Shown here piece by piece: positions 1 through 64,000 of a DNA stretch of 64,000 nucleotides. Each line of letters begins with the position of its first letter. The first letter of the stretch is position 1. The stretch is from the NCBI GenBank assembly GCA_029880285.1, contig JAOUOS010000005.1, forward strand, positions 62,001 through 126,000, read 5' to 3'. Below the pieces are notes generated by a model, which made no database searches, was not told where the DNA came from, and saw only the letters and a list, made by a program, of their open reading frames with translations. The position numbers and the translations under genes are program-made. The stretch is from Spirochaetia bacterium (GTDB taxonomy: Bacteria > Spirochaetota > Leptospiria > Turneriellales > JAOUOS01).

Positions 1-866
1 CGAATGAGATAGAAAAAAACAGTACAGATAAAAATCCTGATAAAAATATTATTCGAAAAATGATACACGAGAATGAACATCCCGATTTTTATTTTTTTAA
101 AGACGACACGATAAAAATAGGCGATCCTAAAAAACCCCAACAGGGCACCATAAGACACTTATTAAATCATATTCTGCCTTATTCTCCCAGACGATCAAAA
201 AAAAGATATGTTTATTTTCAAAACGCGGGACTTATTAATGACGAAGCCGAATCTGCCTTATTAAAATCTTTAGAAGAACCGCCAAAACACACATATTTTT
301 TTCTTTCTGCTTCAGATAAAGATTTTCTTAAAGAAACAATTGTTTCAAGATCAGCGGTTTTACCAATAGAAACTATTATAGATCCCCAAAAAGTTCAAAG
401 CGATGCATGGGAAAAATTTTGGTATTTAAGCGGATTAAAAGACGATATAAATTATCAACTTTTAAAAGAATCTAAGTTTGCTGAAATTATACGCGATAAA
501 TATGATAATCTCTCATTTTCAGCGGCAGATTTTTTAATATTTGAAGATTTAGGATGGATCGAATTAAGAAAAAGATTTAAGAAAGAGAGTATCAATACGC
601 AAACTTTTCTTTTAAGCGCCGCGTTTCTTCCTATTTTATATTCTATACGCGATAATTTAACTGAAAATTCCGTACCGGCTGTAAGTCCTATCGCGCTGCC
701 TTTTAAATCAAAAGCTAAGAATATCGCCATAGCAAAAAAAATTAATCAGTTTTTTAACCGGTTAACTATTCGTTATTTTGGAACGCGTCCGCCTAACTTG
801 AATATTATTTTCTTTTCTTTTTTAAATGATTTAATAAAACTTTGGACAGCGCCTGAACCTAATTAA
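1..866 (+). CDS. holB: DNA polymerase III delta' subunit, 5' end outside window
   Basis: Probable clamp-loader delta' subunit of the replicative DNA polymerase. The reading frame is open to the window edge, and the first in-window ATG (60) is not the true start because coding sense continues upstream. Visible family features are HPDF near residue 8 after that Met, then LLKSLEEPP (about nt 261-287) followed by a hydrophobic strand and an SRS segment, the layout of the delta'/gamma AAA+ core. The N-terminal P-loop and zinc region would lie upstream. The C-terminal third matches the helical collar only loosely. It ends 8 nt inside the convergent NAD kinase gene. A truncated dnaX-like paralogue is less likely because the LEEPP segment and the short length fit delta'. 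Identity is fairly sure; the start cannot be seen. Confidence 0.75.
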   Translation, partial: NEIEKNSTDKNPDKNIIRKMIHENEHPDFYFFKDDTIKIGDPKKPQQGTIRHLLNHILPYSPRRSKKRYVYFQNAGLINDEAESALLKSLEEPPKHTYFFLSASDKDFLKETIVSRSAVLPIETIIDPQKVQSDAWEKFWYLSGLKDDINYQLLKESKFAEIIRDKYDNLSFSAADFLIFEDLGWIELRKRFKKESINTQTFLLSAAFLPILYSIRDNLTENSVPAVSPIALPFKSKAKNIAIAKKINQFFNRLTIRYFGTRPPNLNIIFFSFLNDLIKLWTAPEPN

Positions 867-1734
867 AAACCAATAACGGATTCTTTGAGAATTTTACTGT
901 TAATTCATCCCCGAATATAAACGAAAAAAACCGGTGCGAACCGTCTAAAAATATTTTTCCGCGAGCCATGCCAGAAATTACTTTGAACTTGTCATTTTCA
1001 TTAACCATACCGTTTCTTATAGAATCTTTTTTGGGCCCGTATAACTCTCTAACTTGAAAAGCAAACTGTCTTTGTTTTTTTTTGTTAAAAGCTTCAAAAA
1101 CTTTACCTCCGGCAGAATAATAAGCTGCCGAAGAACCGGTAGCGGTAGTAATCCAAATGCCTGAAGATTTTTGGGACTGTGATTTTTGATTATATTTTAT
1201 TATATATCTGCTCGTAGTACAGGGACTGCTTTCGCTTACTAAAACATCGTTTATAACAGGCACTCCGCAGAATTTATTATTTATAAAGAAATCAAGCCTT
1301 TGAATTTGTCTTGGCTTTTCTCTGCCTGATAATATTTTATCAAATAATCTTTCAAGCTTTTGGGTTTCACCGGCATAAATAGCATGACAGTAATGACCTA
1401 TACTGGTTTGAGGTGCTGAGTTTAACCCTAAAATATGATTTTTTTTGCAATGATGCGAAGTAAAAATAAATGTACCATCACCGCCTAATGAAACAGCTAA
1501 ATCATTTTCTTTTATTACCGGCATTCTTCCGCTGCCTCGCGCATAAATTACTGTTTTTATACCGATTTTTTCTAAAATATTTAAAACATTTTCAATTGAC
1601 TTCTCATGATTATAATGTGATTTCTTTATTTGATTAAATAGTGCATATCTTTTTTCTTCAAAAACACTTTCAAAAGCTTTTTCTTTAAATATATCAATTA
1701 AAGTTTTTTTATAAACAAGAACTATTCTATTCAT
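859..1734 (-). CDS. nadK: NAD kinase
   Basis: ATP-dependent NAD kinase, which makes NADP from NAD in the cytoplasm. The diagnostic LGGDGTF motif (catalytic Asp) sits near residue 80, followed by ILGLNS. The NDVLVSE segment and the glycine-rich TTATGSSAAYYSAGG stretch correspond to the family's NE/D and TPTGSTAYS-like motifs. At 291 residues it has normal length. The SSAAYYSAGG variant is closer to the eukaryotic-mitochondrial/divergent NADK style than to the E. coli enzyme. It lies about 10 nt downstream of cimA on the same strand and probably shares its transcript. Its 3' end overlaps the convergent delta' gene by 8 nt. The start ATG begins MNRIVLVYKK. Confidence 0.85.
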   Translation of the reverse strand: MNRIVLVYKKTLIDIFKEKAFESVFEEKRYALFNQIKKSHYNHEKSIENVLNILEKIGIKTVIYARGSGRMPVIKENDLAVSLGGDGTFIFTSHHCKKNHILGLNSAPQTSIGHYCHAIYAGETQKLERLFDKILSGREKPRQIQRLDFFINNKFCGVPVINDVLVSESSPCTTSRYIIKYNQKSQSQKSSGIWITTATGSSAAYYSAGGKVFEAFNKKKQRQFAFQVRELYGPKKDSIRNGMVNENDKFKVISGMARGKIFLDGSHRFFSFIFGDELTVKFSKNPLLVFN

Positions 1735-1743
1735 TATTATAAC

Positions 1744-3276
1744 TTAATCTAATATAATATTTAATACTTTTTCTGTCGCGTTTACGGCGGCCAATACCTG
1801 ATCAGAATCTACGCCAAGAGTTGTAATTGTGTTTTCAGGTTTTTTTTCATCGGGCAGCCATGTTATTTTACATTCAACCAAGGCTGAAGTACTGCCGCCG
1901 GGAGGAATTCTTACTTCATAATCTACCAGCTTAGGCAGTTTAATTTTTTTCTCTTTGGCCCAGTTTGAAAGCGCATTCATAAACGCATCATAACCGCCGT
2001 CTCCGTTGCCGCTTATCATATATTCCTGCTTCTTATATTGAAACTTTATAGAACAAACGGCGTACAATCCCTTGCCAGAAGTAATAACCACCTTTTCAAA
2101 ATGAAGAGTAATATGTTCAGGAAGCTTTAACACATCGGCCACTAAAAATGGTAAATCGGCCGCTGTTACAATTTTTTTCTGGTCGCCTAATTCTACAATT
2201 TTAGCCAATACTTTTTTCTTATTTTCTTCGCTAAGTTCAATACCAAGCTCTTTTAAATTATGTTCAATAGAAGCTTTACCCGCAAGCTTGCCCAAGGCGT
2301 ACGATCTTTTTCTGTCGAATCTACCGGGAGCCAGAACAGTTTCATAAAGGCCGCCTTTTTTATCGCCATCTGCGTGAATACCGGCTGTTTGAGTGAATAC
2401 ATCTTCTCCTGTTACGGGTGCGTTTGGCGCGATTCGTTTTCCTGAAAAAGTTTCTACGACTCTAGAAAGTGAAATAAGCGATTTTTCGTTTATTTTAGTT
2501 TTAAGTTTAAGATTATCATGTATATTAACAACAACTTCTGCCAAAGACGCGTTACCGGCTCTTTCTCCCAGGCAATTTACGGTACAGTGAATACCATTTG
2601 CTCCTGCTCTTATAGCCTCTAAAACATTGATAGTAGCTAAACCATAATCATTATGCGGATGAAAATCAAAGTGGGCCCTAGGATATCTCTCTGTTAAATC
2701 TTTTAATGATTCATAAACTTCTGAAGGATAAAAGATTCCCAAAGTATCGGGAAGCATAATTCTTTTTACCGGATTTTTCAGTAAAAACGCAATTATTTCA
2801 TACACATAGTTACGTGAATTTCTGTATCCGTTTGAAAAATCTTCAAGATAAATATTAACATCAATTTTATTTTTATTGGCGTATTCTATTACATAGGCGA
2901 TATCTTTAAAATGTTCTTCAGGTGTTTTTCGAAGCTGACCTTTAAGGTGTTTGAGACTTCCTTTCGTAAGAATATTTAATACACGAGCTCCGGTTTTTTT
3001 AAGCCAATCAACAGAATGTTTGCCGTCAACAAAGCCCAAGATTTCAATTTTGTTTATATAATCTTTACCGGCATTTTGGGCCCAATGAATTATATTTTTA
3101 ACTGATTTTTCTTCACCCTCAGAAACTCTAGCTGAAGCTATTTCTATTCTATCAATATTCACTCTTTCAAGCAATAGACGGGCAATATGAAGTTTTTCGG
3201 CGCTGGCAAATGAAACATTATGAGTCTGCTCGCCGTCTCTTAAGGTGGTATCAAGTATCTCAATTATTTTTGGCAT
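1744..3276 (-). CDS. cimA: (R)-citramalate synthase (alpha-IPM synthase family)
   Basis: Condenses acetyl-CoA with pyruvate to citramalate, the first step of the threonine-independent isoleucine pathway, or possibly with 2-ketoisovalerate as in LeuA. The HMGL-like TIM barrel opens with DTTLRDGEQ (residues 9-17). The HPHNDYG metal-binding segment and GERAGNASL follow. The C-terminal regulatory domain carries PPGGSTSALVECKITW. The text EIASARVSEGE, ILTKGSLKHL and QTAGIHADGDKKG closely resembles Leptospira CimA as I remember it, which is why I prefer citramalate over isopropylmalate. Length is 510 residues, normal for the family. A -10 TATAAT box lies about 80 nt upstream, with an 8-bp inverted repeat in the leader. 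Confidence 0.8.
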   Translation of the reverse strand: MPKIIEILDTTLRDGEQTHNVSFASAEKLHIARLLLERVNIDRIEIASARVSEGEEKSVKNIIHWAQNAGKDYINKIEILGFVDGKHSVDWLKKTGARVLNILTKGSLKHLKGQLRKTPEEHFKDIAYVIEYANKNKIDVNIYLEDFSNGYRNSRNYVYEIIAFLLKNPVKRIMLPDTLGIFYPSEVYESLKDLTERYPRAHFDFHPHNDYGLATINVLEAIRAGANGIHCTVNCLGERAGNASLAEVVVNIHDNLKLKTKINEKSLISLSRVVETFSGKRIAPNAPVTGEDVFTQTAGIHADGDKKGGLYETVLAPGRFDRKRSYALGKLAGKASIEHNLKELGIELSEENKKKVLAKIVELGDQKKIVTAADLPFLVADVLKLPEHITLHFEKVVITSGKGLYAVCSIKFQYKKQEYMISGNGDGGYDAFMNALSNWAKEKKIKLPKLVDYEVRIPPGGSTSALVECKITWLPDEKKPENTITTLGVDSDQVLAAVNATEKVLNIILD

Positions 3277-3301
3277 AGGCTCACTATTTATTACGGCAGA
3301 C

Positions 3302-3328
3302 TATACTTTAAAAGTAAAGCAAAGTATA
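3302..3328 (-). promoter_or_regulatory. Inverted repeat in the cimA leader
   Basis: Arms TATACTTT (3302-3309) and AAAGTATA (3321-3328) flank an 11-nt spacer inside the presumed 5' untranslated region of cimA. It could be an operator half-site pair or a weak RNA hairpin. There is no T-run that would make it a terminator. Confidence 0.35.
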
Positions 3329-3358
3329 TTTTTTTAATAGTGTCGATTGATTTTTTTT

Positions 3359-3387
3359 ATTATACAAGGCGGCAAGGGTTTTTTTAA
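3359..3387 (-). promoter_or_regulatory. Promoter of cimA-nadK
   Basis: On the minus strand a perfect TATAAT -10 box (plus positions 3359-3364) follows a 17-nt spacer and a TTAAAA -35-like hexamer. The predicted start is near 3352, leaving a leader of about 75 nt before the cimA ATG. The -35 is weak, so the call rests mainly on the -10. Confidence 0.5.
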
Positions 3388-3389
3388 TT

Positions 3390-3959
3390 TTACCAGTCGA
3401 CCCCTTTTTGCGCTAAAATTCCTTTTTCAAACGGATGTTTTATATTTTTCATTTCTGTCACTAGGTCGGCTTTTTTAATTATCGATTTTTTCGCGTTTCT
3501 GCCCGTTAGTATAAGATGTAATTTTTCTGGTTTTTTTTCTAATACTTCAAGCACTTCTTTTTCATCAAGAAAACCAAAATCTAAAGCGTAATTTATTTCA
3601 TCTAATAAAATCATTCGATATTTTTTTGAAAAAATAAGTTTTTTTGATTTTTCCCAGGCTTCTAATGTTTTTTTAATTTGAGTTTCTTTATTTTTAATAT
3701 CCCAGGTAAATCCTGCGCCTATCGTATAAACATCTAAATTTTCAAACTTTTTTGCCAGTTTTTGCTCGGCATACTTATAGGCCGTCTCTTTTTTTAAAAA
3801 CTGAACAACAGCTGCATTCCATCCGTGTGTAATTGTTCTAATTATCATGCCCATCGCTGCTGTTGTTTTGCCTTTACCATCACCGGTATGCACAATAATT
3901 AAGAACTTTTTTAGGCTGGGAGCTTTTTTATATTTTGTTTTTTTATCAATGGAACTCAT
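3390..3959 (-). CDS. cobO: Cob(I)alamin adenosyltransferase (CobO/BtuR type)
   Basis: Transfers the adenosyl group of ATP to cob(I)alamin to make coenzyme B12. The P-loop GDGKGKTT is at about residues 26-33, after a basic N-terminus of the CobA/BtuR type. LLDEINYALDFG and LILTGRNA match conserved family segments, and the C-terminus HPFEKGILAQKGVDW is the usual end of the family (P-x-x-x-G-x-x-A-x-x-G-I-D-x). Length is 189 residues, normal. No other cobalamin synthesis genes are present in the window, so salvage of imported corrinoid is as likely as de novo synthesis. It is divergent from hisE with a 142-nt promoter region between them. Confidence 0.9.
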   Translation of the reverse strand: MSSIDKKTKYKKAPSLKKFLIIVHTGDGKGKTTAAMGMIIRTITHGWNAAVVQFLKKETAYKYAEQKLAKKFENLDVYTIGAGFTWDIKNKETQIKKTLEAWEKSKKLIFSKKYRMILLDEINYALDFGFLDEKEVLEVLEKKPEKLHLILTGRNAKKSIIKKADLVTEMKNIKHPFEKGILAQKGVDW

Positions 3960-4038
3960 TTTTTATTTTATATATTAGATTTCATAATAAAAATATTAAT
4001 GCGGCTGTAAACACAAAACAATTAAATTTGTTTTAATC

Positions 4039-4079
4039 TTGACAGCATGTATTGTTATGGCGGCTTTTCTGTTATATAA
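4039..4079 (+). promoter_or_regulatory. Promoter region for hisE-trkA-trkH
   Basis: A consensus TTGACA at 4039-4044 has no good -10 at standard spacing. An alternative pair is TTGTTA (4052-4057), a 16-nt spacer, then TATATA (4074-4079), giving a start close to 4087 and a very short leader before the hisE ATG at 4102. Either would drive the three-gene plus-strand run. Confidence 0.4.
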
Positions 4080-4101
4080 AACAAGAATAAATAAATAGAA
4101 A

Positions 4102-4398
4102 ATGGCATCATTAGACTTTATAAAACATTTAGAAAATGTATTAATAGAAAGGCAAAAAAACCCGTCTGAAAATTCTTATACAAGCCGCCTATTAGAGAAA
4201 GGCTACGATAAAGTACTGCAAAAAGTAGGCGAAGAAGCGGTAGAATATATATTAGAGGCAAAAAATAACAGTAAAGAAATGATAACCGAAGGCGCCGATT
4301 TATTATACCATTTTATTTTATCTTTAACGGCAAAAGGTTTAAGTATAGAAGATATTGTAAAAGAATTAGAAAACAGACATAACAAAAAAAATCAATAA
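4102..4398 (+). CDS. hisE: Phosphoribosyl-ATP pyrophosphohydrolase
   Basis: Second step of histidine synthesis, hydrolysing phosphoribosyl-ATP to phosphoribosyl-AMP plus pyrophosphate. The MazG-like all-alpha fold shows SYTSRLLEKG, then KVGEEAVEYILEAKN with the metal-binding EE pair, then EGADLLYHFILSL. These are the three HisE signature segments. At 98 residues it is a free-standing HisE, not fused to HisI as in enterobacteria. No other his gene is nearby. It sits 6 nt upstream of trkA, apparently in the same transcript, with no obvious functional link to potassium uptake. Confidence 0.92.
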   Translation: MASLDFIKHLENVLIERQKNPSENSYTSRLLEKGYDKVLQKVGEEAVEYILEAKNNSKEMITEGADLLYHFILSLTAKGLSIEDIVKELENRHNKKNQ

Positions 4399-4404
4399 AA
4401 TCCA

Positions 4405-5898
4405 ATGGACCAATTCGATTACAAGAATTTTAGAAAAGAAAAGGCAAAAAAGAATAAAAAAGAAGCGGCTAAAAGAGTAGTAATTCTTGGCGCTGGCCAG
4501 GTAGGCACCCATATTATGGAAAGACTTTCAAAAGAAGGGTACCATGTTATTTTAATAGATGAAAATGAAGAAAATATTAGAATTGCCAGAGAACTTGCTG
4601 AAGCCGCAACTATTGTAGGCAACGGCTGTAACCCCTTAATTTATTTTCAAATAGGATTAAATGAAAAAGATTTATTTTTAGCGGTAACTGATTCAGACGA
4701 AACAAATTTAGTCGCCTGTAGATTAGCAAGAGCTTTTGGATGCCAAACAAAAATCGCCCGTGTTCGACAACCTTTTTACCGTTCTTTTGAAAATACACCC
4801 ATTGATTCACATTTTTGGAAGAGATGGGGAATAGAAGTATTATTCAATCAAGATGAATTAACTATTCAAGAAATTGAACATATCATTGAGAATGAGGGAG
4901 CTATAGACACCGTATTCTTAAATGGAGATAAACTTCAAGTTGTGGGATACAGGGTAAAACCAAACTCCCTGTTATGCGGCAGAAGGCTGGTTGGTTTAAG
5001 AGATGTTCCTATATTTGAAAATCTTCTTGTAGCAGCCGTTTCGACAATGCAGCCTTTAGAACAAAACGCTTCAGAGGCAAGTACAAAACAAAAAAACAAA
5101 CCAAAAGAGCATACTCTAATTCCCAATGGTGACTATAGAGTAAAAGAAGGTGACCTTCTTTATTTATGCGGGGTCAAAGAAAATTTTTCAGGTATTGGTG
5201 AATTATTTGATCCCGATTTAGTAAAAGGATTTAAGCATATATTTATTTTAGGCGGCAGTTTACTGGCGAATCATATTGCCGAGAGATTTTCAAAAAAATA
5301 TTCTCGAAAAACAATTTATTTGTTGTTAAAAAATAAAAACGAGGCTAGAGTAGCCAGCGAATCTTTATCTAGCAAAATACATGTTCTCATGGCCGACGCG
5401 CATGATATAAACGATTTAAAAGATGAAGGGCTGGATAAACACTGTATTTTTATAGCAGCCTCAGCTAGCGAAGACGACAATGTGTTAGCATGTCTTTTAG
5501 TAAAAGAAGAAACAAGAGCAAGAACAATATCTATTATTCAAAGTTCTACTTATATGCATTTAGTGCCTTATTTAGATGTTGATGTCGCCATAAGCCCTAA
5601 ACTACTATTGGTAGATGATGTTTTAAAGGCATTACGCGGAGGGGCATATGATATACTTTCTGCTAAAGATAAAGACGCAGAAATATTAGACTTTGTTGTC
5701 ACAAAAAAGAGTAACATTGCCGGTAAAACGCTTAAAGAATGCAGTCTGCCGAAAAATTCTATAGTTATGGCAGTATCAAGAGAAGAAGAAATAATTATTC
5801 CTCGGGGTGATACAAAAATTAATATAGGCGACCATCTCGTATTCTTTGCTCTAAAGACCGCTATAAAAGAAATTCGAGAAATCTTTCAGGAACACTAA
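4405..5898 (+). CDS. trkA: Trk potassium uptake regulatory subunit TrkA
   Basis: Peripheral NAD(H)-binding RCK protein that gates the TrkH potassium channel at the inner membrane. After a lysine-rich N-terminus, RCK-N 1 begins RVVILGAGQVG (GxGxxG) with an acidic residue ending beta-2 (LIDENEEN). RCK-C 1 follows with KEGDLLYLCG. The second RCK-N has FILGGSLLANHI, which has lost the clean GxGxxG, so nucleotide binding is probably limited to the first half. A second TrkA-C domain ends the protein. There is an unusual Q/K/E-rich linker (roughly residues 219-237) inside the first RCK-C. Length 497 is slightly longer than the usual 458. The gene after it, 2 nt away, is its partner trkH. Confidence 0.93.
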   Translation: MDQFDYKNFRKEKAKKNKKEAAKRVVILGAGQVGTHIMERLSKEGYHVILIDENEENIRIARELAEAATIVGNGCNPLIYFQIGLNEKDLFLAVTDSDETNLVACRLARAFGCQTKIARVRQPFYRSFENTPIDSHFWKRWGIEVLFNQDELTIQEIEHIIENEGAIDTVFLNGDKLQVVGYRVKPNSLLCGRRLVGLRDVPIFENLLVAAVSTMQPLEQNASEASTKQKNKPKEHTLIPNGDYRVKEGDLLYLCGVKENFSGIGELFDPDLVKGFKHIFILGGSLLANHIAERFSKKYSRKTIYLLLKNKNEARVASESLSSKIHVLMADAHDINDLKDEGLDKHCIFIAASASEDDNVLACLLVKEETRARTISIIQSSTYMHLVPYLDVDVAISPKLLLVDDVLKALRGGAYDILSAKDKDAEILDFVVTKKSNIAGKTLKECSLPKNSIVMAVSREEEIIIPRGDTKINIGDHLVFFALKTAIKEIREIFQEH

Positions 5899-5899
5899 A

Positions 5900-7375
5900 A
5901 TGAATTTTAAAGCTTTGGCTTCTCTTATCAGTATTTTGCTTTTTTTAAACTCGCTTTTTCTTCTTATTTTTGTTTTAATCGCGTATTTGATTTATCCTGC
6001 TGAAAATCAATATATTGCATTTTGTATATCTTTTTTAATCGTACTTTTTTCAGCAATTTTTTTGAGGCTTTGGGGCGGCAAAATAAATCCTGAAGACATG
6101 AGCTTTCGCGAAGGATTTGCTGTAGCAGGGCTAGGATGGATAATAATAGCTTTTTTTGGTGCTTTGCCTGCTTATATATCTGGTGACATCCCCTCTTTTA
6201 CTGATGCATATTTTGAAAGCATGAGCGGATTTACAACAACGGGAGCTTCTATTTTATCAAATATTGAATCACTAGGACACACTGTATTATTATGGCGCTC
6301 TTTTGAACACTGGCTTGGCGGCATGGGTTTTATTGTATTATCTCTTGCATTATTGCCAGCTTTAGGCATAGGGGGGATGGAATTATACAAAGCAGAGGTT
6401 CCGGGACCTTCTCCTGATAAATTAGTGCCTAGAGTAAGCGAAACGGCCCGTTTATTATATATAGTATATACATTAGTTTCATTAACACAATGTTTACTTT
6501 TATGGATGGGCGGCATGAATCTTTTTGAATCATTATGCCATACTTTTGGTACAATGGGTACTGGCGGGTTTTCACCTTTAAATCAATCAATAGGCTCTTA
6601 TACTATTCGATCTCAGGCAAACACAATTTATTTTGAAATAATAATTATTATTTTTATGTTTATAGCCGGTACAAATTTCTCTCTTCATTATAAGGCCATG
6701 AAAGGTGACCTGCGCGTATATTTTAAAGATCCTGAATTTAGATTTTATATTTCGATTTTATTTCTTGGAATATCTACTGTCGCGGCTGACTTATACATTC
6801 ACAAAAACTATAACTCAATACCAGAAATTATAAGACATAGTACTTTTACTGTAGTATCTATTATGACAACAACCGGCTATAGTACAGAAAACTTTAATAA
6901 CTGGCCGGGATATTCAAAATCACTTTTAGTACTGTTTATGTTTATAGGCGGCATGGCAGGTTCTACAGGCGGTGGAATGAAAACATTAAGAATTATGGCC
7001 GTATTAAAAGAATCTTTTGCAGAAATACAAAGAACTATACATCCCAAAAAAATATATTCGGTACACTTTGGAACGACATATATATCAAGGGATATTCTTC
7101 AGTCATTAAATTCATTTGTTATTGTATATTTTTTATTCTATGGTACCGGATTATTGATACTTTCGGCCGCTGGTCTAGATTTTGAAACAACTGCTTCAAT
7201 GGTTATAGCCTGTCTTGCCAATATAGGGCCAGGCCTTGGCCAAGTAGGGCCAGCAGAAAATTACGCGCATTTACCTGATTACGCGAAATGGGTACTTAGC
7301 TACTTTATGGTTTTAGGAAGGCTGGAACTTATTCCTGTAATTGCTATAATGCTGCCCAGAATATGGAAAAAATAA
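5900..7375 (+). CDS. trkH: Trk potassium uptake channel subunit TrkH
   Basis: Membrane-embedded potassium-translocating subunit of the Trk system. Many hydrophobic helices are arranged as four M1-P-M2 repeats, and the four pore loops each keep their selectivity-filter glycine: SGFTTTGAS, GTMGTGGFS, MTTTGYST and ANIGPGLG. The GSTGGGMKT loop in the fourth unit is the known gating-loop region. Length 491 is normal. It starts 2 nt after the trkA stop, so the two should be co-translated. It ends convergently 15 nt from the next gene, with no recognisable terminator between them. Confidence 0.95.
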   Translation: MNFKALASLISILLFLNSLFLLIFVLIAYLIYPAENQYIAFCISFLIVLFSAIFLRLWGGKINPEDMSFREGFAVAGLGWIIIAFFGALPAYISGDIPSFTDAYFESMSGFTTTGASILSNIESLGHTVLLWRSFEHWLGGMGFIVLSLALLPALGIGGMELYKAEVPGPSPDKLVPRVSETARLLYIVYTLVSLTQCLLLWMGGMNLFESLCHTFGTMGTGGFSPLNQSIGSYTIRSQANTIYFEIIIIIFMFIAGTNFSLHYKAMKGDLRVYFKDPEFRFYISILFLGISTVAADLYIHKNYNSIPEIIRHSTFTVVSIMTTTGYSTENFNNWPGYSKSLLVLFMFIGGMAGSTGGGMKTLRIMAVLKESFAEIQRTIHPKKIYSVHFGTTYISRDILQSLNSFVIVYFLFYGTGLLILSAAGLDFETTASMVIACLANIGPGLGQVGPAENYAHLPDYAKWVLSYFMVLGRLELIPVIAIMLPRIWKK

Positions 7376-7390
7376 CTTTTTAGAACCAAA

Positions 7391-8515
7391 TTAATGAAAA
7401 GACCGAATAGCAGTAATTATTCTTTCAATATTTAGTTTAGTAAGATTTGGATACAGGGGCAGCAAAATACCTCTTTGGTAGAGCTTTTCTGTATTAGAGA
7501 ACTCAGAAGCAGATTTATTGGTTAACCGGTGAAGCGGCCCATACATTAAAGTATATCTGCATTCAATATTTTTGTTTTTGAAAAAACTTTCAGATTTTTC
7601 TAAAGCTTGTTTACAAATAACGGGAAAAGCGCCAAAGGTATCTATATTGGGATATTGAAACCACGTTTCAAATATACTGCTCAAGAGTGTTTCTTTAAAT
7701 AATTGGCCTATTTTTCTTCTTCTATTTATTATATTCGTAAGCTGACTCAGCTGTTCTAAACCCATAGCAGCCTGATAATCAGTTATAGTATAGTCATACC
7801 TTATTTTATAGGGTTTTTTACCGCCATGCATTCTTAAATCTTTTATCACAGAATAAATATTTTGTGAATTTGTTAAAACCGCAGCGCCTTTACCTATGGT
7901 CATAAGCATATCTTCATGAAGACCTATTATTGCAATATCTGCTAAACTGCCTACAAGAACCTCATCATTTTCTGCTCCTGCAATATATGAAATATCTTCA
8001 ATTATTTTTATATATTCATACTTTTCTTTTATAAATGCTTTTAATTTATCATAATTTCTATAGGAACCATAGGCATATGATAATATCAAAACTTTTGTAT
8101 TTTCATTTATTTTTTCTATAATTTTTTCATCTGAAGGATGAAAACTGCTTGGTGCAATATCGACAATTACCGGGTTTGCCTTCAAATATCCTATTGCGTC
8201 TAACGCAGAGACACTGGTATTTGAAGCTAATATAATTTCGCTTTTTTCATCAACACTAAAAGATAAAAATGCTAAATGATAAGCAGCACTTATAGATGAA
8301 GTAGTCAAAGCATACTTATATTCAAAAGCCGAAGCCAGCTCTTTTTCATATCTTATTGCTACGTTTCCGAAAGATATTTCATCTTGTATCATGCACTCTA
8401 ATACAGATTTTAATTCATTTTTTGATAAAGTAGGTTTACTATAGGCGATTTCTTGACTTATTTTCTTCGTCTGTAAAGAAATTGCCTGTTTTAAAGTTGT
8501 TACTTCAGGTTCCAT
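7391..8515 (-). CDS. DegT/DnrJ/EryC1-fold protein lacking the PLP lysine
   Basis: Belongs by sequence to the sugar aminotransferase (DegT/DnrJ/EryC1/StrS) family of fold-type I PLP proteins. The order of motifs fits the family: SFGN near the N-terminus, TTSSISAAYHLA for the phosphate cup, EDISYIAGA with the ring-binding Asp at residue 174, VGSLADIAIIGLHEDMLMTIGKG, and LRMHGG. In the family the last long segment reads F-N/H-x-x-K, where the Lys forms the internal aldimine. Here the aligned residue is Met203, while Asp174 is kept. It is therefore probably not a normal aminotransferase. It could be a dehydratase-like or regulatory derivative, or K209 might substitute. It is preceded by a perfect palindrome overlapping its promoter. 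Confidence 0.72.
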   Translation of the reverse strand: MEPEVTTLKQAISLQTKKISQEIAYSKPTLSKNELKSVLECMIQDEISFGNVAIRYEKELASAFEYKYALTTSSISAAYHLAFLSFSVDEKSEIILASNTSVSALDAIGYLKANPVIVDIAPSSFHPSDEKIIEKINENTKVLILSYAYGSYRNYDKLKAFIKEKYEYIKIIEDISYIAGAENDEVLVGSLADIAIIGLHEDMLMTIGKGAAVLTNSQNIYSVIKDLRMHGGKKPYKIRYDYTITDYQAAMGLEQLSQLTNIINRRRKIGQLFKETLLSSIFETWFQYPNIDTFGAFPVICKQALEKSESFFKNKNIECRYTLMYGPLHRLTNKSASEFSNTEKLYQRGILLPLYPNLTKLNIERIITAIRSFH

Positions 8516-8544
8516 ATTATGTCACATATATTATGTGACATAAT
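8516..8544. promoter_or_regulatory. Perfect 13-bp palindromic operator
   Basis: Arms ATTATGTCACATA (8516-8528) and TATGTGACATAAT (8532-8544) are exact inverted repeats around a 3-nt TAT spacer. The site starts one base before the ATG of the lysine-less DegT-fold gene and covers its -10 and transcription start, as a repressor site would. The core TGTCACA...TGTGACA is CRP/FNR-like in length, but its half-sites point the wrong way for classical CRP. Confidence 0.75.
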
Positions 8545-8552
8545 GCTGACAA
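8525..8552 (-). promoter_or_regulatory. Promoter of the DegT-fold gene
   Basis: The minus-strand -35 is TTGTCA (plus 8547-8552), with a 16-nt spacer and -10 TATATG (plus 8525-8530). The predicted start is near 8518, three bases from the ATG at 8515, so the mRNA would be almost leaderless. The palindrome above overlaps the -10 and spacer. Confidence 0.5.
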
Positions 8553-8632
8553 GTATTTTTTAATTTATATATGATTTTAAATAACTACTTAACCTTGACA
8601 GGTTCTCTTATATTTTTACTTCATCATATCAA

Positions 8633-9151
8633 ATGAAAATAAATATAAAAAAAAAACATATAATAAGCATATCTTTTTTCATATTGTTTATAGTTTTTAT
8701 ATTATTAATATGTGATTATTGCGCATACTATTTAATTCAAAATTATCTTTATTTAATATTATCAATTTTTGTTTTCAGCTTTGCCTCCTATTTCTTAAAA
8801 GATAATGTATGGGAAAAAGAATCTCCCCCATTTATATGGTGGATAACATATTTTTTAATACTAGGCTTTTATTTTTCTTATTTTTTAGAGCCTAATTTTT
8901 TTAGATTTTTTCATATTCTTATTATTAAAAGAAACTATAAATTAGAATATTTTTTAAATTTTCTTTCTTCCATAGCCGCATGGAGTGGATGGATTATTTT
9001 TTTCTTTTACTTATGTAATTTATTTTTTGAAAAAAAATTAATCAATAGAAAATATAGCTTACAATCTTTTTTCTTATGGATTTATGTTTATTTAGTGTAT
9101 TTAAATATTACTGTTTCGGTAATTCATCGCTTACTTTTGAGGCCCTTTTAA
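8633..9151 (+). CDS. Small polytopic membrane protein, unknown function
   Basis: I do not recognise this family. The 172-residue product starts with a lysine-rich stretch and then has about five hydrophobic segments (near residues 11-30, 36-52, 68-85, 108-128 and 143-160), rich in Phe, Ile and Tyr. No motif or conserved polar residue stands out. A TTGACA hexamer at 8595-8600 is a possible -35 for it. Its 3' end runs 44 nt into the end of trmD on the other strand. Codon use is as AT-rich as its neighbours. The long open frame and hydrophobic pattern make it a likely real gene, but there is no functional clue. Confidence 0.6.
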   Translation: MKINIKKKHIISISFFILFIVFILLICDYCAYYLIQNYLYLILSIFVFSFASYFLKDNVWEKESPPFIWWITYFLILGFYFSYFLEPNFFRFFHILIIKRNYKLEYFLNFLSSIAAWSGWIIFFFYLCNLFFEKKLINRKYSLQSFFLWIYVYLVYLNITVSVIHRLLLRPF

Positions 9152-9833
9152 GAGATTTTTTTAAAGATTTTTCTTTTCGCCACTGTTTGATATTTTCATG
9201 ATTACCCGATAAAAGTACATCCGGAGTTTTCATGTCTAAGAATATTTCGGGTCTTGTATACTGAGGGTACTCTAAATAATTACTTTCATTATAAGATTCA
9301 TCTTTCAACGAATCGGGATTGCCCATAAATCCTGGTAGAAGACGCGCTAAAGAATCAATTAACAAAAGAGCGGCCGGCTCACCACCAGAAAGCACAAATT
9401 TTCCCGCTGATATTTCTTCATCAACTAAATAGTCAGAAACTCTTTGATCTACGCCTTCAAAATTACCACAAACGATGGTTAAACTTTCAAATTTATCTTT
9501 ATTATCTTTGTTACCTTTATCTAATAAATTAGAAAAAAATCTGGCTTTCTGCTGGTTATAAATTTCTCCCGCCGCAGATAAAAGTATGCTATATGTTTTT
9601 TCTTTCTTATTAATATGTTTTAATGCCTTATATATTGGCTCTACCATTAATACCATTCCGCTTCCGCCCCCATAAGGAGAATCATCCACCTTTCCGTTAG
9701 AGTTTACTGCAAAATCTCTTAAATTAATCACAGAAATATTAATTATATTTTTTTCTATTGCTTTTTTTAAAAGCCCTGAGTTTAAGGCTGAAACAAAGTA
9801 ATTAGGATATATAGTTATTATATTTATATTCAT
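9108..9833 (-). CDS. trmD: tRNA (guanine-37-N1)-methyltransferase
   Basis: Methylates G37 next to the anticodon of a subset of tRNAs with S-adenosylmethionine, which prevents frameshifting. SPOUT/trefoil-knot motifs are present: DDSPYGGGSGM, CGNFEGVDQR, KFVLSGGEPAAL, RLLPGFMGN, LEYPQYTRPE and LLSGNHENIKQWR. Two usual positions are altered. The GRYEG segment reads GNFEG, and the I-G-D-Y-V-L segment reads AGKFVL. The Arg of ARLLPG, which aligns with the key Arg of E. coli TrmD, is kept. Length 241 is normal. Its ATG overlaps the rimM TGA (ATGA), so it is translationally coupled. The rplS gene that commonly follows trmD is absent. Confidence 0.93.
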   Translation of the reverse strand: MNINIITIYPNYFVSALNSGLLKKAIEKNIINISVINLRDFAVNSNGKVDDSPYGGGSGMVLMVEPIYKALKHINKKEKTYSILLSAAGEIYNQQKARFFSNLLDKGNKDNKDKFESLTIVCGNFEGVDQRVSDYLVDEEISAGKFVLSGGEPAALLLIDSLARLLPGFMGNPDSLKDESYNESNYLEYPQYTRPEIFLDMKTPDVLLSGNHENIKQWRKEKSLKKSLKRASKVSDELPKQ

Positions 9834-10414
9834 GAAATAATTTCTGAAATATCAGCCATGATAATTTCATTATTTTTGAAATCTAAACTTTTTACAAATG
9901 GTCCATCTAAAGGAATCATCGCCTCTTGACATGTATCATTAATTTCTATAATAAGCCATTTTTTAAAACCAGCTTCTTCTATTCTTTTTATAAAACCAAT
10001 ACTTTTATTCAATTTATCATCTTTTACTTTAAGACCAATATAATGAAAAAGATAAGGCTCATTTTCATCAATGGGAAATTCTTTTTTCGCGTCATCAAGA
10101 TCTATACCCGCATAGGTTCCTTTAATCTCTTCAGCTTTTTCTCTGGTTTCAATTTCTAAGAGTTTTAGAGAAAATATATTTTTTTTTTCTCTTTTCGCCT
10201 TTACAAAAGTATAACTTTTAATAAATTTAGGTTCTAATAAAAATCCATCTTTTGAACCTCTTGATTCATACAAAGCCAATGAATTCCCTTCTTTAATATC
10301 ATTTAATAATGATCCAAAAGACGTAAGATATAATTCTCCTTTTAGTCCATGGGGTTTTTGAATTCTGCCTAAATTAAGAACAGGATTGATTTTCGTTTTA
10401 TTTTTATTCGTCAA
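9830..10414 (-). CDS. rimM: 16S rRNA processing protein RimM
   Basis: Assembly factor for the 30S head, acting with ribosomal protein S19. The N-terminal beta-barrel carries the family hallmark LGRIQKPHGLKGELYLTSF. The C-terminal PRC-barrel shows EPYLFHYIGLKVKDD and ends EIIMADISEII. Length 194 is a little long because of an insert between strands near residues 62-80 (KSYTFVKAKREKKN region). It overlaps khpA by 11 nt at its start and trmD by 4 nt at its end, so the operon is strongly coupled. Confidence 0.92.
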   Translation of the reverse strand: MTNKNKTKINPVLNLGRIQKPHGLKGELYLTSFGSLLNDIKEGNSLALYESRGSKDGFLLEPKFIKSYTFVKAKREKKNIFSLKLLEIETREKAEEIKGTYAGIDLDDAKKEFPIDENEPYLFHYIGLKVKDDKLNKSIGFIKRIEEAGFKKWLIIEINDTCQEAMIPLDGPFVKSLDFKNNEIIMADISEIIS

Positions 10415-10703
10415 TTATTTCTAGCAGAACTTTGGTATACTTTTCTGATATACCTTCTTCTGTTTCAATTTTTTTATCTGATATTGAATTTAATAAAACC
10501 CTAATCGCCTTTGCAATTCTGCCACCCTTGCCGATTATTGAGCCTAGGTCTTCTTTGTTTACTCTTAACTCAATTACAAGAGATGACGGGCCTTTTACCG
10601 GAATAATTTGCACATCATCAGGATATTTTACAAGACATTTCGCGACATATTCTACTAATGCCACAGGATTTGATTTTACTTCTATATTTGATTGAGCTTC
10701 CAT
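10404..10703 (-). CDS. khpA: KH-domain RNA-binding protein
   Basis: Small single-KH protein of the YlqC/KhpA family, found between rpsP and rimM in many bacteria. The KH core reads LRVNKEDLGSIIGKGGRIAKAIRVLL, with the GxxG loop as IGKGG. The preceding strand VALVEYVAKCLVKYPDDVQI is the conserved N-terminus of KhpA. At 99 residues it is about 20 longer than usual, with an extra acidic C-terminal tail. In Gram-positive bacteria KhpA pairs with KhpB to bind RNAs; no khpB is visible here. It sits 22 nt after rpsP. Confidence 0.9.
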   Translation of the reverse strand: MEAQSNIEVKSNPVALVEYVAKCLVKYPDDVQIIPVKGPSSLVIELRVNKEDLGSIIGKGGRIAKAIRVLLNSISDKKIETEEGISEKYTKVLLEIIDE

Positions 10704-10725
10704 TTTTTATACTAAATATAATCTT

Positions 10726-11046
10726 TTATGATTTCTTAGATTTGGTTTTTTTATTTTTTATTTTTTCTGCTTTTATTTTTTCTTTTTCTACTTGATAATC
10801 TTTCCAAATTCCGGCTTTTGAAAGTATATTTTTAACTACATCAGTCGGCTTAGCGCCTTTATTAAGCCAAGTTACTATTTTTTCTTTTTCAAGTCTTGTT
10901 TCTTGTTCTTTACTCATAATTGGATGATAAAGACCAACAATTTCAAGAAAGCGTCCATCTCTTTTTTCAGCTTTAGATGCCGCAACAATTCTATAAAAGG
11001 GCTTTTTTTTACACCCAAAGCGCTGTAATCTTAATTTAACTTCCAC
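10726..11046 (-). CDS. rpsP: 30S ribosomal protein S16
   Basis: Primary 30S subunit protein. The N-terminus VKLRLQRFGCKKKPFYRIVAA is the S16 signature, followed by DGRFLEIVGLYHP. The C-terminal tail is a Lys-rich extension (last 20 residues nearly all K, E, T, S), taking the length to 106 against the usual 80-90. The start is GTG at 11046, decided by a GGAGG ribosome-binding site at 11053-11057 six bases upstream. It leads the rpsP-khpA-rimM-trmD operon. Confidence 0.95.
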   Translation of the reverse strand: MEVKLRLQRFGCKKKPFYRIVAASKAEKRDGRFLEIVGLYHPIMSKEQETRLEKEKIVTWLNKGAKPTDVVKNILSKAGIWKDYQVEKEKIKAEKIKNKKTKSKKS

Positions 11047-11073
11047 TCGTTTCCTCCGAAATTCTTGACAATA

Positions 11074-11102
11074 ACTATAATTTTTTGCTTAAAATATATG
11101 AA
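11074..11102 (-). promoter_or_regulatory. Promoter of the rpsP operon
   Basis: Minus-strand -35 TTCATA (plus 11097-11102), 17-nt spacer, -10 TATAGT (plus 11074-11079). The start would be near 11067, giving a leader of about 20 nt that contains the GGAGG site. Confidence 0.5.
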
Positions 11103-11177
11103 TTTATACCGTTATTAATATATATGCTAAAAATATCTTATATTTTGAAAGCTTTTAGACAGTCAAAAAATATAAAT

Positions 11178-11192
11178 TTGACAATATGTCAA
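11178..11192 (+). promoter_or_regulatory. Palindromic -35 region upstream of the MBL-fold gene
   Basis: TTGACA (11178-11183), ATA, TGTCAA (11187-11192) form a perfect 6-3-6 inverted repeat. The left arm is a consensus -35 hexamer. TATATA at 11203-11208 is a possible -10 at the long end of normal spacing (19 nt). The arrangement suggests a repressor bound across the -35. Confidence 0.4.
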
Positions 11193-11217
11193 TCATTTAT
11201 CGTATATAACATATAAA

Positions 11218-12231
11218 ATGAAAGTTACTGCTCTTGGTGTAAATAGCGCATTCGCAATAGGAGATTACGTAAACGCTCTGTCGGTGGATAGTGTTATAAA
11301 CAAACTAAAAGAAATAATTCATGAACATCCTAAGAATACGCCTATATCTATAAATAAAATAGAAAAAATTATCGCCCAAGAAAGTGAAAAGATGTACCTG
11401 CCTAAATGGCAATCAAATTTTATATTAGAGTTTAATCAAGAAGATAATAAAAAATACCGTTTAGCGCTTGACTTTGGCAGTGATTTTAGACATTCTTTGC
11501 ATCGAGCAGGATATAAGCTTGGCGATATTAACGGTTTTTATTGCAGTCATCCCCATGCCGATCATATAGGCGGTATTGAAGGTATTGCTTTATCCCATAT
11601 CTTTAACCCCTATTTTCGCGAAGGAAAAGCAGAATGGCTTAAAAATCTAAATTCAAAAGAACTTGACCATGTGGCAAAACGATTATCAAATGGAGAGCAA
11701 ATACCGGCTGAATTTAAACCCGATTTGTACGGTCATAAAAGTGTTCTAAATGAACTTTGGTCAGCCGCCAGGCCCGGTCTTGAAACTTTACAGGGAGTTA
11801 CTGACGTAAATTTATCAACATATTTTAACGTAAAATATATGCAGGATAACCATCCCATTGTAATACATGACGGTGAAAGACACTGGAGCATTTATACCGT
11901 TACCAGCGTTCATGTAAACGCCGGATACAGACAAATGCCTTCCTATGGTTTGATGCTTGAATGCTCTGATGGACAAATATTATTCATGCCTACAGATACT
12001 CAATTTATGACTCCCAGACAAGTTAGTTTATACTATGATAAAGCAAATGTGATATATCAGGATTGTGAAACCGGTCCAAGATCAGATGTGCATCCGCATC
12101 TGGATGATTTGAAAACCCTAACTCCTGAACTAAAAAAGAAATTAATTTTATACCATTATGGTATTCCACCTGAAACGAAACCGGGTGAATTCAAACATAT
12201 ACTTAAGACCGGCGAAGTTCACGAATACTAG
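11218..12231 (+). CDS. Metallo-beta-lactamase-fold hydrolase
   Basis: Binuclear-zinc hydrolase of the MBL superfamily; the substrate is unknown. HPHADHIGG at residues 111-119 is the HxHxDH motif. Later metal-ligand candidates are SVHVN, PTDTQF and a late YHYG. An unusual 40-residue segment (about 20-60) precedes the usual first strands, with a small-helical look. Length 337. The order of motifs is nearer to the RNase Z/phosphodiesterase side of the superfamily than to beta-lactamases, but the Asp-rich RNase Z exosite is not evident. It stands alone on the plus strand and converges on the aldehyde dehydrogenase gene with 6 nt between stops. Confidence 0.75.
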   Translation: MKVTALGVNSAFAIGDYVNALSVDSVINKLKEIIHEHPKNTPISINKIEKIIAQESEKMYLPKWQSNFILEFNQEDNKKYRLALDFGSDFRHSLHRAGYKLGDINGFYCSHPHADHIGGIEGIALSHIFNPYFREGKAEWLKNLNSKELDHVAKRLSNGEQIPAEFKPDLYGHKSVLNELWSAARPGLETLQGVTDVNLSTYFNVKYMQDNHPIVIHDGERHWSIYTVTSVHVNAGYRQMPSYGLMLECSDGQILFMPTDTQFMTPRQVSLYYDKANVIYQDCETGPRSDVHPHLDDLKTLTPELKKKLILYHYGIPPETKPGEFKHILKTGEVHEY

Positions 12232-12237
12232 CTTTTA

Positions 12238-13836
12238 TTAAAACCTCTTAAATAATTTTACTGATTCTCTAATAAATTTTAAATACACATTGGGCTTAAA
12301 TATAAAATCGTTTTTAATTACCGCTTTAAAAGAATCATATTTATTTTTTGTTGTAGGAAACCACCACAGATTTCTTTTTAACGGGAAAATATCATAATTA
12401 ATATGTTTTATCTGCGTTAGTTCACGAATACCCCAAATTCCTTTTGATATTCCAAAGCCGCTGTTTTTTCGCGCGCCTAACCAAGGGGCTTTACTCAAAC
12501 CTTGTGTATAAAGATGATCATTAATTGTAACGGTCCCCGCGTTTATTTTACCGGCAATTTTTTTACCCAGTCTTAAATTTTTTGTCCAAACCGATGCGGT
12601 TAAACCATAATCAGAGTCATTCGCTAAATTTATTGCTTCTTCGATACTTTCAACACGCATAATAGGCAAAAGCGGACCAAAAGTCTCATCTTTCATAAAA
12701 TTCATAGAGTGATCTACATTTGTAATAACAGTCGGGGGAATGTACCATCCTTTTATTTTACTTGAAACTTCACCGCCTGTTAGTATTTTTGCTTTTTGTT
12801 TTGCTTCTTTAATATGTTTTAAAATTTTATCATATTGAAATTTCGCGGTAATGGGGCCAATCTCATAATCTTCAGGAGAATCTAAATAACCGCGCAATTT
12901 TTTTGTTTTTTCAACCACGAGATCAATATATTTATCTGCAATATCTTTCATTACATAAACACGTTCAACACTTGCGCATGACTGGCCCGATATCATGAAA
13001 GCTGACCATACCGCACCGTTTGACGCTCTTTCTAAATTAGCATCTGAAAGCACAATCATGGGATCTTTGCCGCCCAATTCCATTTTCACAGGAGTTAAAT
13101 TTTCAGCTGCTCTTGACATAATGCGCTTGCCGGTCTCGGTAGATCCCGTAAATGAAATATAACGCCAGGGATAGTTTAATATTTCTTCACCAGCTTCTTT
13201 GCCCCCTATTATGTTTTGAAACGCGTATTCTGGCACACCGCCTGCTCTTAAGATTTCTTCAACTTTCAAACTTACTAAAACTGTTTCTGGGGAACCCTTT
13301 AATAATACGGTGTTACCGCAAAGAAGAGATAAAATAGCCTCAAAAAAAGGATACGAAAAAGGATAATTCCAAGGTGAAATTACAGCCACAGGCCCCCTAG
13401 GCTGATAAGAAATATATGACCTCTTGTTAATTACAATTTTTGTTTCTAGATTAATTGTTTCATCGGATAAATATTTTTCTGCTTTTTTTACAAATGTATT
13501 AAAAACCATATCAGCAGGAAATATATCAGTAACCAAGGCATCTGTTTTTGATTTACCGTTATCTTTTGAAATTGTTTCGGCTAAATCGTCTATATTTTCA
13601 TGCAGATAATCGCGAACATTTAAAAGTATTTTTTTTCTTTTTTTTAATTCGATATTGGACCATTTTATTTGACCATCTGAAAGAATTTTGTAAATATTTT
13701 TAATTTCTTTTATTGGCGTTTTTTTAATTTCATCAATTTTAGTTCCCGTTTTTGGATCATATACATTAATAATATCATTATTTTTTTTACTTAACTGCTT
13801 AGGTTTACTTTTTACTTTTATATTTTTTTTAAGCAT
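12238..13836 (-). CDS. NAD(P)-dependent aldehyde dehydrogenase
   Basis: Oxidises an aldehyde to the acid. Motifs in order are SPWNYPFSYP (cofactor cleft), SFTGSTETGKR, MELGGKDP with the general-base Glu, SGQSCASVERVYV with nucleophilic Cys at about residue 287, and ETFGPLLPIMRV, followed by NDSDYGLTASVWTK. The Lys-rich N-terminus and a hydrophobic/aromatic C-terminal tail of about 60 residues extend it to 532 residues. The tail resembles the membrane-associating end of long-chain aldehyde dehydrogenases, so a fatty-aldehyde substrate is possible. It begins 7 nt after the REC-GGDEF-EAL gene on the same strand. Confidence 0.9.
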   Translation of the reverse strand: MLKKNIKVKSKPKQLSKKNNDIINVYDPKTGTKIDEIKKTPIKEIKNIYKILSDGQIKWSNIELKKRKKILLNVRDYLHENIDDLAETISKDNGKSKTDALVTDIFPADMVFNTFVKKAEKYLSDETINLETKIVINKRSYISYQPRGPVAVISPWNYPFSYPFFEAILSLLCGNTVLLKGSPETVLVSLKVEEILRAGGVPEYAFQNIIGGKEAGEEILNYPWRYISFTGSTETGKRIMSRAAENLTPVKMELGGKDPMIVLSDANLERASNGAVWSAFMISGQSCASVERVYVMKDIADKYIDLVVEKTKKLRGYLDSPEDYEIGPITAKFQYDKILKHIKEAKQKAKILTGGEVSSKIKGWYIPPTVITNVDHSMNFMKDETFGPLLPIMRVESIEEAINLANDSDYGLTASVWTKNLRLGKKIAGKINAGTVTINDHLYTQGLSKAPWLGARKNSGFGISKGIWGIRELTQIKHINYDIFPLKRNLWWFPTTKNKYDSFKAVIKNDFIFKPNVYLKFIRESVKLFKRF

Positions 13837-13843
13837 AATAATA

Positions 13844-16741
13844 TTATACTTTCATTAATATTTTATTTGATCTATTGGAATCATGTAAAAATTTCTCGAC
13901 TTCTCTTTGACTGACTGGTTTACTTATAAGAAATCCTTGAATCATATCACAATTATGATTTTTTAAGAATTCTAGTTGTTTTTTTTCTTCAAGACCCTCT
14001 GCGATAACTTTTAAATTTAAGCTGTGGGCCATCGCGATAATTGCTTTTACTATAGCGGCGTTTTCGTTGTTTTCAGGTAAATCTCTTATAAAGGTTCTAT
14101 CTATTTTTATAATAGAAATGGGATATTTTTTTAAGTAACTAAGTGAAGAATAACCTGTACCAAAATCATCAATGGTAAATATAATTCCCAGTTTTCTAAG
14201 ATCATGAAGAGTTTTCATAGTATTTTCTTCATGACCAATTAAAATATTTTCTGTAATCTCTATTTCTAAATAAGAAGGATTAAACTTAGTTTTTTGAAGA
14301 ATACTTTTGATATTTTTTATAAACGTATCTTTTTTAAATTGTGAAGCGCTAAAATTTATGGCAATTCTAATTAAATATCCCATATCATGCCATTTTTTTG
14401 CCTGCACCAATGATTGTTCAAAAACCCAGTCTCCTAATGAAATAATAAATCCGCTCTCTTCAGCTAAAGGAATAAAATCAGAAGGTGATATCAGCCCTTT
14501 TTCTGGATGGTGCCAGCGAAGCAATGCTTCTACACCAATTATTTTCTTAGTTTTAATTTCATATTGAGGTTGATAAAATAACTCAAGTTCGTTATTCTTA
14601 ATTGATTTTCGAAGAGCCCCCTCAATATCTAATTTACTTTTACTTTTTCTCTCTTTATCAGCCAAGAAAAAATGATAAGCGTTAGGACCTTTTGTTTTTG
14701 CTATATGCATGGCAGCATTTGCATTTTTAAGAAGAACTTCAGATTTTATAATTAATTTTTCATTAATAGATACACCCATACTCGCGCTTACAAATACTTC
14801 TTCTTCACCAATAAAAAAAGGTTCTTTTAAAATATTTTGTATATTCTGTACAAACTCATAGACTTTATCTCGGCCTTCAATATCATCAATTAAAATAGCA
14901 AATTCATCGCCGCCAAGCCGGGCAATTGTATCACCTGGCCTTAAACAATTTTTCAACCTGTCTGCGATTTCTCTTAACATGTTATCTGCCATATTATGGC
15001 CGAATATTTCATTAATTACGTTAAACCTATCCATATCCATAACAATTAAGACACACATAGAAGATTTATCTCTTTTTATTCTTTCAATGGAAAGATTAAT
15101 ACGATCTATCAATAAAGCTCTATTTGGCAGACCTGTTAATGTATCATGAAAAGCATCGTATATTATCTGCTCTTCAGCTTGTTTTCTATCTGTAATATCT
15201 GTTTGAGAGCCAACCATTCTATAGGCTTTATCAAGTTCATTTCTTACGGCAAGCCCCCTGCATAACATCCAGCGATATGAACCGTCTTTATGTCTAATTC
15301 TATACTCACATTCAAAATTTTGCGTTTTATTATCTAAATGTTTATTGATTTCATTTTCTAATTTCACTTTATCTTCAGTATACACAAGCTTTAGCCAATC
15401 ATTTATTTTATTAGATACCTCTAACTCACCATACCCTAACATTGATTTCCATCGGCTTGAAAGATAAATTGTATTTTGCTTTATATTCCAGTCCCATAAA
15501 CCATCATTGGCGCCTTTAGCCGCCAGCGCATATCTTTCTTCACTCGCGTTTAATGCCTCAAGACTTTCTCTTAATGCTTCCTCTATTTTTTTTCTTTCTG
15601 TAACATCTTCTTGAACTGAGATATAATGCGTTATCTCTTTATTTTTATCGATTACAGGTGATATAGATGCAATAGTCCAAAACTCCTCTTTATTTTTCTT
15701 AATATTACAAAATTCTCCATGCCATTCTCGACCGCTTTCAATAGTCTTCCATATATTATTTATTTCATATTCATCAGTTTTTTTTGACCGCAATATACTA
15801 AAATTTTTCCCTTGAACTTCTTTTTCAGTATATCCCGTTACTTTGCAAAATTTTGGATTTACATATTCTATATTGCCCATAGTATCAGTAATAATGACCA
15901 TAGAAGGGCTTTGTTCAACAGCCATAGAGAGTTTTCTTAATTCTGCTATCACTTTTTGTTTTTCTGAAATATCTTCTACGGTCATTATAATTTTTTTATA
16001 ATGATCTTCTTTTTCAGTTATTACTGATATGGTTGTTCTTACCCATACTTTTTCTTTATTCGCTTTAATAAACTTAAAATCATTTTGTCTTGCTATTTCA
16101 TTATTAGTTACAACTTTTTTAAATATTGTATAAAAACTTTTAGTATATTCGTTACAACAAATATCTTGAATTTTTTTACCAATTATTTTTTCTTGTTTTT
16201 CTTCAAGCATATTTTCAAAAGCTTCATTGCATTCTAAAATTTTACCGCTTTCTGAAATTAATAATATACCCAAAGCTGCTCTTTCAAAAATTGCTCTAAA
16301 TTTTGATTCGTTTTCAATTAACGCATATTTAAGCGCTTTTCTTTCTACTCGCCCAACAACACGATGTTTAGCAAAATTTAATCTTACTCTTATTTGTTCC
16401 AGATTAAAAGGTTTTCTTATATAATCATCAGCGCCTATTTCTATTATTTTTCTAAGCTCTTTTTCATCATCATGTGCCGTTACAATTACTAATACAGAAT
16501 CATTATTACGAAGTTCTCTTGCTTTTTTACAAAATTCTAAGCCGCTTATACCTGGCAATGTCCAGTCAGTTAAAATTATTGGGTACCATTTTTTCTTATA
16601 TTCTATTAAAGCGTCTTCAGCTGTATGATATATTTCTGGTTTATAATTTAAGGTTTTTAACATTCTCTCAAACAGCATACAGGTAATTAAATCATCTTCT
16701 ATTACCATTACTGTAGAATGTTGAGAAATTTCTATACTCAT
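13844..16741 (-). CDS. Response regulator with PAS repeats, GGDEF and EAL domains
   Basis: Probable bifunctional c-di-GMP enzyme under phospho-relay control. REC (residues 10-125) has phospho-acceptor Asp59 in LTDWTLPG and the switch Lys in IRKPF. Three PAS/PAC units follow (about 145-265, 270-395 and 405-525). GGDEF (about 530-690) keeps GGDEF near residue 607 and has an RPGD inhibitory site five residues before it. EAL (about 705-950) keeps EALLRW, INFSASQF, EITEN, IDDFGTGYSS, IKIDRTF, IAEGLE and QGFLISKP, so phosphodiesterase residues look intact. Both activities therefore look possible. Length 965. No histidine kinase partner is adjacent. Confidence 0.93.
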   Translation of the reverse strand: MSIEISQHSTVMVIEDDLITCMLFERMLKTLNYKPEIYHTAEDALIEYKKKWYPIILTDWTLPGISGLEFCKKARELRNNDSVLVIVTAHDDEKELRKIIEIGADDYIRKPFNLEQIRVRLNFAKHRVVGRVERKALKYALIENESKFRAIFERAALGILLISESGKILECNEAFENMLEEKQEKIIGKKIQDICCNEYTKSFYTIFKKVVTNNEIARQNDFKFIKANKEKVWVRTTISVITEKEDHYKKIIMTVEDISEKQKVIAELRKLSMAVEQSPSMVIITDTMGNIEYVNPKFCKVTGYTEKEVQGKNFSILRSKKTDEYEINNIWKTIESGREWHGEFCNIKKNKEEFWTIASISPVIDKNKEITHYISVQEDVTERKKIEEALRESLEALNASEERYALAAKGANDGLWDWNIKQNTIYLSSRWKSMLGYGELEVSNKINDWLKLVYTEDKVKLENEINKHLDNKTQNFECEYRIRHKDGSYRWMLCRGLAVRNELDKAYRMVGSQTDITDRKQAEEQIIYDAFHDTLTGLPNRALLIDRINLSIERIKRDKSSMCVLIVMDMDRFNVINEIFGHNMADNMLREIADRLKNCLRPGDTIARLGGDEFAILIDDIEGRDKVYEFVQNIQNILKEPFFIGEEEVFVSASMGVSINEKLIIKSEVLLKNANAAMHIAKTKGPNAYHFFLADKERKSKSKLDIEGALRKSIKNNELELFYQPQYEIKTKKIIGVEALLRWHHPEKGLISPSDFIPLAEESGFIISLGDWVFEQSLVQAKKWHDMGYLIRIAINFSASQFKKDTFIKNIKSILQKTKFNPSYLEIEITENILIGHEENTMKTLHDLRKLGIIFTIDDFGTGYSSLSYLKKYPISIIKIDRTFIRDLPENNENAAIVKAIIAMAHSLNLKVIAEGLEEKKQLEFLKNHNCDMIQGFLISKPVSQREVEKFLHDSNRSNKILMKV

Positions 16742-16755
16742 TTTGTTTTTGTGAT

Positions 16756-16784
16756 ACTATAATAATTAAAATCAGTGTTTATAA
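16756..16784 (-). promoter_or_regulatory. Promoter of the REC-PAS-GGDEF-EAL gene
   Basis: Minus-strand -10 TATAGT (plus 16756-16761) about 15 nt before the ATG, with a weak TTATAA -35 at 17-nt spacing. The leader would be under 10 nt. Confidence 0.35.
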
Positions 16785-16845
16785 CTATTTTAATTATATT
16801 TTTTTTTATCTTATTTAGTATCTTTGATAAGTCAACTGAACAGTA

Positions 16846-16866
16846 AAGTAAAAAACTATTTTACTT
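16846..16866 (-). terminator. Weak hairpin after atpC
   Basis: Arms AAGTAAA (16846-16852) and TTTACTT (16860-16866) form a 7-bp AT-rich hairpin three bases after the atpC stop, with T-rich DNA further downstream. It is a poor intrinsic terminator, but the only one I see at the end of the ATP synthase operon. Confidence 0.3.
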
Positions 16867-16868
16867 AC

Positions 16869-17261
16869 TCAAGAAACGGCTCTGATTCTTGCCCGATATT
16901 TTAAAATATTTTGTTCTTTTGTTTTATATTCTTTTTCAGAAGTGGTGGTTTTCTTAATTTCTTCTTCTAATAATTTCTTTTCTTCTTCTATATTTATTTC
17001 ATCTTGAAGCATTGCGCCTTCAACAAGTACGGTTACGTTATTATTTTTAACTTCAGCAAACCCTGAATCTATAATAAAGGTTTTTTTCCCTTCTTCAGAT
17101 TCAATAGTCACTACACCCGGTTCCAAAGAACTAACAAGAGGGGCGTGACTTTTTAGCACACTAAATGCGGCCCTTTCTCCCGGCAGTGACACCATTTGCG
17201 CCTTACCTTCAAATAATTTTCTATCGGGGGCTATTAACGTAACCGTCAATTCATCTTTCAT
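16869..17261 (-). CDS. atpC: ATP synthase F1 epsilon subunit
   Basis: Central-stalk subunit that couples rotation and can inhibit hydrolysis. The N-terminal beta sandwich shows LIAPDRKLFEGKAQMVSLPGERAAF and FSVLKSHAPLVSSLEPGVV, the usual epsilon consensus. A C-terminal pair of charged helices (about 88-128) could form the inhibitory arm. Length 130 is normal. It is the last gene of the atp operon, 18 nt after atpD. Confidence 0.95.
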   Translation of the reverse strand: MKDELTVTLIAPDRKLFEGKAQMVSLPGERAAFSVLKSHAPLVSSLEPGVVTIESEEGKKTFIIDSGFAEVKNNNVTVLVEGAMLQDEINIEEEKKLLEEEIKKTTTSEKEYKTKEQNILKYRARIRAVS

Positions 17262-17279
17262 TTTTCAATACCGTCTTTA

Positions 17280-18722
<1,443 letters not shown>

Positions 18723-19592
18723 TTAGCCTATAGCATCAGCGCCGGCCACAATTTCTGAAATCTCCTGAGTAATTTTTGCCTGACGAGCTCTATTATATGC
18801 CCGCGTTAAATCTTTAATCATATCTGAAGCGGCATCTGTCGCGTTTTTCATAGCAATACGCCTAGCGATTTGTTCAGAAGCCGTAGATTCTAACAATGAT
18901 TGATAAAATACAGTTGTTATAGCTCTTGGCAATAAAGAGTCTAATATTAACTTTGCGTCTGGCTCATAAATAGTATTTACTAATTCTTTTTTTTCTTTAA
19001 TATCTTCTTCAATTTCAATAGGCATAACAGTTTCTGTAACAGTTTTTTGTTCAGAAGAACTTTTATAGGCCGTATAAATAATTTCAACTCTATCAAGCTT
19101 TTCTTCTGTAAATGCCTTCATAAAATATTCTGAAAATTCTAAACCGTTTTCATAGTTTGGGCTGTCTTGAATGTGCGTATAACTTTTTTCATAAGGTACT
19201 TTTTGAAAAGTAAAAACACTTTTAACTTTTTTACCAACTAAATGGGCTTCAACCTCTACACCTTGAGATTTCCAGTGCTCTATTCTTTTAATGGCCATTT
19301 TCACAACATTATTATTAAAACCGCCGCAAAGACCCCTGTTACCGGCAACTGCTAAAATAGCTACTTTTTTTATTTTTTCAACTTTTCTTAAAAGCGGGTT
19401 TTTTATTGTTACGCCGCCTGATGAAATAGAAGCTATTAACTCTTTAATTTTATGAGCGTAAGGCTGTGCAGCATGAACCCTATCTACGGCTTTTTTGCTT
19501 TTTGCCGTAGCTACCATTTCCATTGTGCTGGTAATTTGTTTAGTATTCTTTACAGCAGTTGTGCGTTTTTTTATTTCTCTCAGCGTTGCCAT
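18723..19592 (-). CDS. atpG: ATP synthase F1 gamma subunit
   Basis: Rotor shaft inside the alpha3beta3 ring. It opens with REIKKRTTAVKNTKQITSTMEMVATAK, of which IxSVxNTxKITxAMxMVA is the family consensus, and closes with MKNATDAASDMIKDLTRAYNRARQAKITQEISEIVAGA, the conserved C-terminal helix (both abbreviated by position: residues 5-30 and about 250-287). Confidence 0.
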   Translation of the reverse strand: MATLREIKKRTTAVKNTKQITSTMEMVATAKSKKAVDRVHAAQPYAHKIKELIASISSGGVTIKNPLLRKVEKIKKVAILAVAGNRGLCGGFNNNVVKMAIKRIEHWKSQGVEVEAHLVGKKVKSVFTFQKVPYEKSYTHIQDSPNYENGLEFSEYFMKAFTEEKLDRVEIIYTAYKSSSEQKTVTETVMPIEIEEDIKEKKELVNTIYEPDAKLILDSLLPRAITTVFYQSLLESTASEQIARRIAMKNATDAASDMIKDLTRAYNRARQAKITQEISEIVAGADAIG

Positions 19593-21130
19593 TATTCACT
19601 TTCTGTTCTAATATCAGCCGGTTTACCTTCTAGATATGATTGTTTAAAGTCTGTAATATATTTACTTAACTCTTCTTCATTGGGAAGTTCTTTTTTTTCT
19701 TTAATATTAGATAGAATTTGCGGATGCGCTTTTTCAAAAAAATCAAGCAATTTACTTTCAAAATCTAGAACTTTCTCTATAGGTAAATTATCCATAAAAC
19801 CTTTTGTTCCCGCATAAATAGAAATTACCTGCATTTCTACAGGATAGGGCTTATACTGAGCCTGTTTTAATAATTCTACCAGCCTGCGGCCCCTGTCAAT
19901 TTGCCTTTGCGTAACTGCATCTAATTCTGTACCAAGCTGAGCAAAAGCTTCAAGAGCTCTAAATTGCGCTAAATCTAACTTTAATGTACCAGCAACTTTT
20001 TTCATTGCCTTAATTTGAGCGGCACCCCCTACCCTAGATACTGAAATACCTACATCAACAGCCGGCCTAACCCCTGCGGCAAATAAGTCGGGCTGAAGAT
20101 AAATTTGCCCGTCGGTAATTGAAATAACATTTGTTGGAATATAAGCCGAAACCTCACCTTCTTGAGTTTCAATAATAGGCAGTGCCGTTAAAGAACCGCT
20201 GCCATATTTATCGCTTAATTTTACGGCTCTTTCTAAAAGGCGCGAATGAAGATAAAACACGTCGCCCGGATAAGCCTCTCTACCCGGAGGTCTTCTTAAT
20301 AATAATGACATTTGACGATATGCATTTGCCTGCTTTGAAAGGTCATCATACACGCATAATGTTGCCTTGCCTTCTTCATACATAAAATGTTCAGCCATTG
20401 CTGTTCCGCCGTATGGCGCTAAGTATTGAAGAGGTGCCGGATCTGAGGCACTCGCCGAGACAACAATTGTATAATCCATTGCTCCCACTTTTTCAAGTTT
20501 TTCAATAACACCAGCCACAGTTGATGATTTCTGTCCTATGGCCACGTATACACAAATAACGCCTTTTCCTTTTTGATTAATAATAGCGTCAATAGCTATT
20601 GCGGTTTTACCAGTACCCCTGTCGCCAATGATAAGCTCTCTTTGACCGCGTCCGATAGGAATCATAGAATCTATAGCTTTTATACCTGTCTGTAATGGCT
20701 CGGCCACCGGCTGTCTTCTGGCAATTCCTGGAGCAATAATTTCAATAGGTCTTGTTTTACTTGTTTTTATGGGACCTTTACCGTCTAAAGGCTCACCTAA
20801 AGGAGATACTACACGGCCAATCATTGCCTCACCCGCTGGTACTTCAAGAATACGATTTGTTCTTTTTATTGTAAAGCCTTCTTTAATTTGAAGAAAATCT
20901 CCCATGATAACCACACCAACAGAATTTTCTTCAAGATTAAAGGCAAGACCCATAATGCCGTTTTCAAACTCGAGCATCTCGCCCGCCATACAGTTTTTTA
21001 GTCCATAAATTCTAGCAATACCATCCCCTACTTCAAGAACGGTACCTACTTCATCTATATCAAGATCTGCCCCATAGTCCTTTATTTCTTGCTGAAGAAC
21101 TGATACTATTTCATCTGTATTTACTTTCAT
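19592..21130 (-). CDS. atpA: ATP synthase F1 alpha subunit
   Basis: Non-catalytic nucleotide-binding subunit of F1. The P-loop reads [11 protein letters not shown], where most families have GDRQTGKT, so one conserved Gln is Gly. [13 protein letters not shown] carries the signature Ser/Arg segment near the interface with beta. [15 protein letters not shown] is standard. Length 512 is normal. The ATG has a ribosome-binding site CAGGAG seven to eight bases upstream. Its TAA stop shares one base with the atpG ATG. Confidence 0.98.
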
Positions 21131-21147
21131 TTATATCTCCTGATTTA

Positions 21148-21753
21148 TTATGATTCCCATCCGGTATTTGAAACTTTTTTTCCCGAATAAATATTTTTTT
21201 TCCACGTATTTAAAAATTTTCTTAAAGAGGCATCCCACAATTTATCTCCCACACGAACAATAATTCCACCTAAAATTTCTGGATTTATTTTAAATTTAAT
21301 TATATGTTCTAATTTATCACCTCTTTCAGATATACCAAATTTTTTAGATTTAGCTTCTATAGTTTCTTTTATTTGTGTTAATAATTTTTGATCTTCATTT
21401 GCCGCAGATTCTTTACTAACTGTGACTATCGCTCTTACTCTGCCATATTTTTTGTCATTTTCTTCAACGTATAGATTAAAAATATCTTCAAGAAGAAACT
21501 CGCGCCTTCTATCTACCAGCATGCGTAAAAAATTCAGAACATATGGCTCTACTTTTTCTTTTAAAGATGACCCTATTGCCTTGTTCTTTACCTGAGCCGA
21601 TATTCGCGGCGACTCAAAAAACACCTTTAACTTTTCATCATCTTTAAAAATTCTAACAATACTCTCTAAGCTTTTCTCAATTTCTAACGCTTTATCACCA
21701 ACGGCTTCAGAAAGAGCCAATGCGTATCTTGAGGCGAGTTCTTTATCTTTCAT
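21148..21753 (-). CDS. atpH: ATP synthase F1 delta subunit (OSCP)
   Basis: Joins the peripheral stalk to the top of F1. The N-terminal helical bundle starts SRYALALSEAV, and the C-terminal domain contains the weakly conserved INPEILGGIIVRVGDKLWDAS segment typical of bacterial delta. At 201 residues it is about 20 longer than the E. coli protein. It lies 5 nt after atpF and 17 nt before atpA. Confidence 0.92.
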   Translation of the reverse strand: MKDKELASRYALALSEAVGDKALEIEKSLESIVRIFKDDEKLKVFFESPRISAQVKNKAIGSSLKEKVEPYVLNFLRMLVDRRREFLLEDIFNLYVEENDKKYGRVRAIVTVSKESAANEDQKLLTQIKETIEAKSKKFGISERGDKLEHIIKFKINPEILGGIIVRVGDKLWDASLRKFLNTWKKNIYSGKKVSNTGWES

Positions 21754-21758
21754 TTTCT

Positions 21759-22280
21759 TTAGGCTTTAATTTGTTTTAGATTCTCAAGCTCTCGAATAAT
21801 AATATCTTTATGCTCTTTCTCACTGATATCTTTCTTTAATATCTTTGAAAGTATCTCTACAACCAAATTTACTGTCGTTTTCTCAAGCTCGTCTAAAGCT
21901 TTTAACTTTGCTCTTTCTATATCTTTTTCTGTTCTTTCTTTTATTTTTACCGCTTCATCTTGCGCCTCGGCAAGTATTTTATTCCTATTTGTCTCTGCGT
22001 CTTTCTTGCCTTCATCTATTAATTGAAGCGCTTCAGTTTTAGCCGCGTCTAATTTTTTTTCATATTCAGATAAAAGTTTTTCAGCTTCTTCGCGCAAGTC
22101 GCGGCTTGTTTGTAAATCTTCCTCAACTCTTTCGTTTCGAGCGTCTAATCCTTTAATGATTGGCTTCCAGGCGAATCGCCAAAGGACTGCAAGCACTACA
22201 AGAAATGTTACTACAGTCCATATGACTAAACCCGGATTAACATGTAATAAGTCGAGTGATCCGCCGCTTAAAATTGGCAT
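21759..22280 (-). CDS. atpF: ATP synthase Fo subunit b
   Basis: Peripheral-stalk subunit with one N-terminal membrane helix (about residues 17-35, VIWTVVTFLVVLAVLW) followed by FAWKPIIKGLDARNERVEEDL and a long charged alpha-helical coil to the C-terminus. Length 173. Only one b gene is present, so the stalk is presumably a b2 homodimer and not the b/b' pair seen in some lineages. Confidence 0.95.
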   Translation of the reverse strand: MPILSGGSLDLLHVNPGLVIWTVVTFLVVLAVLWRFAWKPIIKGLDARNERVEEDLQTSRDLREEAEKLLSEYEKKLDAAKTEALQLIDEGKKDAETNRNKILAEAQDEAVKIKERTEKDIERAKLKALDELEKTTVNLVVEILSKILKKDISEKEHKDIIIRELENLKQIKA

Positions 22281-22305
22281 ATATAAATACCTCTAATGCT
22301 AATAA

Positions 22306-22521
22306 TTACGCTTTATCTAAAAGCATAAATGTTATAGCAAGAGCAAAAAATCCAATACCTTCGATCAAAGCTGCCGCAATGATCATGGCAGTTTGTATTT
22401 TCCCGCTCGCTTCTGGCTGACGACTTATACCTTCTACTGCGCTACCGCCTATTCTACCAATACCTAACCCAGCGCCTAATACGGCTAAACCCGCTCCTAT
22501 TCCGATTCCTAATGCTCCCAT
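22306..22521 (-). CDS. atpE: ATP synthase Fo subunit c
   Basis: Ring-forming proteolipid, 71 residues, two membrane helices joined by the polar RQPEA loop. The ion-binding Glu lies in AALIEGIGFFAL of helix 2. Compared with sodium-type c subunits, the helix-1 Gln position is Ile and the residue after the Glu is Gly where Ser is expected. The site therefore looks proton-type. A strong AAAGGAG ribosome-binding site precedes the ATG, as expected for the most abundant subunit. Confidence 0.96.
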   Translation of the reverse strand: MGALGIGIGAGLAVLGAGLGIGRIGGSAVEGISRQPEASGKIQTAMIIAAALIEGIGFFALAITFMLLDKA

Positions 22522-22550
22522 TTGATGTTCTCCTTTACTTAAAAATAGTT

Positions 22551-23429
22551 TTAGTGACGATGCTGCGCCCCCGCCACAAAAAGGGCCGTTAAAAATACAA
22601 AAATGTATGCCTGCAAAAATGCCACAAAAAGTTCCAGCATATAAATTGCCGTTGAAGCCGCTATACTTATTGGCACAACGGCGTAACTTTGAAATTGAAA
22701 AATAAATCCCATAAAAACCAATATTATCATATGCCCTGCTGTCATGTTCGCTAAAAGACGAATGGCAAGAGCAAAAGGTTTAGTAAATTGACCAAAAACC
22801 TCAATAGGCCACATAATTATCCACATAGGGCCCGGAATTCCGTTTGGAACAATGTTTTTTATATAAGCAATACCCTGATGAATAAATCCTGCCAACTGAA
22901 TAACTATAAAACTAATAAATGCAAGTGATGCGGTAACACCAATATCACCGGTAGAGGTAATACCCGGCCAAAGCTTCGCTAAAAAAGGAATATCATGGCC
23001 AGCACCCTCTTGATGGTGAATTAAACCTGTTAATTCACCTGTAACCTGAAAAAATTCTCCCAAAGGAGGAACAAGCCCTAGCAAATTACCAGCCAATATA
23101 AAGAAGAAAAGCGTTAATAAAAATGGTTCATAATGTTTCGAGTAATGCCCCATTGAACCTTCACCTACATCTTTTCTTATAAAATCAATAAAAACTTCCA
23201 TCATCCCTGAAAACCGAGAAGGCTTTTTATAGGGGTCTTTTGATATTTTTCTGGCCAAAGGGATAAAAATAATAAACAGGAAAAAAACACCTATCCACAT
23301 CATCATAATTCTTTTTGTAATGGATAAATCAATACCCGCGATTTCAAGATGCCATAAAGGCATATCTTGCAGGTGGTGAACTATAAGTTCTACCACGTTA
23401 AATCCATTCTCTGATAAAATTGGTATCAT
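22551..23429 (-). CDS. atpB: ATP synthase Fo subunit a
   Basis: Stator membrane subunit that forms the ion half-channels. About six hydrophobic helices are present. The essential Arg is in KPFALAIRLLANMTAGHM, and a later helix has MLELFVAFLQAYIFVFL with the conserved Gln. There is a His/Gly-rich loop (about residues 138-145, HHQEGAGHD) between helices that I do not recall as a general feature. Length 292 includes a longer N-terminal periplasmic segment than in E. coli. Confidence 0.95.
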   Translation of the reverse strand: MIPILSENGFNVVELIVHHLQDMPLWHLEIAGIDLSITKRIMMMWIGVFFLFIIFIPLARKISKDPYKKPSRFSGMMEVFIDFIRKDVGEGSMGHYSKHYEPFLLTLFFFILAGNLLGLVPPLGEFFQVTGELTGLIHHQEGAGHDIPFLAKLWPGITSTGDIGVTASLAFISFIVIQLAGFIHQGIAYIKNIVPNGIPGPMWIIMWPIEVFGQFTKPFALAIRLLANMTAGHMIILVFMGFIFQFQSYAVVPISIAASTAIYMLELFVAFLQAYIFVFLTALFVAGAQHRH

Positions 23430-23433
23430 TCTT

Positions 23434-23724
23434 TTACTTTAATCTCTTCACAGAAACTATTACGTCTGTAATCATACCCACTGCTATGGCGCCGCAAAAA
23501 GCTAAAAAAAAGCTAAACGCCATTTTAGAGTCTATCAGTTCTTTTCGGTTTAAAACAAACACTGTAAACCCAACTGCCATTAGACCGGTTAACCGGATAT
23601 AGTATCCGACCGACCAACCCTGCCAGGCACTAATGCTTTCTTTTTTTTTAGCTAGTTTTCTATTTATAAAACTGGCTAAAAACGAAACCGCAAGCCCTGT
23701 AATAAAACCCGCTAAATAGGGCAT
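23434..23724 (-). CDS. AtpI-like ATP synthase accessory membrane protein
   Basis: First gene of the atp operon, 4 nt before atpB. The 96-residue product has three predicted membrane helices (about residues 3-20, 42-60 and 69-90) separated by a Lys-rich loop. In this position bacteria usually encode AtpI or AtpR, membrane proteins that help c-ring assembly or magnesium uptake. The sequence itself shows no diagnostic motif I can name, so the call rests mainly on position, size and topology. Confidence 0.6.
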   Translation of the reverse strand: MPYLAGFITGLAVSFLASFINRKLAKKKESISAWQGWSVGYYIRLTGLMAVGFTVFVLNRKELIDSKMAFSFFLAFCGAIAVGMITDVIVSVKRLK

Positions 23725-23735
23725 AACTATTAACT

Positions 23736-23760
23736 ATTAGATTTTTTATAAAAATCTAAT
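23736..23760. promoter_or_regulatory. 11-bp inverted repeat between atp operon and gdh
   Basis: ATTAGATTTTT (23736-23746), TAT, AAAAATCTAAT (23750-23760) is a perfect inverted repeat in the divergent intergenic region, 12 bases before the AtpI-like ATG. It may be an operator for either direction or a leader hairpin of the atp mRNA. I could not place a clean -10/-35 pair for the atp operon. Confidence 0.45.
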
Positions 23761-23835
23761 GCGTCACAAAATATTTTTGACTTTGGCCGACAAGTTTTTT
23801 TCTTGATAAGGGATTTATATCAAATTATATGGACT

Positions 23836-26800
23836 ATGACTTTAAAAACAACTCAAATTACAAGCGATTTAATAAAAAGCCGTTTTTTTCAAAACTGGAT
23901 ATTAAAAAACAAACAATACAATAAACAAACTGTTGAAAAATTTATTTCAATTTATATAGAATATATACCCAAACAATACTTAGAGTTTTTGTCACCTGAA
24001 GATTTACTTGAGTTCTTATTAGAAAGATTTTATCTCTTTCACCGGCTACCAGAGGCTAAATCTAAAAATACGAAGACATATGAGAACTATATCAAACCTA
24101 TAGTAAACATAAATATGAATCCTTCTGAGTTTTGGCTTTCTGATTCAATAATTCTTCAAATAATTACGAACGATATGCCATTTACTATTGATTCTCTTTC
24201 ATACCTTTTTCATGAAAATAATCTTACAATTAAAATAATTATTCATCCCACTTTTTACACAAAAAGAAAAGATAACAAACTTATTGATATTGAACCCGTA
24301 TCAAATAAAATTTCAGATCATAGTTTCACAAAAGAATCTTACTCTTTTTTTATTTTTGAGAAAAAAGAAAATTTAAATATTAAAAACTTTATTAAATCAA
24401 TTACGGATTTGCTTTGTGATATAAGATACATAGTTTCTGATTATAATAAAATGATAAATTATGCCAATGGCTTTAAAGAAACTTCTAGAGAATTTTTCGA
24501 ATGGCTTAAAGATGATAATTTTTTATTTCTTGGAATAAAAAGTAAAAATGAAAAAATAGGCTTGTTTAATAATGCTGAGTTTACAAAAAATATCCCACTG
24601 CCAAACAAAGCGGTAAACAAGAATGAAATTTCATTTTTTAGATTAAATTATGAATCAAAAATAAAACACAAAAGAAAAATTATCGCTGTCTATTGGCCTG
24701 AAGATTTTATTCTTATAGGAATTTTTACCCGAAAAGCGGATAATACAACCTCTACTAAAATTCCCATTCTGCTAAAGCGAATAGAATCTTTTCAAAAAAA
24801 ACAAATTGTTGGGGTATTGTTTGATAGAAATGATTTTGTAAATTCATTAAATTTATTCCCTTTAGAATACAGACTTACAAATGACCCGGCCCATCTTTTA
24901 CCTTTTTGCGAAATTATAAATATCGCTAGAATAAAAAATGAAAAAAAAATAAAGATATTAAGAATTAAAAAAGATGAATACTATCTCGTTATTATGTGGC
25001 CAGAAAAAGAGTTTAGTGATGATATTAGAACAAATATAAAAAAATTTCTTGAAAAGAATAATTTTAAAATTAAAAATCATGTTATTGATTCAATAAGTGT
25101 CATGGTTTACCTTTATCATGAACTGGAATTTTCAGGAAATTTGCCATCAAATAAGAATTTAGAAGATTTTTTATTTGATATTGAAGAAAATCTAAAACTA
25201 ACCCTTTTAAGCTGGGATGAGAGAACAAACTTTTTAATTGAAAAACAGTTTACTACAGAAGATATTGAATACTATCAAGAAAATATTCTACCTTGCATAA
25301 CTCGAGATTATAAAATTAAAGAATCTGGCAATGCTGTAATAAGAGATATGCGCGCCATACATCTTCTTGAGGGCAAAGAATTTCATATTTCTATTTACTA
25401 TGATAACGAACAAAAAGAAACTGAACTAAAATTATTTTATAAAATACCGCAAACCTTAAGCGCTCTGGTTCCTATTTTAGATAATTTAGGGCTTGAAGCA
25501 TTAAGAGAAGAAAGTTTTCTATTTGAATTGAAAAAGGGCAATGTTTATATTTATAAATTTTATTTAAAATACAATAACTCAGTTATAACAGATAAAGAAG
25601 TCTTAAAAAAAATTGTAAATTCTCTTAAAAAGATTTTAGAAAAGAGAGTGAGCTCTGAACCCATAAACTCTCTTGTCATGAAATTAAATCTTTCTATTCA
25701 GCAGGTGCAGTTATTAAAATCTCTGGCAGGATACATTGGCCAGATAAAAAAAGGAAAAACTCCTCTTGGTATAAAAAGAATTCTTCTTACAAACCTAGAT
25801 ATGACATTAGCTATAGTTCATCTATTTGAGAATAGTTTGCTGCCAAAATATTTGAGTTCGGCTAATGCCGTTGTATATAAAGAAAAAACAGAAAAAATAA
25901 AAACAATAATTTCTGATATCCCCTGCGAAAAAGAAAAGTTGCAATCGTTTATATCACGAAAAGAAAAAACTTATAAAAACTATGTTCCTAACACTCTTTT
26001 AGCAAAAGAAACATGGGAATCTTTTTATGAAATTTTATCTGCAATTAAAAGATCAAATTATTTTGTAAATGTAGACTACATATCATTAAAAATAAAAAGC
26101 AGTGAAATTTTATCTTTACCTTTTCCGAAACCATTTTTTGAAATATGGGTTTATCATTCAAACTTTGAAGGTATTCATATAAGAGGGGGTTTAATAGCAA
26201 GAGGAGGGCTCAGATGGTCTGACAGACAGGCTGATTTTAGAACAGAAGTCGCTGGACTTTGGAAAACACAAATGCTAAAAAATACAGTTATTATACCCAC
26301 TGGCTCTAAAGGCGGTTTTGTTATTAAATACCTGCCGCAAACAATAGAAAACGCCATATGGGCCTATAAAAATTTTATAACCGCTCTTCTTGAAATAACA
26401 GACAACCTGAAAAATGAAAAAGTAATTCATCCGCCTGAAATACCTGTATTAGATAATGATGATCCATACCTTGTAGTAGCCGCAGATAAAGGAACTGCCG
26501 CTTTTTCTGATTTTGCCAATGAAATATCTACACAAAATAATTTTTGGCTTGATGACGCTTTTGCCAGCGGAGGGAAAAATGGATATTCTCATAAAGCGTT
26601 AGGAGTTACGGCCAGAGGCGCTTGGGAATCTGCCAGATGGCATTTTTATAAATTAAACAAGGATCCCGCCACAGACGTTTTTACAGTAGCGGGTATAGGC
26701 GATATGCTTGGTGATGTTTTTGGTAACGGTATGCTTTTAAGTGATAAAATAAAACTAATTGCCGCATTTAATCATAAACATATTTTTATAGATCCCAACC

Positions 26801-28464
26801 CTGATACTCTTATATCTTTTAAAGAAAGAAAGCGGTTGTTTGAAAAACCCAAAAGCCAATGGTCAGATTACGATACAAAATTAATTTCAAAAGGAGGCGG
26901 CATATTTGATAGAAGCGCCGTTACTATTAGCATAAATGCCGAAATTCAAAACCTATTTAATATAACAAAACAAAAATTATCGGGCGAAGAACTTGTTCAA
27001 GAGGTTTTGAAAGCTCCTGTTGACATGCTTTTTAACGGGGGTATAGGAACCTACGTAAAATCAGAAACAGAAGACAATGCCGACGTGGGCGATAAAGCCA
27101 ACGACTTAGCCAGAATAAACGCCTCTGAACTTCGCGCTAAAATGATTATTGAAGGCGGTAACTTAGGAATGACACCCCTTGCTCGTATTGAATTCGCGCT
27201 AAAAGGCGGGTTTGTAAATACAGATGCCATAGATAATTCTGGCGGGGTAGATACATCAGATCATGAAGTTAACTTGAAAATATTATTAAATATTTTAGCG
27301 TTTAAGAAACTTGAAAAACGTAATGATTTATTAAAAACAATTTCAAATGAAGTTGTATCTCTTGTAATGCAGAATAATTTTAGGCAGAATAACGCTGTTA
27401 TATACAATCAAAAACTGCCCGCGGCGGAACAACCGTTTATTTTAATGGCTGTTGAACAGTTAGAAAAAGAAAACATACTAAAAAGAAAAACTGAATATAT
27501 ACCGGAACAAGCCACACTTGAAGGCTATATTAAAAATCAGGGATATATACCCGCGCCTATTATTTGTATTCTGCTTGCTTATATCAAATTTTACGCTCAA
27601 AATATTCCCATGGAACTCAACTCTCATTTTGCTAAAGATTTTTTAATGCAATATTTTCCTAAAGCGTTTCAAAAACATGAAAAAGAAATTTTAAAACATC
27701 CTTTGAAAAAAGATATTAAAAAAACGATGGCCATAAACCATGTTATTGATCACGCAGGCATAGGTTTTTTTGAAAAGTCAAGATTATTTCTTAATTTAAC
27801 CCCCCCTGAAGCAATTGAAAATTATTTAACCGCTGAAAATTTTCTTGGCGCGAGAGAATATAGAAATAAAGAATTTTTAGTCAATAATTCTTTGCGAACT
27901 TTTCCGCAAAATATTTCTTTAGATTCAGTATTAAAAATTCAATATGCTATGGAACTGGCAATATTTCGATTTATTGAAATGATGGTTTTATTTAACGGTT
28001 CAAAAATAAATACCGCGCTAAAAAATAATTCTGATTTTCCCTGTTTTCCCTATAGCAAATGGCAAAAATCAAGCCTACCTGAGTGGATAATCGATTTTTC
28101 TGGAGATATTGCTAATGATTTAGCAGAGCACTGGCTTCATCTAGAAATTCGATTTATTTTATTTTTTATATTGAAAAAAACAGATCAAAAAGAAATTAAC
28201 GATTTTTTTGGATATTATTTTCAATCGGGAATTTTTGATTTGAAAAAATGTCTATATAATATATATCCGACAAGTAAATGGGAAGCTTTTCTTCTTATTA
28301 ATATGAAAAAAGATTTTTGGAACGGATTAGTTAAATCTTATAAAAGTCAAATATGGCCGCAAAAAAAAGGCGTTGACTTATTAAAAGAATTAGAAATACT
28401 AAAAGAAAAAAATAACTTAAACCTTTCATCTTTAGGCGGTTTAATAAGTTTTTTACTAAGATAG
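23836..28464 (+). CDS. gdhB: Large NAD-specific glutamate dehydrogenase
   Basis: Oxidises glutamate to 2-oxoglutarate and ammonia with NAD; this is the about 180-kDa type with a long N-terminal regulatory part. Catalytic-domain motifs are RGGLRWSDRQADFRTEV, PTGSKGGFV (substrate Lys), FNGGIGTYVK, ADVGDKANDLARI, EGGNLGMTPLARIE and NTDAIDNSGGVDTSDHEVN. The first about 750 residues carry ACT-like and family-specific domains that I recognise only weakly. I chose the ATG at 23836 (1542 residues). The frame also opens at TTG 23803, but that TTG is the start of a possible TTGATA -35 and has no ribosome-binding site. It is divergent from the atp operon. The symbol is by family only. Confidence 0.92.
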   Translation: MTLKTTQITSDLIKSRFFQNWILKNKQYNKQTVEKFISIYIEYIPKQYLEFLSPEDLLEFLLERFYLFHRLPEAKSKNTKTYENYIKPIVNINMNPSEFWLSDSIILQIITNDMPFTIDSLSYLFHENNLTIKIIIHPTFYTKRKDNKLIDIEPVSNKISDHSFTKESYSFFIFEKKENLNIKNFIKSITDLLCDIRYIVSDYNKMINYANGFKETSREFFEWLKDDNFLFLGIKSKNEKIGLFNNAEFTKNIPLPNKAVNKNEISFFRLNYESKIKHKRKIIAVYWPEDFILIGIFTRKADNTTSTKIPILLKRIESFQKKQIVGVLFDRNDFVNSLNLFPLEYRLTNDPAHLLPFCEIINIARIKNEKKIKILRIKKDEYYLVIMWPEKEFSDDIRTNIKKFLEKNNFKIKNHVIDSISVMVYLYHELEFSGNLPSNKNLEDFLFDIEENLKLTLLSWDERTNFLIEKQFTTEDIEYYQENILPCITRDYKIKESGNAVIRDMRAIHLLEGKEFHISIYYDNEQKETELKLFYKIPQTLSALVPILDNLGLEALREESFLFELKKGNVYIYKFYLKYNNSVITDKEVLKKIVNSLKKILEKRVSSEPINSLVMKLNLSIQQVQLLKSLAGYIGQIKKGKTPLGIKRILLTNLDMTLAIVHLFENSLLPKYLSSANAVVYKEKTEKIKTIISDIPCEKEKLQSFISRKEKTYKNYVPNTLLAKETWESFYEILSAIKRSNYFVNVDYISLKIKSSEILSLPFPKPFFEIWVYHSNFEGIHIRGGLIARGGLRWSDRQADFRTEVAGLWKTQMLKNTVIIPTGSKGGFVIKYLPQTIENAIWAYKNFITALLEITDNLKNEKVIHPPEIPVLDNDDPYLVVAADKGTAAFSDFANEISTQNNFWLDDAFASGGKNGYSHKALGVTARGAWESARWHFYKLNKDPATDVFTVAGIGDMLGDVFGNGMLLSDKIKLIAAFNHKHIFIDPNPDTLISFKERKRLFEKPKSQWSDYDTKLISKGGGIFDRSAVTISINAEIQNLFNITKQKLSGEELVQEVLKAPVDMLFNGGIGTYVKSETEDNADVGDKANDLARINASELRAKMIIEGGNLGMTPLARIEFALKGGFVNTDAIDNSGGVDTSDHEVNLKILLNILAFKKLEKRNDLLKTISNEVVSLVMQNNFRQNNAVIYNQKLPAAEQPFILMAVEQLEKENILKRKTEYIPEQATLEGYIKNQGYIPAPIICILLAYIKFYAQNIPMELNSHFAKDFLMQYFPKAFQKHEKEILKHPLKKDIKKTMAINHVIDHAGIGFFEKSRLFLNLTPPEAIENYLTAENFLGAREYRNKEFLVNNSLRTFPQNISLDSVLKIQYAMELAIFRFIEMMVLFNGSKINTALKNNSDFPCFPYSKWQKSSLPEWIIDFSGDIANDLAEHWLHLEIRFILFFILKKTDQKEINDFFGYYFQSGIFDLKKCLYNIYPTSKWEAFLLINMKKDFWNGLVKSYKSQIWPQKKGVDLLKELEILKEKNNLNLSSLGGLISFLLR

Positions 28465-28482
28465 AAATTAACCTTTAAGAAT

Positions 28483-29163
28483 ATGCTTACCTCGGCAGAA
28501 ATAAAAAACAGCAATATATTAAAAGTAGGCATCAATAGTTTAAAAGAACTGGAAGAAAAAATTAAGGCGCTTAGAACTATAAATCTTCATTCAAAAAGAA
28601 AACGGTACATTATTTCACGAACAGAAATTCCCGATAATTCTGGCAATTTAATTATGCAAAAAGGCGAAGATTTTGATTATCCTAAAACAATGCTTTTAAA
28701 ACGGTTTTATAAACCCGGCTTTATGTTTAAAACATTCCAGCCGAATGAAGGCATAACTATTGTATCAAGCATGAACAATGCCGAGGGTATTCAAATGACA
28801 ATGGATTTAGTAACACAAATTATGAATATAGGAGGCGGAGCCTATGAAGCTTTTATAGACAGAGTTGACAGTTTCAGCGGATTAAGTACAATAATGGGAA
28901 ACGCAATATACCCAAAACTGGTTATAGTAGGATACATTTCTTCTGAAAATATCACAAATGAAATTAATTATTTTAGAAAGATTGCAAATGATGATCCATA
29001 CATCCGGTTTGTTGAAGTCATACATTCTAAAATTAAACCCAAACCTGTATTAGAAAAAATAAAGACTATACTTATTTCTACGGCAGATAAAGACTGCTGG
29101 AAAAAATTTATTCTTGAAGTTATTAAAGAATATATAAGCCCTTATAACATTGAAGAACGGTGA
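28483..29163 (+). CDS. Conserved-looking cytoplasmic protein of unknown function
   Basis: I do not recognise this 226-residue protein. It has no signal peptide or membrane helix. A segment around residues 45-80 (TEIPDNSGNLIMQKGEDF) weakly resembles the small sheet that precedes HD-GYP domains, but no HD domain follows. The middle contains NIGGGAYEAFIDR and LVIVGYISS, suggesting an alpha/beta fold. It lies 18 nt after the glutamate dehydrogenase and overlaps the next gene by 4 nt (GTGA), so it is probably co-expressed and coupled to the downstream unknown gene. Confidence 0.65.
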   Translation: MLTSAEIKNSNILKVGINSLKELEEKIKALRTINLHSKRKRYIISRTEIPDNSGNLIMQKGEDFDYPKTMLLKRFYKPGFMFKTFQPNEGITIVSSMNNAEGIQMTMDLVTQIMNIGGGAYEAFIDRVDSFSGLSTIMGNAIYPKLVIVGYISSENITNEINYFRKIANDDPYIRFVEVIHSKIKPKPVLEKIKTILISTADKDCWKKFILEVIKEYISPYNIEER

Positions 29164-30281
29164 TAAACCAAACTATAATATATCTAAAGCTTTTTACGCA
29201 TCTTTTACTGCCTCAGGAATTTTCTTATAATGAAGCAGAAAAAAAGATTGTATATCTGGCCAATGCGAACCAAAATATTTCTGACAAGAATTGCTCAGAT
29301 ACAGGAATGATGCGCTTTACCTTAAACTCAGGAAAAAATGAAAATTATATTTTAAGTTTTTGCCATGAAGAAAAATCATGGTATTTTTTTAACACAGCTG
29401 AAGTCACACCGCCTGAAAAAAAGAAAGACTTGCTTAATATGTCTAAAATGCTAAATGAAAGAAAAGCATCTATGAATATTTATAAACTGCCCGCCAGCGG
29501 ATTGGGTATTTTATTGCAAAACAATTCATCAGAAAGTGAAAACGAGTTTAAAATGTTTTATCCAGAAGGTAAAATATTTATGACACAAACTTATAGAGAA
29601 AATAATAAAAATCTGCTTTTTATTTTTATGGGTAACTGGTATTTTTTAGAATCTGCGGGTATTATGCAAAAGGCCAATTTTTATAAAGCAAATCTTTTTA
29701 AGTTAAAAGATATGCCGTCTTATGAACCAATGAATAAAATAAAAACAAGAGAACTATGGTTTAGTCTAATAAAAAGTTTTGAATTATTAAATAATTATAA
29801 TACATTATTTATACAGTTTGAATCTGGTTCGTCTTTAAAACCGGCATTGTATAATTTAAATAGTAAAACATGGGAGCTTTCGCCCCCTTTTATTTTAACA
29901 TCTGAAGAATGGAACCAGGTAAGCAATAATAATATAAATGTGGTTTTCAGGCTTACGCTGCCTGAATCTGAAAATATAAAAAGACAGTATTTTGAAATAT
30001 TCGTAGATGAAGAAAATGCTATTAAAACAGATTATCATATAGAAGGTAAAAATATTTATATACCCTTAAACCTAACGGAGGGAAACCACGTTATAAAAAC
30101 CGTCAGATACATTGCCGATGAAATTGAAGAAAACTATGTTAGAGCAAAAAATATTCAACAGATACCCGTATTTTCTATCGATATTGAAAATAAAAGAGTA
30201 TATTTAATTTCTATTAGAGAAGGTGAAAGTGACGAAGAAAAACCGCTGTATGTTGAAACTTTTAAACTCTCCTATAAATAA
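29160..30281 (+). CDS. Protein of unknown function, beta-rich C-terminus
   Basis: Not recognised. The start is GTG overlapping the previous stop (GTGA). The first 20 residues (IIYLKLFTHLLL) could be a poor signal or anchor. The C-terminal third contains VVFRLTLPES, IPLNLTEGNHVIKTVRYIADE and repeating beta-strand periodicity, consistent with an immunoglobulin-like or PEGA-like domain that could be envelope-facing. Length 373. Its 3' end overlaps the TPR gene by 32 nt. Together with its neighbours it forms a four-gene run behind the glutamate dehydrogenase. Confidence 0.6.
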   Translation: MINQTIIYLKLFTHLLLPQEFSYNEAEKKIVYLANANQNISDKNCSDTGMMRFTLNSGKNENYILSFCHEEKSWYFFNTAEVTPPEKKKDLLNMSKMLNERKASMNIYKLPASGLGILLQNNSSESENEFKMFYPEGKIFMTQTYRENNKNLLFIFMGNWYFLESAGIMQKANFYKANLFKLKDMPSYEPMNKIKTRELWFSLIKSFELLNNYNTLFIQFESGSSLKPALYNLNSKTWELSPPFILTSEEWNQVSNNNINVVFRLTLPESENIKRQYFEIFVDEENAIKTDYHIEGKNIYIPLNLTEGNHVIKTVRYIADEIEENYVRAKNIQQIPVFSIDIENKRVYLISIREGESDEEKPLYVETFKLSYK

Positions 30282-31023
30282 ATTTGTATTAATTATATTA
30301 TTTAATATTCATACTATCTTTAGTGAAGAAATCAGTACAGCTTATTTAAATTCAAAGCTAAGCGGCAAAAACGGGTCATCTGCCATAGAGTATTTAAACG
30401 ATTTAAATTCAAAATACCCTGAGAATCCTCATATTTTATTTAAAATGGGATATTATTATATGACCCATTTAACAAACGATAAAGAGGCTGAAAAATATTA
30501 TCAAGAGTGTCTTTCTTTTAACCCTTCATATTCAGAGGCATTAGTAAATCTTGGTATTATTTATAAAAATAAAAATGATTACAAAAATGCTGAACAATAT
30601 TATAAAAAAGCCATTGAAAAAAATGCAAATTCTTCATCAGCCTATTATAATTTAGGTATTTTATATTTAAGCTTAGAGCGTGTTTCTGAAGCAGAAAAAT
30701 CTTTTGATAGGGCCATAAATCTTTCACCTGATAATATCTCGGCTCATTTAAACATCGCGGCTGTTTATATTAATTTATTTAACAAAGATTTTATGAAAAG
30801 AAACTTAACAAACGCGAAAAAGCATTTAATTAAAGCAAATCATATTGATAACAAATATCCGCATGTATATTATAACTTAGCCTATCTTTATGAAAAAGAA
30901 AATAAGCCCGATATCGCGCTAAAATTTTATAAAGAAGCCGTAAGATATTATGAAAATACTGACCCGCAAAAAAAAACAGCTTTAGAAAGAATTGAATATC
31001 TTACTTCGGTTGTGAAACATTAG
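30250..31023 (+). CDS. Exported TPR-repeat protein
   Basis: Tetratricopeptide-repeat protein, probably periplasmic. I use the ATG at 30250 because it gives a proper signal peptide (MLKLL, basic Lys, then FVLIILFNIHTIFS before Glu). A GTG 27 nt upstream in the same frame would bury it. At least four TPRs are visible from about residue 55, for example EALVNLGIIYKNKNDYKNAE, SAYYNLGILYLSLERVSEAE and HVYYNLAYLYEKENKPDIAL. Such proteins scaffold envelope complexes. It overlaps the preceding gene by 32 nt and converges on the GNAT gene with a 4-nt overlap. Confidence 0.8.
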   Translation: MLKLLNSPINKFVLIILFNIHTIFSEEISTAYLNSKLSGKNGSSAIEYLNDLNSKYPENPHILFKMGYYYMTHLTNDKEAEKYYQECLSFNPSYSEALVNLGIIYKNKNDYKNAEQYYKKAIEKNANSSSAYYNLGILYLSLERVSEAEKSFDRAINLSPDNISAHLNIAAVYINLFNKDFMKRNLTNAKKHLIKANHIDNKYPHVYYNLAYLYEKENKPDIALKFYKEAVRYYENTDPQKKTALERIEYLTSVVKH

Positions 31024-31520
31024 GTATCTGTGATTGCCTTTTCATAAACAATAAATTTTCTTTTGCCGTAAGAAAAATCACGGGATTCATTACGTAAAAA
31101 GCCAAAAGATTCATATAAACTTTGCGCGGTACGCATTGTAGTTTGTGTATTTAAGATCATCTTTACAAAGCCCGCTTTTTTTGCCTTTTCGATGATTTTT
31201 TTTATAAGCAGCCTACCTAATCCCTTATTCCTAAATTCTTCTCGCACGCCTAAAAAATGCATTTCGCACTCATCATCATTAGCGAAAACTGCCGCAGGCG
31301 AATTTGAGTTTACAAGAATAACCATACCGGCAAACACACCGGTTTTTTTATAGCGGGCGCAAAGCATATAACCTCTTTTTCTAACATTAACCGGCCGGTG
31401 ATGAAAAGCGGCAATTAAAGATTCCATATAGCCGCCTTTTACGTAAACTGCATTAATTAAGTTAGAAATTTCTTTATTTGTTATTTTTAAAGATTCGTCT
31501 GTGCCAATTTCAAAAGACAT
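31020..31520 (-). CDS. GNAT-family N-acetyltransferase
   Basis: Acetyl-CoA-dependent N-acetyltransferase of unknown substrate. The GNAT core is clear: MHFLGVREEFRNKGLGRLLIKKII contains the Q/RxxGxG/A acetyl-CoA loop as RNKGLG, followed by TAQSLYESFGF, the usual motif-B end. The N-terminal half is less typical and holds an HHRPVNVRKRGYML stretch. Length 166. It is 19 nt downstream of the DUF1330 gene on the same strand. Confidence 0.85.
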   Translation of the reverse strand: MSFEIGTDESLKITNKEISNLINAVYVKGGYMESLIAAFHHRPVNVRKRGYMLCARYKKTGVFAGMVILVNSNSPAAVFANDDECEMHFLGVREEFRNKGLGRLLIKKIIEKAKKAGFVKMILNTQTTMRTAQSLYESFGFLRNESRDFSYGKRKFIVYEKAITDT

Positions 31521-31539
31521 TTAATTAGCAGTGTCGCAA

Positions 31540-31833
31540 TTAAAATAAACCCTCTACAAAGCGAATATCACGTTTTGCTCCATCGCCTAAAAGCTTAAGA
31601 GCTTCCTGGTATCCCGGGCTGTCATGGGCCAAGATTGCCTTTTCTATATTTTCAAATTCAATAATAACTACTCTTTGCATAATGCCCTGTTCATAAACTT
31701 TTACCGGTTCACCTCTTACAATAAACCTGCCGCCCTGCTCTACTAAAACCGGCCCTGCTTTTTCTTTGTAAGTTGCCATTTTATTTTCATTTTCTATAGA
31801 ATGGTAAGTTGTTATCCAATATCCTTTTGCCAT
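31540..31833 (-). CDS. DUF1330-family protein
   Basis: Small ferredoxin-like alpha/beta barrel protein of the DUF1330 family, function unknown. Signature features are the opening KGYWITTYHSIEN, GGRFIVRGEPVKVYEQG, RVVIIEFENIEKAILAHDS and the ending RDIRFVEGLF. Such proteins are usually dimeric and loosely related to antibiotic-monooxygenase-like folds. Length 97 is typical. It shares the strand with GNAT, but no pathway context is evident. Confidence 0.85.
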   Translation of the reverse strand: MAKGYWITTYHSIENENKMATYKEKAGPVLVEQGGRFIVRGEPVKVYEQGIMQRVVIIEFENIEKAILAHDSPGYQEALKLLGDGAKRDIRFVEGLF

Positions 31834-31897
31834 AATATATCCTTTGTGTTATTTTAATTTATACTTTTATAAAAAGAATTTTTTCATGGAACATCAA

Positions 31898-33466
31898 TTA
31901 AATAATTCTCTCATAATCTTTTATATTCAAACGCCAGACTTTTGTACCGCAGAACCTATCGCCTTCGGGACATCTGGGTTTTTGTTCGGCTTTATCACGC
32001 ATAAAACAAGGCGGACCAATATAGTCAATTAAATCGGGCATTTGCTTAAATACCTGCTTTACTTCATCCACTGTTGAATAAAAAATCTCTTCCTGAGCGT
32101 TATAGCATAACCGGGCTTTCCATTTATGTAAAAAATTTAAAAGGTCCCCAGATTCTAAAAATCTTACCGGATAAGCATTCGGCAGTAAATAAGTAAGTTC
32201 GGGTAAAGGAATTTCTTTTTCATATAACTTTTCAATTAAATGAAAGTTTTCATGCATAAATCCTTCATATAAGGCTCTTGCTTTTATATTTTCTTTTATT
32301 ATTTGAGGAACAATATAATCTGGTTTTAAACTCATTTGCAAATAAAGAAGAGGTCTTGAACCGGGCAGAGTTCTGTGCCGCTGTTCCTGAGAATCTGCGG
32401 TATGAGATAATTTTTTTTGAAAAGTAAAATGAATATGATTTAATAATCTTGAAACAGGATCAAGTGTCGCTGTGTAAAGTACGTCGGTCACATTTAAATT
32501 GAAACGACCGTTTAACAAATGCTTAAATATTTCAGATGTACTTACTTTATTATTTCCTGTTAAAAGTGAATATCCAAGCTGTAATATACTTTCATATTGA
32601 GTTTCATTTTTTAAGCTAAGCGAAGCTACGTTTCCTTTTGCAAGCTTAAAATCAAATTCCTGATTCGCGATAAAAGCATTTTCAACAGACGCGGGATAAA
32701 CTTTGGGAGGCATGGGATCAGCCATTTCTTCTACAAGCATAGGATCAATTTTTTTTACTTCACGAAGCATCTTTAAAACCAGCGCGATACTTTCGTCATG
32801 TGATGTCTGCGTCATCATTTTCACGTATCTATGAAGCGTAAGAGCGTTAACAGTATGATAAAGATAAGCCGTTGTAGAAATAGGCATTACATAACGCGCG
32901 GCTTCCATAGCTTTTTTTTCTATTTCGCCTTCGTATTTATCGCGGTTTCTTGATTTTAATTTATGAATTGAAAAATAAATATCAGCAGCTGCGGGTTTTA
33001 TTATTTTAATTAAATCTTTATAAATATTATGAGTTTTTTCATGCCAGTCGAATATTTCTTTTATTTTAAGACTTTTAGGCAGGCTAAACCAATCGGCTTC
33101 TTGTTTAATAGAAACATATCTTTGTGAGACCTGCTCAGAATTATAATAAGGATGCGAATGTAAAAACTGCCAAATAAGATTTCTACTGATTCCTTTTATA
33201 CCAAAAACAAAATGAGCGTGCTGTCTTGTGGTCATATGGCCGGCTTTAAGCGTTGATTTTGATATCTTATCTCTTAGTTCGCGGCTTTTTTCTGATTTTG
33301 ACACATCTTCAGGTAAAATAATGCCTTTGCTGCTATAACATGTTCTTGCCGAAGCAGCGGCTAAATCGTAAGGATTTTTTATATAACCAAGCAACTTTAC
33401 TTCTAAAGGGTACGTTTCTAAAGTAACTTTATACTTTTTTTCATACGCCGAAAGATCAAGTGTCAT
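31898..33466 (-). CDS. thyX: Tandem-domain FAD-dependent thymidylate synthase family protein
   Basis: Two ThyX-like domains in one 522-residue chain. Domain 1 (about 25-260) has AGHMTTRQHAHF and then WQFLHSHPYYNSEQVSQRY. That keeps S-x-R-Y of the RHRx2SxNExSxRY motif but has lost RHR. Domain 2 (about 270-520) has RHRTLPGSRPL, keeping RHR (residues 363-365) but losing the NExSxRY end. A functional site could be shared between halves, or activity may be altered. If active it makes dTMP from dUMP with methylene-tetrahydrofolate. I chose the ATG at 33466; a TTG 39 nt upstream is also open. It diverges from fabA. Confidence 0.8.
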   Translation of the reverse strand: MTLDLSAYEKKYKVTLETYPLEVKLLGYIKNPYDLAAASARTCYSSKGIILPEDVSKSEKSRELRDKISKSTLKAGHMTTRQHAHFVFGIKGISRNLIWQFLHSHPYYNSEQVSQRYVSIKQEADWFSLPKSLKIKEIFDWHEKTHNIYKDLIKIIKPAAADIYFSIHKLKSRNRDKYEGEIEKKAMEAARYVMPISTTAYLYHTVNALTLHRYVKMMTQTSHDESIALVLKMLREVKKIDPMLVEEMADPMPPKVYPASVENAFIANQEFDFKLAKGNVASLSLKNETQYESILQLGYSLLTGNNKVSTSEIFKHLLNGRFNLNVTDVLYTATLDPVSRLLNHIHFTFQKKLSHTADSQEQRHRTLPGSRPLLYLQMSLKPDYIVPQIIKENIKARALYEGFMHENFHLIEKLYEKEIPLPELTYLLPNAYPVRFLESGDLLNFLHKWKARLCYNAQEEIFYSTVDEVKQVFKQMPDLIDYIGPPCFMRDKAEQKPRCPEGDRFCGTKVWRLNIKDYERII

Positions 33467-33555
33467 AAGGCAATTTTTAAAATCTGTATAGTGACGACAA
33501 GGCAATATTAAATGCTTTACAATTTATCTTATATTACCTTATTAACACTTTTATA

Positions 33556-34146
33556 ATGAAATACGAAGAATTTTTAAAATGCACCAAACTATCATTAGAA
33601 GAAATTATCGCTTTTTCTTGCGGAACTTTAATAGAAGACCCGCCTGAAGAACTACCGCAGTTGCCTGCTCCGCCATTTTTAATGATTGATAGAATAACAT
33701 CGGTTGAACGGAACGGTTCAAAAGGAAAAATTGTCGCTGAAATGGATGTAAAATTAGACAATCTTTTCTTTCAAATACATTTTCGAAATGATCCAGTGCA
33801 TCCAGGATGTCTTGGAGTTGACGCTATATGGCAGCTATTAGGGTTTTTCTGCTGTTTAAACGGCGCGCAAGGCGGCGGCAGGGCGTTAGGATGTAAAGAA
33901 GTTGAATTTTTGGGACAGGTTAGACCTTTTAATAAGGTAGTAAGATATGAAATTAATGTAAGAAGATTTTCAAATATGCCCCAGCAGGGAACCGCTTTAG
34001 CAGTAGGAACAGGTAAGGTTTTTGTAGATGATGAACATATTTATACCATAAATGAAGCAAAATCAGGAGTATTTAAGGGTATTGCTTATAAAGATTTTCC
34101 TAACCGAAGCCAAAATTCAATAGGCGGCAGAATTGTAACAGAGTAG
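33556..34146 (+). CDS. fabA: 3-hydroxydecanoyl-ACP dehydratase/isomerase
   Basis: Hot-dog-fold enzyme that dehydrates 3-hydroxyacyl-ACP and, in true FabA, isomerises the C10 product for unsaturated fatty acid synthesis. The text LPQLPAPPFLMIDRI, FFQIHFRNDPVHPGCLGVDAIWQLLGF (split here at residues 71-96) and RALGCKEVEFLGQV follows E. coli FabA closely. Catalytic His75 and Asp89 are present. Length 196 is about 25 longer at the N-terminus. No fabB is adjacent, so isomerase activity is inferred only from the FabA-like rather than FabZ-like sequence. It leads a plus-strand run with trpD. Confidence 0.88.
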   Translation: MKYEEFLKCTKLSLEEIIAFSCGTLIEDPPEELPQLPAPPFLMIDRITSVERNGSKGKIVAEMDVKLDNLFFQIHFRNDPVHPGCLGVDAIWQLLGFFCCLNGAQGGGRALGCKEVEFLGQVRPFNKVVRYEINVRRFSNMPQQGTALAVGTGKVFVDDEHIYTINEAKSGVFKGIAYKDFPNRSQNSIGGRIVTE

Positions 34147-34154
34147 TTACTATA

Positions 34155-35192
34155 ATGCTAATTTATAATCAAATATTAGAAAAAATACTATCGAAAAAAA
34201 ATTTATCGCCTGAAGAATCTGAGTGGTTAATGAATGAAACCATGGAAGGCACATTAACTTCAGCTCAAATAGCCGGATGGCTTACAGCTTTAAGGGCCAA
34301 AGGTGAAAGTTCAGAAGAAATAGCTTCTTTCGCTAAAATAATGAGAAAAAAAGCGGTATCTGTAAACTTTTCAACAGATATGCTTCTTGATACCTGCGGC
34401 ACAGGTGGCGATAAATCAAACTTAATGAATATTTCTACTTTATCAGCTATTACTTTGGCTTCAATGGGCATTCCCGTGGCAAAACACGGTAATAAAGCTG
34501 TTTCTTCAAGCTGCGGATCGGCTGATATTCTTGAAAAACTGGGCTATCCTTTAAATGAAACTGCTGAACAGACAACCAATCGCTTGAAAAATGATCATTT
34601 TGCTTTCTTTTTCGCGCCTTTATTTCATCCGGCTATGAAAAACGCAGCAACTACACGAAAAGAACTGGGTATACGTACTGTTTTTAACATACTGGGCCCG
34701 CTTTCAAACCCGGCTTCTGCAAGCGTACATCTTTTGGGAGTTTTCGATAAAAGCATGATTAAAATAATGGCAGAGGCTTTACTTAAACTTAATGTAAAAA
34801 CAGCTATGGTTATATCATCAGATGACGGCCTGGACGAAATAAGCCCTATAGTGCCTACTTATTACGCGTTAATTGATAATAATAATCTCACCGAGGGAAT
34901 TATTGATCCTGCTAAGCTTGATATTTCAAATAAAGATTTACATAAATTAAAAGTAAATAATGCCGAAGACGCTTTTCAAAAAGCAAAAGATACATTAAAA
35001 GGATCCTATTTGCCCGGAGTTGAAGCTGTCTCTTTAAATTCATGTGCCGCATATTATCTATGGCAAAAAGCAAATAATAAAACAAATCAAAGTATATCTG
35101 ATTTTTTACGTCAGGAATTTAAAAATATAAAAGAAGTACTATTGTCGGGAAAGCCATATATATTTACAGAAAAATGGCTAAAACAAATCTAA
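34155..35192 (+). CDS. trpD: Anthranilate phosphoribosyltransferase
   Basis: Adds phosphoribosyl to anthranilate in tryptophan synthesis. The PRPP-binding DTCGTGGDKSN is the family signature, followed by KHGNKAVSSSCGSADILEKLG and FFFAPLFHPAMKNAATTRKELGIRT with the conserved anthranilate-contact residues, then NILGPLSNPA. Length 345 is normal. It is not fused to TrpG, and no other trp gene is nearby. It starts 8 nt after fabA. Confidence 0.95.
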   Translation: MLIYNQILEKILSKKNLSPEESEWLMNETMEGTLTSAQIAGWLTALRAKGESSEEIASFAKIMRKKAVSVNFSTDMLLDTCGTGGDKSNLMNISTLSAITLASMGIPVAKHGNKAVSSSCGSADILEKLGYPLNETAEQTTNRLKNDHFAFFFAPLFHPAMKNAATTRKELGIRTVFNILGPLSNPASASVHLLGVFDKSMIKIMAEALLKLNVKTAMVISSDDGLDEISPIVPTYYALIDNNNLTEGIIDPAKLDISNKDLHKLKVNNAEDAFQKAKDTLKGSYLPGVEAVSLNSCAAYYLWQKANNKTNQSISDFLRQEFKNIKEVLLSGKPYIFTEKWLKQI

Positions 35193-35272
35193 ATTTACCA
35201 CGAAAAAAATCTTAATATATACTTTGAAATAAATTAGAAAAAGTATTATTCTATATATGTATTCTGCGTTTT

Positions 35273-35301
35273 TTGTCGATAAATATTGTATAAAATAATA
35301 T
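35273..35301 (+). promoter_or_regulatory. Promoter of the CBS-GGDEF gene
   Basis: TTGTCG (35273-35278), 17-nt spacer, TAATAT (35296-35301) in the 130-nt gap before the ATG at 35323. Moderate match only. Confidence 0.4.
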
Positions 35302-35322
35302 TTTTAGAATATAAAGTTATTT

Positions 35323-36378
35323 ATGATTTATGATAAAAACATTCCTATTGGCAATTGGATGATAACTGATGTTAATATTATTACTGGTGACACATCTGTT
35401 GAAAAAGCCATTAAATTAATGAACGAAAAAAACGTAAGTTATGTTCTTGTAGGAACAAAAGAAAAACCAGAAGGTATTTTTACAGAAAGAGACGTTGTAA
35501 AATTTTTTTCTCAGGGGCAAAACGGAAAAAAAGAACCGGTTAAAAATCATATGTCAAAGGACCTTAAGTTAACACATGAATCTGTTTCTTTTGAAGAAAG
35601 TTTAAGAATTATGATAGATGAAGATATTCGCCATTTACCCATTATTTCTAAAAATGAGATCGCGGGCATGGTATCATCAAAAGAATTAATTAAATTTAAA
35701 TACAACATTTTAGAAGAAGCGTTTCATAATACACGCAGAGAATTACAAAAAACTGTTGATTTATTAAAAAAAGACTCTGACGAAAGAATTCAAATTTTAA
35801 TGAAAGATTATGAAAAACTTCAAACTAAAGCATTTACAGACGATATGACCGGACTTTTTAACCGCCGCTATTTTGAAGACAGACTTAGTGAAGAAATCGC
35901 GCGATCTCAAAGATACGGATATCCGCTTTCACTAGTATTTTTAGATGTAGATGATTTTAAATATTATAACGATACAAACGGACACCAAAAAGGAGATAAG
36001 GTTCTTGAAACCATTGGAGAAATTTTACGTTTTTTTAACAGTGAATTAACAGAAAAAAGCGCGAATCTTCGTAAATCTGATATTGTGGCAAGATATGGCG
36101 GCGAAGAGTTTATTGTAATTTTACCATATGCTGATAACAAAGAAGCTCTAGCAGTTGCAGAAAGAATAAGAGTGGCAATTGAAAAACATAAATTTGAACA
36201 TGAAAAAAAACAGCCTCAAGGAGATTTAACCATCAGCGCGGGTGTGGCAACTTTTCCCGAGATGGCTCGTACGGCTGAAGAACTAATTAATATGGCTGAT
36301 AAGGCATTATACCATGCGAAAAGAACAGGAAAAAACAAAGTCTGTTGTTTTAATCCCAAAAAAACTGTGGCTAAATAA
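35323..36378 (+). CDS. CBS-domain diguanylate cyclase
   Basis: Predicted c-di-GMP synthase controlled by a CBS pair that may sense adenine nucleotides. CBS 1 spans about 10-70 (ends GIFTERDVVKFF) and CBS 2 about 75-130 (RHLPIISKNEIAGMVSSKEL). A short coiled coil follows, then GGDEF from DDMTGLFNRRYFEDRL. The active-site motif is GGEEF at about residue 259, with inhibitory RKSD exactly five residues before it, so product feedback is expected. Length 351. Its end overlaps or abuts the start of mltG, depending on which mltG start is real. Confidence 0.93.
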   Translation: MIYDKNIPIGNWMITDVNIITGDTSVEKAIKLMNEKNVSYVLVGTKEKPEGIFTERDVVKFFSQGQNGKKEPVKNHMSKDLKLTHESVSFEESLRIMIDEDIRHLPIISKNEIAGMVSSKELIKFKYNILEEAFHNTRRELQKTVDLLKKDSDERIQILMKDYEKLQTKAFTDDMTGLFNRRYFEDRLSEEIARSQRYGYPLSLVFLDVDDFKYYNDTNGHQKGDKVLETIGEILRFFNSELTEKSANLRKSDIVARYGGEEFIVILPYADNKEALAVAERIRVAIEKHKFEHEKKQPQGDLTISAGVATFPEMARTAEELINMADKALYHAKRTGKNKVCCFNPKKTVAK

Positions 36379-37372
36379 CTTGCTTCAAAAAAAAATTATT
36401 TATATAACATCTTTTTCTTTTGTTTTCTTATTATTCTTTTTAGGATTTTCTATATATTTTTTTAATAAACCTGCCGGTAACGGTTCCCGTAAAATTGATC
36501 TTATTGTAAAACCCGGCTGGGGTTCTAAGGTTACAGCTGATATACTTGAAAAAGAAAATTTAATAAAAAACAGCTATTTTTTTAGGACCCTTCTTATTAT
36601 AACAGGAAATCGAAATAATATTAAAAAAGGGATTTATCCCATAAATAACTCGATGAGTTCTTCTAAAATTATTGATATTTTAACAAGCGGAAAGACTAAA
36701 GTAATTAAAATAACTATTCCTGAAGGCTTTAATAACCGGCAAATTGCCGATTTATTTGTTAAAAATGGTTTTTTTTCAACAAGACAAGAATTTCTAGCCT
36801 TTGCCGCGAATAAAAACATTTTAAAAGCTTATAATATTTTGGGCAATGACCTCGAAGGATATCTATTTCCTGAAACTTATTATATTCCTGTAGGCTATGA
36901 AAAGCAAAAAGTAATTGAATTAATGGTAAATACATTTTTTGAAAAAGTTTCAAACATTCCCGATTTTCCTCAAAATTTTAAAGAAAGACAACAACTGATT
37001 ATTTTGGCCAGTATTATTGAAAAAGAAGCAAAATTAAAAGAAGAAAGACCTATAATTGCCAGTGTTTTCTCGAATAGAATTGCCGAAAATTATCCGCTGG
37101 AATCATGCGCTACTATACAATATTTATTTGAAAAACCTAAAAATCCGCTTTTATTTAAACATTTGAAAATAAAATCACCTTATAATACGTATATTAATAA
37201 GGGACTTCCTCCCGGTCCTATTGCGAGCCCGGGCTTAGAGGCATTACAAGCGGCATTAGATCCGGCTGAAACTCAGTTTAAATTTTTTGTGGTAAAAAAA
37301 GACGGTAGCCATCATTTTTCAAAAACCTTTAATGAGCATGTAAAAGCAAAAAGATATGAATTTCTTCATTAA
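36314..37372 (+). CDS. mltG: Endolytic murein transglycosylase MltG
   Basis: Inner-membrane lytic transglycosylase that cuts nascent peptidoglycan strands. After one membrane helix (IIYITSFSFVFLLFFLGF), a LysM-like region contains GWGSKVTADILEKENLI. The YceG domain has DLEGYLFPETYYIP and LASIIEKEAKL with the catalytic Glu, ending LPPGPIASPGLEALQAALDP. Length is 352 from the ATG at 36314, but that start overlaps the previous gene by 65 nt. A TTG at 36380, right after the previous stop, gives a cleaner N-terminus and may be the real start. It converges on dapF with a 4-nt overlap. Confidence 0.92.
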   Translation: MRKEQEKTKSVVLIPKKLWLNNLLQKKIIYITSFSFVFLLFFLGFSIYFFNKPAGNGSRKIDLIVKPGWGSKVTADILEKENLIKNSYFFRTLLIITGNRNNIKKGIYPINNSMSSSKIIDILTSGKTKVIKITIPEGFNNRQIADLFVKNGFFSTRQEFLAFAANKNILKAYNILGNDLEGYLFPETYYIPVGYEKQKVIELMVNTFFEKVSNIPDFPQNFKERQQLIILASIIEKEAKLKEERPIIASVFSNRIAENYPLESCATIQYLFEKPKNPLLFKHLKIKSPYNTYINKGLPPGPIASPGLEALQAALDPAETQFKFFVVKKDGSHHFSKTFNEHVKAKRYEFLH

Positions 37373-38217
37373 ATGATAGTAGTTTCGCCTTCAAAAACGT
37401 CTTTACAGGGTCCTGTCATATAAACATGGTTATCTTTTTCAGACCAGTAAATTTCTAAAATACCGCCTTTTAAGTCTACTTTGCTTTTTCTTTTAATTTT
37501 ACCTATAAGTACGCCGGCAACAACAACAGCAGAAGCGCCAGTACCGCAGGCAAGAGTTTCGCCTACGCCTCTTTCCCATGTTCTTTGTTTTACCTGATCT
37601 TCATCTACCATTTGCACAAATTCTACATTGGTTCTATTGGGAAAAAGAGAATAATTTTCTATAAGCGGTCCATATTTTTCAACAGGAAAGTTATCTACAT
37701 CGTCAACCCAAATCACACAATGTGGATTTCCCATTGAAACGACAGTGCATTGAAAAGTATTATGATCATCTAAATATATCTTTTCATTTAATACTTGTTT
37801 ATTTTCTTCACCCGGAGCGTACTGCATGGGAATTCTAGATCTTTCAAATATGGGTTCACCCATATCGGCCTTAACTCTATATACTCTGCCGTCTCTAACC
37901 ATTAATATACTGGGAATTATACCCCTTAATGTTTCAACCATTAATTTTTGTTTAGTGGTTTTACCCCTATCATATAAATACTTACCAAGACATCTTATCG
38001 CGTTGCCGCACATTTCGGCTTCTGTACCATCGGGATTAAAAATTCTAATTTGAATATCAGCTTTAGGAGCATCTGGTTTCATTATTAAAACCAAACCATC
38101 GGCCCCAACCCCGTAATGTCTATCACAAAGAAGTCTTGCCGCTCTGGCCGGATTTTTAGGTATATCTTCAGTAAAAAGATAATCATTGCCTAACCCTTCT
38201 AATTTTGCGAATCTCAT
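37369..38217 (-). CDS. dapF: Diaminopimelate epimerase
   Basis: Interconverts LL- and meso-diaminopimelate for lysine and peptidoglycan. The two catalytic cysteines are in MCGNAIRCLGKY and ACGTGASAV, and GLGNDYLF and ERGVGETLACG are conserved segments. Length 282 is normal. A GAGGAG ribosome-binding site lies about 8 bases before the ATG. The adjacent MltG is also a cell-wall gene, but they are convergent, so not an operon. Confidence 0.95.
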   Translation of the reverse strand: MRFAKLEGLGNDYLFTEDIPKNPARAARLLCDRHYGVGADGLVLIMKPDAPKADIQIRIFNPDGTEAEMCGNAIRCLGKYLYDRGKTTKQKLMVETLRGIIPSILMVRDGRVYRVKADMGEPIFERSRIPMQYAPGEENKQVLNEKIYLDDHNTFQCTVVSMGNPHCVIWVDDVDNFPVEKYGPLIENYSLFPNRTNVEFVQMVDEDQVKQRTWERGVGETLACGTGASAVVVAGVLIGKIKRKSKVDLKGGILEIYWSEKDNHVYMTGPCKDVFEGETTII

Positions 38218-38272
38218 ACAGTCTCCTCTTCTTTATCTTAAAATTTATATCTACTTAGCAATAAAAATTCTA

Positions 38273-38301
38273 TTGACTTATACGATAGAGAAAATTAAAT
38301 A
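38273..38301 (+). promoter_or_regulatory. Promoter of the sigma-like/anti-sigma pair
   Basis: TTGACT (38273-38278), 17-nt spacer, TAAATA (38296-38301). The start would be near 38308, with a leader of about 50 nt before the ATG at 38359. The hexamers fit a housekeeping sigma, so I see no sign of autoregulation by the new sigma factor. Confidence 0.45.
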
Positions 38302-38358
38302 CCCCCATGGTAAATAAAGAATAAATAATTATTTTTTTGATATTAATGAATTATTTAT

Positions 38359-39228
38359 ATGCCAAATTTTATGGATGAGACAGGCTTTCAAGAACTTTTT
38401 ATAAAATACAGTCAAAGTCAAGAAGGTTCTATTGAACGAGAAAAGTGTAAAGAACTTTTGCACGAACATATTTATTTATATCCCATTAGAAGATATAGAG
38501 CCAGCTCTGATGACGCGTCTGATTTTTATTTATATTTATATCCAAAAATTAATTTATTGTTTGAGAGCTATAATCCTAATAAAAATATTTCATTTTTAGT
38601 TTATTTATCTGTCAAATTAAGGTATTACTTTTATAAATTTCTAGAAAAAAATAAATCAAAAAAAATACTAAATATAGAGAATAGTCATGTAAGCTGGGAA
38701 AATGAAGCTGACAGCAGGCCGTTTTTTGTATCACATGAAAATGATAATGATAAAGACAAGCTTAAAAGTTTTATTCAAAAAGCCATTGAATCATTAGAAC
38801 CGGCTGAAGAACTGCCTACCAGACTTTATTATGGTTTTCCTTTACGACTAAAGCATTTAAGATTTTTATTTAAAACTCATGGCAGTTATTTAATTTTTGA
38901 TGAATACAGAGAATATTTAAATAAACTAAATGAATGGGAAAAAAAAGAAAGTAAAAATAAGAAAAATCTGCTTATAAAACTTCAAAAAATACAATTAAAG
39001 ATAGAAACAAATAAAGAAAAAGAAGATGAACTTTTTAAAAAACAAAAAGAAGCATTAGATGATTTTTTTAACATTAAAAACCCTATTTCATTAAAAAAGA
39101 TATCTGATATTCTAAAAGAAGCAATATCTGTAATTCATAGGAAAATAAAGAAAGCTCGCTTTAAAATTAAAAATTTTATTTTAAATAAATTCGAAGAATT
39201 TAAAGAACTTGTAAATATAACGGTTTAA
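38359..39228 (+). CDS. Probable divergent sigma-70-family factor
   Basis: Not a standard sigma by eye, but the layout fits. Residues 32-97 (PIRRYRASSDDASDFYLYLY, then FLVYLSVKLRYYFYKFLEK) resemble region 2, including the D-D-A-x-D-F helix of region 2.2 and a basic/aromatic 2.4-like end. Residues 244-277 (SLKKISDILKEAISVIHRKI) fit a region-4 helix-turn-helix. The linker of about 110 residues is Lys/Glu-rich and coiled-coil-like, far longer than in ECF factors. The next gene, one base downstream, encodes an HxxxCxxC anti-sigma-like protein, which strengthens the call. I infer transcription initiation at an unknown regulon. It may instead be a DNA-binding regulator. Confidence 0.5.
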   Translation: MPNFMDETGFQELFIKYSQSQEGSIEREKCKELLHEHIYLYPIRRYRASSDDASDFYLYLYPKINLLFESYNPNKNISFLVYLSVKLRYYFYKFLEKNKSKKILNIENSHVSWENEADSRPFFVSHENDNDKDKLKSFIQKAIESLEPAEELPTRLYYGFPLRLKHLRFLFKTHGSYLIFDEYREYLNKLNEWEKKESKNKKNLLIKLQKIQLKIETNKEKEDELFKKQKEALDDFFNIKNPISLKKISDILKEAISVIHRKIKKARFKIKNFILNKFEEFKELVNITV

Positions 39229-39229
39229 C

Positions 39230-39871
39230 ATGGCTAAAACAAAACACTTAAGCGAAGAAAACTTTATGGCGCTTTTACAGCATTCTTTAGATAAAAAATC
39301 TTTTAATAATAATAAAAATATTTTAAATACTTTAAGTCATCTAGAAAAATGCGCTGTTTGCTTTGCCGGTTTTTGGGAATCATACGATACTCTCAATATT
39401 TTAAAAACGAAGAAAATTTCTTTACTAACAAAACTTTCTATAGAGTTGAACGGCATCGCTCAAACTTTTTCTTTAAAAAATATACAAAGCTTTCTTCCTG
39501 TATCGTTTACGCCGGCAGCAGCCGTAAGAAATAACAGTGATAAAGATTTTTTTTCAGAAGGAAAAATAAAAATAATTGAAAAAAAACTACCGGGAACTGT
39601 ATTTTCACTACAAATAAAAACAAAACCAAAAGTATTGTATTTTGTATGGAATATAAAAGGCGAATATAAAAGACTGGTAGATTTATGTTTTTATGTTAAC
39701 AATAAAGAAGAAGAAAAACAATCGGGATTTACTAAGCCTTTAGAATTTATATTCTCGCATGAAACAAAAAAAAGAACCGCCGATACAAACTTGTTTTTTA
39801 CCATAAAATATTTAGACAGCAGAGAAAAAACTAATGAAAGAAAAATCTTCGAAATAAATATTACAAAATAG
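39230..39871 (+). CDS. Probable soluble zinc-binding anti-sigma factor
   Basis: The N-terminus LSEENFMALLQHSL and the motif H37-L-E-K-C41-A-V-C44 match the HxxxCxxC zinc motif of ZAS anti-sigma factors. No membrane helix follows, so this is a cytoplasmic form. The rest (about 90-213) is beta-rich with an FxLxIKTKPKVLYFVWNIKGEY stretch of unknown fold that could be a sensor. It starts one base after the sigma-like gene. Known ZAS proteins bind their sigma and release it on thiol oxidation or ligand binding. By analogy this one may respond to redox or metal stress, but that is inference. Length 213. Confidence 0.55.
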   Translation: MAKTKHLSEENFMALLQHSLDKKSFNNNKNILNTLSHLEKCAVCFAGFWESYDTLNILKTKKISLLTKLSIELNGIAQTFSLKNIQSFLPVSFTPAAAVRNNSDKDFFSEGKIKIIEKKLPGTVFSLQIKTKPKVLYFVWNIKGEYKRLVDLCFYVNNKEEEKQSGFTKPLEFIFSHETKKRTADTNLFFTIKYLDSREKTNERKIFEINITK

Positions 39872-39873
39872 TT

Positions 39874-41049
39874 TTATTTAATAAGATTTAAAAAATAAGA
39901 CTCTACTTCTTTATAATCTCTATCTAGTTTTTCAGGTAAAAGCTTTAACCCTTTTTTAATATGAAAAGCCGCTTTATCTTTTTTATTATCTTTTAATAAT
40001 TTTTGACCGGTAAAGATTTCATCGCGGGCCTTAATATATTTTTCACATTTTTTGCATTTTGGATTTTCTTCTAATAACTGCTTATATCCGTCAGCTATTT
40101 CTAGGTTTTCAAATTTTGTATCCATAAGACAACCCTTGGGATGATCGTAAACATCTGGTATCCAGTAAATTTGATGACCCATCTCGTGAGCCACCAGATA
40201 TCCGCCTATGGCTTTATTTATAAAATCACGTGATAAACTTCCCATTTTTGAACTTGCTTTACCTAAAAAATAAGGTTCATTAGAATAAAGTTCAAATACA
40301 CTGCTAAAAGAACTGACACCCGCTAAATTACCCTCACGCGCGGGAGATTCAAAGCTACTGCCCGATACCTTGGCGTGTTTAAAAATAACATGAGGATAAG
40401 GCTTTTCAATTTCATCATAAACTAAAATAGTATTTGTAAGAATTATATCATACGAATCTTGATATTTCATCAACTCAACCCATGCTTTATAACTGTGATA
40501 TTTATGATTTTTTGAAAATAAAGAGTTTTGATTTTTAAGTTTATATTTTTTTAAAAATAAAAGTTTTTCATTATACACTTTTATTAAATAATCGGCAAAA
40601 TCAGAATAACTTTTTGCCTTATAATAGGTATTTAAATCACTTAATGACCAATTGTTTTTAAGAAAATTGATTATTTCATTTTTCTTAAGTAAAATCTTTT
40701 GTTCCCATTTTTTTTCATCTATACCCAGCAAAGGTTCAAAATTTTTAAGCCAGTTATCAAACTTTGAATTTTTCTGTGCCGATTCATTAAATAAATTTTC
40801 AAGCGTTCCTGTTTTTATAATAGAAAAATTAACCGAAACATTGGTAAACTTTTTCTGCAGCATTACAATAGCTTCATTAAAAATAACATCAATATCTTCA
40901 TTACTTAACTTTTCAAGACGATTATCTTGAAAAACACCTACTGTTAAATTAATTTTTTGATTTTGGTATTCTGGCTTTTTATTTGAAAAATAAAACAAAG
41001 CTAAAAAAATAGAAAATAATATTATTAAATGATATTTTCTATTTTTCAC
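39874..41049 (-). CDS. Exported archaemetzincin-like zinc protease
   Basis: Has an N-terminal hydrophobic segment (LIILFSIFLALFYF) but no lipobox Cys. HEMGH at residues 288-292 is the zinc motif. It is followed by D, a GCLMD segment resembling the archaemetzincin C-L-M/C-V-M part, then about 20 residues later a CKKC knuckle. That order (HExxH, C-x-M, CxxC) is the family's hallmark, although the exact HExxHxxGxxH/D spacing is not kept (the Gly position is Trp/Tyr and the third ligand is shifted). The first 250 residues are unlike it. The neighbour on the same strand is also a metalloprotease. Length 391. Confidence 0.6.
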   Translation of the reverse strand: MKNRKYHLIILFSIFLALFYFSNKKPEYQNQKINLTVGVFQDNRLEKLSNEDIDVIFNEAIVMLQKKFTNVSVNFSIIKTGTLENLFNESAQKNSKFDNWLKNFEPLLGIDEKKWEQKILLKKNEIINFLKNNWSLSDLNTYYKAKSYSDFADYLIKVYNEKLLFLKKYKLKNQNSLFSKNHKYHSYKAWVELMKYQDSYDIILTNTILVYDEIEKPYPHVIFKHAKVSGSSFESPAREGNLAGVSSFSSVFELYSNEPYFLGKASSKMGSLSRDFINKAIGGYLVAHEMGHQIYWIPDVYDHPKGCLMDTKFENLEIADGYKQLLEENPKCKKCEKYIKARDEIFTGQKLLKDNKKDKAAFHIKKGLKLLPEKLDRDYKEVESYFLNLIK

Positions 41050-41062
41050 TTTAGTACCTTTG

Positions 41063-42487
41063 TTATCTATTATTCTTTAATAATTTTTTATTGATTGGTA
41101 TATGCAAATATCTGGCATTATAAGAGCTTGAAGTTTTTTTAAGTTTTTCTTTTAATTGAGATTTTTCGTCTGAACTTGCCTGAAGCTTATTTAAGGTCAA
41201 TTCACTTGATTGTGACGCAGAAATACTTACAAAAGACGCTCCTGCCTCAGGATTATGATCGTGATTGTATATTATAAAATTACTATCATCAGCGTGATAC
41301 ATTTGCGTAAAATTATACACGCCTGCGCCGCTTATTGAAGGCGAAGTACCCGCTTGCTTTACCAATGGAACAAAAGAATACGGTTCAATATATTTGTTAG
41401 ATACCGCGCCGGCAAGAGGTTTTAAGAAAAACTCATTGGTTTTTAAACTAAACTCATATCCTAAAGGAACTTGAAGAAAATTAGTGCTGCTTGAAGTACT
41501 TCCCGATTGAACCGTTAGTCCTGCTGAATTTAAATTATATAAAGAAGCGTACAAAAACCTGTATGAGCAGTCAAATTCAGGATACGTTAAATGATATACA
41601 TTTGAACAATAGTCAATAAGATTTACATCTTGCATACTTTGAAGAGCATTATTAACACCCTCAATACCCGCAAAGCCTGAAGAAGTTATTTCATAAAAAA
41701 TATTAGAGCCATATATATCATATAAATATCTAAAGTAAACATAAGCATTTGCGTAATCAGTTAAATTGTCATCCCATTTTATTAAAGAATTACCCGCTGT
41801 ATTTTCAAATTCAAATAATTTATCAATTTGAGGACCATAACCGGCAATATCTGAAGCAACCTGAGACATACCTTCATTTACCCATACTTCTTCAAAATTA
41901 TCAATCCCTCGGTTATAAGCTCTATAATCTTCGCTAAAATTTAATAAATGCTGGTATTCATGTGTTAATACTGATAATAAAAATTTTGAACCAAGAACTG
42001 TTGGGTACGTGTCTAAATATAGCATAGCTCTTTCGTTAGATCTTGCCCCATCTGCATATTTTATGGCATCAGCATCTAAAACATAGTTCATTGGATTAAA
42101 ATATCCTCCAAAGAAAGGATCTTCTATAGTCTCAAATCCATCTTTTATATCAAGAAATAAAAAGGTAATTTTTTTTTCTGTGCCAATGTAATAAGGCTCA
42201 CCAAAAACAGGGTTTATAACTTTTATAATATGATTTTCAAAAGTATGTAATACATCTTCTACCTTTTCAATATCAACGTCAGATGTTACTTCTACATACG
42301 CTATAGCGTGTTCTGTTTCTCCCGCGAAAATAGCCTGAACCTGATAATATTCATTTTCAGCGTTAAAAACATCAACTGCCCAAAAAGATTTTGTTCCTAG
42401 AGTGTCAACGAGAGGTTCTTCATCTGAATTTATACAAGAAAAAACCGCTAAATATATTATAAATATTTGTTTAATTTTTTTTAACAC
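41063..42487 (-). CDS. M30-like zinc metalloprotease lipoprotein
   Basis: Exported neutral protease family protein (hyicolysin/M30 type). I start at GTG 42487 because it gives MLKKIKQIFIIYLAVFSC, a textbook lipoprotein signal with the lipidated Cys. The ATG 72 nt upstream would add an odd Cys-rich leader. Zinc site HEYQH is at about residues 176-180, with the later Glu in VWVNEGMSQVASD. A 280-residue C-terminal part is Ser/Thr-rich and beta-like. A consensus-like promoter sits immediately before the GTG. Length 474. The adjacent gene on the same strand is also a putative metalloprotease. Confidence 0.75.
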   Translation of the reverse strand: MLKKIKQIFIIYLAVFSCINSDEEPLVDTLGTKSFWAVDVFNAENEYYQVQAIFAGETEHAIAYVEVTSDVDIEKVEDVLHTFENHIIKVINPVFGEPYYIGTEKKITFLFLDIKDGFETIEDPFFGGYFNPMNYVLDADAIKYADGARSNERAMLYLDTYPTVLGSKFLLSVLTHEYQHLLNFSEDYRAYNRGIDNFEEVWVNEGMSQVASDIAGYGPQIDKLFEFENTAGNSLIKWDDNLTDYANAYVYFRYLYDIYGSNIFYEITSSGFAGIEGVNNALQSMQDVNLIDYCSNVYHLTYPEFDCSYRFLYASLYNLNSAGLTVQSGSTSSSTNFLQVPLGYEFSLKTNEFFLKPLAGAVSNKYIEPYSFVPLVKQAGTSPSISGAGVYNFTQMYHADDSNFIIYNHDHNPEAGASFVSISASQSSELTLNKLQASSDEKSQLKEKLKKTSSSYNARYLHIPINKKLLKNNR

Positions 42488-42494
42488 TACGTGT

Positions 42495-42524
42495 AGTATA
42501 ACAAATTTGCATATCAAACGGCAA
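42495..42524 (-). promoter_or_regulatory. Promoter overlapping the M30 protease start
   Basis: Minus-strand -35 TTGCCG (plus 42519-42524), 18-nt spacer, -10 TATACT (plus 42495-42500). The predicted start falls on or next to the GTG at 42487, implying a leaderless transcript if this promoter is used. Confidence 0.45.
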
Positions 42525-42616
42525 GACTTTTTTAAATAACATGGTACTCTTAAGGACATCTATACTTACAATTTATAGAATTATATACTTTTATATTAAT
42601 TGTTTTGATTAGGGTC

Positions 42617-42636
42617 ATTCCCGTAAAAACGGGAAT
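42617..42636. repeat. REP-like inverted repeat
   Basis: ATTCCCGT (42617-42624), AAAA, ACGGGAAT (42629-42636), preceded by GTC and followed by TCTG. Such GTCATTCCCG...CGGGAAT elements are common dispersed repeats (compare Neisseria dRS3-type ATTCCC...GGGAAT). A second AGATTCC follows 30 nt later. Only one copy of this exact form is seen in the window. Confidence 0.5.
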
Positions 42637-42758
42637 CTGTTAGAAAAAAATATCAAATAGATTCCGCATTGTAGCACGTATTGTAACAAGACACGGAATT
42701 TACATTAAATTAAATAAATATATATTGACGCTTTCAAAACTTTAATTACTTTATATCT

Positions 42759-43646
42759 ATGTTCCAAACCGCTGTAACAAAAATGCTCAATATTAAACTG
42801 CCCATTATTGGCGCGCCTATGTTTTTAGTTTCTTACCCTGAACTTGTCGCGGCAGTATCAGAAGCGGGAGGGCTGGGAACTTTTCCCACTATGAATTACC
42901 GTTCAATACCTGAATTAAAAGACGCGCTTTTCAAAATTAAATCAAAAACTCAAAAACCCATAGGTGTTAACATTGTGCTTTATAAAGAACATAACCCAAA
43001 CTGGAGCGAACAGTTAAAAGTTTGCCTTGATAATAAAGTAAATTGTATTATTACCAGCATGGGAATTCCCCGTTCGGTTATAAAAGAAGCAAAGTCTGCC
43101 GGGGCCAAAGTTTTTTGTGATGTAATAGATATAAAATACGCGAAACTTACGGCCAAAGCGGGTGCCGATGCTCTTATCGCGGTTTCAGCCGGCGCAGGGG
43201 GCCACGCGGGCAAAATTTCTCCCTTTAGTTTAATACCTTATTTAAAAGATGAAATAAATATACCGGTTATTGCTGCTGGCTCTATTTCTTCAGGCAGACA
43301 AATGGCTGCTGCCATGGCGCTTGGAGCAGAAGCTGTCTACATTGGCACCCGTTTTATCGCCTCTTGCGAATCAGGCGCGTCAGAAGAATATAAACAAGCT
43401 ATAATTAAAGCGATGCCAGAAGATATTATCTATTCAAAAGAAATATCGGGCGTTTACGCAAACTGGTTAAAAGAAAGTTTTGATAAATATAAAAATATAG
43501 AAACTACTGATTTAAAAAAATGGAAAGATATATGGTCAGCCGGGCACGGTGTTGGACAAATAAAAAATATTTTATCAGTTAAAAAAATTATGGATGATAT
43601 AATTCAAGAATATAAAGATGTAACTCAAAAAATGAAAATGGAATAG
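42759..43646 (+). CDS. Nitronate monooxygenase-family FMN protein
   Basis: TIM-barrel flavoprotein of the 2-nitropropane dioxygenase/FabK family. Motifs are LPIIGAPMFLVSYPELVAAVSEAGGLG (residues 14-40, split), IITSMGIP, GADALIAVSAGAGGHAG with the catalytic His, IPVIAAGSISSG and GAEAVYIGTRF for FMN phosphate. Detoxification of propionate 3-nitronate is the known activity of the family; a FabK-type enoyl-ACP reductase is the alternative. Length 295. TTGACG at 42725-42730 may be part of its promoter. It is 7 nt before the next exported protein. Confidence 0.85.
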   Translation: MFQTAVTKMLNIKLPIIGAPMFLVSYPELVAAVSEAGGLGTFPTMNYRSIPELKDALFKIKSKTQKPIGVNIVLYKEHNPNWSEQLKVCLDNKVNCIITSMGIPRSVIKEAKSAGAKVFCDVIDIKYAKLTAKAGADALIAVSAGAGGHAGKISPFSLIPYLKDEINIPVIAAGSISSGRQMAAAMALGAEAVYIGTRFIASCESGASEEYKQAIIKAMPEDIIYSKEISGVYANWLKESFDKYKNIETTDLKKWKDIWSAGHGVGQIKNILSVKKIMDDIIQEYKDVTQKMKME

Positions 43647-43653
43647 TTTATTA

Positions 43654-45414
43654 ATGAAAAATTTTAAATGTACACGAGCCTTTATTTTTTCTGCTGTTAT
43701 TTTGTTTATGTTTTCGTCAAAGGCGTATTCAGACAATTTTGAACCCTCGCTATACGCGAATGAATCTGATTCTTTTTATATTGAAACAAAATCTTTTAAA
43801 GATATGATTGAAAGTCTTAAAAGCTTTTATTTTTCTCTTAGAGATAAAAACGGTATTCAAGAATGGAACATGCTGGGTCTACGGGCAAAGCTTTTATTTG
43901 ATATAAATTTTCTTGATATTGAAAGCCTTAAAAAAATAGGAGCTGATATTGAATCACCAGCTGGTTTTTCTGTAAAAATTAAATCTTTGGATATAAATAC
44001 CGACTTTCAAAAAGATATAACTGATAACTGGGTATTTTTTATTCCCGCTAAAAATTCAAATATTCTTTATAAATCTATACATAAAATAATAACAAAATCA
44101 ATAAATAATTCTACAATACCAACAAAGGGACAACAAAAACAAAAAAAAACTATACCTGAACTTACTGAAATTGAAAAGGATAAATTATTACATTACAAGA
44201 AAAAAGATTTTGAATTATATATAGCAAAAGCCGAGAATTTTCTTGTTTTTTCTGAAAACAAAGAACAAGCGTTAAATTCTCTTGAAAAATCCTCGACCCC
44301 TATAAAAAACGCGCCATATTTTCAAAATAACCTTGAATTTATTAAAAATTCAAATAATAATGATAATATGATTTTTTATTATACTGTAAACCCGGCGCAA
44401 ACAAAAGATATGCTAGATTCTATATTAAAAAATTTGCCAGTCACAATACCTAAACAAAATCAAAAACCAATAACTGATGAAAACCAAAGTAATTTACTTT
44501 CTACCGGTGGAATACTTTCAATTGATAAAACCAAATTAAATTTTATTTCAAACACAACTTACAAAAACGGATATCTTGACGATACCAGTAAAAAAATTCC
44601 CGCAATATTAGACGCAACTGCCAAAAATTTAAGCATTGATTATTACTCGGGCCTTATTACTTTTTATATGACATTAAAAATTAACTTTCAAAAAATTATC
44701 TTACTGTTAAAAGAAGTTAACCCAACTACACAAATAGAATTAGCTAATTTATCAAAAAAAATCTCACCAAAAGGAGATTATAATATTGAAAATGATCTTA
44801 TTCCCGCCTTAACGGGAAAATTATCTTTATTGATAGGGAGTATTCCAGCAGAAAAAAAAATAAGAGACTTTTCGACATGGGATGGTTATTTTTCTTTTGG
44901 AATTTTGCCTGAAAAAAAAGAAAATATTGAAAAATTGATTTTAAAAATAAAAGAAGAAGATAAATCTATTGAATTAAAAACTTCAGATTATGAAAAGGGT
45001 AAATTATATGAAATTAAATTTATGACGCCTGAAAAAAAAGAAAATAAAAAAAATAAAACAAAAACAGCCTCGCCCAATAAACCAAATTATTTGTATTTAT
45101 ATTTAACAGAAAGCGAATGTGTTATAAGTACATCAAAAGAAAAATTAAAAAATATTACGAATAATAACAATCAAACTCTAGTTAAAAAATTAAATTTATT
45201 AAGCACTGAAAATGAAGAAAGATTATACTTTTCTTTTTACTTAAACATAACTTCAGTTGTAAATTATATAAAAACAAGCAGTATAAAATTTTTAGCTGCT
45301 TCGTTTTTACCTTATTTTACCAATCTATCTGATTTTTCAATTAACGCGTATAAAAAAGAAAATTCTTTACAAGAAATAATTCAACTTCGTCTTAAAAAAA
45401 CTGCAATCCCATAA
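43654..45414 (+). CDS. Exported protein of unknown function
   Basis: I do not recognise the family. A clear signal peptide (FIFSAVILFMFSSKAYS, cleavage before Asp at about residue 27) is followed by alternating alpha/beta sequence of 560 residues with Asn/Lys/Thr-rich linkers (for example about 150-170 and 465-480). No membrane helix or Cys appears in the mature part. The repeated pattern of strands and amphipathic helices recalls DUF3352-like periplasmic proteins, but this is only a resemblance. The stop codon is directly followed by the ATG of the next gene, so they are co-transcribed. Confidence 0.6.
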   Translation: MKNFKCTRAFIFSAVILFMFSSKAYSDNFEPSLYANESDSFYIETKSFKDMIESLKSFYFSLRDKNGIQEWNMLGLRAKLLFDINFLDIESLKKIGADIESPAGFSVKIKSLDINTDFQKDITDNWVFFIPAKNSNILYKSIHKIITKSINNSTIPTKGQQKQKKTIPELTEIEKDKLLHYKKKDFELYIAKAENFLVFSENKEQALNSLEKSSTPIKNAPYFQNNLEFIKNSNNNDNMIFYYTVNPAQTKDMLDSILKNLPVTIPKQNQKPITDENQSNLLSTGGILSIDKTKLNFISNTTYKNGYLDDTSKKIPAILDATAKNLSIDYYSGLITFYMTLKINFQKIILLLKEVNPTTQIELANLSKKISPKGDYNIENDLIPALTGKLSLLIGSIPAEKKIRDFSTWDGYFSFGILPEKKENIEKLILKIKEEDKSIELKTSDYEKGKLYEIKFMTPEKKENKKNKTKTASPNKPNYLYLYLTESECVISTSKEKLKNITNNNNQTLVKKLNLLSTENEERLYFSFYLNITSVVNYIKTSSIKFLAASFLPYFTNLSDFSINAYKKENSLQEIIQLRLKKTAIP

Positions 45415-46593
45415 ATGTTATATAGGACTCTGGGTAGAACAAATTTAAACACTTCAGTATTTACTCTCGGGGGGATGCGCTGGATTGATGGATGGAATGA
45501 GCCATATCATGAAATTTCTGACGAAACGCTTAAACAAGCCTGTGAAGTCACAAAACACTGCCTTGATAAAGGAATAAATCATATTGAAACTGCCCGCGCT
45601 TACGGTAAATCAGAATTTATTTTTGGTAAAGTTTTTAATCTGCTTTCTATAAAAAAAAATAATTTAATAGTAACAACAAAAGTAAGGCTTAAAGATTCTG
45701 AAACCGTTTATTCTCAAATACTAGAATCATTAGAAAGACTTCAAATAAATTATGTTAATATTGTAGATATTCACGGTATCAACAACGATTTAGATTACAA
45801 TAAAGTTTTTTCAAAAGACGGTACCTTAAAAGGACTTCAAAAAGCGCGAAAAGAAGGTTTGGTAAAACATATTGGTTTTAGCACGCATGGCCCTCTTGAT
45901 TTAATATTAAAAACAATAATTACGGGTGAGTTTGATGTTGTAAACTTACACTATTATTTTACTTTTCAAACTAATTATCCCGCCATTAGTTTAGCTAACG
46001 CTCTTAAAATGGGAGTTTTCATAATCTCACCCAATGATAAAGGAGGAATGCTATATAAACCCAGCCAAAAACTTTTAAATTTATGCAATCCGCTTCATCC
46101 CATTGTTTTTAATAATCGCTTTCTTCTTGAAGACCATGGCATACACACAATCTCACTGGGAATAACAAAAACTGAAATGCTAAACATTCATCTGGAATCT
46201 ATACAAAATAAAAATACAAATTCCAGCAATTCTGTAAGAGATGAACCATTTATGGGAAAATTAGAAAGGGATATAAAATTGAAGCTTGAAAAAGAATTAA
46301 ATAATACGCCTGATTACTGCACTATTTGCGGTTTTTGTCTGCCATGCCCGGTAAAAATAAATATTCCCGAAGTACTGAGGCTGAGAAACCTTTTTATTGC
46401 TTTTGATATGAAAGAGTTCGCGGTAAAAAGATATAACGAGATGAAACCTGATGACCCTTGGGTAACAGGAGAAAGCGCTGATAAATGCGTAAATTGTAAC
46501 GAATGTCTGCCGCGATGCCCGCAAAGGCTCACGATACCTTCTTTATTAAAAAATACCCATAAATTATTTAAAAACGCAATAACAAAATATTAA
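45415..46593 (+). CDS. Aldo/keto reductase fused to a 2[4Fe-4S] ferredoxin domain
   Basis: NADPH-type aldo/keto reductase barrel (1-290) with a C-terminal iron-sulfur domain. The tetrad region reads HIETARAYGKSE, so the usual catalytic Asp is Glu while Tyr is kept. TTKV and VDIHGIN give the Lys and His. The C-terminus has CTICGFCLPCP and, 45 residues later, CVNCNECLPRCP, two four-Cys clusters. It is presumably an electron-bifurcating or ferredoxin-coupled reductase of unknown substrate. Length 392. It follows directly on the stop of the exported unknown gene. Confidence 0.88.
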   Translation: MLYRTLGRTNLNTSVFTLGGMRWIDGWNEPYHEISDETLKQACEVTKHCLDKGINHIETARAYGKSEFIFGKVFNLLSIKKNNLIVTTKVRLKDSETVYSQILESLERLQINYVNIVDIHGINNDLDYNKVFSKDGTLKGLQKARKEGLVKHIGFSTHGPLDLILKTIITGEFDVVNLHYYFTFQTNYPAISLANALKMGVFIISPNDKGGMLYKPSQKLLNLCNPLHPIVFNNRFLLEDHGIHTISLGITKTEMLNIHLESIQNKNTNSSNSVRDEPFMGKLERDIKLKLEKELNNTPDYCTICGFCLPCPVKINIPEVLRLRNLFIAFDMKEFAVKRYNEMKPDDPWVTGESADKCVNCNECLPRCPQRLTIPSLLKNTHKLFKNAITKY

Positions 46594-46599
46594 ATTTTT

Positions 46600-46628
46600 T
46601 TAAGACAATAATAAAAAATAAATATAAT
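46600..46628 (+). promoter_or_regulatory. Promoter of sodC
   Basis: TTAAGA (46600-46605), 17-nt spacer, perfect TATAAT (46623-46628). Start near 46635, and AAGG just before the ATG at 46651. Confidence 0.55.
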
Positions 46629-46650
46629 ATACATACATAAGGTTTATTTC

Positions 46651-47184
46651 ATGAAAACAAAAATTTATATTACAGCTATATTTATATTAATAACTTATTT
46701 TTATTACTGTAACAGTACCAAACCGAACCTTGTCTCTGTAAAAAAAGCAAAAGCAGAAATTATGCCAAAAAGCGGAACAAATGTTTTTGGTTCTGTTACT
46801 TTTACGCAAATAGCAGATAATAGCATTAAAATAGTAGTATCAGTAGTAGGCTTAAAGCCCGGCAAGCACGGTTTTCATATTCATGAGAAAGGAGACTGTT
46901 CTTCTAATGACGGTGAATCTGCGTTGGGGCATTGGAACCCTGATAAGTTAGAACACAGCGTTCACGACAAAGAAAACAGTCATGCCGGAGACCTAGGGAA
47001 CATTACCGCAAATCATGAGGGCAGTGTATTTCAAGAAATTATTATTAAAAATGTTTCATTATCGGACACAAAAGGTCCGGTTGGCAAAGCTTTGATTATT
47101 CACGCCGACGAAGACAATTTAAAAACACAGCCAGATGGCAATTCTGGTAAAAGAATCGCTTGCGGCATTATTAGAAGTAACTAA
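46651..47184 (+). CDS. sodC: Cu/Zn superoxide dismutase, lipoprotein form
   Basis: Periplasmic or envelope superoxide dismutase. The signal ends ITYFYYC, a loose lipobox with a lipidatable Cys. Copper and zinc ligands are all present: HGFHIHEKGDC (two His), GHWNP (bridging His), LEHSVH, HAGDLGN (His, Asp) and IIHADEDN. The structural disulfide partner is in RIACGI. Length 177 is typical for bacterial SodC. Known role: defence against extracytoplasmic superoxide. The MscS-type channel gene starts straight after its stop. Confidence 0.95.
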   Translation: MKTKIYITAIFILITYFYYCNSTKPNLVSVKKAKAEIMPKSGTNVFGSVTFTQIADNSIKIVVSVVGLKPGKHGFHIHEKGDCSSNDGESALGHWNPDKLEHSVHDKENSHAGDLGNITANHEGSVFQEIIIKNVSLSDTKGPVGKALIIHADEDNLKTQPDGNSGKRIACGIIRSN

Positions 47185-48078
47185 TTGAAAGAAGTATACT
47201 CAAAAAAAACTTTTATTGAACTTTGGGACCAAAGTATCGCAAATTTATGGCATGCTTTACCTTCTCTTTTGCCTAAAATATTATATACTGTAATCTTAAT
47301 AATCATTATAGGATTAATTAAAACTTTTATTCTTAAAGTCATGGTAAAACGAGTTCATGACTCTACGGCGCGTCTTCAATGGCAAAGAACCATAGGCTAT
47401 ATTTTTTTCTTTCTTAGTATCTTAATTTTACTGCCCATATGGCTGCCTTCTTTACATTCTGTCGCGACATTTTTAGGCATCTTTGGCGCGGGAGTTTTAA
47501 TTGTATTTAAAGAGGTTTTTCTAAATATCGCCGGCTGGGTATTTATTCTTTCTAGAAAGCCTTTTGTACCTGGTAACAGAATTCAGATTGACGACGCGAT
47601 AGGTGATGTTTTAGATCAAAGAATTATTTCTTTTAGCATGATAGAAGTAAAACCAAGATCAGAGGGCGGACAAAGTACCGGTAGAATTATTCATGTACCT
47701 AATTCAAAAATTTTTACAGATTTAGTACATAATGCCAGCAAAGATTTTGCTTTAAACTGGAATGAAATATATGTTTACTTAAGCGCAAATAGCGACTGGA
47801 AAAAAGCCGTAGAACTGTTAGAAAAAATCGCAGAAACTACGCTTGAGAAAATTAATCCTGATGATAAAAGATTAAAAGATGCCGAGAAAAATTTCGCCAT
47901 AAAATATAAAAAAATAAATCCCAGCGTTTATGTAGACGTAGACGAAAATAAAATTAGACTAACCATAAGGCACTTAACTGACCCTTTAAAAACAAGATTT
48001 ATTACCGATAAACTTTGGCGCTCTATTTTAGAAGAATTTTCACAGGTAGAAAATATAAACTTTTTAGAAAATGAGTAA
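47185..48078 (+). CDS. MscS-family mechanosensitive channel
   Basis: Small-conductance channel that releases osmolytes when the membrane is stretched. Two or three helices (about residues 30-50, 68-90 and 93-115) end in the pore helix GIFGAGVLIVFKEVFLNIAGW, followed by the beta domain with PFVPGNRIQIDDAIGDVLDQ and IHVPNSKIF. Length 297. The start is a TTG directly after the sodC stop with no better Met nearby, so translation is probably coupled. It follows a superoxide dismutase, and a shared stress role is possible but not shown. Confidence 0.9.
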   Translation: MKEVYSKKTFIELWDQSIANLWHALPSLLPKILYTVILIIIIGLIKTFILKVMVKRVHDSTARLQWQRTIGYIFFFLSILILLPIWLPSLHSVATFLGIFGAGVLIVFKEVFLNIAGWVFILSRKPFVPGNRIQIDDAIGDVLDQRIISFSMIEVKPRSEGGQSTGRIIHVPNSKIFTDLVHNASKDFALNWNEIYVYLSANSDWKKAVELLEKIAETTLEKINPDDKRLKDAEKNFAIKYKKINPSVYVDVDENKIRLTIRHLTDPLKTRFITDKLWRSILEEFSQVENINFLENE

Positions 48079-48084
48079 TAAATA

Positions 48085-48208
48085 AAAAAAGCGTTTTTGA
48101 AAAGATCCTCTTTTTAAAAGCAGATGCAAATATTTATTATTACACAGCCCCTCTCTTTTCAAAAACGCAAATGGTTTATTGGCCTAAAATAAATAGTTTT
48201 ATTTTAAT
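48085..48208 (-). ncRNA. Candidate structured small RNA
   Basis: On the minus strand a consensus TTGACA (plus 48239-48244), 17-nt spacer and TAATTT (plus 48216-48221) would start transcription near 48208. The transcript contains a 15-bp perfect stem: arms at 48154-48168 and 48091-48105, sequence GCGTTTTTGAAAAGA and its complement, enclosing 48 nt that can form a second small hairpin. The stem is followed by seven U residues (plus 48084-48090), which gives an intrinsic terminator. About 125 nt in total. It is too short for 6S RNA and lacks the conserved SRP RNA loop. It could also be only the long-loop terminator of the upstream membrane protein gene. Confidence 0.45.
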
Positions 48209-48238
48209 ATAAAATAAATTAACATATTTTTTAAAATT

Positions 48239-48244
48239 TGTCAA
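48239..48244 (-). promoter_or_regulatory. -35 element of the candidate small RNA
   Basis: Perfect TTGACA read on the minus strand, with TAATTT 17 nt downstream as a weak -10. TATGTT at plus 48221-48226 is an alternative at shorter spacing. Confidence 0.4.
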
Positions 48245-48390
48245 TACTACTTTGTTACTATTTTCAAATATATAAAACCCTAATTTCAAAACAAAATGAA
48301 TACTGCATTTATTCTGTAAATAATTATTTGTATTTATTTTCGATTTTATAAAGCAAAATAATTAATTTGATTATTTGATAACTATAAAAT

Positions 48391-48798
48391 TCAACACTGA
48401 TCTTGTTCAGATGACATCTTGCCTTTTTTTTGCAAAAAATAACGTACCGCAAATGAAATTATAATACCGCCGGGATAATAGACCATAAAGAAAAACATAA
48501 CTTTTGCCTGGCTTGATCCAGTTAAAGAAAAAATATTTATAAAGATTGATAAAAAAAGCTTAAATAAAGCTAAAAAACTTATTATAGAAGCAAAAGATTT
48601 CAATATATAAACCCAAAAATCATCTGAAAAAACAGCCGTAGATAAGTTGCCAATTATATAAATTCCAAAAACAATTGTCGCGTATATAACAAGCATCTCA
48701 ACATTTAATTTAAGAGTAGATAAAATTAAAAGACCAATTATACAAATTAGAAGTGTTGAACTAATTTGCAAAAAAGGAGATTTAAGTTTTGCTAACAT
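48391..48798 (-). CDS. Small four-helix membrane protein, unknown function
   Basis: Not recognised. The 135-residue product has four hydrophobic segments (about 9-27, 33-52, 64-90 and 100-120) and a polar C-terminal tail ending KKGKMSSEQDQC. No conserved motif is visible. The gene is isolated: the same-strand neighbour downstream is the candidate small RNA, and the giant lipoprotein gene upstream ends 248 nt away. Moderate confidence that it is expressed, on the basis of its coherent transmembrane pattern. Confidence 0.55.
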   Translation of the reverse strand: MLAKLKSPFLQISSTLLICIIGLLILSTLKLNVEMLVIYATIVFGIYIIGNLSTAVFSDDFWVYILKSFASIISFLALFKLFLSIFINIFSLTGSSQAKVMFFFMVYYPGGIIISFAVRYFLQKKGKMSSEQDQC

Positions 48799-48922
48799 TT
48801 TTATGTTTAAATTACCTATATTAAATTTAAAATATTCTTTAAACTAAGATAATAGACAATTTATATTAAACAGACAGCCGGTCAACTGTAAGAGAAAAAT
48901 AAAAAGGGTATAATTTTAAATA

Positions 48923-49020
48923 GACTGCGCATTTAGTCTTGTACCCGAGAAAACGGGTAGTGAAATGACGCCCCGTCTGTTTGCCTGTTTCTGCGCAAGC
49001 GGGTGCTGGCGTTTGCGCAG
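48923..49020. repeat. GC-rich cluster of inverted repeats after the giant lipoprotein gene
   Basis: Three nested hairpins occur in about 100 nt: AGACT/AGTCT around 48923-48940, ACCCG (48943-48947) with CGGGT (48954-48958), and CTGCGCAA (48991-48998) with TTGCGCAG (49013-49020). The block is much richer in G+C than its surroundings. It may terminate the lipoprotein transcript, although no T-run follows, or be a remnant of a small repeat element. Confidence 0.5.
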
Positions 49021-49045
49021 GCTAGGTATATATTATTAAAAATTT

Positions 49046-51568
49046 CTACTTAAAAATAACCTGCTCGGGATATTTACCTGCATACTTACCCAAAACCTTA
49101 TACATACCCAATTGGTTATAAATATTTTCGCCCCATGCCCAAAGAGTACCGTCTGCTTTTAGCGCAAAAGAATGGATTTGCCCCGCGTATACCGAGACCC
49201 AGTTTGCATCACTGCCAATTTGTACAGGCGTACCAAAGCTTCCATTACCAATGGAGTCAGCGCCAAGCTGGCCATAGTAATTATTTCCCCATGCCCATAG
49301 GGTACCGTTTGCTTTTACGGCCAAAACGTGATTATCGCTTGCAGAAATATCTTTCCAGTCTGCATCGGCAGAAACTAAAAGCGGCGCGGTATTTGTTGAA
49401 TTAGTAGATACAGAGCTGCCAAGTACTTTCGATTCATTATGTCCCCAGCCCCATATTGTACCGTCTATTTTTACCGCCATAGTAAAATATTTACCAATTG
49501 AAATATTTTCCCAATCTGAATCATAGTTCCATGTTCCGGCGTTTGTTTCACAGTCTGTTTGCGTATAGTAGCCGCTTATGGTACAAACACCAACAAGCTG
49601 AGGCGTATCACGGTGTGTTGTATCACCCAGCCCTAATTGGCCGTAGGTATTGTGGCCCCATGTATAGATTGTGCCGTTATCTTTTAAACCCACAGAGTGA
49701 AATGTATGTGTTTTGGCATCAACCCAGGTTGTATCGCTACCAATTTGTACAGGGGAATATTTAGCACCGTTTGTACCATCGCCAAGCTGGCCATAGGTAT
49801 TACTGCCCCATGACCATAAAGTACCGTCTGTTTTTATCGCTAGCACAGTATAATCACCAGCTGAAGCTATATTCCAATTTGTATCATAGTTCCATGTTCC
49901 TGCGTTATCTTCACAATCTGACTTTGTATAAAAACCGCCAATAGTGCAAGAACCCACCAATTGAGGGATATTATAGTTTAATGTATTGCCCAATCCTAAT
50001 CGGCCGCTGCTATTTGAGCCCCATGCCCATAATGTATGATCATTTTTTATAGCTATATTATAATAAGAACCCGCTGAAACATTAAGCCAGTTTGTATCAT
50101 AGTTCCATGTTCCCGCATTTAATTCGCAATCTGCCTGATTAAAATAACTTGCATTTGTACACGCACCCACTAACTGCGGCGAGTCATGATCACTGTTATC
50201 TCCCAAACCTAGAGCTGTACCTTTGCCCCATGTATAAAGAGAACCGTTTTTGTTTATAGCTGCTCCATGATACCGCGTAGAACCGTTAGTGCCTATAAAT
50301 GCCCAGCTTGAAGCAATCGTTTGAGTAGGTTTTTTAATATATTCAGAAAATTTTGTGCCGTCGCCAAGCTGACCCAAATCATTTTGTCCCCAAATCCAAA
50401 TTGTACCGTCTGATTTTAATGCGGTTGTAAATTTGCTTGTAGATTGTATACCCGTAGAAACCGAGACCCAGTTGGTATCAAAGATCCATGTACCTGTAGC
50501 TGTTTCGCATTCATCTTTTCTATAATAACCTTCAATACTGCATTTTCCTAATAATTGAGGAGTGTAGTACGCATTATAACCATCGCCCATACCCAATTGA
50601 TAATCATTATTTAAACCCCAAACCCATATGCTGCCATCTGTTTTTTTGGCAAAAGAAGTATAAAGGCCCGTTTCTATAAATACCCAGTCAGTGTCATAAA
50701 CCCATGTATATCCGCCCGACTCACAAGCAGACTGGTGAATAGGCGAGCCATAACCATCACAGTAACCCACTAATTGCGGCCAGCTATAGCCCGAAGTATT
50801 ACCGAGCCCGACTTCACCATAAGTATTCATGCCCCATGCATATAAGGTGTTGTTTGTTTTTAGCGCCATAGTATCACGGTATCCGGCAGACACCATTAAC
50901 CAGTCAGTATCAATGGTCCATGTATAACTATTAGCTTCACATGTTGCCTGATCAGCTATACTAGGATAACTGCATGAACCCATTGGATAAGGAGCATATT
51001 TATCTGTCAAATCACTACCTAGGCCCAATTTATTAAAACTGCCATCGCCCCATACCCATAAAGATCCGTCATTTTTAATTGCCGCAGAATATTTAAAACC
51101 CGCAGATATAGATTGCCATGTTGTTTCAGTATCAATTTGAACAGGCGCATTTTTTTGAACATTTGTATCGTCACCAAGCTGACCGTCGCTGTTATATCCC
51201 CATGCCCATAAGGTTCCGCCTGTTTTTAACGCTAGTGTATGGTCAGCTCCCGCTGATATAAACGCCCAATCGGTATCGCCTGCTACTTGAGTTGGAGAAT
51301 TTTTTCCTTGTTGTGAGCCATCGCCAAGACGGCCGTCGCTGTTATATCCCCATGCCCATAAGGTTCCGTCTATTTTTATCGCGTAACTACAATAATTACC
51401 AGCTTCAATTTTCAACCAGTTCATGTCTGTTCCAATTTGAACAGGTCTATTTTTAGCAACTTCTGTACCGTCACCAAGTTGACCAAAAGAATTGCTGCCC
51501 CATGCCCATAAGGTACCATTGCCGGCTATGGCCAAAGTGTGGTCAGTACCTGATGATACCGCTATAAA
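49046..51568 (-). repeat. Fourteen RCC1 repeat units (DNA and protein)
   Basis: Tandem coding repeats of roughly 50 codons, or 80 where the Cys loop is inserted. Each contains a G-T/S-L/I-W/Y-x-W-G strand and a GQLG-like turn. Blades 4, 5, 6, 8, 9 and 11 are followed by a loop with two Cys (for example C-T-I-G-G-F-Y...C-E-D-N-A-G-T-W) before the next D-T-x-W strand. Confidence 0.85.
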
Positions 51569-54500
51569 TTCATGTTTGCATAGACTTGTGCAACCATCAC
51601 CATCAGTTAAATTGTTATCGTCGCATTGTTCTACGGCCGGTTCTAAAATACCATTGCCGCATGTATTGTTTACGGCGCAAACAGCATCGCATCCGTTACC
51701 GTCGTCTGTTGTGTTGCCATCGTCACAGGTCTCGCCGGTATCAATAACACCGTCGCCGCATGAAGCAGACTGGCAATTGGTTCTACAGTAATTTGCTATA
51801 CTATCATTGTTATTAACCCCATCGTCACATTCTTCGCTGTTCGCGGCATCAATATTAAAATCACCGCAATAAGAAAGATTGCCCTGTCCTGTTTGGCATG
51901 TTTCGGTACAAACCAGACATCCTGAAGTCTCGCCATAAGTACAATTATCTGTTATACTATTGCCGTCTTCGCAATTTTCACCGGCTGTTGTATTTATATA
52001 ACTATCGCCGCAAACTGAAAACAAACAGGTAGAACCCACGCAATCGGCTGAATCTAACCCGCCGGAATCGCAGTCTTCGCCCGCTGTCGCGTTTACTGTA
52101 GAGTCGCCGCAAGATTGATCGGTACAGTCGGTATCGCAAACAGCAGTTTCGCCGCCTGTACCGGCGCCGTCTCCATCGCAGGCTTCACCATTAGTGCCGT
52201 CCACCAAACCATCGCCGCAATAAGAAGTCGCACCGGCTGTTTCATTGCACGTATTATCACATACTGTACATGATATTTCGCCATACACGCAGTCGTCAGT
52301 TAATACATTACCGTCATCACATACCTCTGCGCCCTCAATAACACCGTTACCGCATACATTAGCGGGCTCGCAGGTGTAAGAGCCGTTAATACCCGTATCG
52401 CAAACATTGGTACATTGAGCGCTGTCGGTACATACCTGACCGTCATCAAGAAGACAAGTTGCTGAACAGCCATTTGCATCATCTATAGTATTGCCATCAT
52501 CACAGCCTTCGCCTGTTTCTATCACACCATTGCCACAAATATCTATGGCCTCACAGGTTAATGAACCATTGGCCCCGGTATCACATACATTGGTACATTG
52601 ATAATTAGCTGTACATGTTTCGCCGTTTGCCAATAAGCATAAGTCGGAACAACCATTTAAGTCATCAATAGTATTACCGTCATCACAGCCCTCTGTCGCG
52701 TCAACAATACCGTTACCGCATACATTGGCGGCCTCACAGGAATTTGAACCATTAACCCCTAAATCACACGCGTTACTGTCGCAATCTGCGCTCGCGGTAC
52801 AAGTTTCTCCAATAATAAAAAGACAAGTAGCGGCGCATCCATTAGCGTCATCGGCAGTATTGCCGTCATCGCATACTTCGCCCGCATCAACGGTACCATT
52901 ACCGCATGTATTTGCCGCCTCACATGTTGATGAACCATTCACCGCTAAATCACAAACTGTGCTGTCACACTCAGCAGAACCGGTACATGTCTCGCCGTCA
53001 ATATAAAGGCACGACGCGGCGCATCCGTTGGCATCGTCGGCAAGGTTACCGTCATCGCATACTTCGCCTGCGTCAACGGTACCATTGCCGCATGTATTTA
53101 AAGGCTCGCATAAACCAGAACCATATATAGCAAGATCGCATACGTTTAAGCAGTCAGAAGCGGATGCACAAACCTCGCCGTCTGTAAAAAGACAACCGGA
53201 TGAACATCCGTTAGCGTCATCGGCAGTGTTACCATCATCGCATACCTCGCCTGTTTCAATAACCCCGTTACCGCACCAGTTTGCCATTTCACAGGTTGAA
53301 GAACCGTTTACCGCTAAATCGCATACTGTACTGTTACACTCTGCGTTACCGGTACATGCCTGGCCGTCATTAAGAAAACAGGTTTCGTTACAACCGTTAC
53401 CATCATCAGCCTGATTACCGTCATCGCAGCCCTCGCCCGTATCAACAATACCGTTACCGCATACATTGGAGGCCTCACAGGTAGTGGAACCATTTGTGCC
53501 TAAATCACAAGCGCTGCTGTCGCAATCTGCGTTTGCCGTACAGGTTTCTCCTATAATATAAAGACATGAAGCGGCGCATCCGTTTAAGTCATCGGCCTGA
53601 TTGCCGTCATCGCAAACCTCGCCGGCTTCAACCGAACCATTACCGCAGGTATTTACCGCCTCACATGTTGATGAACCATTCACCGCTAAATCACAAACTG
53701 TGCTGTCACAATCGGTATTTGCCGTACAGGTTTCTCCTATAATATAAAGACATGAAGCGGCACAGCCGTTTGAGTCATCAGCAAGATTACCATCATCGCA
53801 AACCTCACCCGCGTCAATTATACCGTTACCGCATACATTGGCGGCCTCACAGGTTGATGAACCATTCGCCGCTAAATCACAAACACCACTGTTACATTGA
53901 GCATTAGCGGTACATACCTGACCGTCAGAAAAAAGGCATGTTCCTGAACAGCCGTTACCATCATCAGCTGTGTTACCATCATCACATGTTTCAGAACCAT
54001 TTACAATATTATCACCGCAAAATTGTTGCACTACGGTTACTATGAATGTTTTTGTAAGAGGTACAGCGCTCCCCTTTGAAATTGTCGCTATTAGCGTAAC
54101 CGTGATATTTCCTGTATTATAAGGCTGTGTAACTGTACCATCGCTTCCAATAATATCAGTCGGCACATCAACTATATAGGCTGCCCATTCTATAGCTGTG
54201 CCGTTAAATCCGCTTACAGGTAAAATTAAATCTTGCGTAATGCTGCCTGAAGAATCTAAACCTGAATAAATAATTACAAGAGATGCTTTATCAATTAAAA
54301 CTGCGTCTGCGTCTGAAAGAGTGGTACTGCCTGTTGTCTCATAAATAGTCTTAGTAGTGTTTACGGTAGAATTTACTACTGCTTCTATTTCTGTGGTATC
54401 GGCAATTACGGCTGAAGTTAAATCTTCATTGTCTAGAACGGCAGCTGTCTGTTCGCTTATTAAATTCATCAGCTCGTTCTGTGATTCTGGGGCAACTGTT

Positions 54501-55621
54501 GTATTATTTAAAGTGTTAACTATCGCGCTGTCAACGATGGCCACGGTATTTGTAGTTAAATTACCAAGAGCATTCGTGTTAATATCGTCTAAACTGTTTA
54601 CCGTACCACCCGCTTCGCATATAGCGTCATCAATAACAGCTAACACTGTTTGCGTTAAACCATTTAAAGCTATTTTTAATTCATCAACACTTAGGTTCTG
54701 TGATGTCGCGTAAGTAATAAAATCATTTATAATTGCGGTTAACTCGTCAAGAGCAGCAAGTACCGCCGCGTCACCTCCCGTAAGTTCAGATATACTTGCC
54801 GATGCCTGCGCCGTAGAAAAGCCTTTTTCAAGATAGTTTGAGGCCAAAGCCACCTGAAACTTATCTTCATTTAAAAAGGGAACAGGCGATTGAACCACGC
54901 AATTATCATAAGTTCCCCTATTCTCTAATAATGTTGAAAATGCCGCTGTTTCATTATGGGCACGCCTTACCAAAGTATCAAGAACCAAACCAGAAGCCGA
55001 GGGAGTGACTTCTGCATTTGCCGGCGCCTGAAATGAAGTATCATTAGAAAAGGCCGAATATACTACATTTGAGCCGATAGTATCTTTAACAATTGAATTT
55101 GCCTGTGTGTTAAAATCATCATCAGACATGGTTGACACATTGCCAAGATCACTACCCAATACTTTTTTATTAATATGATCTGTCATAGGATTTATATTCA
55201 CTGTTAAATCGGTTAAAGCAGATGTACTCTTAAAAATTAACCCCGCTAAATAAGAAGTAAAATCAAGACTGCCTTTTAGGATGGTACTATTTAAATTTGT
55301 ATTTTCATCAACTGCGGCAGTTACAATTAAGGGCCGTACTGTATTTTCAGGTATATCAATAGAATAGTTACCCGATGCGTCTGTAACAGCTTCGCCAATC
55401 AACTGACCATCTGCCGATTTTATAGTTACTGTTTTACCCGCTAAAGCCGGGCCGTTTGAAACGCTGCCCGATAAAGTAATATCATTTACAACAACCGTTG
55501 TATCTTCTTTTTTCTTATCATCGGAACAGCTTATTACAAAAAAAATATTTACTAATATTAAAAATTTAACAAAAAATAAATATTTATTTAACCTGTTTTT
55601 ACCTTTCACCTTATTTAACAT
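49046..55621 (-). CDS. Giant lipoprotein with Cys-rich repeats and two RCC1-type propellers
   Basis: A 2191-residue exported lipoprotein. Signal (1-32) ends FFVISC. A carboxypeptidase-regulatory-like beta domain (about 45-95, SGSVSNGPALAGKTVTIKS) and a helical region (100-430) follow. An atrophied Ig-like domain is at about 450-533 (DLILPVSGFNGTAIEW). Sixteen DUF4215-like Cys-rich repeats (535 to about 1351, consensus CGNG-x-x-x-x-GE-x-CDDGN) come next. The C-terminus (about 1352-2191) has 14 RCC1 blades (GTLWAWGxNxxGQLG), enough for two seven-bladed propellers. Six blades carry an extra two-Cys loop. A surface adhesin or binding scaffold is plausible, but no enzymatic motif is seen. Strong AGGGAG ribosome-binding site. 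Confidence 0.88.
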   Translation of the reverse strand: MLNKVKGKNRLNKYLFFVKFLILVNIFFVISCSDDKKKEDTTVVVNDITLSGSVSNGPALAGKTVTIKSADGQLIGEAVTDASGNYSIDIPENTVRPLIVTAAVDENTNLNSTILKGSLDFTSYLAGLIFKSTSALTDLTVNINPMTDHINKKVLGSDLGNVSTMSDDDFNTQANSIVKDTIGSNVVYSAFSNDTSFQAPANAEVTPSASGLVLDTLVRRAHNETAAFSTLLENRGTYDNCVVQSPVPFLNEDKFQVALASNYLEKGFSTAQASASISELTGGDAAVLAALDELTAIINDFITYATSQNLSVDELKIALNGLTQTVLAVIDDAICEAGGTVNSLDDINTNALGNLTTNTVAIVDSAIVNTLNNTTVAPESQNELMNLISEQTAAVLDNEDLTSAVIADTTEIEAVVNSTVNTTKTIYETTGSTTLSDADAVLIDKASLVIIYSGLDSSGSITQDLILPVSGFNGTAIEWAAYIVDVPTDIIGSDGTVTQPYNTGNITVTLIATISKGSAVPLTKTFIVTVVQQFCGDNIVNGSETCDDGNTADDGNGCSGTCLFSDGQVCTANAQCNSGVCDLAANGSSTCEAANVCGNGIIDAGEVCDDGNLADDSNGCAASCLYIIGETCTANTDCDSTVCDLAVNGSSTCEAVNTCGNGSVEAGEVCDDGNQADDLNGCAASCLYIIGETCTANADCDSSACDLGTNGSTTCEASNVCGNGIVDTGEGCDDGNQADDGNGCNETCFLNDGQACTGNAECNSTVCDLAVNGSSTCEMANWCGNGVIETGEVCDDGNTADDANGCSSGCLFTDGEVCASASDCLNVCDLAIYGSGLCEPLNTCGNGTVDAGEVCDDGNLADDANGCAASCLYIDGETCTGSAECDSTVCDLAVNGSSTCEAANTCGNGTVDAGEVCDDGNTADDANGCAATCLFIIGETCTASADCDSNACDLGVNGSNSCEAANVCGNGIVDATEGCDDGNTIDDLNGCSDLCLLANGETCTANYQCTNVCDTGANGSLTCEAIDICGNGVIETGEGCDDGNTIDDANGCSATCLLDDGQVCTDSAQCTNVCDTGINGSYTCEPANVCGNGVIEGAEVCDDGNVLTDDCVYGEISCTVCDNTCNETAGATSYCGDGLVDGTNGEACDGDGAGTGGETAVCDTDCTDQSCGDSTVNATAGEDCDSGGLDSADCVGSTCLFSVCGDSYINTTAGENCEDGNSITDNCTYGETSGCLVCTETCQTGQGNLSYCGDFNIDAANSEECDDGVNNNDSIANYCRTNCQSASCGDGVIDTGETCDDGNTTDDGNGCDAVCAVNNTCGNGILEPAVEQCDDNNLTDGDGCTSLCKHEFIAVSSGTDHTLAIAGNGTLWAWGSNSFGQLGDGTEVAKNRPVQIGTDMNWLKIEAGNYCSYAIKIDGTLWAWGYNSDGRLGDGSQQGKNSPTQVAGDTDWAFISAGADHTLALKTGGTLWAWGYNSDGQLGDDTNVQKNAPVQIDTETTWQSISAGFKYSAAIKNDGSLWVWGDGSFNKLGLGSDLTDKYAPYPMGSCSYPSIADQATCEANSYTWTIDTDWLMVSAGYRDTMALKTNNTLYAWGMNTYGEVGLGNTSGYSWPQLVGYCDGYGSPIHQSACESGGYTWVYDTDWVFIETGLYTSFAKKTDGSIWVWGLNNDYQLGMGDGYNAYYTPQLLGKCSIEGYYRKDECETATGTWIFDTNWVSVSTGIQSTSKFTTALKSDGTIWIWGQNDLGQLGDGTKFSEYIKKPTQTIASSWAFIGTNGSTRYHGAAINKNGSLYTWGKGTALGLGDNSDHDSPQLVGACTNASYFNQADCELNAGTWNYDTNWLNVSAGSYYNIAIKNDHTLWAWGSNSSGRLGLGNTLNYNIPQLVGSCTIGGFYTKSDCEDNAGTWNYDTNWNIASAGDYTVLAIKTDGTLWSWGSNTYGQLGDGTNGAKYSPVQIGSDTTWVDAKTHTFHSVGLKDNGTIYTWGHNTYGQLGLGDTTHRDTPQLVGVCTISGYYTQTDCETNAGTWNYDSDWENISIGKYFTMAVKIDGTIWGWGHNESKVLGSSVSTNSTNTAPLLVSADADWKDISASDNHVLAVKANGTLWAWGNNYYGQLGADSIGNGSFGTPVQIGSDANWVSVYAGQIHSFALKADGTLWAWGENIYNQLGMYKVLGKYAGKYPEQVIFK
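51569..54019 (-). repeat. Sixteen tandem DUF4215-like Cys-rich repeats
   Basis: The first nine units are long (61-62 codons, with an added C-x-x-x-x-x-C-x-x-x-x-C-D and T-C-E part). The last seven are shorter and more diverged. Neighbouring long units are highly alike at the DNA level, as expected from recent tandem duplication. Consensus CDDGN with an Asp/Asn-rich loop suggests calcium binding. Confidence 0.85.
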
Positions 55622-55716
55622 CTTTATATACTCCCTGTTTCTTAAATTTATAAAATATCATTGCCGCAAAATAAAACACCTGCCAAATATCCAAAAATCT
55701 TATTTTACGGTGTCAG

Positions 55717-55745
55717 TTTATAACATATCTGTGAATTTTTGTCAA
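55717..55745 (-). promoter_or_regulatory. Strong promoter of the giant lipoprotein gene
   Basis: Minus-strand consensus -35 TTGACA (plus 55740-55745), exact 17-nt spacer, -10 TATAAA (plus 55717-55722). The leader is about 90 nt. This is the best promoter match in the window. Confidence 0.7.
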
Positions 55746-55762
55746 TAGGATGAACATCCTAT
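55745..55762. promoter_or_regulatory. Palindrome abutting the -35 of the lipoprotein promoter
   Basis: ATAGGATG (55745-55752), AA, CATCCTAT (55755-55762) is a perfect 8-bp inverted repeat directly upstream of the -35, the usual place for a transcription activator. The two-nt loop makes an RNA hairpin unlikely. Confidence 0.55.
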
Positions 55763-55811
55763 AAGCTAAATATTGATGAAAATTGAAAATAATTTATCTA
55801 ATTAAAGATGA

Positions 55812-56159
55812 TCAAATGATCCGGCGCATAGAGCTTACAACACTCTGCCAAAATCCGGCGGATGGATTTTTTGTAAGACTCTCAAACTCTGCGGGAGTAT
55901 AAACCAGAATTTCAATAGCGGGCAGCCAGTCTCTTAAATCAAAAAACTCAAAGCCTCTTTCAACGAAAGGCGTTTTCACATTTTTTATAATAATTAAATC
56001 AATATCGCTTTCGCGTGAAAAATCTTTAGTTAGAAAACTGCCGTAAACATAAGCGTGAATGACCCTGTCTTTCAACTTTATTTTAATTTCTTCAAGAACC
56101 TGGTCTTTCAATAAGCCGTTTAAGTTATCAGGAGATTTTTCCAGTATAATTTCTTTCAT
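55812..56159 (-). CDS. MNT-type nucleotidyltransferase (antitoxin-like)
   Basis: Minimal nucleotidyltransferase. GSFLTKDFSRESDIDLIII contains the GSxxxxxxxxxSDxD active-site motif with both metal-binding Asp, so catalysis looks possible. Known MNT partners add AMP to the HEPN protein and neutralise it. Length 115. It starts 3 nt after the HEPN gene. The last residues (FWQSVVSSMRRII) form a helical tail. Chromosomal toxin-antitoxin function is inferred from the pairing. Confidence 0.88.
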   Translation of the reverse strand: MKEIILEKSPDNLNGLLKDQVLEEIKIKLKDRVIHAYVYGSFLTKDFSRESDIDLIIIKNVKTPFVERGFEFFDLRDWLPAIEILVYTPAEFESLTKNPSAGFWQSVVSSMRRII

Positions 56160-56162
56160 AAA

Positions 56163-56546
56163 TTATTTAATCATGGCTTTTATTTTATTTAAAACCAGTT
56201 CAGCTAAATTTATCGCTTCTTCAGCCTGCTCTTTTGTTATATACTCAGAAGGTATGCCTTCGGGCATGGCATCTGGATATCTGGTTGAAATATAATATTG
56301 GTCAAGTTTTTTGCCCGCTGTTAAAATTTCATCATTTATATCAAGAGCTTTAGAAATCTTTACTATTGAATGACTTTTAATATTTGTGTATTCTTTGTAA
56401 AATGCCAGAGCTTTCAAAGTTTTCTCTGCTGTTTGCTGGGCAATAAAACACGCCTGAGGAAAATAATTTCGATTCAGAGTGTCTTTGCCCCACTTTAAAT
56501 CTTCTTCGGCCTGTAATAGCCAGTCTTTGTATCTTGATTTTGACAT
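56163..56546 (-). CDS. HEPN-domain protein
   Basis: Four-helix HEPN protein paired with the MNT gene downstream. FIAQQTAEKTLKALAFYKEY and NIKSHSIVKISKAL are typical of the non-toxic AEKxLKAL subgroup. The canonical RNase motif R-x(4-6)-H is not evident: the His in SHS lacks the Arg. So it may be an RNase-inactive HEPN or act through nucleotide binding. Length 127. This is the first gene of the pair, with TTGCCA (56600-56605), 16-nt spacer and TAATAT (56578-56583) as a plausible promoter. Confidence 0.85.
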   Translation of the reverse strand: MSKSRYKDWLLQAEEDLKWGKDTLNRNYFPQACFIAQQTAEKTLKALAFYKEYTNIKSHSIVKISKALDINDEILTAGKKLDQYYISTRYPDAMPEGIPSEYITKEQAEEAINLAELVLNKIKAMIK

Positions 56547-56577
56547 CCTATCTATATTTAAGTATACTATAAAAGCA

Positions 56578-56605
56578 ATATTATGAAATTTATTTAAGTT
56601 GGCAA
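56578..56605 (-). promoter_or_regulatory. Promoter of the HEPN-MNT pair
   Basis: Minus-strand TTGCCA (plus 56600-56605), 16-nt spacer, TAATAT (plus 56578-56583). The gap between this and the response-regulator gene is short, so read-through is also possible. Confidence 0.4.
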
Positions 56606-56624
56606 GGGGATTTTTGTTATTATT

Positions 56625-57290
56625 TCAATCATCTAAAAGCCCCAGATTATTGCTTCTTAGTAAAGCCTGAGTTTTATTTTGAACATTTAATTTTCTATAG
56701 ATATTTTCAATATGTCTTCTTACCGTATGCAAACTTATATCAAGCTCGTTTGATATCTCTTCGTATTTAAAACCGAGAGAAATGAATGTTAGTACTTCTT
56801 TTTCGCGGTCTGTTAATTTTACGTCTTTGTCATAATTTAAAAAGACATCAACTGATCTATTATAAGATTTAAATTCTTTCATTGCGCGTGCCGCTATTCT
56901 GGGCGTCATAGGAGCCCCGCCAAGCATTACAACTTTGAGTTCGGCAAGAAAAAGTTCTTCTGATGTTTCTTTTAAAAGATATCCGTTAGCGCCGTTTTGT
57001 ATGGCCGATAAAATAATTTCTTCGTCTTCAAAAACTGTATAAACAACTATTTTAATTTTTGAGTACTTTTCTTTTAAATATGATATTGCCTGAAGTCCGT
57101 TCATCTTAGGCAATCCCAGATCTACAATTATTAAATCGGGCGCATTGTCTTCAATTTTGGCAAGGGCCGTTTCGCCGTCTTTATACCAAGAAAGAAATTG
57201 AAACTCTTCTGATTCTGAAAGAATTTTTGAAATTCTTTCTCCTACGATATTATTGTCTTCGACAAGAGAAACTTTTGCTATTTTATTCAT
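56625..57290 (-). CDS. NarL/FixJ-type response regulator
   Basis: DNA-binding output of the two-component system encoded with the upstream kinase. The receiver has phospho-acceptor Asp57 in LIIVDLGLP and switch Lys in GYLLKETS. The LuxR-type helix-turn-helix starts LTDREKEVLTFISLG and ends SLHTVRRHIENIYRKLNV. I use the ATG at 57290; a TTG one codon upstream is also open. The ATG overlaps the kinase stop by 8 nt, so both are made together. Length 221. The target genes are unknown, and it is not close to the lipoprotein palindrome. Confidence 0.95.
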   Translation of the reverse strand: MNKIAKVSLVEDNNIVGERISKILSESEEFQFLSWYKDGETALAKIEDNAPDLIIVDLGLPKMNGLQAISYLKEKYSKIKIVVYTVFEDEEIILSAIQNGANGYLLKETSEELFLAELKVVMLGGAPMTPRIAARAMKEFKSYNRSVDVFLNYDKDVKLTDREKEVLTFISLGFKYEEISNELDISLHTVRRHIENIYRKLNVQNKTQALLRSNNLGLLDD

Positions 57291-59490
57291 CAAGCGCCTT
57301 TACCCGTAATATAAAAATGCTGTGATTATTAATATTTCTAAAGTATCTTAATTTTGCCCCTATTATTTTCATTCTTTCTTTAATGTTTATTAATCCCATT
57401 CCTTTTTTTTCGTCTTCTTCTGTCCAGAAAAAATTCTTCCCGTCATTTGATATCGACAAGAAGACAAACACACCTTTTTTCTTTAGATGAAAGTTTATTT
57501 TCTCTGGTTTCGCGTGGCGAAAAACATTTGTCATCCATTCCTGAAAAATACGAAAAACATGCAAAGACATTTTAGAATTCAGATAAGAACCTATTTGATC
57601 AATTTCTTTTTTTATCTCATATTTTTTAGAAAGCTCAATTCTTTCTATATATAATTCTATTTCTTTATCAATATCAAGATTATAATCTTTGGATGTTTTT
57701 AATAAAAAAACCATATCGCGAATGCGCCCTAAGGCCTGTGATATTCTCTGGTAAACATTTCTTATTACATTTGAATCTTCTCTTTTATCTTCAAGATATA
57801 CTAAAAGTTCGGTAAGCTCGGCCCCGGCGTTATCATGAATTTCGCGGGCAAACTTAAGGCGCTGAGAAACCAAATCTCTTGCTACTTCGTCTTTTTCTTC
57901 GATTATAGTTTGTATTTTTTCGCTTAAATCGAGAGAAAGCTTCATAATATGTTCAGATTCTCTTATTTCAGTTACATCTTGCGCGGTGCCGAATATTTTT
58001 ACGGGCTTATTATTTTCATCGACAATAAGTTTACCACGGGTATATAGATACCGTATCGCGCCGTCATTTGCGCGAATGATTCTATATTCAAGCGCCGGAA
58101 TCGTGTTTCCTTTTAAAAAATTTTCGGCCACTCTCTGGTGCATTTCTCTATCGTCAGGATGCACTACCGCTTCTGAATTTTGCGACGAGATTCTTATATT
58201 CTTATCAAGACCGTGTATTTTATACATTTCATCTGACCAGATTATTTCGTCGCCTTTGGTTAAATCCCAGTAATAGACCCCAATTTGTGTCATTTCTGCG
58301 GCTTTCTCTTTTTCTACGCTTAAAACCTGTATTCTGTCTCCCAAAGCGATCGATAGAAGAAGCAAATCAAGAGCGTTACCGAAAAAGACCACATTATCAA
58401 AGAAAAACGAGCTGGGTACAATGCCAAGAGCCCTTAAATCGGCCAGTATTGTGGCTACGATTAAAGCGCTCCAAGCGATAAGAAAAAATCGCGCGCTTTT
58501 ATTTTTTTTTAGATATGCCAAAAGAGATATAATAAAAAATGAACTGAATGAAACCATTGAGATTGCAATACAAAGAACCAACCCATATCTTATGGGTAAT
58601 AACATAGTTACGGGTATAGCAGTTGATACTATATAAATAATTGTTTTTATATATTTATAATATGATGGATGTTTTTCTTGCATTTGCAAAAAATTTGTAG
58701 CAAATAGCGCGGCAGAAAGAATACCAAGAAGCCAGCATAAAATAAAAATTATGGCAGATGTATCAAATGAAAAAAATTGAAAAAACTGAAAAAAATGACC
58801 GCTTATAAATAAATGAACAATTAAATAACTAAAAAAAATAAATAAAACATAATAAAGATAAGCCTTATCTTTAAGTCTTAAAAATAGAAATATATTATAA
58901 AAAAGCATGATGATAACGAGACCAAAATATGATCCGAATAAAAAGCTTTCTTTATTGCTTTTTAATATAAAATTTTCTTTTGAATATACTACAATGGGAA
59001 CTCTCAAGGGAAAACTTCCCTCGGTTCGAATATAAATCTGTTGAATTTCATTTTTTTTATGCGTATAATCAAAAACAAAAGTACGGCTTTGAAATTTTTT
59101 TTCATTAAAAGGAAACTGAAGTCCCGTTTTTACTTGATAAATTACATTATTATCTTTTACAATAAAAAAATCAAGATACTCTAAACCATGATGATTTACT
59201 TCTAGTAGCCAATGATCACGATCAGAAAGATTATTTAATTCAAAACGAAGCCAGTAAGCCGAACTGGTAATACCAAAGTGCGGTATTTTTTTTATAGTTT
59301 TTGAAAATTGATTATTAATATCATTAGATAGTATTTTTTTTATATCATACGATTTTGAAATATCTTCATAAAATTCTATATATGATAAATTCAGTGACTC
59401 TATTTTATTTTCTAATATGAAAGATTCTATGCCATGTATTTTTGTAAAACCTGTAAATAACACAAAAACTAAAAAACAGGCATGCCGCAT
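57283..59490 (-). CDS. 7TMR-DISM sensor histidine kinase with PAS domain
   Basis: Membrane sensor kinase, partner of the NarL-type regulator. After a signal segment, an extracytoplasmic DISMED2-like beta domain (about 30-175) with AYWLRFELNN is followed by seven membrane helices (about 180-385). A PAS/PAC domain (about 400-505) comes next. The HisKA_3-type kinase has REIHDNAGAELTELL with His552, an N-box EWMTNVFRHAK, SNDGKNF, and the ATP lid GMGLINIKERM. Length 735. The external domain of this family is thought to bind carbohydrate-like ligands, but the signal is unknown here. Confidence 0.95.
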   Translation of the reverse strand: MRHACFLVFVLFTGFTKIHGIESFILENKIESLNLSYIEFYEDISKSYDIKKILSNDINNQFSKTIKKIPHFGITSSAYWLRFELNNLSDRDHWLLEVNHHGLEYLDFFIVKDNNVIYQVKTGLQFPFNEKKFQSRTFVFDYTHKKNEIQQIYIRTEGSFPLRVPIVVYSKENFILKSNKESFLFGSYFGLVIIMLFYNIFLFLRLKDKAYLYYVLFIFFSYLIVHLFISGHFFQFFQFFSFDTSAIIFILCWLLGILSAALFATNFLQMQEKHPSYYKYIKTIIYIVSTAIPVTMLLPIRYGLVLCIAISMVSFSSFFIISLLAYLKKNKSARFFLIAWSALIVATILADLRALGIVPSSFFFDNVVFFGNALDLLLLSIALGDRIQVLSVEKEKAAEMTQIGVYYWDLTKGDEIIWSDEMYKIHGLDKNIRISSQNSEAVVHPDDREMHQRVAENFLKGNTIPALEYRIIRANDGAIRYLYTRGKLIVDENNKPVKIFGTAQDVTEIRESEHIMKLSLDLSEKIQTIIEEKDEVARDLVSQRLKFAREIHDNAGAELTELLVYLEDKREDSNVIRNVYQRISQALGRIRDMVFLLKTSKDYNLDIDKEIELYIERIELSKKYEIKKEIDQIGSYLNSKMSLHVFRIFQEWMTNVFRHAKPEKINFHLKKKGVFVFLSISNDGKNFFWTEEDEKKGMGLINIKERMKIIGAKLRYFRNINNHSIFILRVKALDE

Positions 59491-59555
59491 TATAAGCGCA
59501 TCAAAAAGTAGATTTATTATAATGTCAAATCAATTTTGAAACGATTTATTAAGAC

Positions 59556-59576
59556 TACAAAATAGGTTGTTTTGTA
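59556..59576 (-). terminator. Weak hairpin between the zincin lipoprotein and kinase genes
   Basis: TACAAAA (59556-59562) and TTTTGTA (59570-59576) around a 7-nt loop. AT-rich and short; a poor terminator for the upstream gene. Confidence 0.3.
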
Positions 59577-59603
59577 TGTTAAGATGCCACAACAGATATT
59601 AAG

Positions 59604-60305
59604 TTATTTTAGTTTATTTTTATTATTATGGTTTTTTTCGTTTTCTTTTTCGTCGCCTTTCTTTTCTTTCTTTTCTTTGTCTTCTTTGTCTTTAGTATCC
59701 AACTCTTCTTCACAATATGTATCAATCATCATTTTTTTTGCTGTATTCTCAATAGAACTTTTACCGCCAAAATATTTCTTATTTTTATGAGAACCATCAC
59801 CATCATTATTTACAATATGAGAAAAAAGATGTATTAATTCATGCGCCAATGCCGATTGACCTATACATTTTTTATGTGAAATTTTTATTGAAAATGAATT
59901 TGGATCATAAAGACCTTCACACCATTTAGTTTCACCAACACCGCAGTAGAAACCTTTACAAGATTTTTCAGGATTCGCCGAATTAGCGCAGCTGGCATTA
60001 GGACCTGTTTTTTCTTCTACAATATAAATAGATAGATTATCTTTATTATTATTAATTGCCTCTTGAATAGAGCCGGCGGGAAAATCTTCAGGAGCTGTTT
60101 CTTCAGCAGCATAAATAACGGCATCTATTGAAAAATTAAGTTGTTCTTTAGAATAAGACTCACTGCTTTCAATAAAAAAACTAACACCTGTATCAGAAAC
60201 TAATTCTGCTTCTTCATTTAATTTTTCATCGGCACAACCGGTAAAAATGAGATGACTATAAATGAAAATTAAGATTATTATTGCTATTTTTCGCGTCTTT
60301 TTCAT
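59604..60305 (-). CDS. Zincin-like lipoprotein with a charged C-terminal tail
   Basis: Exported lipoprotein (signal ends IFTGC). A short zinc-protease-like site AHELIHLFSHIVNNDGDGSH has HELIH at residues 155-159 and a downstream His, a gluzincin or metzincin-like pattern too short to assign. Six or more Cys residues before it (about 105-145) suggest disulfides. The last 45 residues are almost only Lys, Glu, Asp and Asn, a low-complexity extension. The gene has the same orientation as the TolC-family gene upstream. No closer family is recognised. Length 233. Confidence 0.6.
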   Translation of the reverse strand: MKKTRKIAIIILIFIYSHLIFTGCADEKLNEEAELVSDTGVSFFIESSESYSKEQLNFSIDAVIYAAEETAPEDFPAGSIQEAINNNKDNLSIYIVEEKTGPNASCANSANPEKSCKGFYCGVGETKWCEGLYDPNSFSIKISHKKCIGQSALAHELIHLFSHIVNNDGDGSHKNKKYFGGKSSIENTAKKMMIDTYCEEELDTKDKEDKEKKEKKGDEKENEKNHNNKNKLK

Positions 60306-60376
60306 ACAATGTTATTAGACGCAATAAATAAAAAATTTACATCTTCAATTTTAACAAATATTTAATTTTGCATATA

Positions 60377-61759
60377 TTATTGACTATTTTTTCCAGGAGC
60401 AATATTTTTATCAAGGAATATACCGCTAGCAATTTGATACCAAATTGAATTTAAAATAATATCTGTTTTACTTTTATAATATTTTATTTTCGCCGTTTCA
60501 AGCTCATTTAAAGCTGTTAAAACATCAAGATTGGTGACCAATCCTCGTTTATATTCGTTATCTTGAATTTTATAATTTTTTTGAGCTATCTCGTAAGCTT
60601 CTTTATAGGCATTAATTTTTCTTAAAGAAGCTGATAGATTTATTTTCGCTTTCGCGGCTTCAGCGTTAGCCAGTCTTATAGATTCATTATAAGAAAGTTC
60701 GGCTTTTTCTTTTCTTATTTTAGCTGATTTCATTTCTGCAAGAAGTTCACCCCCCTGAAATAAAGGAGCCTCAGCGCTAAGTTGAATACTATAGTCATTA
60801 TCCGCACCCGATTGCGCCTCTACTCTGGCGTCTCCTTTTTTTAGATAATAGCTTCCCTGAAGATAAATTTGCGGCAAATAAGCCGCGTAGGCGGTTTTTA
60901 AGTCTGCTTCAGCTGAAAAAACCATCTCTTTAGCGGCCATGATATCATATCTTTTTTTAATTTGAATTTCATTATTTTTTTCTAGTAACAACTTTGCGTT
61001 TTCTGAAATATTTTCGGGCAGTAAATCATCTAATAAAAAATTATCAGATAATCCGGCTAAGTAAATTAGTTCTTCACGGGCCTCTTTATAATCTGTTAAT
61101 TTTTCTTCAATATCTGCTTTTAACATAGCTTCTTGCGAAAGAGCGCTTAAAACTTCGCTTTCTTTTGATTTGCCCACAGATTTTCTTTTTTTTAATTCTA
61201 TAAGCCGTTCTTTTAAAAGTTCTAATGAATACTGTTTGCTTCTTAAATCTTCTTCTGCCGTTAAAGCTGAATAAAAAGCATTCGCTATTTCAAGATAAAG
61301 TCTTTGCGCTCTGTATTTTAGCAAAGCTTCTTTAAGTTGAATATTCGCGTTTATTTTATCAAACCCATAAACTTCTTTCATACCAGAAAACAAGGGCTGT
61401 TTCGCATAAAAATACATCCACGGACCTGAGCTGTCTGAACTTAAAAAATTCTGCTGATATCTGAATGATATTTTGGGTAAAAATAAAGAATATGCCTTAA
61501 GTTTTTCGTTTTGAGTTTCTTTTAACGCGGCGTATTCAATAGCAAGCTTTTCTGTTCTATCTACCGCTAAAACATAAACATCATCAATAGAAAGCTTTTC
61601 TTTTTTAATGGCCTTTTGCAAATCTTCATTACTTACAAACGAGTATTTCGAGAAATCTTCTTCAATAATGTTATCGCCTGTTTTTACAGGAATACCGGAA
61701 CATCCCGCAAACAAAAGCAAAAAAAAAATATTAAGATAAAGAAAATATATTCTGTTCAT
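60377..61759 (-). CDS. TolC-family outer membrane efflux protein
   Basis: Outer-membrane factor of a tripartite exporter, here with a lipoprotein signal (LLLFAGC). Two repeats of long helices and strand pairs are visible: LSIDDVYVLAVDRTEKLAIEYAALK and YLEIANAFYSALTAEEDLRSK in the first half, AKEMVFSAEADLKTAYAAYLPQIYLQGSYY and NIDVLTALNELETAK-like text in the second, the pattern of OEP domains (residues about 60-440). Length 460. The cognate inner-membrane pump and adaptor genes are not in the window, so it may serve a system elsewhere. Confidence 0.9.
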   Translation of the reverse strand: MNRIYFLYLNIFFLLLFAGCSGIPVKTGDNIIEEDFSKYSFVSNEDLQKAIKKEKLSIDDVYVLAVDRTEKLAIEYAALKETQNEKLKAYSLFLPKISFRYQQNFLSSDSSGPWMYFYAKQPLFSGMKEVYGFDKINANIQLKEALLKYRAQRLYLEIANAFYSALTAEEDLRSKQYSLELLKERLIELKKRKSVGKSKESEVLSALSQEAMLKADIEEKLTDYKEAREELIYLAGLSDNFLLDDLLPENISENAKLLLEKNNEIQIKKRYDIMAAKEMVFSAEADLKTAYAAYLPQIYLQGSYYLKKGDARVEAQSGADNDYSIQLSAEAPLFQGGELLAEMKSAKIRKEKAELSYNESIRLANAEAAKAKINLSASLRKINAYKEAYEIAQKNYKIQDNEYKRGLVTNLDVLTALNELETAKIKYYKSKTDIILNSIWYQIASGIFLDKNIAPGKNSQ

Positions 61760-61973
61760 TGATATTTTATTTGTTTAATATGAAATAAAAAGCTAGTTGG
61801 TTTAATTAGAAATAAAGCGTCAAGTTTTTATCGGTGGGTTTAATGATAATTTCATTCATTGAGAAACGGATAGATAAAAAATAATTTAAAGACAAGATAA
61901 CAGGATTTATGAATTCGGGTTAATTTTTAAAAAAATTAATTTGACATTCTTAAATTGAAAATAAAAGTGATAT

Positions 61974-62639
61974 ATGTCAAAAATTCTTTTAATTACCTCA
62001 TCAGCTGATATCGTAAATATAATGAAATATATGTTTGAAAGAAACAATTTAAAATTAGATACCGCAGATAATATAGAAAAATCTCAAATAGCTGCATATG
62101 ATATGCTTTTTATTGAAGAAGCATTGTATAAAAATTTTAAACACAAAAAAGAAAATCTTAAGATGAGAGTTATTTTATTAATTAATAAAGAAAAAAACAA
62201 TGTTGATCTTACCGATAAAAATATTGCCGGATTCTTGCAGGTACCGCCGTCACTTGAAAATTTATCAAATATAATTAATGAAATAAAAATAGATTTAACC
62301 GATAAAAAAAGAAAAACTGTAAGATATCCTCTGTCACAAAAAGCTAACTTTGTTTTTAATGATAAATTGTATGACTGTCACATTGAAAATCTGGGTAAAG
62401 GCGGCTTTAAATCTTTGCTTAACTCTGAAGAAGTTACAGAAAAGCTGCCTTCTAAGGGTACTATTAAATTTAGCAGAGACAACATTGAATTCAGCGAAAA
62501 CTTTAAAATAATATGGCAAAAAAAACAAGAAAATATTCTTGCTATAGGCGCCCAATGGCTAGATTTATCTGATGACGGCTCAAGAAAAGTAGTAAACTGG
62601 CTTCTCGATACGGGAGAGCTTTTCGCCGACATAGATTAA
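61974..62639 (+). CDS. Pseudo-receiver-PilZ protein
   Basis: The N-terminal 105 residues have the alternating fold of a response-regulator receiver (KILLITSSADIV, YDMLFIEEAL, RVILLI) but lack the acidic pair and the phospho-acceptor: the position is Glu48/Glu49. The C-terminal PilZ domain has R113-K-T-V-R117 (RxxxR) and N139-L-G-K-G-G, where the usual N/DxSxxG Ser is Gly, so c-di-GMP binding is likely but weakened. Length 221. TTGACA at 61941-61946 lies 28 nt upstream without a good -10. Function is inferred to be c-di-GMP-dependent regulation of an unknown partner. Confidence 0.75.
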   Translation: MSKILLITSSADIVNIMKYMFERNNLKLDTADNIEKSQIAAYDMLFIEEALYKNFKHKKENLKMRVILLINKEKNNVDLTDKNIAGFLQVPPSLENLSNIINEIKIDLTDKKRKTVRYPLSQKANFVFNDKLYDCHIENLGKGGFKSLLNSEEVTEKLPSKGTIKFSRDNIEFSENFKIIWQKKQENILAIGAQWLDLSDDGSRKVVNWLLDTGELFADID

Positions 62640-62656
62640 TCTTTTTTAAAAATAAA

Positions 62657-63499
62657 ATGCGAGCCGCTGAGTTTTTTTCAACCACTGAAGGTCAAAAATA
62701 CCTTAATATCTTTAAAGATAAAATATTTGTTATTAAATACGGCGGCGCTGCGCTAGAATCTGAAGAAATGATGCCCTATTTTCTTGAAGATATTGCCGAA
62801 ATGTTTCTTCACGGCATTAAAATTATTTTAGTTCATGGCGGCGGCAAAAAGCTTAGTCAAAAAATGGAAGAAAAAAATATTCCTGTTGTTTTTGAAAACG
62901 GCCTTAGAAAAACAACTGAAGAAACTGTTCTTCTGGCAAAAGAGGTTTTTGCCGAGTTAAACCAGTCTATATGCTCTGTATTAAAACAATTTAAAGTTCC
63001 TCCTCTTTCTTTGGCAGACAGCCGCTTAATATTAGCAAAACTAGAAAACGAAGAAAATCCTGAAAATAAGGTGGGTATCGTTGAACAAATTATTACCGAA
63101 AAAATAAACTTTCAATATATTCCTGTTGTTTCATCTATAGGACATTATTTTACTGATAACAAAATAAATTATTTAAATATTAACGCAGATCATTTGGCGG
63201 TAGATATCGCGCGGGCGCTAACGGCCCGAAAAGTTATTTTTATTTCAGACGTTAACGGAATATATTTAGATCCGCAAAAACCTGAAACTAAAATAAGCCA
63301 TATTACAGAAAGTGAAATAAAAAAGTTAATTAATGATAATATATTAACAGGGGGTATGAAGCTTAAAATTGAAATGGCCCTTGAAGCTTTAAAAGGCGGC
63401 ATCAATAAAGTCCATTTTATTGACGGTAGAATTGAACATTCGGTTATGCTTGAAATATTCACAGATAAAGGCATAGGAACTGAAATTGTGCATGACTGA
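62657..63499 (+). CDS. argB: Acetylglutamate kinase
   Basis: Phosphorylates N-acetylglutamate, the committed step of arginine synthesis. The amino-acid kinase fold begins FVIKYGGAALES (phosphate-binding Lys and Gly-Gly), then ILVHGGGKKLS (the GGG loop). INADHLAVDIARAL and FISDVNGIY are the other conserved stretches, followed by GGMKLKIEMALEAL. Length 280 is normal. It runs into tadA with an 8-nt overlap (ATGACTGA), and lies 17 nt after the PilZ gene, so the three may share a transcript, although roles differ. Confidence 0.95.
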   Translation: MRAAEFFSTTEGQKYLNIFKDKIFVIKYGGAALESEEMMPYFLEDIAEMFLHGIKIILVHGGGKKLSQKMEEKNIPVVFENGLRKTTEETVLLAKEVFAELNQSICSVLKQFKVPPLSLADSRLILAKLENEENPENKVGIVEQIITEKINFQYIPVVSSIGHYFTDNKINYLNINADHLAVDIARALTARKVIFISDVNGIYLDPQKPETKISHITESEIKKLINDNILTGGMKLKIEMALEALKGGINKVHFIDGRIEHSVMLEIFTDKGIGTEIVHD

Positions 63500-63953
63500 A
63501 CTTTCAGAAAGGCTTATTAAAAAAGCTTTTGCGAAAGCGTATAAAGAAGCTCAAAAAGCTTATGAAGCCGATGAAGTTCCCGTTGGAGCGTCTATTTTAT
63601 ACAATCAAAAAATTATTGCCGCAGAGAGAAACCGAATTCGTGAAAAAAAAGATCCATCTGCTCATGCAGAACTATTAGCTATTCAAACTGCGGCCCAAAA
63701 AATAAAAAATGAAAGACTTAGTGACTGTATTTTATTTTCTACGTTAGAACCCTGCATAATGTGCACAGGAGCCTCTGTTTTAGCGCGGCTGCGGGCTGTC
63801 TATTTTTTAGCGTATGAAGATAAACTTCCCGCTTTAAGAATCGCGGCTGAACTTTCTGGTTTAAATCATAAGCTTATATACTATTATTACCCTATAGAAG
63901 AATTTAATTCTTCAAAACTTTTAAAAGATTTTTTCTTTAGCAAAAGAAGATAA
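63492..63953 (+). CDS. tadA: tRNA adenosine-34 deaminase (TadA family)
   Basis: Zinc-dependent deaminase that converts A34 of tRNA-Arg to inosine. HAE (58-60) and PCIMC (87-91) are the zinc and catalytic motifs, with EVPVGASILYNQKIIA and the N-terminal helix typical of TadA. I use the ATG at 63492 that overlaps argB; the frame opens two codons earlier at TTG. Length 153. Guanine deaminase or a dCMP-like enzyme is an alternative, but the EVPVGA segment favours TadA. The C-terminal YYYYPIEEF stretch differs from the usual ending. Confidence 0.88.
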   Translation: MTELSERLIKKAFAKAYKEAQKAYEADEVPVGASILYNQKIIAAERNRIREKKDPSAHAELLAIQTAAQKIKNERLSDCILFSTLEPCIMCTGASVLARLRAVYFLAYEDKLPALRIAAELSGLNHKLIYYYYPIEEFNSSKLLKDFFFSKRR

Positions 63954-64000
63954 AGCCATCTCATAAAAAAGCCTTATTGAATATAAAAAACGGCTTAATA

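Follow-up and report, generated by a model that had tools for sequence, protein, structure and literature searches.

A divergent ECF-type sigma factor with a predicted split region 4 and its ZAS-like partner in Spirochaetota: a candidate CHAT-linked switch

The ECF (group 4) sigma factors SigR, SigH, AlgU, and sigmaE have sigma2, sigma4, and the TIGR02937 profile in common with the sigma factor described here, whose predicted sigma4 superposes on those of SigR and sigmaE. Unlike in these factors, region 4 of the present family is broken by 67–125 residues between two anchor positions that lie 5 residues apart in AlgU. The soluble ZAS anti-sigma factors RsrA, RshA, and ChrR share the following features with the protein encoded next to our sigma factor: the lack of a membrane helix; the HxxxCxxC motif; three predicted N-terminal helices; and a gene position directly after the sigma gene. 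The partner differs from them in that it adds a predicted C-terminal beta-sandwich after a segment with a conserved arginine, and in that the zinc motif is gone in many of its relatives.

In Craspase of the type III-E CRISPR systems, Csx29 (TPR-CHAT) cuts Csx30 and thereby frees CASP-sigma, as described in the available text of PMC10028731. Common to the loci of that text and ours are an ECF-like sigma factor, a nearby inhibitor (here presumed), and, in some lineages, a CHAT gene in the neighbourhood; our loci, however, are not tied to CRISPR as far as they are annotated, cleavage is putative, and the CHAT gene is unlinked in the genome analysed here. In the group ECF54, CHAT-domain proteins occur in the ECF neighbourhood and the system works without an anti-sigma factor, according to the accessible sections of PMC8999054. 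Proximity of CHAT to an ECF factor is therefore shared, whereas the anti-sigma-like gene is present in our loci and absent from ECF54 as presented there.

Both proteins studied here are of known kinds, an ECF sigma factor and a ZAS-type anti-sigma factor. They represent a new variant with regard to the split region 4, the beta-sandwich partner, and the linkage to CHAT; no description of the pair or of a split sigma4 was found in the literature searched, which covered few subscription papers. The sequences and structure models make it somewhat probable that the ECF sigma factor and its soluble anti-sigma factor form a switch opened by a CHAT-type protease, with binding and cleavage both predicted.

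The sigma factor and its region 4

The window, i.e. the entire stretch of 64,000 nucleotides that was analysed, is located on contig 56 of a 3.3 Mb genome (G000). Two adjacent genes with a one-base gap, pointed out in an earlier note on this DNA, were confirmed as open reading frames (ORFs) at 38359–39228 and 39230–39871. Both are on the plus strand and encode proteins of 289 (sigA) and 213 (partner) amino acids; a single base separates the sigA stop codon from the ATG of the partner gene. The features of sigA and its neighbour are as follows.

37369..38217, minus strand: dapF, divergent neighbour of sigA (genomic context; membership in the switch is not claimed)
38359..39228, plus strand: sigA, predicted sigma factor of ECF type whose region 4 is split, 289 aa (ORF, TIGR02937, AlphaFold2, structure alignment, orthologues)
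38359..38676, plus strand: predicted sigma2 domain, residues 1–106 (AlphaFold2 helices between 7 and 106; structure alignment)
38746..38829, plus strand: first part of sigma4, predicted region 4.1 helices, residues 130–157 (AlphaFold2, structure and profile alignment)
38836..39084, plus strand: predicted Lys/Glu-rich helical hairpin inside sigma4, residues 160–242 (AlphaFold2; AlgU profile alignment)
39085..39225, plus strand: second part of sigma4, predicted region 4.2 helix-turn-helix, residues 243–289 (AlphaFold2, structure and profile alignments)

The sigma protein matched NCBIfam TIGR02937 over residues 34–272 (E 5.8e-8) with 32.5 bits, which is below the cut-off of 42.9 bits, a naming rule of NCBI and no part of the fold definition. 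The paralogue in the same genome (G000:C90) scored 71.4 bits, and all 19 relatives examined from outside the class matched this profile at E up to 0.01. A Pfam scan of the window sigma protein gave no match, Sigma70_r2 included; this domain was matched in 11 of the 32 family members scanned, the window protein being outside those 11. Single-sequence queries of a large protein database with the sigma factor and the partner returned the window's own proteins only. Comparison of both with PDB sequences by phmmer yielded chance matches only; in PHROGs, the sigma factor had one chance match (E 0.088) and the partner had no match. A profile search retrieved 62 database proteins; the organism names among the matches listed all belonged to Spirochaetota, and the names of family proteins were generic ('sigma-70 family' or hypothetical). 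The family profile also matched SigH (5zx2_F, E 6.8e-9) and AlgU (8z6g_B, E 1.6e-6). Judged from sequence, the window protein is likely a divergent ECF factor, for which binding to core RNA polymerase and initiation are predictions only.

The AlphaFold2 model of this protein had a mean pLDDT of 87 and a pTM of only 0.54. Its sigma2 superposed with 96 residues on SigI6 (8i24_F) at 2.8 Å and with 91 residues on region 2 of sigmaE (4lup_A) at 3.1 Å. Region 4 of SigR (5fgm) was covered completely (65/65 residues, 1.7 Å) across model residues 134–279, as was that of sigmaE (2h27_D; 69/69 residues, 2.7 Å) across residues 130–279. A whole sigma4 is thus spread across 146–150 residues of the model. 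Region 4.1 is predicted to be parted from the helix-turn-helix of region 4.2 by about 85 residues that fold into a helical hairpin, with helices at 164–174, 178–217, and 219–237. The region 2 and region 4 signals perceived in the earlier note are hence supported by the TIGR02937 match and by a model that agrees with solved sigma2 and sigma4 structures; the sigma fold for which the note proposed to look in such a model is there. The Lys/Glu-rich 'linker' of the same note is indeed rich in these residues (stretch 160–243 contains 17 K and 10 E), but it lies inside region 4, while the true linker between sigma2 and sigma4 is the low-confidence stretch 105–129.

The insert is also seen in the profile alignment, where the family profile follows AlgU residues 2–150 and then 156–188, with profile positions 151–241 skipped between them. 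The distance between the 4.1 and 4.2 anchors, 86 residues in the window protein and 5 in AlgU, is 74–96 residues in 26 orthologues, 107–125 in six paralogues, and 67–105 in 19 relatives from outside the class; an insert was found in every protein measured. The hairpin may provide an extra contact with RNA polymerase, with DNA, or with the partner.

Scoring of sigma70-like promoters in the dapF–sigA spacer of 14 genomes of the order gave no score on the sigA strand that was distinguishable from dinucleotide shuffles (p 0.2–0.95). A TTGACT box at window position 38273 was therefore dropped as a sigA promoter. The dapF proteins of the order share 47–54% identity with matches from outside the order (mostly Clostridia) and only 33–39% with the dapF occupying the same place in two genomes of family f6 (L049, L050); dapF was possibly replaced in situ beside sigA, as far as these sequences indicate.

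The partner protein and the occurrence of the pair

The features of the partner gene are listed below.

39230..39871, plus strand: partner gene, product predicted to be a soluble anti-sigma factor of ZAS type that ends in a beta-sandwich (ORF, AlphaFold2, adjacency, profiles)
39230..39409, plus strand: predicted three-helix anti-sigma domain, residues 1–60 (AlphaFold2 helices 9–20, 29–40, 42–60)
39338..39361, plus strand: HxxxCxxC zinc motif HLEKCAVC, residues 37–44 (sequence motif)
39527..39529, plus strand: codon of Arg100 in the inter-domain segment, putative cut region (alignment of 20 class sequences)
39431..39865, plus strand: predicted beta-sandwich domain, residues 68–212 (AlphaFold2; weak fold matches)

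The AlphaFold2 model of the partner, based on an alignment of 20 sequences, had a pLDDT of 82.5. As the top 19-residue hydropathy is 0.92, the protein lacks a membrane helix; this and the motif HLEKCAVC agree with its description in the earlier note. Pfam and NCBIfam searches with the window partner gave at most chance matches, zf-HC2 (PF13490) not among them, and zf-HC2 had zero matches among 20 class partners. In an alignment of 13 outside-class partners and two class members, zf-HC2 was matched in seven of the 15 rows (E up to 0.1, best 1e-8), all of them outside-class, the class rows being devoid of it. The claim that neither protein belongs to a named family was consequently not sustained: the sigma factor falls into TIGR02937, as do its 19 outside relatives, and 7 of the 13 outside partners match zf-HC2. 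The structure look-up for the beta-sandwich returned weak fold matches and listed no cupin of the kind present in ChrR, though the window partner may have one. Sequence and model together indicate that the partner is likely a soluble ZAS-type anti-sigma factor, with zinc binding and sigma inhibition as predicted properties.

The motif HxxxCxxC was identified in 6 of the 20 aligned class partners (window, G001, G002, G030, G043, G026) and in 8 of the 13 outside-class partners. Arg100 is the sole invariant residue among the 20 class partners; an inter-domain arginine is present in all 20 and in 11 of the 13 outside-class partners, two of which have no arginine there. The role of this conserved arginine may be structural. 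These counts bear on a redox or zinc switch like RsrA–SigR and ChrR–RpoE, in which zinc bound by HxxxCxxC would hold the partner in its folded state on the sigma factor until oxidation ejects the zinc and frees the sigma factor, with no protease. Such a switch would suit the soluble window partner with its HLEKCAVC motif and predicted three-helix N-terminus, as well as the zf-HC2 matches in 7 of 15 rows, and oxidative stress is the usual signal for soluble ZAS factors, as stated in the accessible part of PMC8999054. Zinc can, however, be purely structural according to the available text of PMC7406223, and the frequent loss of the motif, against retention of the linker arginine, counts against a purely redox switch, which we regard as unlikely. 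Zinc as a universal trigger was rejected since the motif is missing in 14 of the 20 aligned class partners.

The class set comprised 48 genomes, namely 18 of the order, 22 of family f6, and 8 of family f5. sigA was detected in 17 of the 18 genomes of the order (absent from G009), and dapF is its divergent neighbour in all 16 in which the contig reaches that far. The partner adjoins sigA in 12 of 16 testable genomes. It is not beside sigA in G004, G005, G006, and G011, of which G005 has a partner on another contig; in G001 the pair is split between two contig ends. A paralogous pair, sigB and its partner, also exists, with the copy of the window genome at G000:C90. Profile comparison gave 98.2% for sigA against sigB, across their full length, and 78% for the partners.

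Several other genes were seen around these pairs. In G005 and G011, a protein of 106–115 aa with two CxxC pairs follows the sigma gene in the place of the partner (L035:6476-6793, L036:277-621). A protein of 156–180 aa comes after the pair in genus g7 and in G017 (L040, L041, L042, L043, L044, L045, L047); those of L040, L043, and L047 have a His-rich tail and, by eye, the look of a SlyD-type isomerase, the L040 protein being without a Pfam match. Two minus-strand genes at 39874–42559 of the window carry, by eye, the HExxH metallopeptidase motifs HEMGH and HEYQH. They were left out as targets or regulators because, among the mapped loci, only the sister genome G001 has them beside the pair, and their orientation is opposite.

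In family f6, sigA was found in 18 of 22 genomes, with dapF adjacent in 15 of the 18 and a 113-aa STAS protein directly 3' of the module in all 18. In 11 genomes, a stand-alone protein with a match to the beta-domain is encoded between the sigma and STAS genes. In three genomes the sigma protein apparently carries this domain as a C-terminal fusion (E 2e-5 to 1e-4, weak matches), and the four genomes of genus g14 contain a short ORF with a weak or no beta-domain match. The intervening protein is only 103–123 aa long in seven f6 genomes; as this leaves no room for both domains, the helical domain cannot be what sequesters sigma in every case. In family f5, sigA-like genes occur in four of eight genomes (G020, G025, G035, G047), none with a partner beside it; the G020 gene stands beside STAS, and no partner, STAS, or dapF was recognised adjacent to the other three. 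The respective loci are L192, L240, L241, and L242, three of the four also being without STAS. Also, in all six mapped f5 loci (L191–L196), a STAS gene is followed by a gene for a protein of 984–1017 aa.

The constant STAS gene of family f6, whose G030 copy matches PF01740 at E 1.7e-20, could be taken for partner switching, in which a STAS-type antagonist would bind the partner or the beta-domain and free the sigma factor. In the window genome, the STAS gene with the best match (G000:C6) shares 50% identity, but neither the window nor the mapped loci of the order have a STAS gene next to the module, and STAS antagonists typically pair with an RsbW-type kinase rather than with a ZAS protein; this mechanism appears less likely still than a redox switch. 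That some f6 genomes keep only the beta-domain, beside or fused to the sigma factor, might suggest that the partner is an accessory or chaperone of sigma (an activator or an aid in RNA polymerase docking) and not an inhibitor, but this is very improbable given its predicted N-terminal architecture, the outside zf-HC2 matches of anti-sigma type, and the order sigma gene, then partner gene with almost no gap, which is typical of anti-sigma pairs.

The sigma family profile, applied at E 1e-8 or better, matched 134 of 296 Spirochaetota genomes, namely 47 of the 48 class genomes (sigA and sigB pooled) and 87 of 248 outside, where many matches, chiefly in family f14, cover sigma2 only and the weak matches possibly represent other sigma factors. 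Twenty of these 87 loci, chosen mostly as the strongest, were examined, and the insert was measured in 19 relatives. At 13 of 19 testable outside-class loci, a partner comparable in size and position was present, a proportion that may overstate the linkage owing to this choice of loci. It was absent in G145, G100, G094, G057, G207, and G077, and the G062 locus stops at a contig edge. In a search of the 13 outside partners, the class partner profile matched nine (E below 0.01); the four others, all from f14, gave no match and are assigned by place, size, and the linker motif. Comparison by hhalign of outside and class partners without shared rows gave 94.9% (E 4e-8; reversed control 0.2%), which is used here instead of an earlier value of 98.7% that was set aside because two rows stood in both alignments. 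The corresponding comparison of the sigma factors gave 99.9% (E 2e-31; reversed control 0.7%). The recurrence of the pair in 12 of 16 order genomes and at 13 of 19 outside loci speaks to the conservation on which the earlier note had made its proposal depend. Of the previously undescribed transcription switch suggested there, the sigma fold, the ZAS-like partner, and the conserved pairing are supported, whereas the proteins themselves are not without kin.

CHAT protease-like genes and the predicted release of sigma

A CHAT protease-like gene is located directly upstream of the sigma gene, on the same strand, in seven outside-class genomes from three families (G050, G062, G083, G108, G090, G073, G058). 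The encoded proteins belong to one protein family and are 447–473 aa long. Pfam CHAT matched the G050 protein at 8.6e-14; at E 0.001, Pfam had no match for the upstream proteins of G058 and G073. All seven of these sigma-linked proteins have retained a Gly-His and a Cys, and the His and the Cys align with those of Leptospirae CHAT proteins, both being present in 7/7 aligned. The profile match between the outside CHAT-like set and the Leptospirae CHAT set was 99.8%.

Within the class, CHAT was recorded above its cut-off in 44 of 48 genomes. The gene order sigB–partner–CHAT occurs in six of the eight f5 genomes (G018, G020, G025, G047, G019, G022); in the remaining two, these genes are near contig ends. 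The f5 loci with sigB, partner, and CHAT are L097, L098, L093, L094, L243, and L244, with CHAT proteins of about 594–609 aa, and in L097 the CHAT gene is followed by a 242-aa ORF with a weak CxxCxxCC match. The CHAT protein of the window genome (G000:C42) carries H233 and C273, and its gene is unlinked to the sigma–partner pair. In the order, the CHAT gene stands beside a gene for a protein of 633–645 aa, by eye resembling an acyl-CoA synthetase, at all three mapped loci (L206, L207, L208).

Outside the class (n = 248), 45 genomes have both the sigma factor and CHAT, 42 the sigma factor only, 5 CHAT only, and 156 neither. The Fisher p value for this co-occurrence is 1e-19, or 1e-8 without the matching f14 genomes, and is inflated by related species. 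In the 45 genomes with both, the two genes are adjacent in seven and apart or on other contigs in 37, one sigma place being unlisted.

The preferred reading, a sigma/anti-sigma switch opened by a CHAT protease, consists of two parts. Its sigma/anti-sigma part draws on folds, profiles, and gene order and is highly probable; the sequences directly show the two genes and their recurrence as a pair, the zinc motif, the linker arginine, and where the insert lies and how well it is conserved, and the folds are predicted. The CHAT step draws on the two linked gene orders, the co-occurrence, the conserved His-Cys, the inter-domain arginine, and the precedent of Csx29, Csx30, and CASP-sigma; it is plausible, though tentative. 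CHAT relatives are able to cut after Arg.

In this switch, the N-terminal three-helix domain of the partner would sequester the sigma factor and keep it inactive, and the beta-sandwich would act as a sensor or protease-docking module. A CHAT protease, here the unlinked G000:C42, would cut the partner in the arginine-bearing segment, and the released sigma factor would direct RNA polymerase to its own promoters. With more doubt, we consider it possible that this is an ancestral, CRISPR-free, caspase-like switch of Spirochaetota, in which CHAT would cut the ZAS-type anti-sigma factor after the inter-domain arginine and free the hairpin-split ECF factor, the hairpin giving this factor an additional, novel interface to RNA polymerase, to promoter DNA, or to the inhibitor.

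If the model holds, sigma4 tolerates an insert of 85 residues that separates its RNA polymerase-contacting half from its −35-reading half, and such an insertion spans many lineages of one phylum. The CHAT protease, the anti-sigma factor, and the sigma factor would then make up a testable trio, for a pathway on which we found no paper. This finding suggests that CHAT-controlled sigma factors reach beyond type III-E CRISPR.
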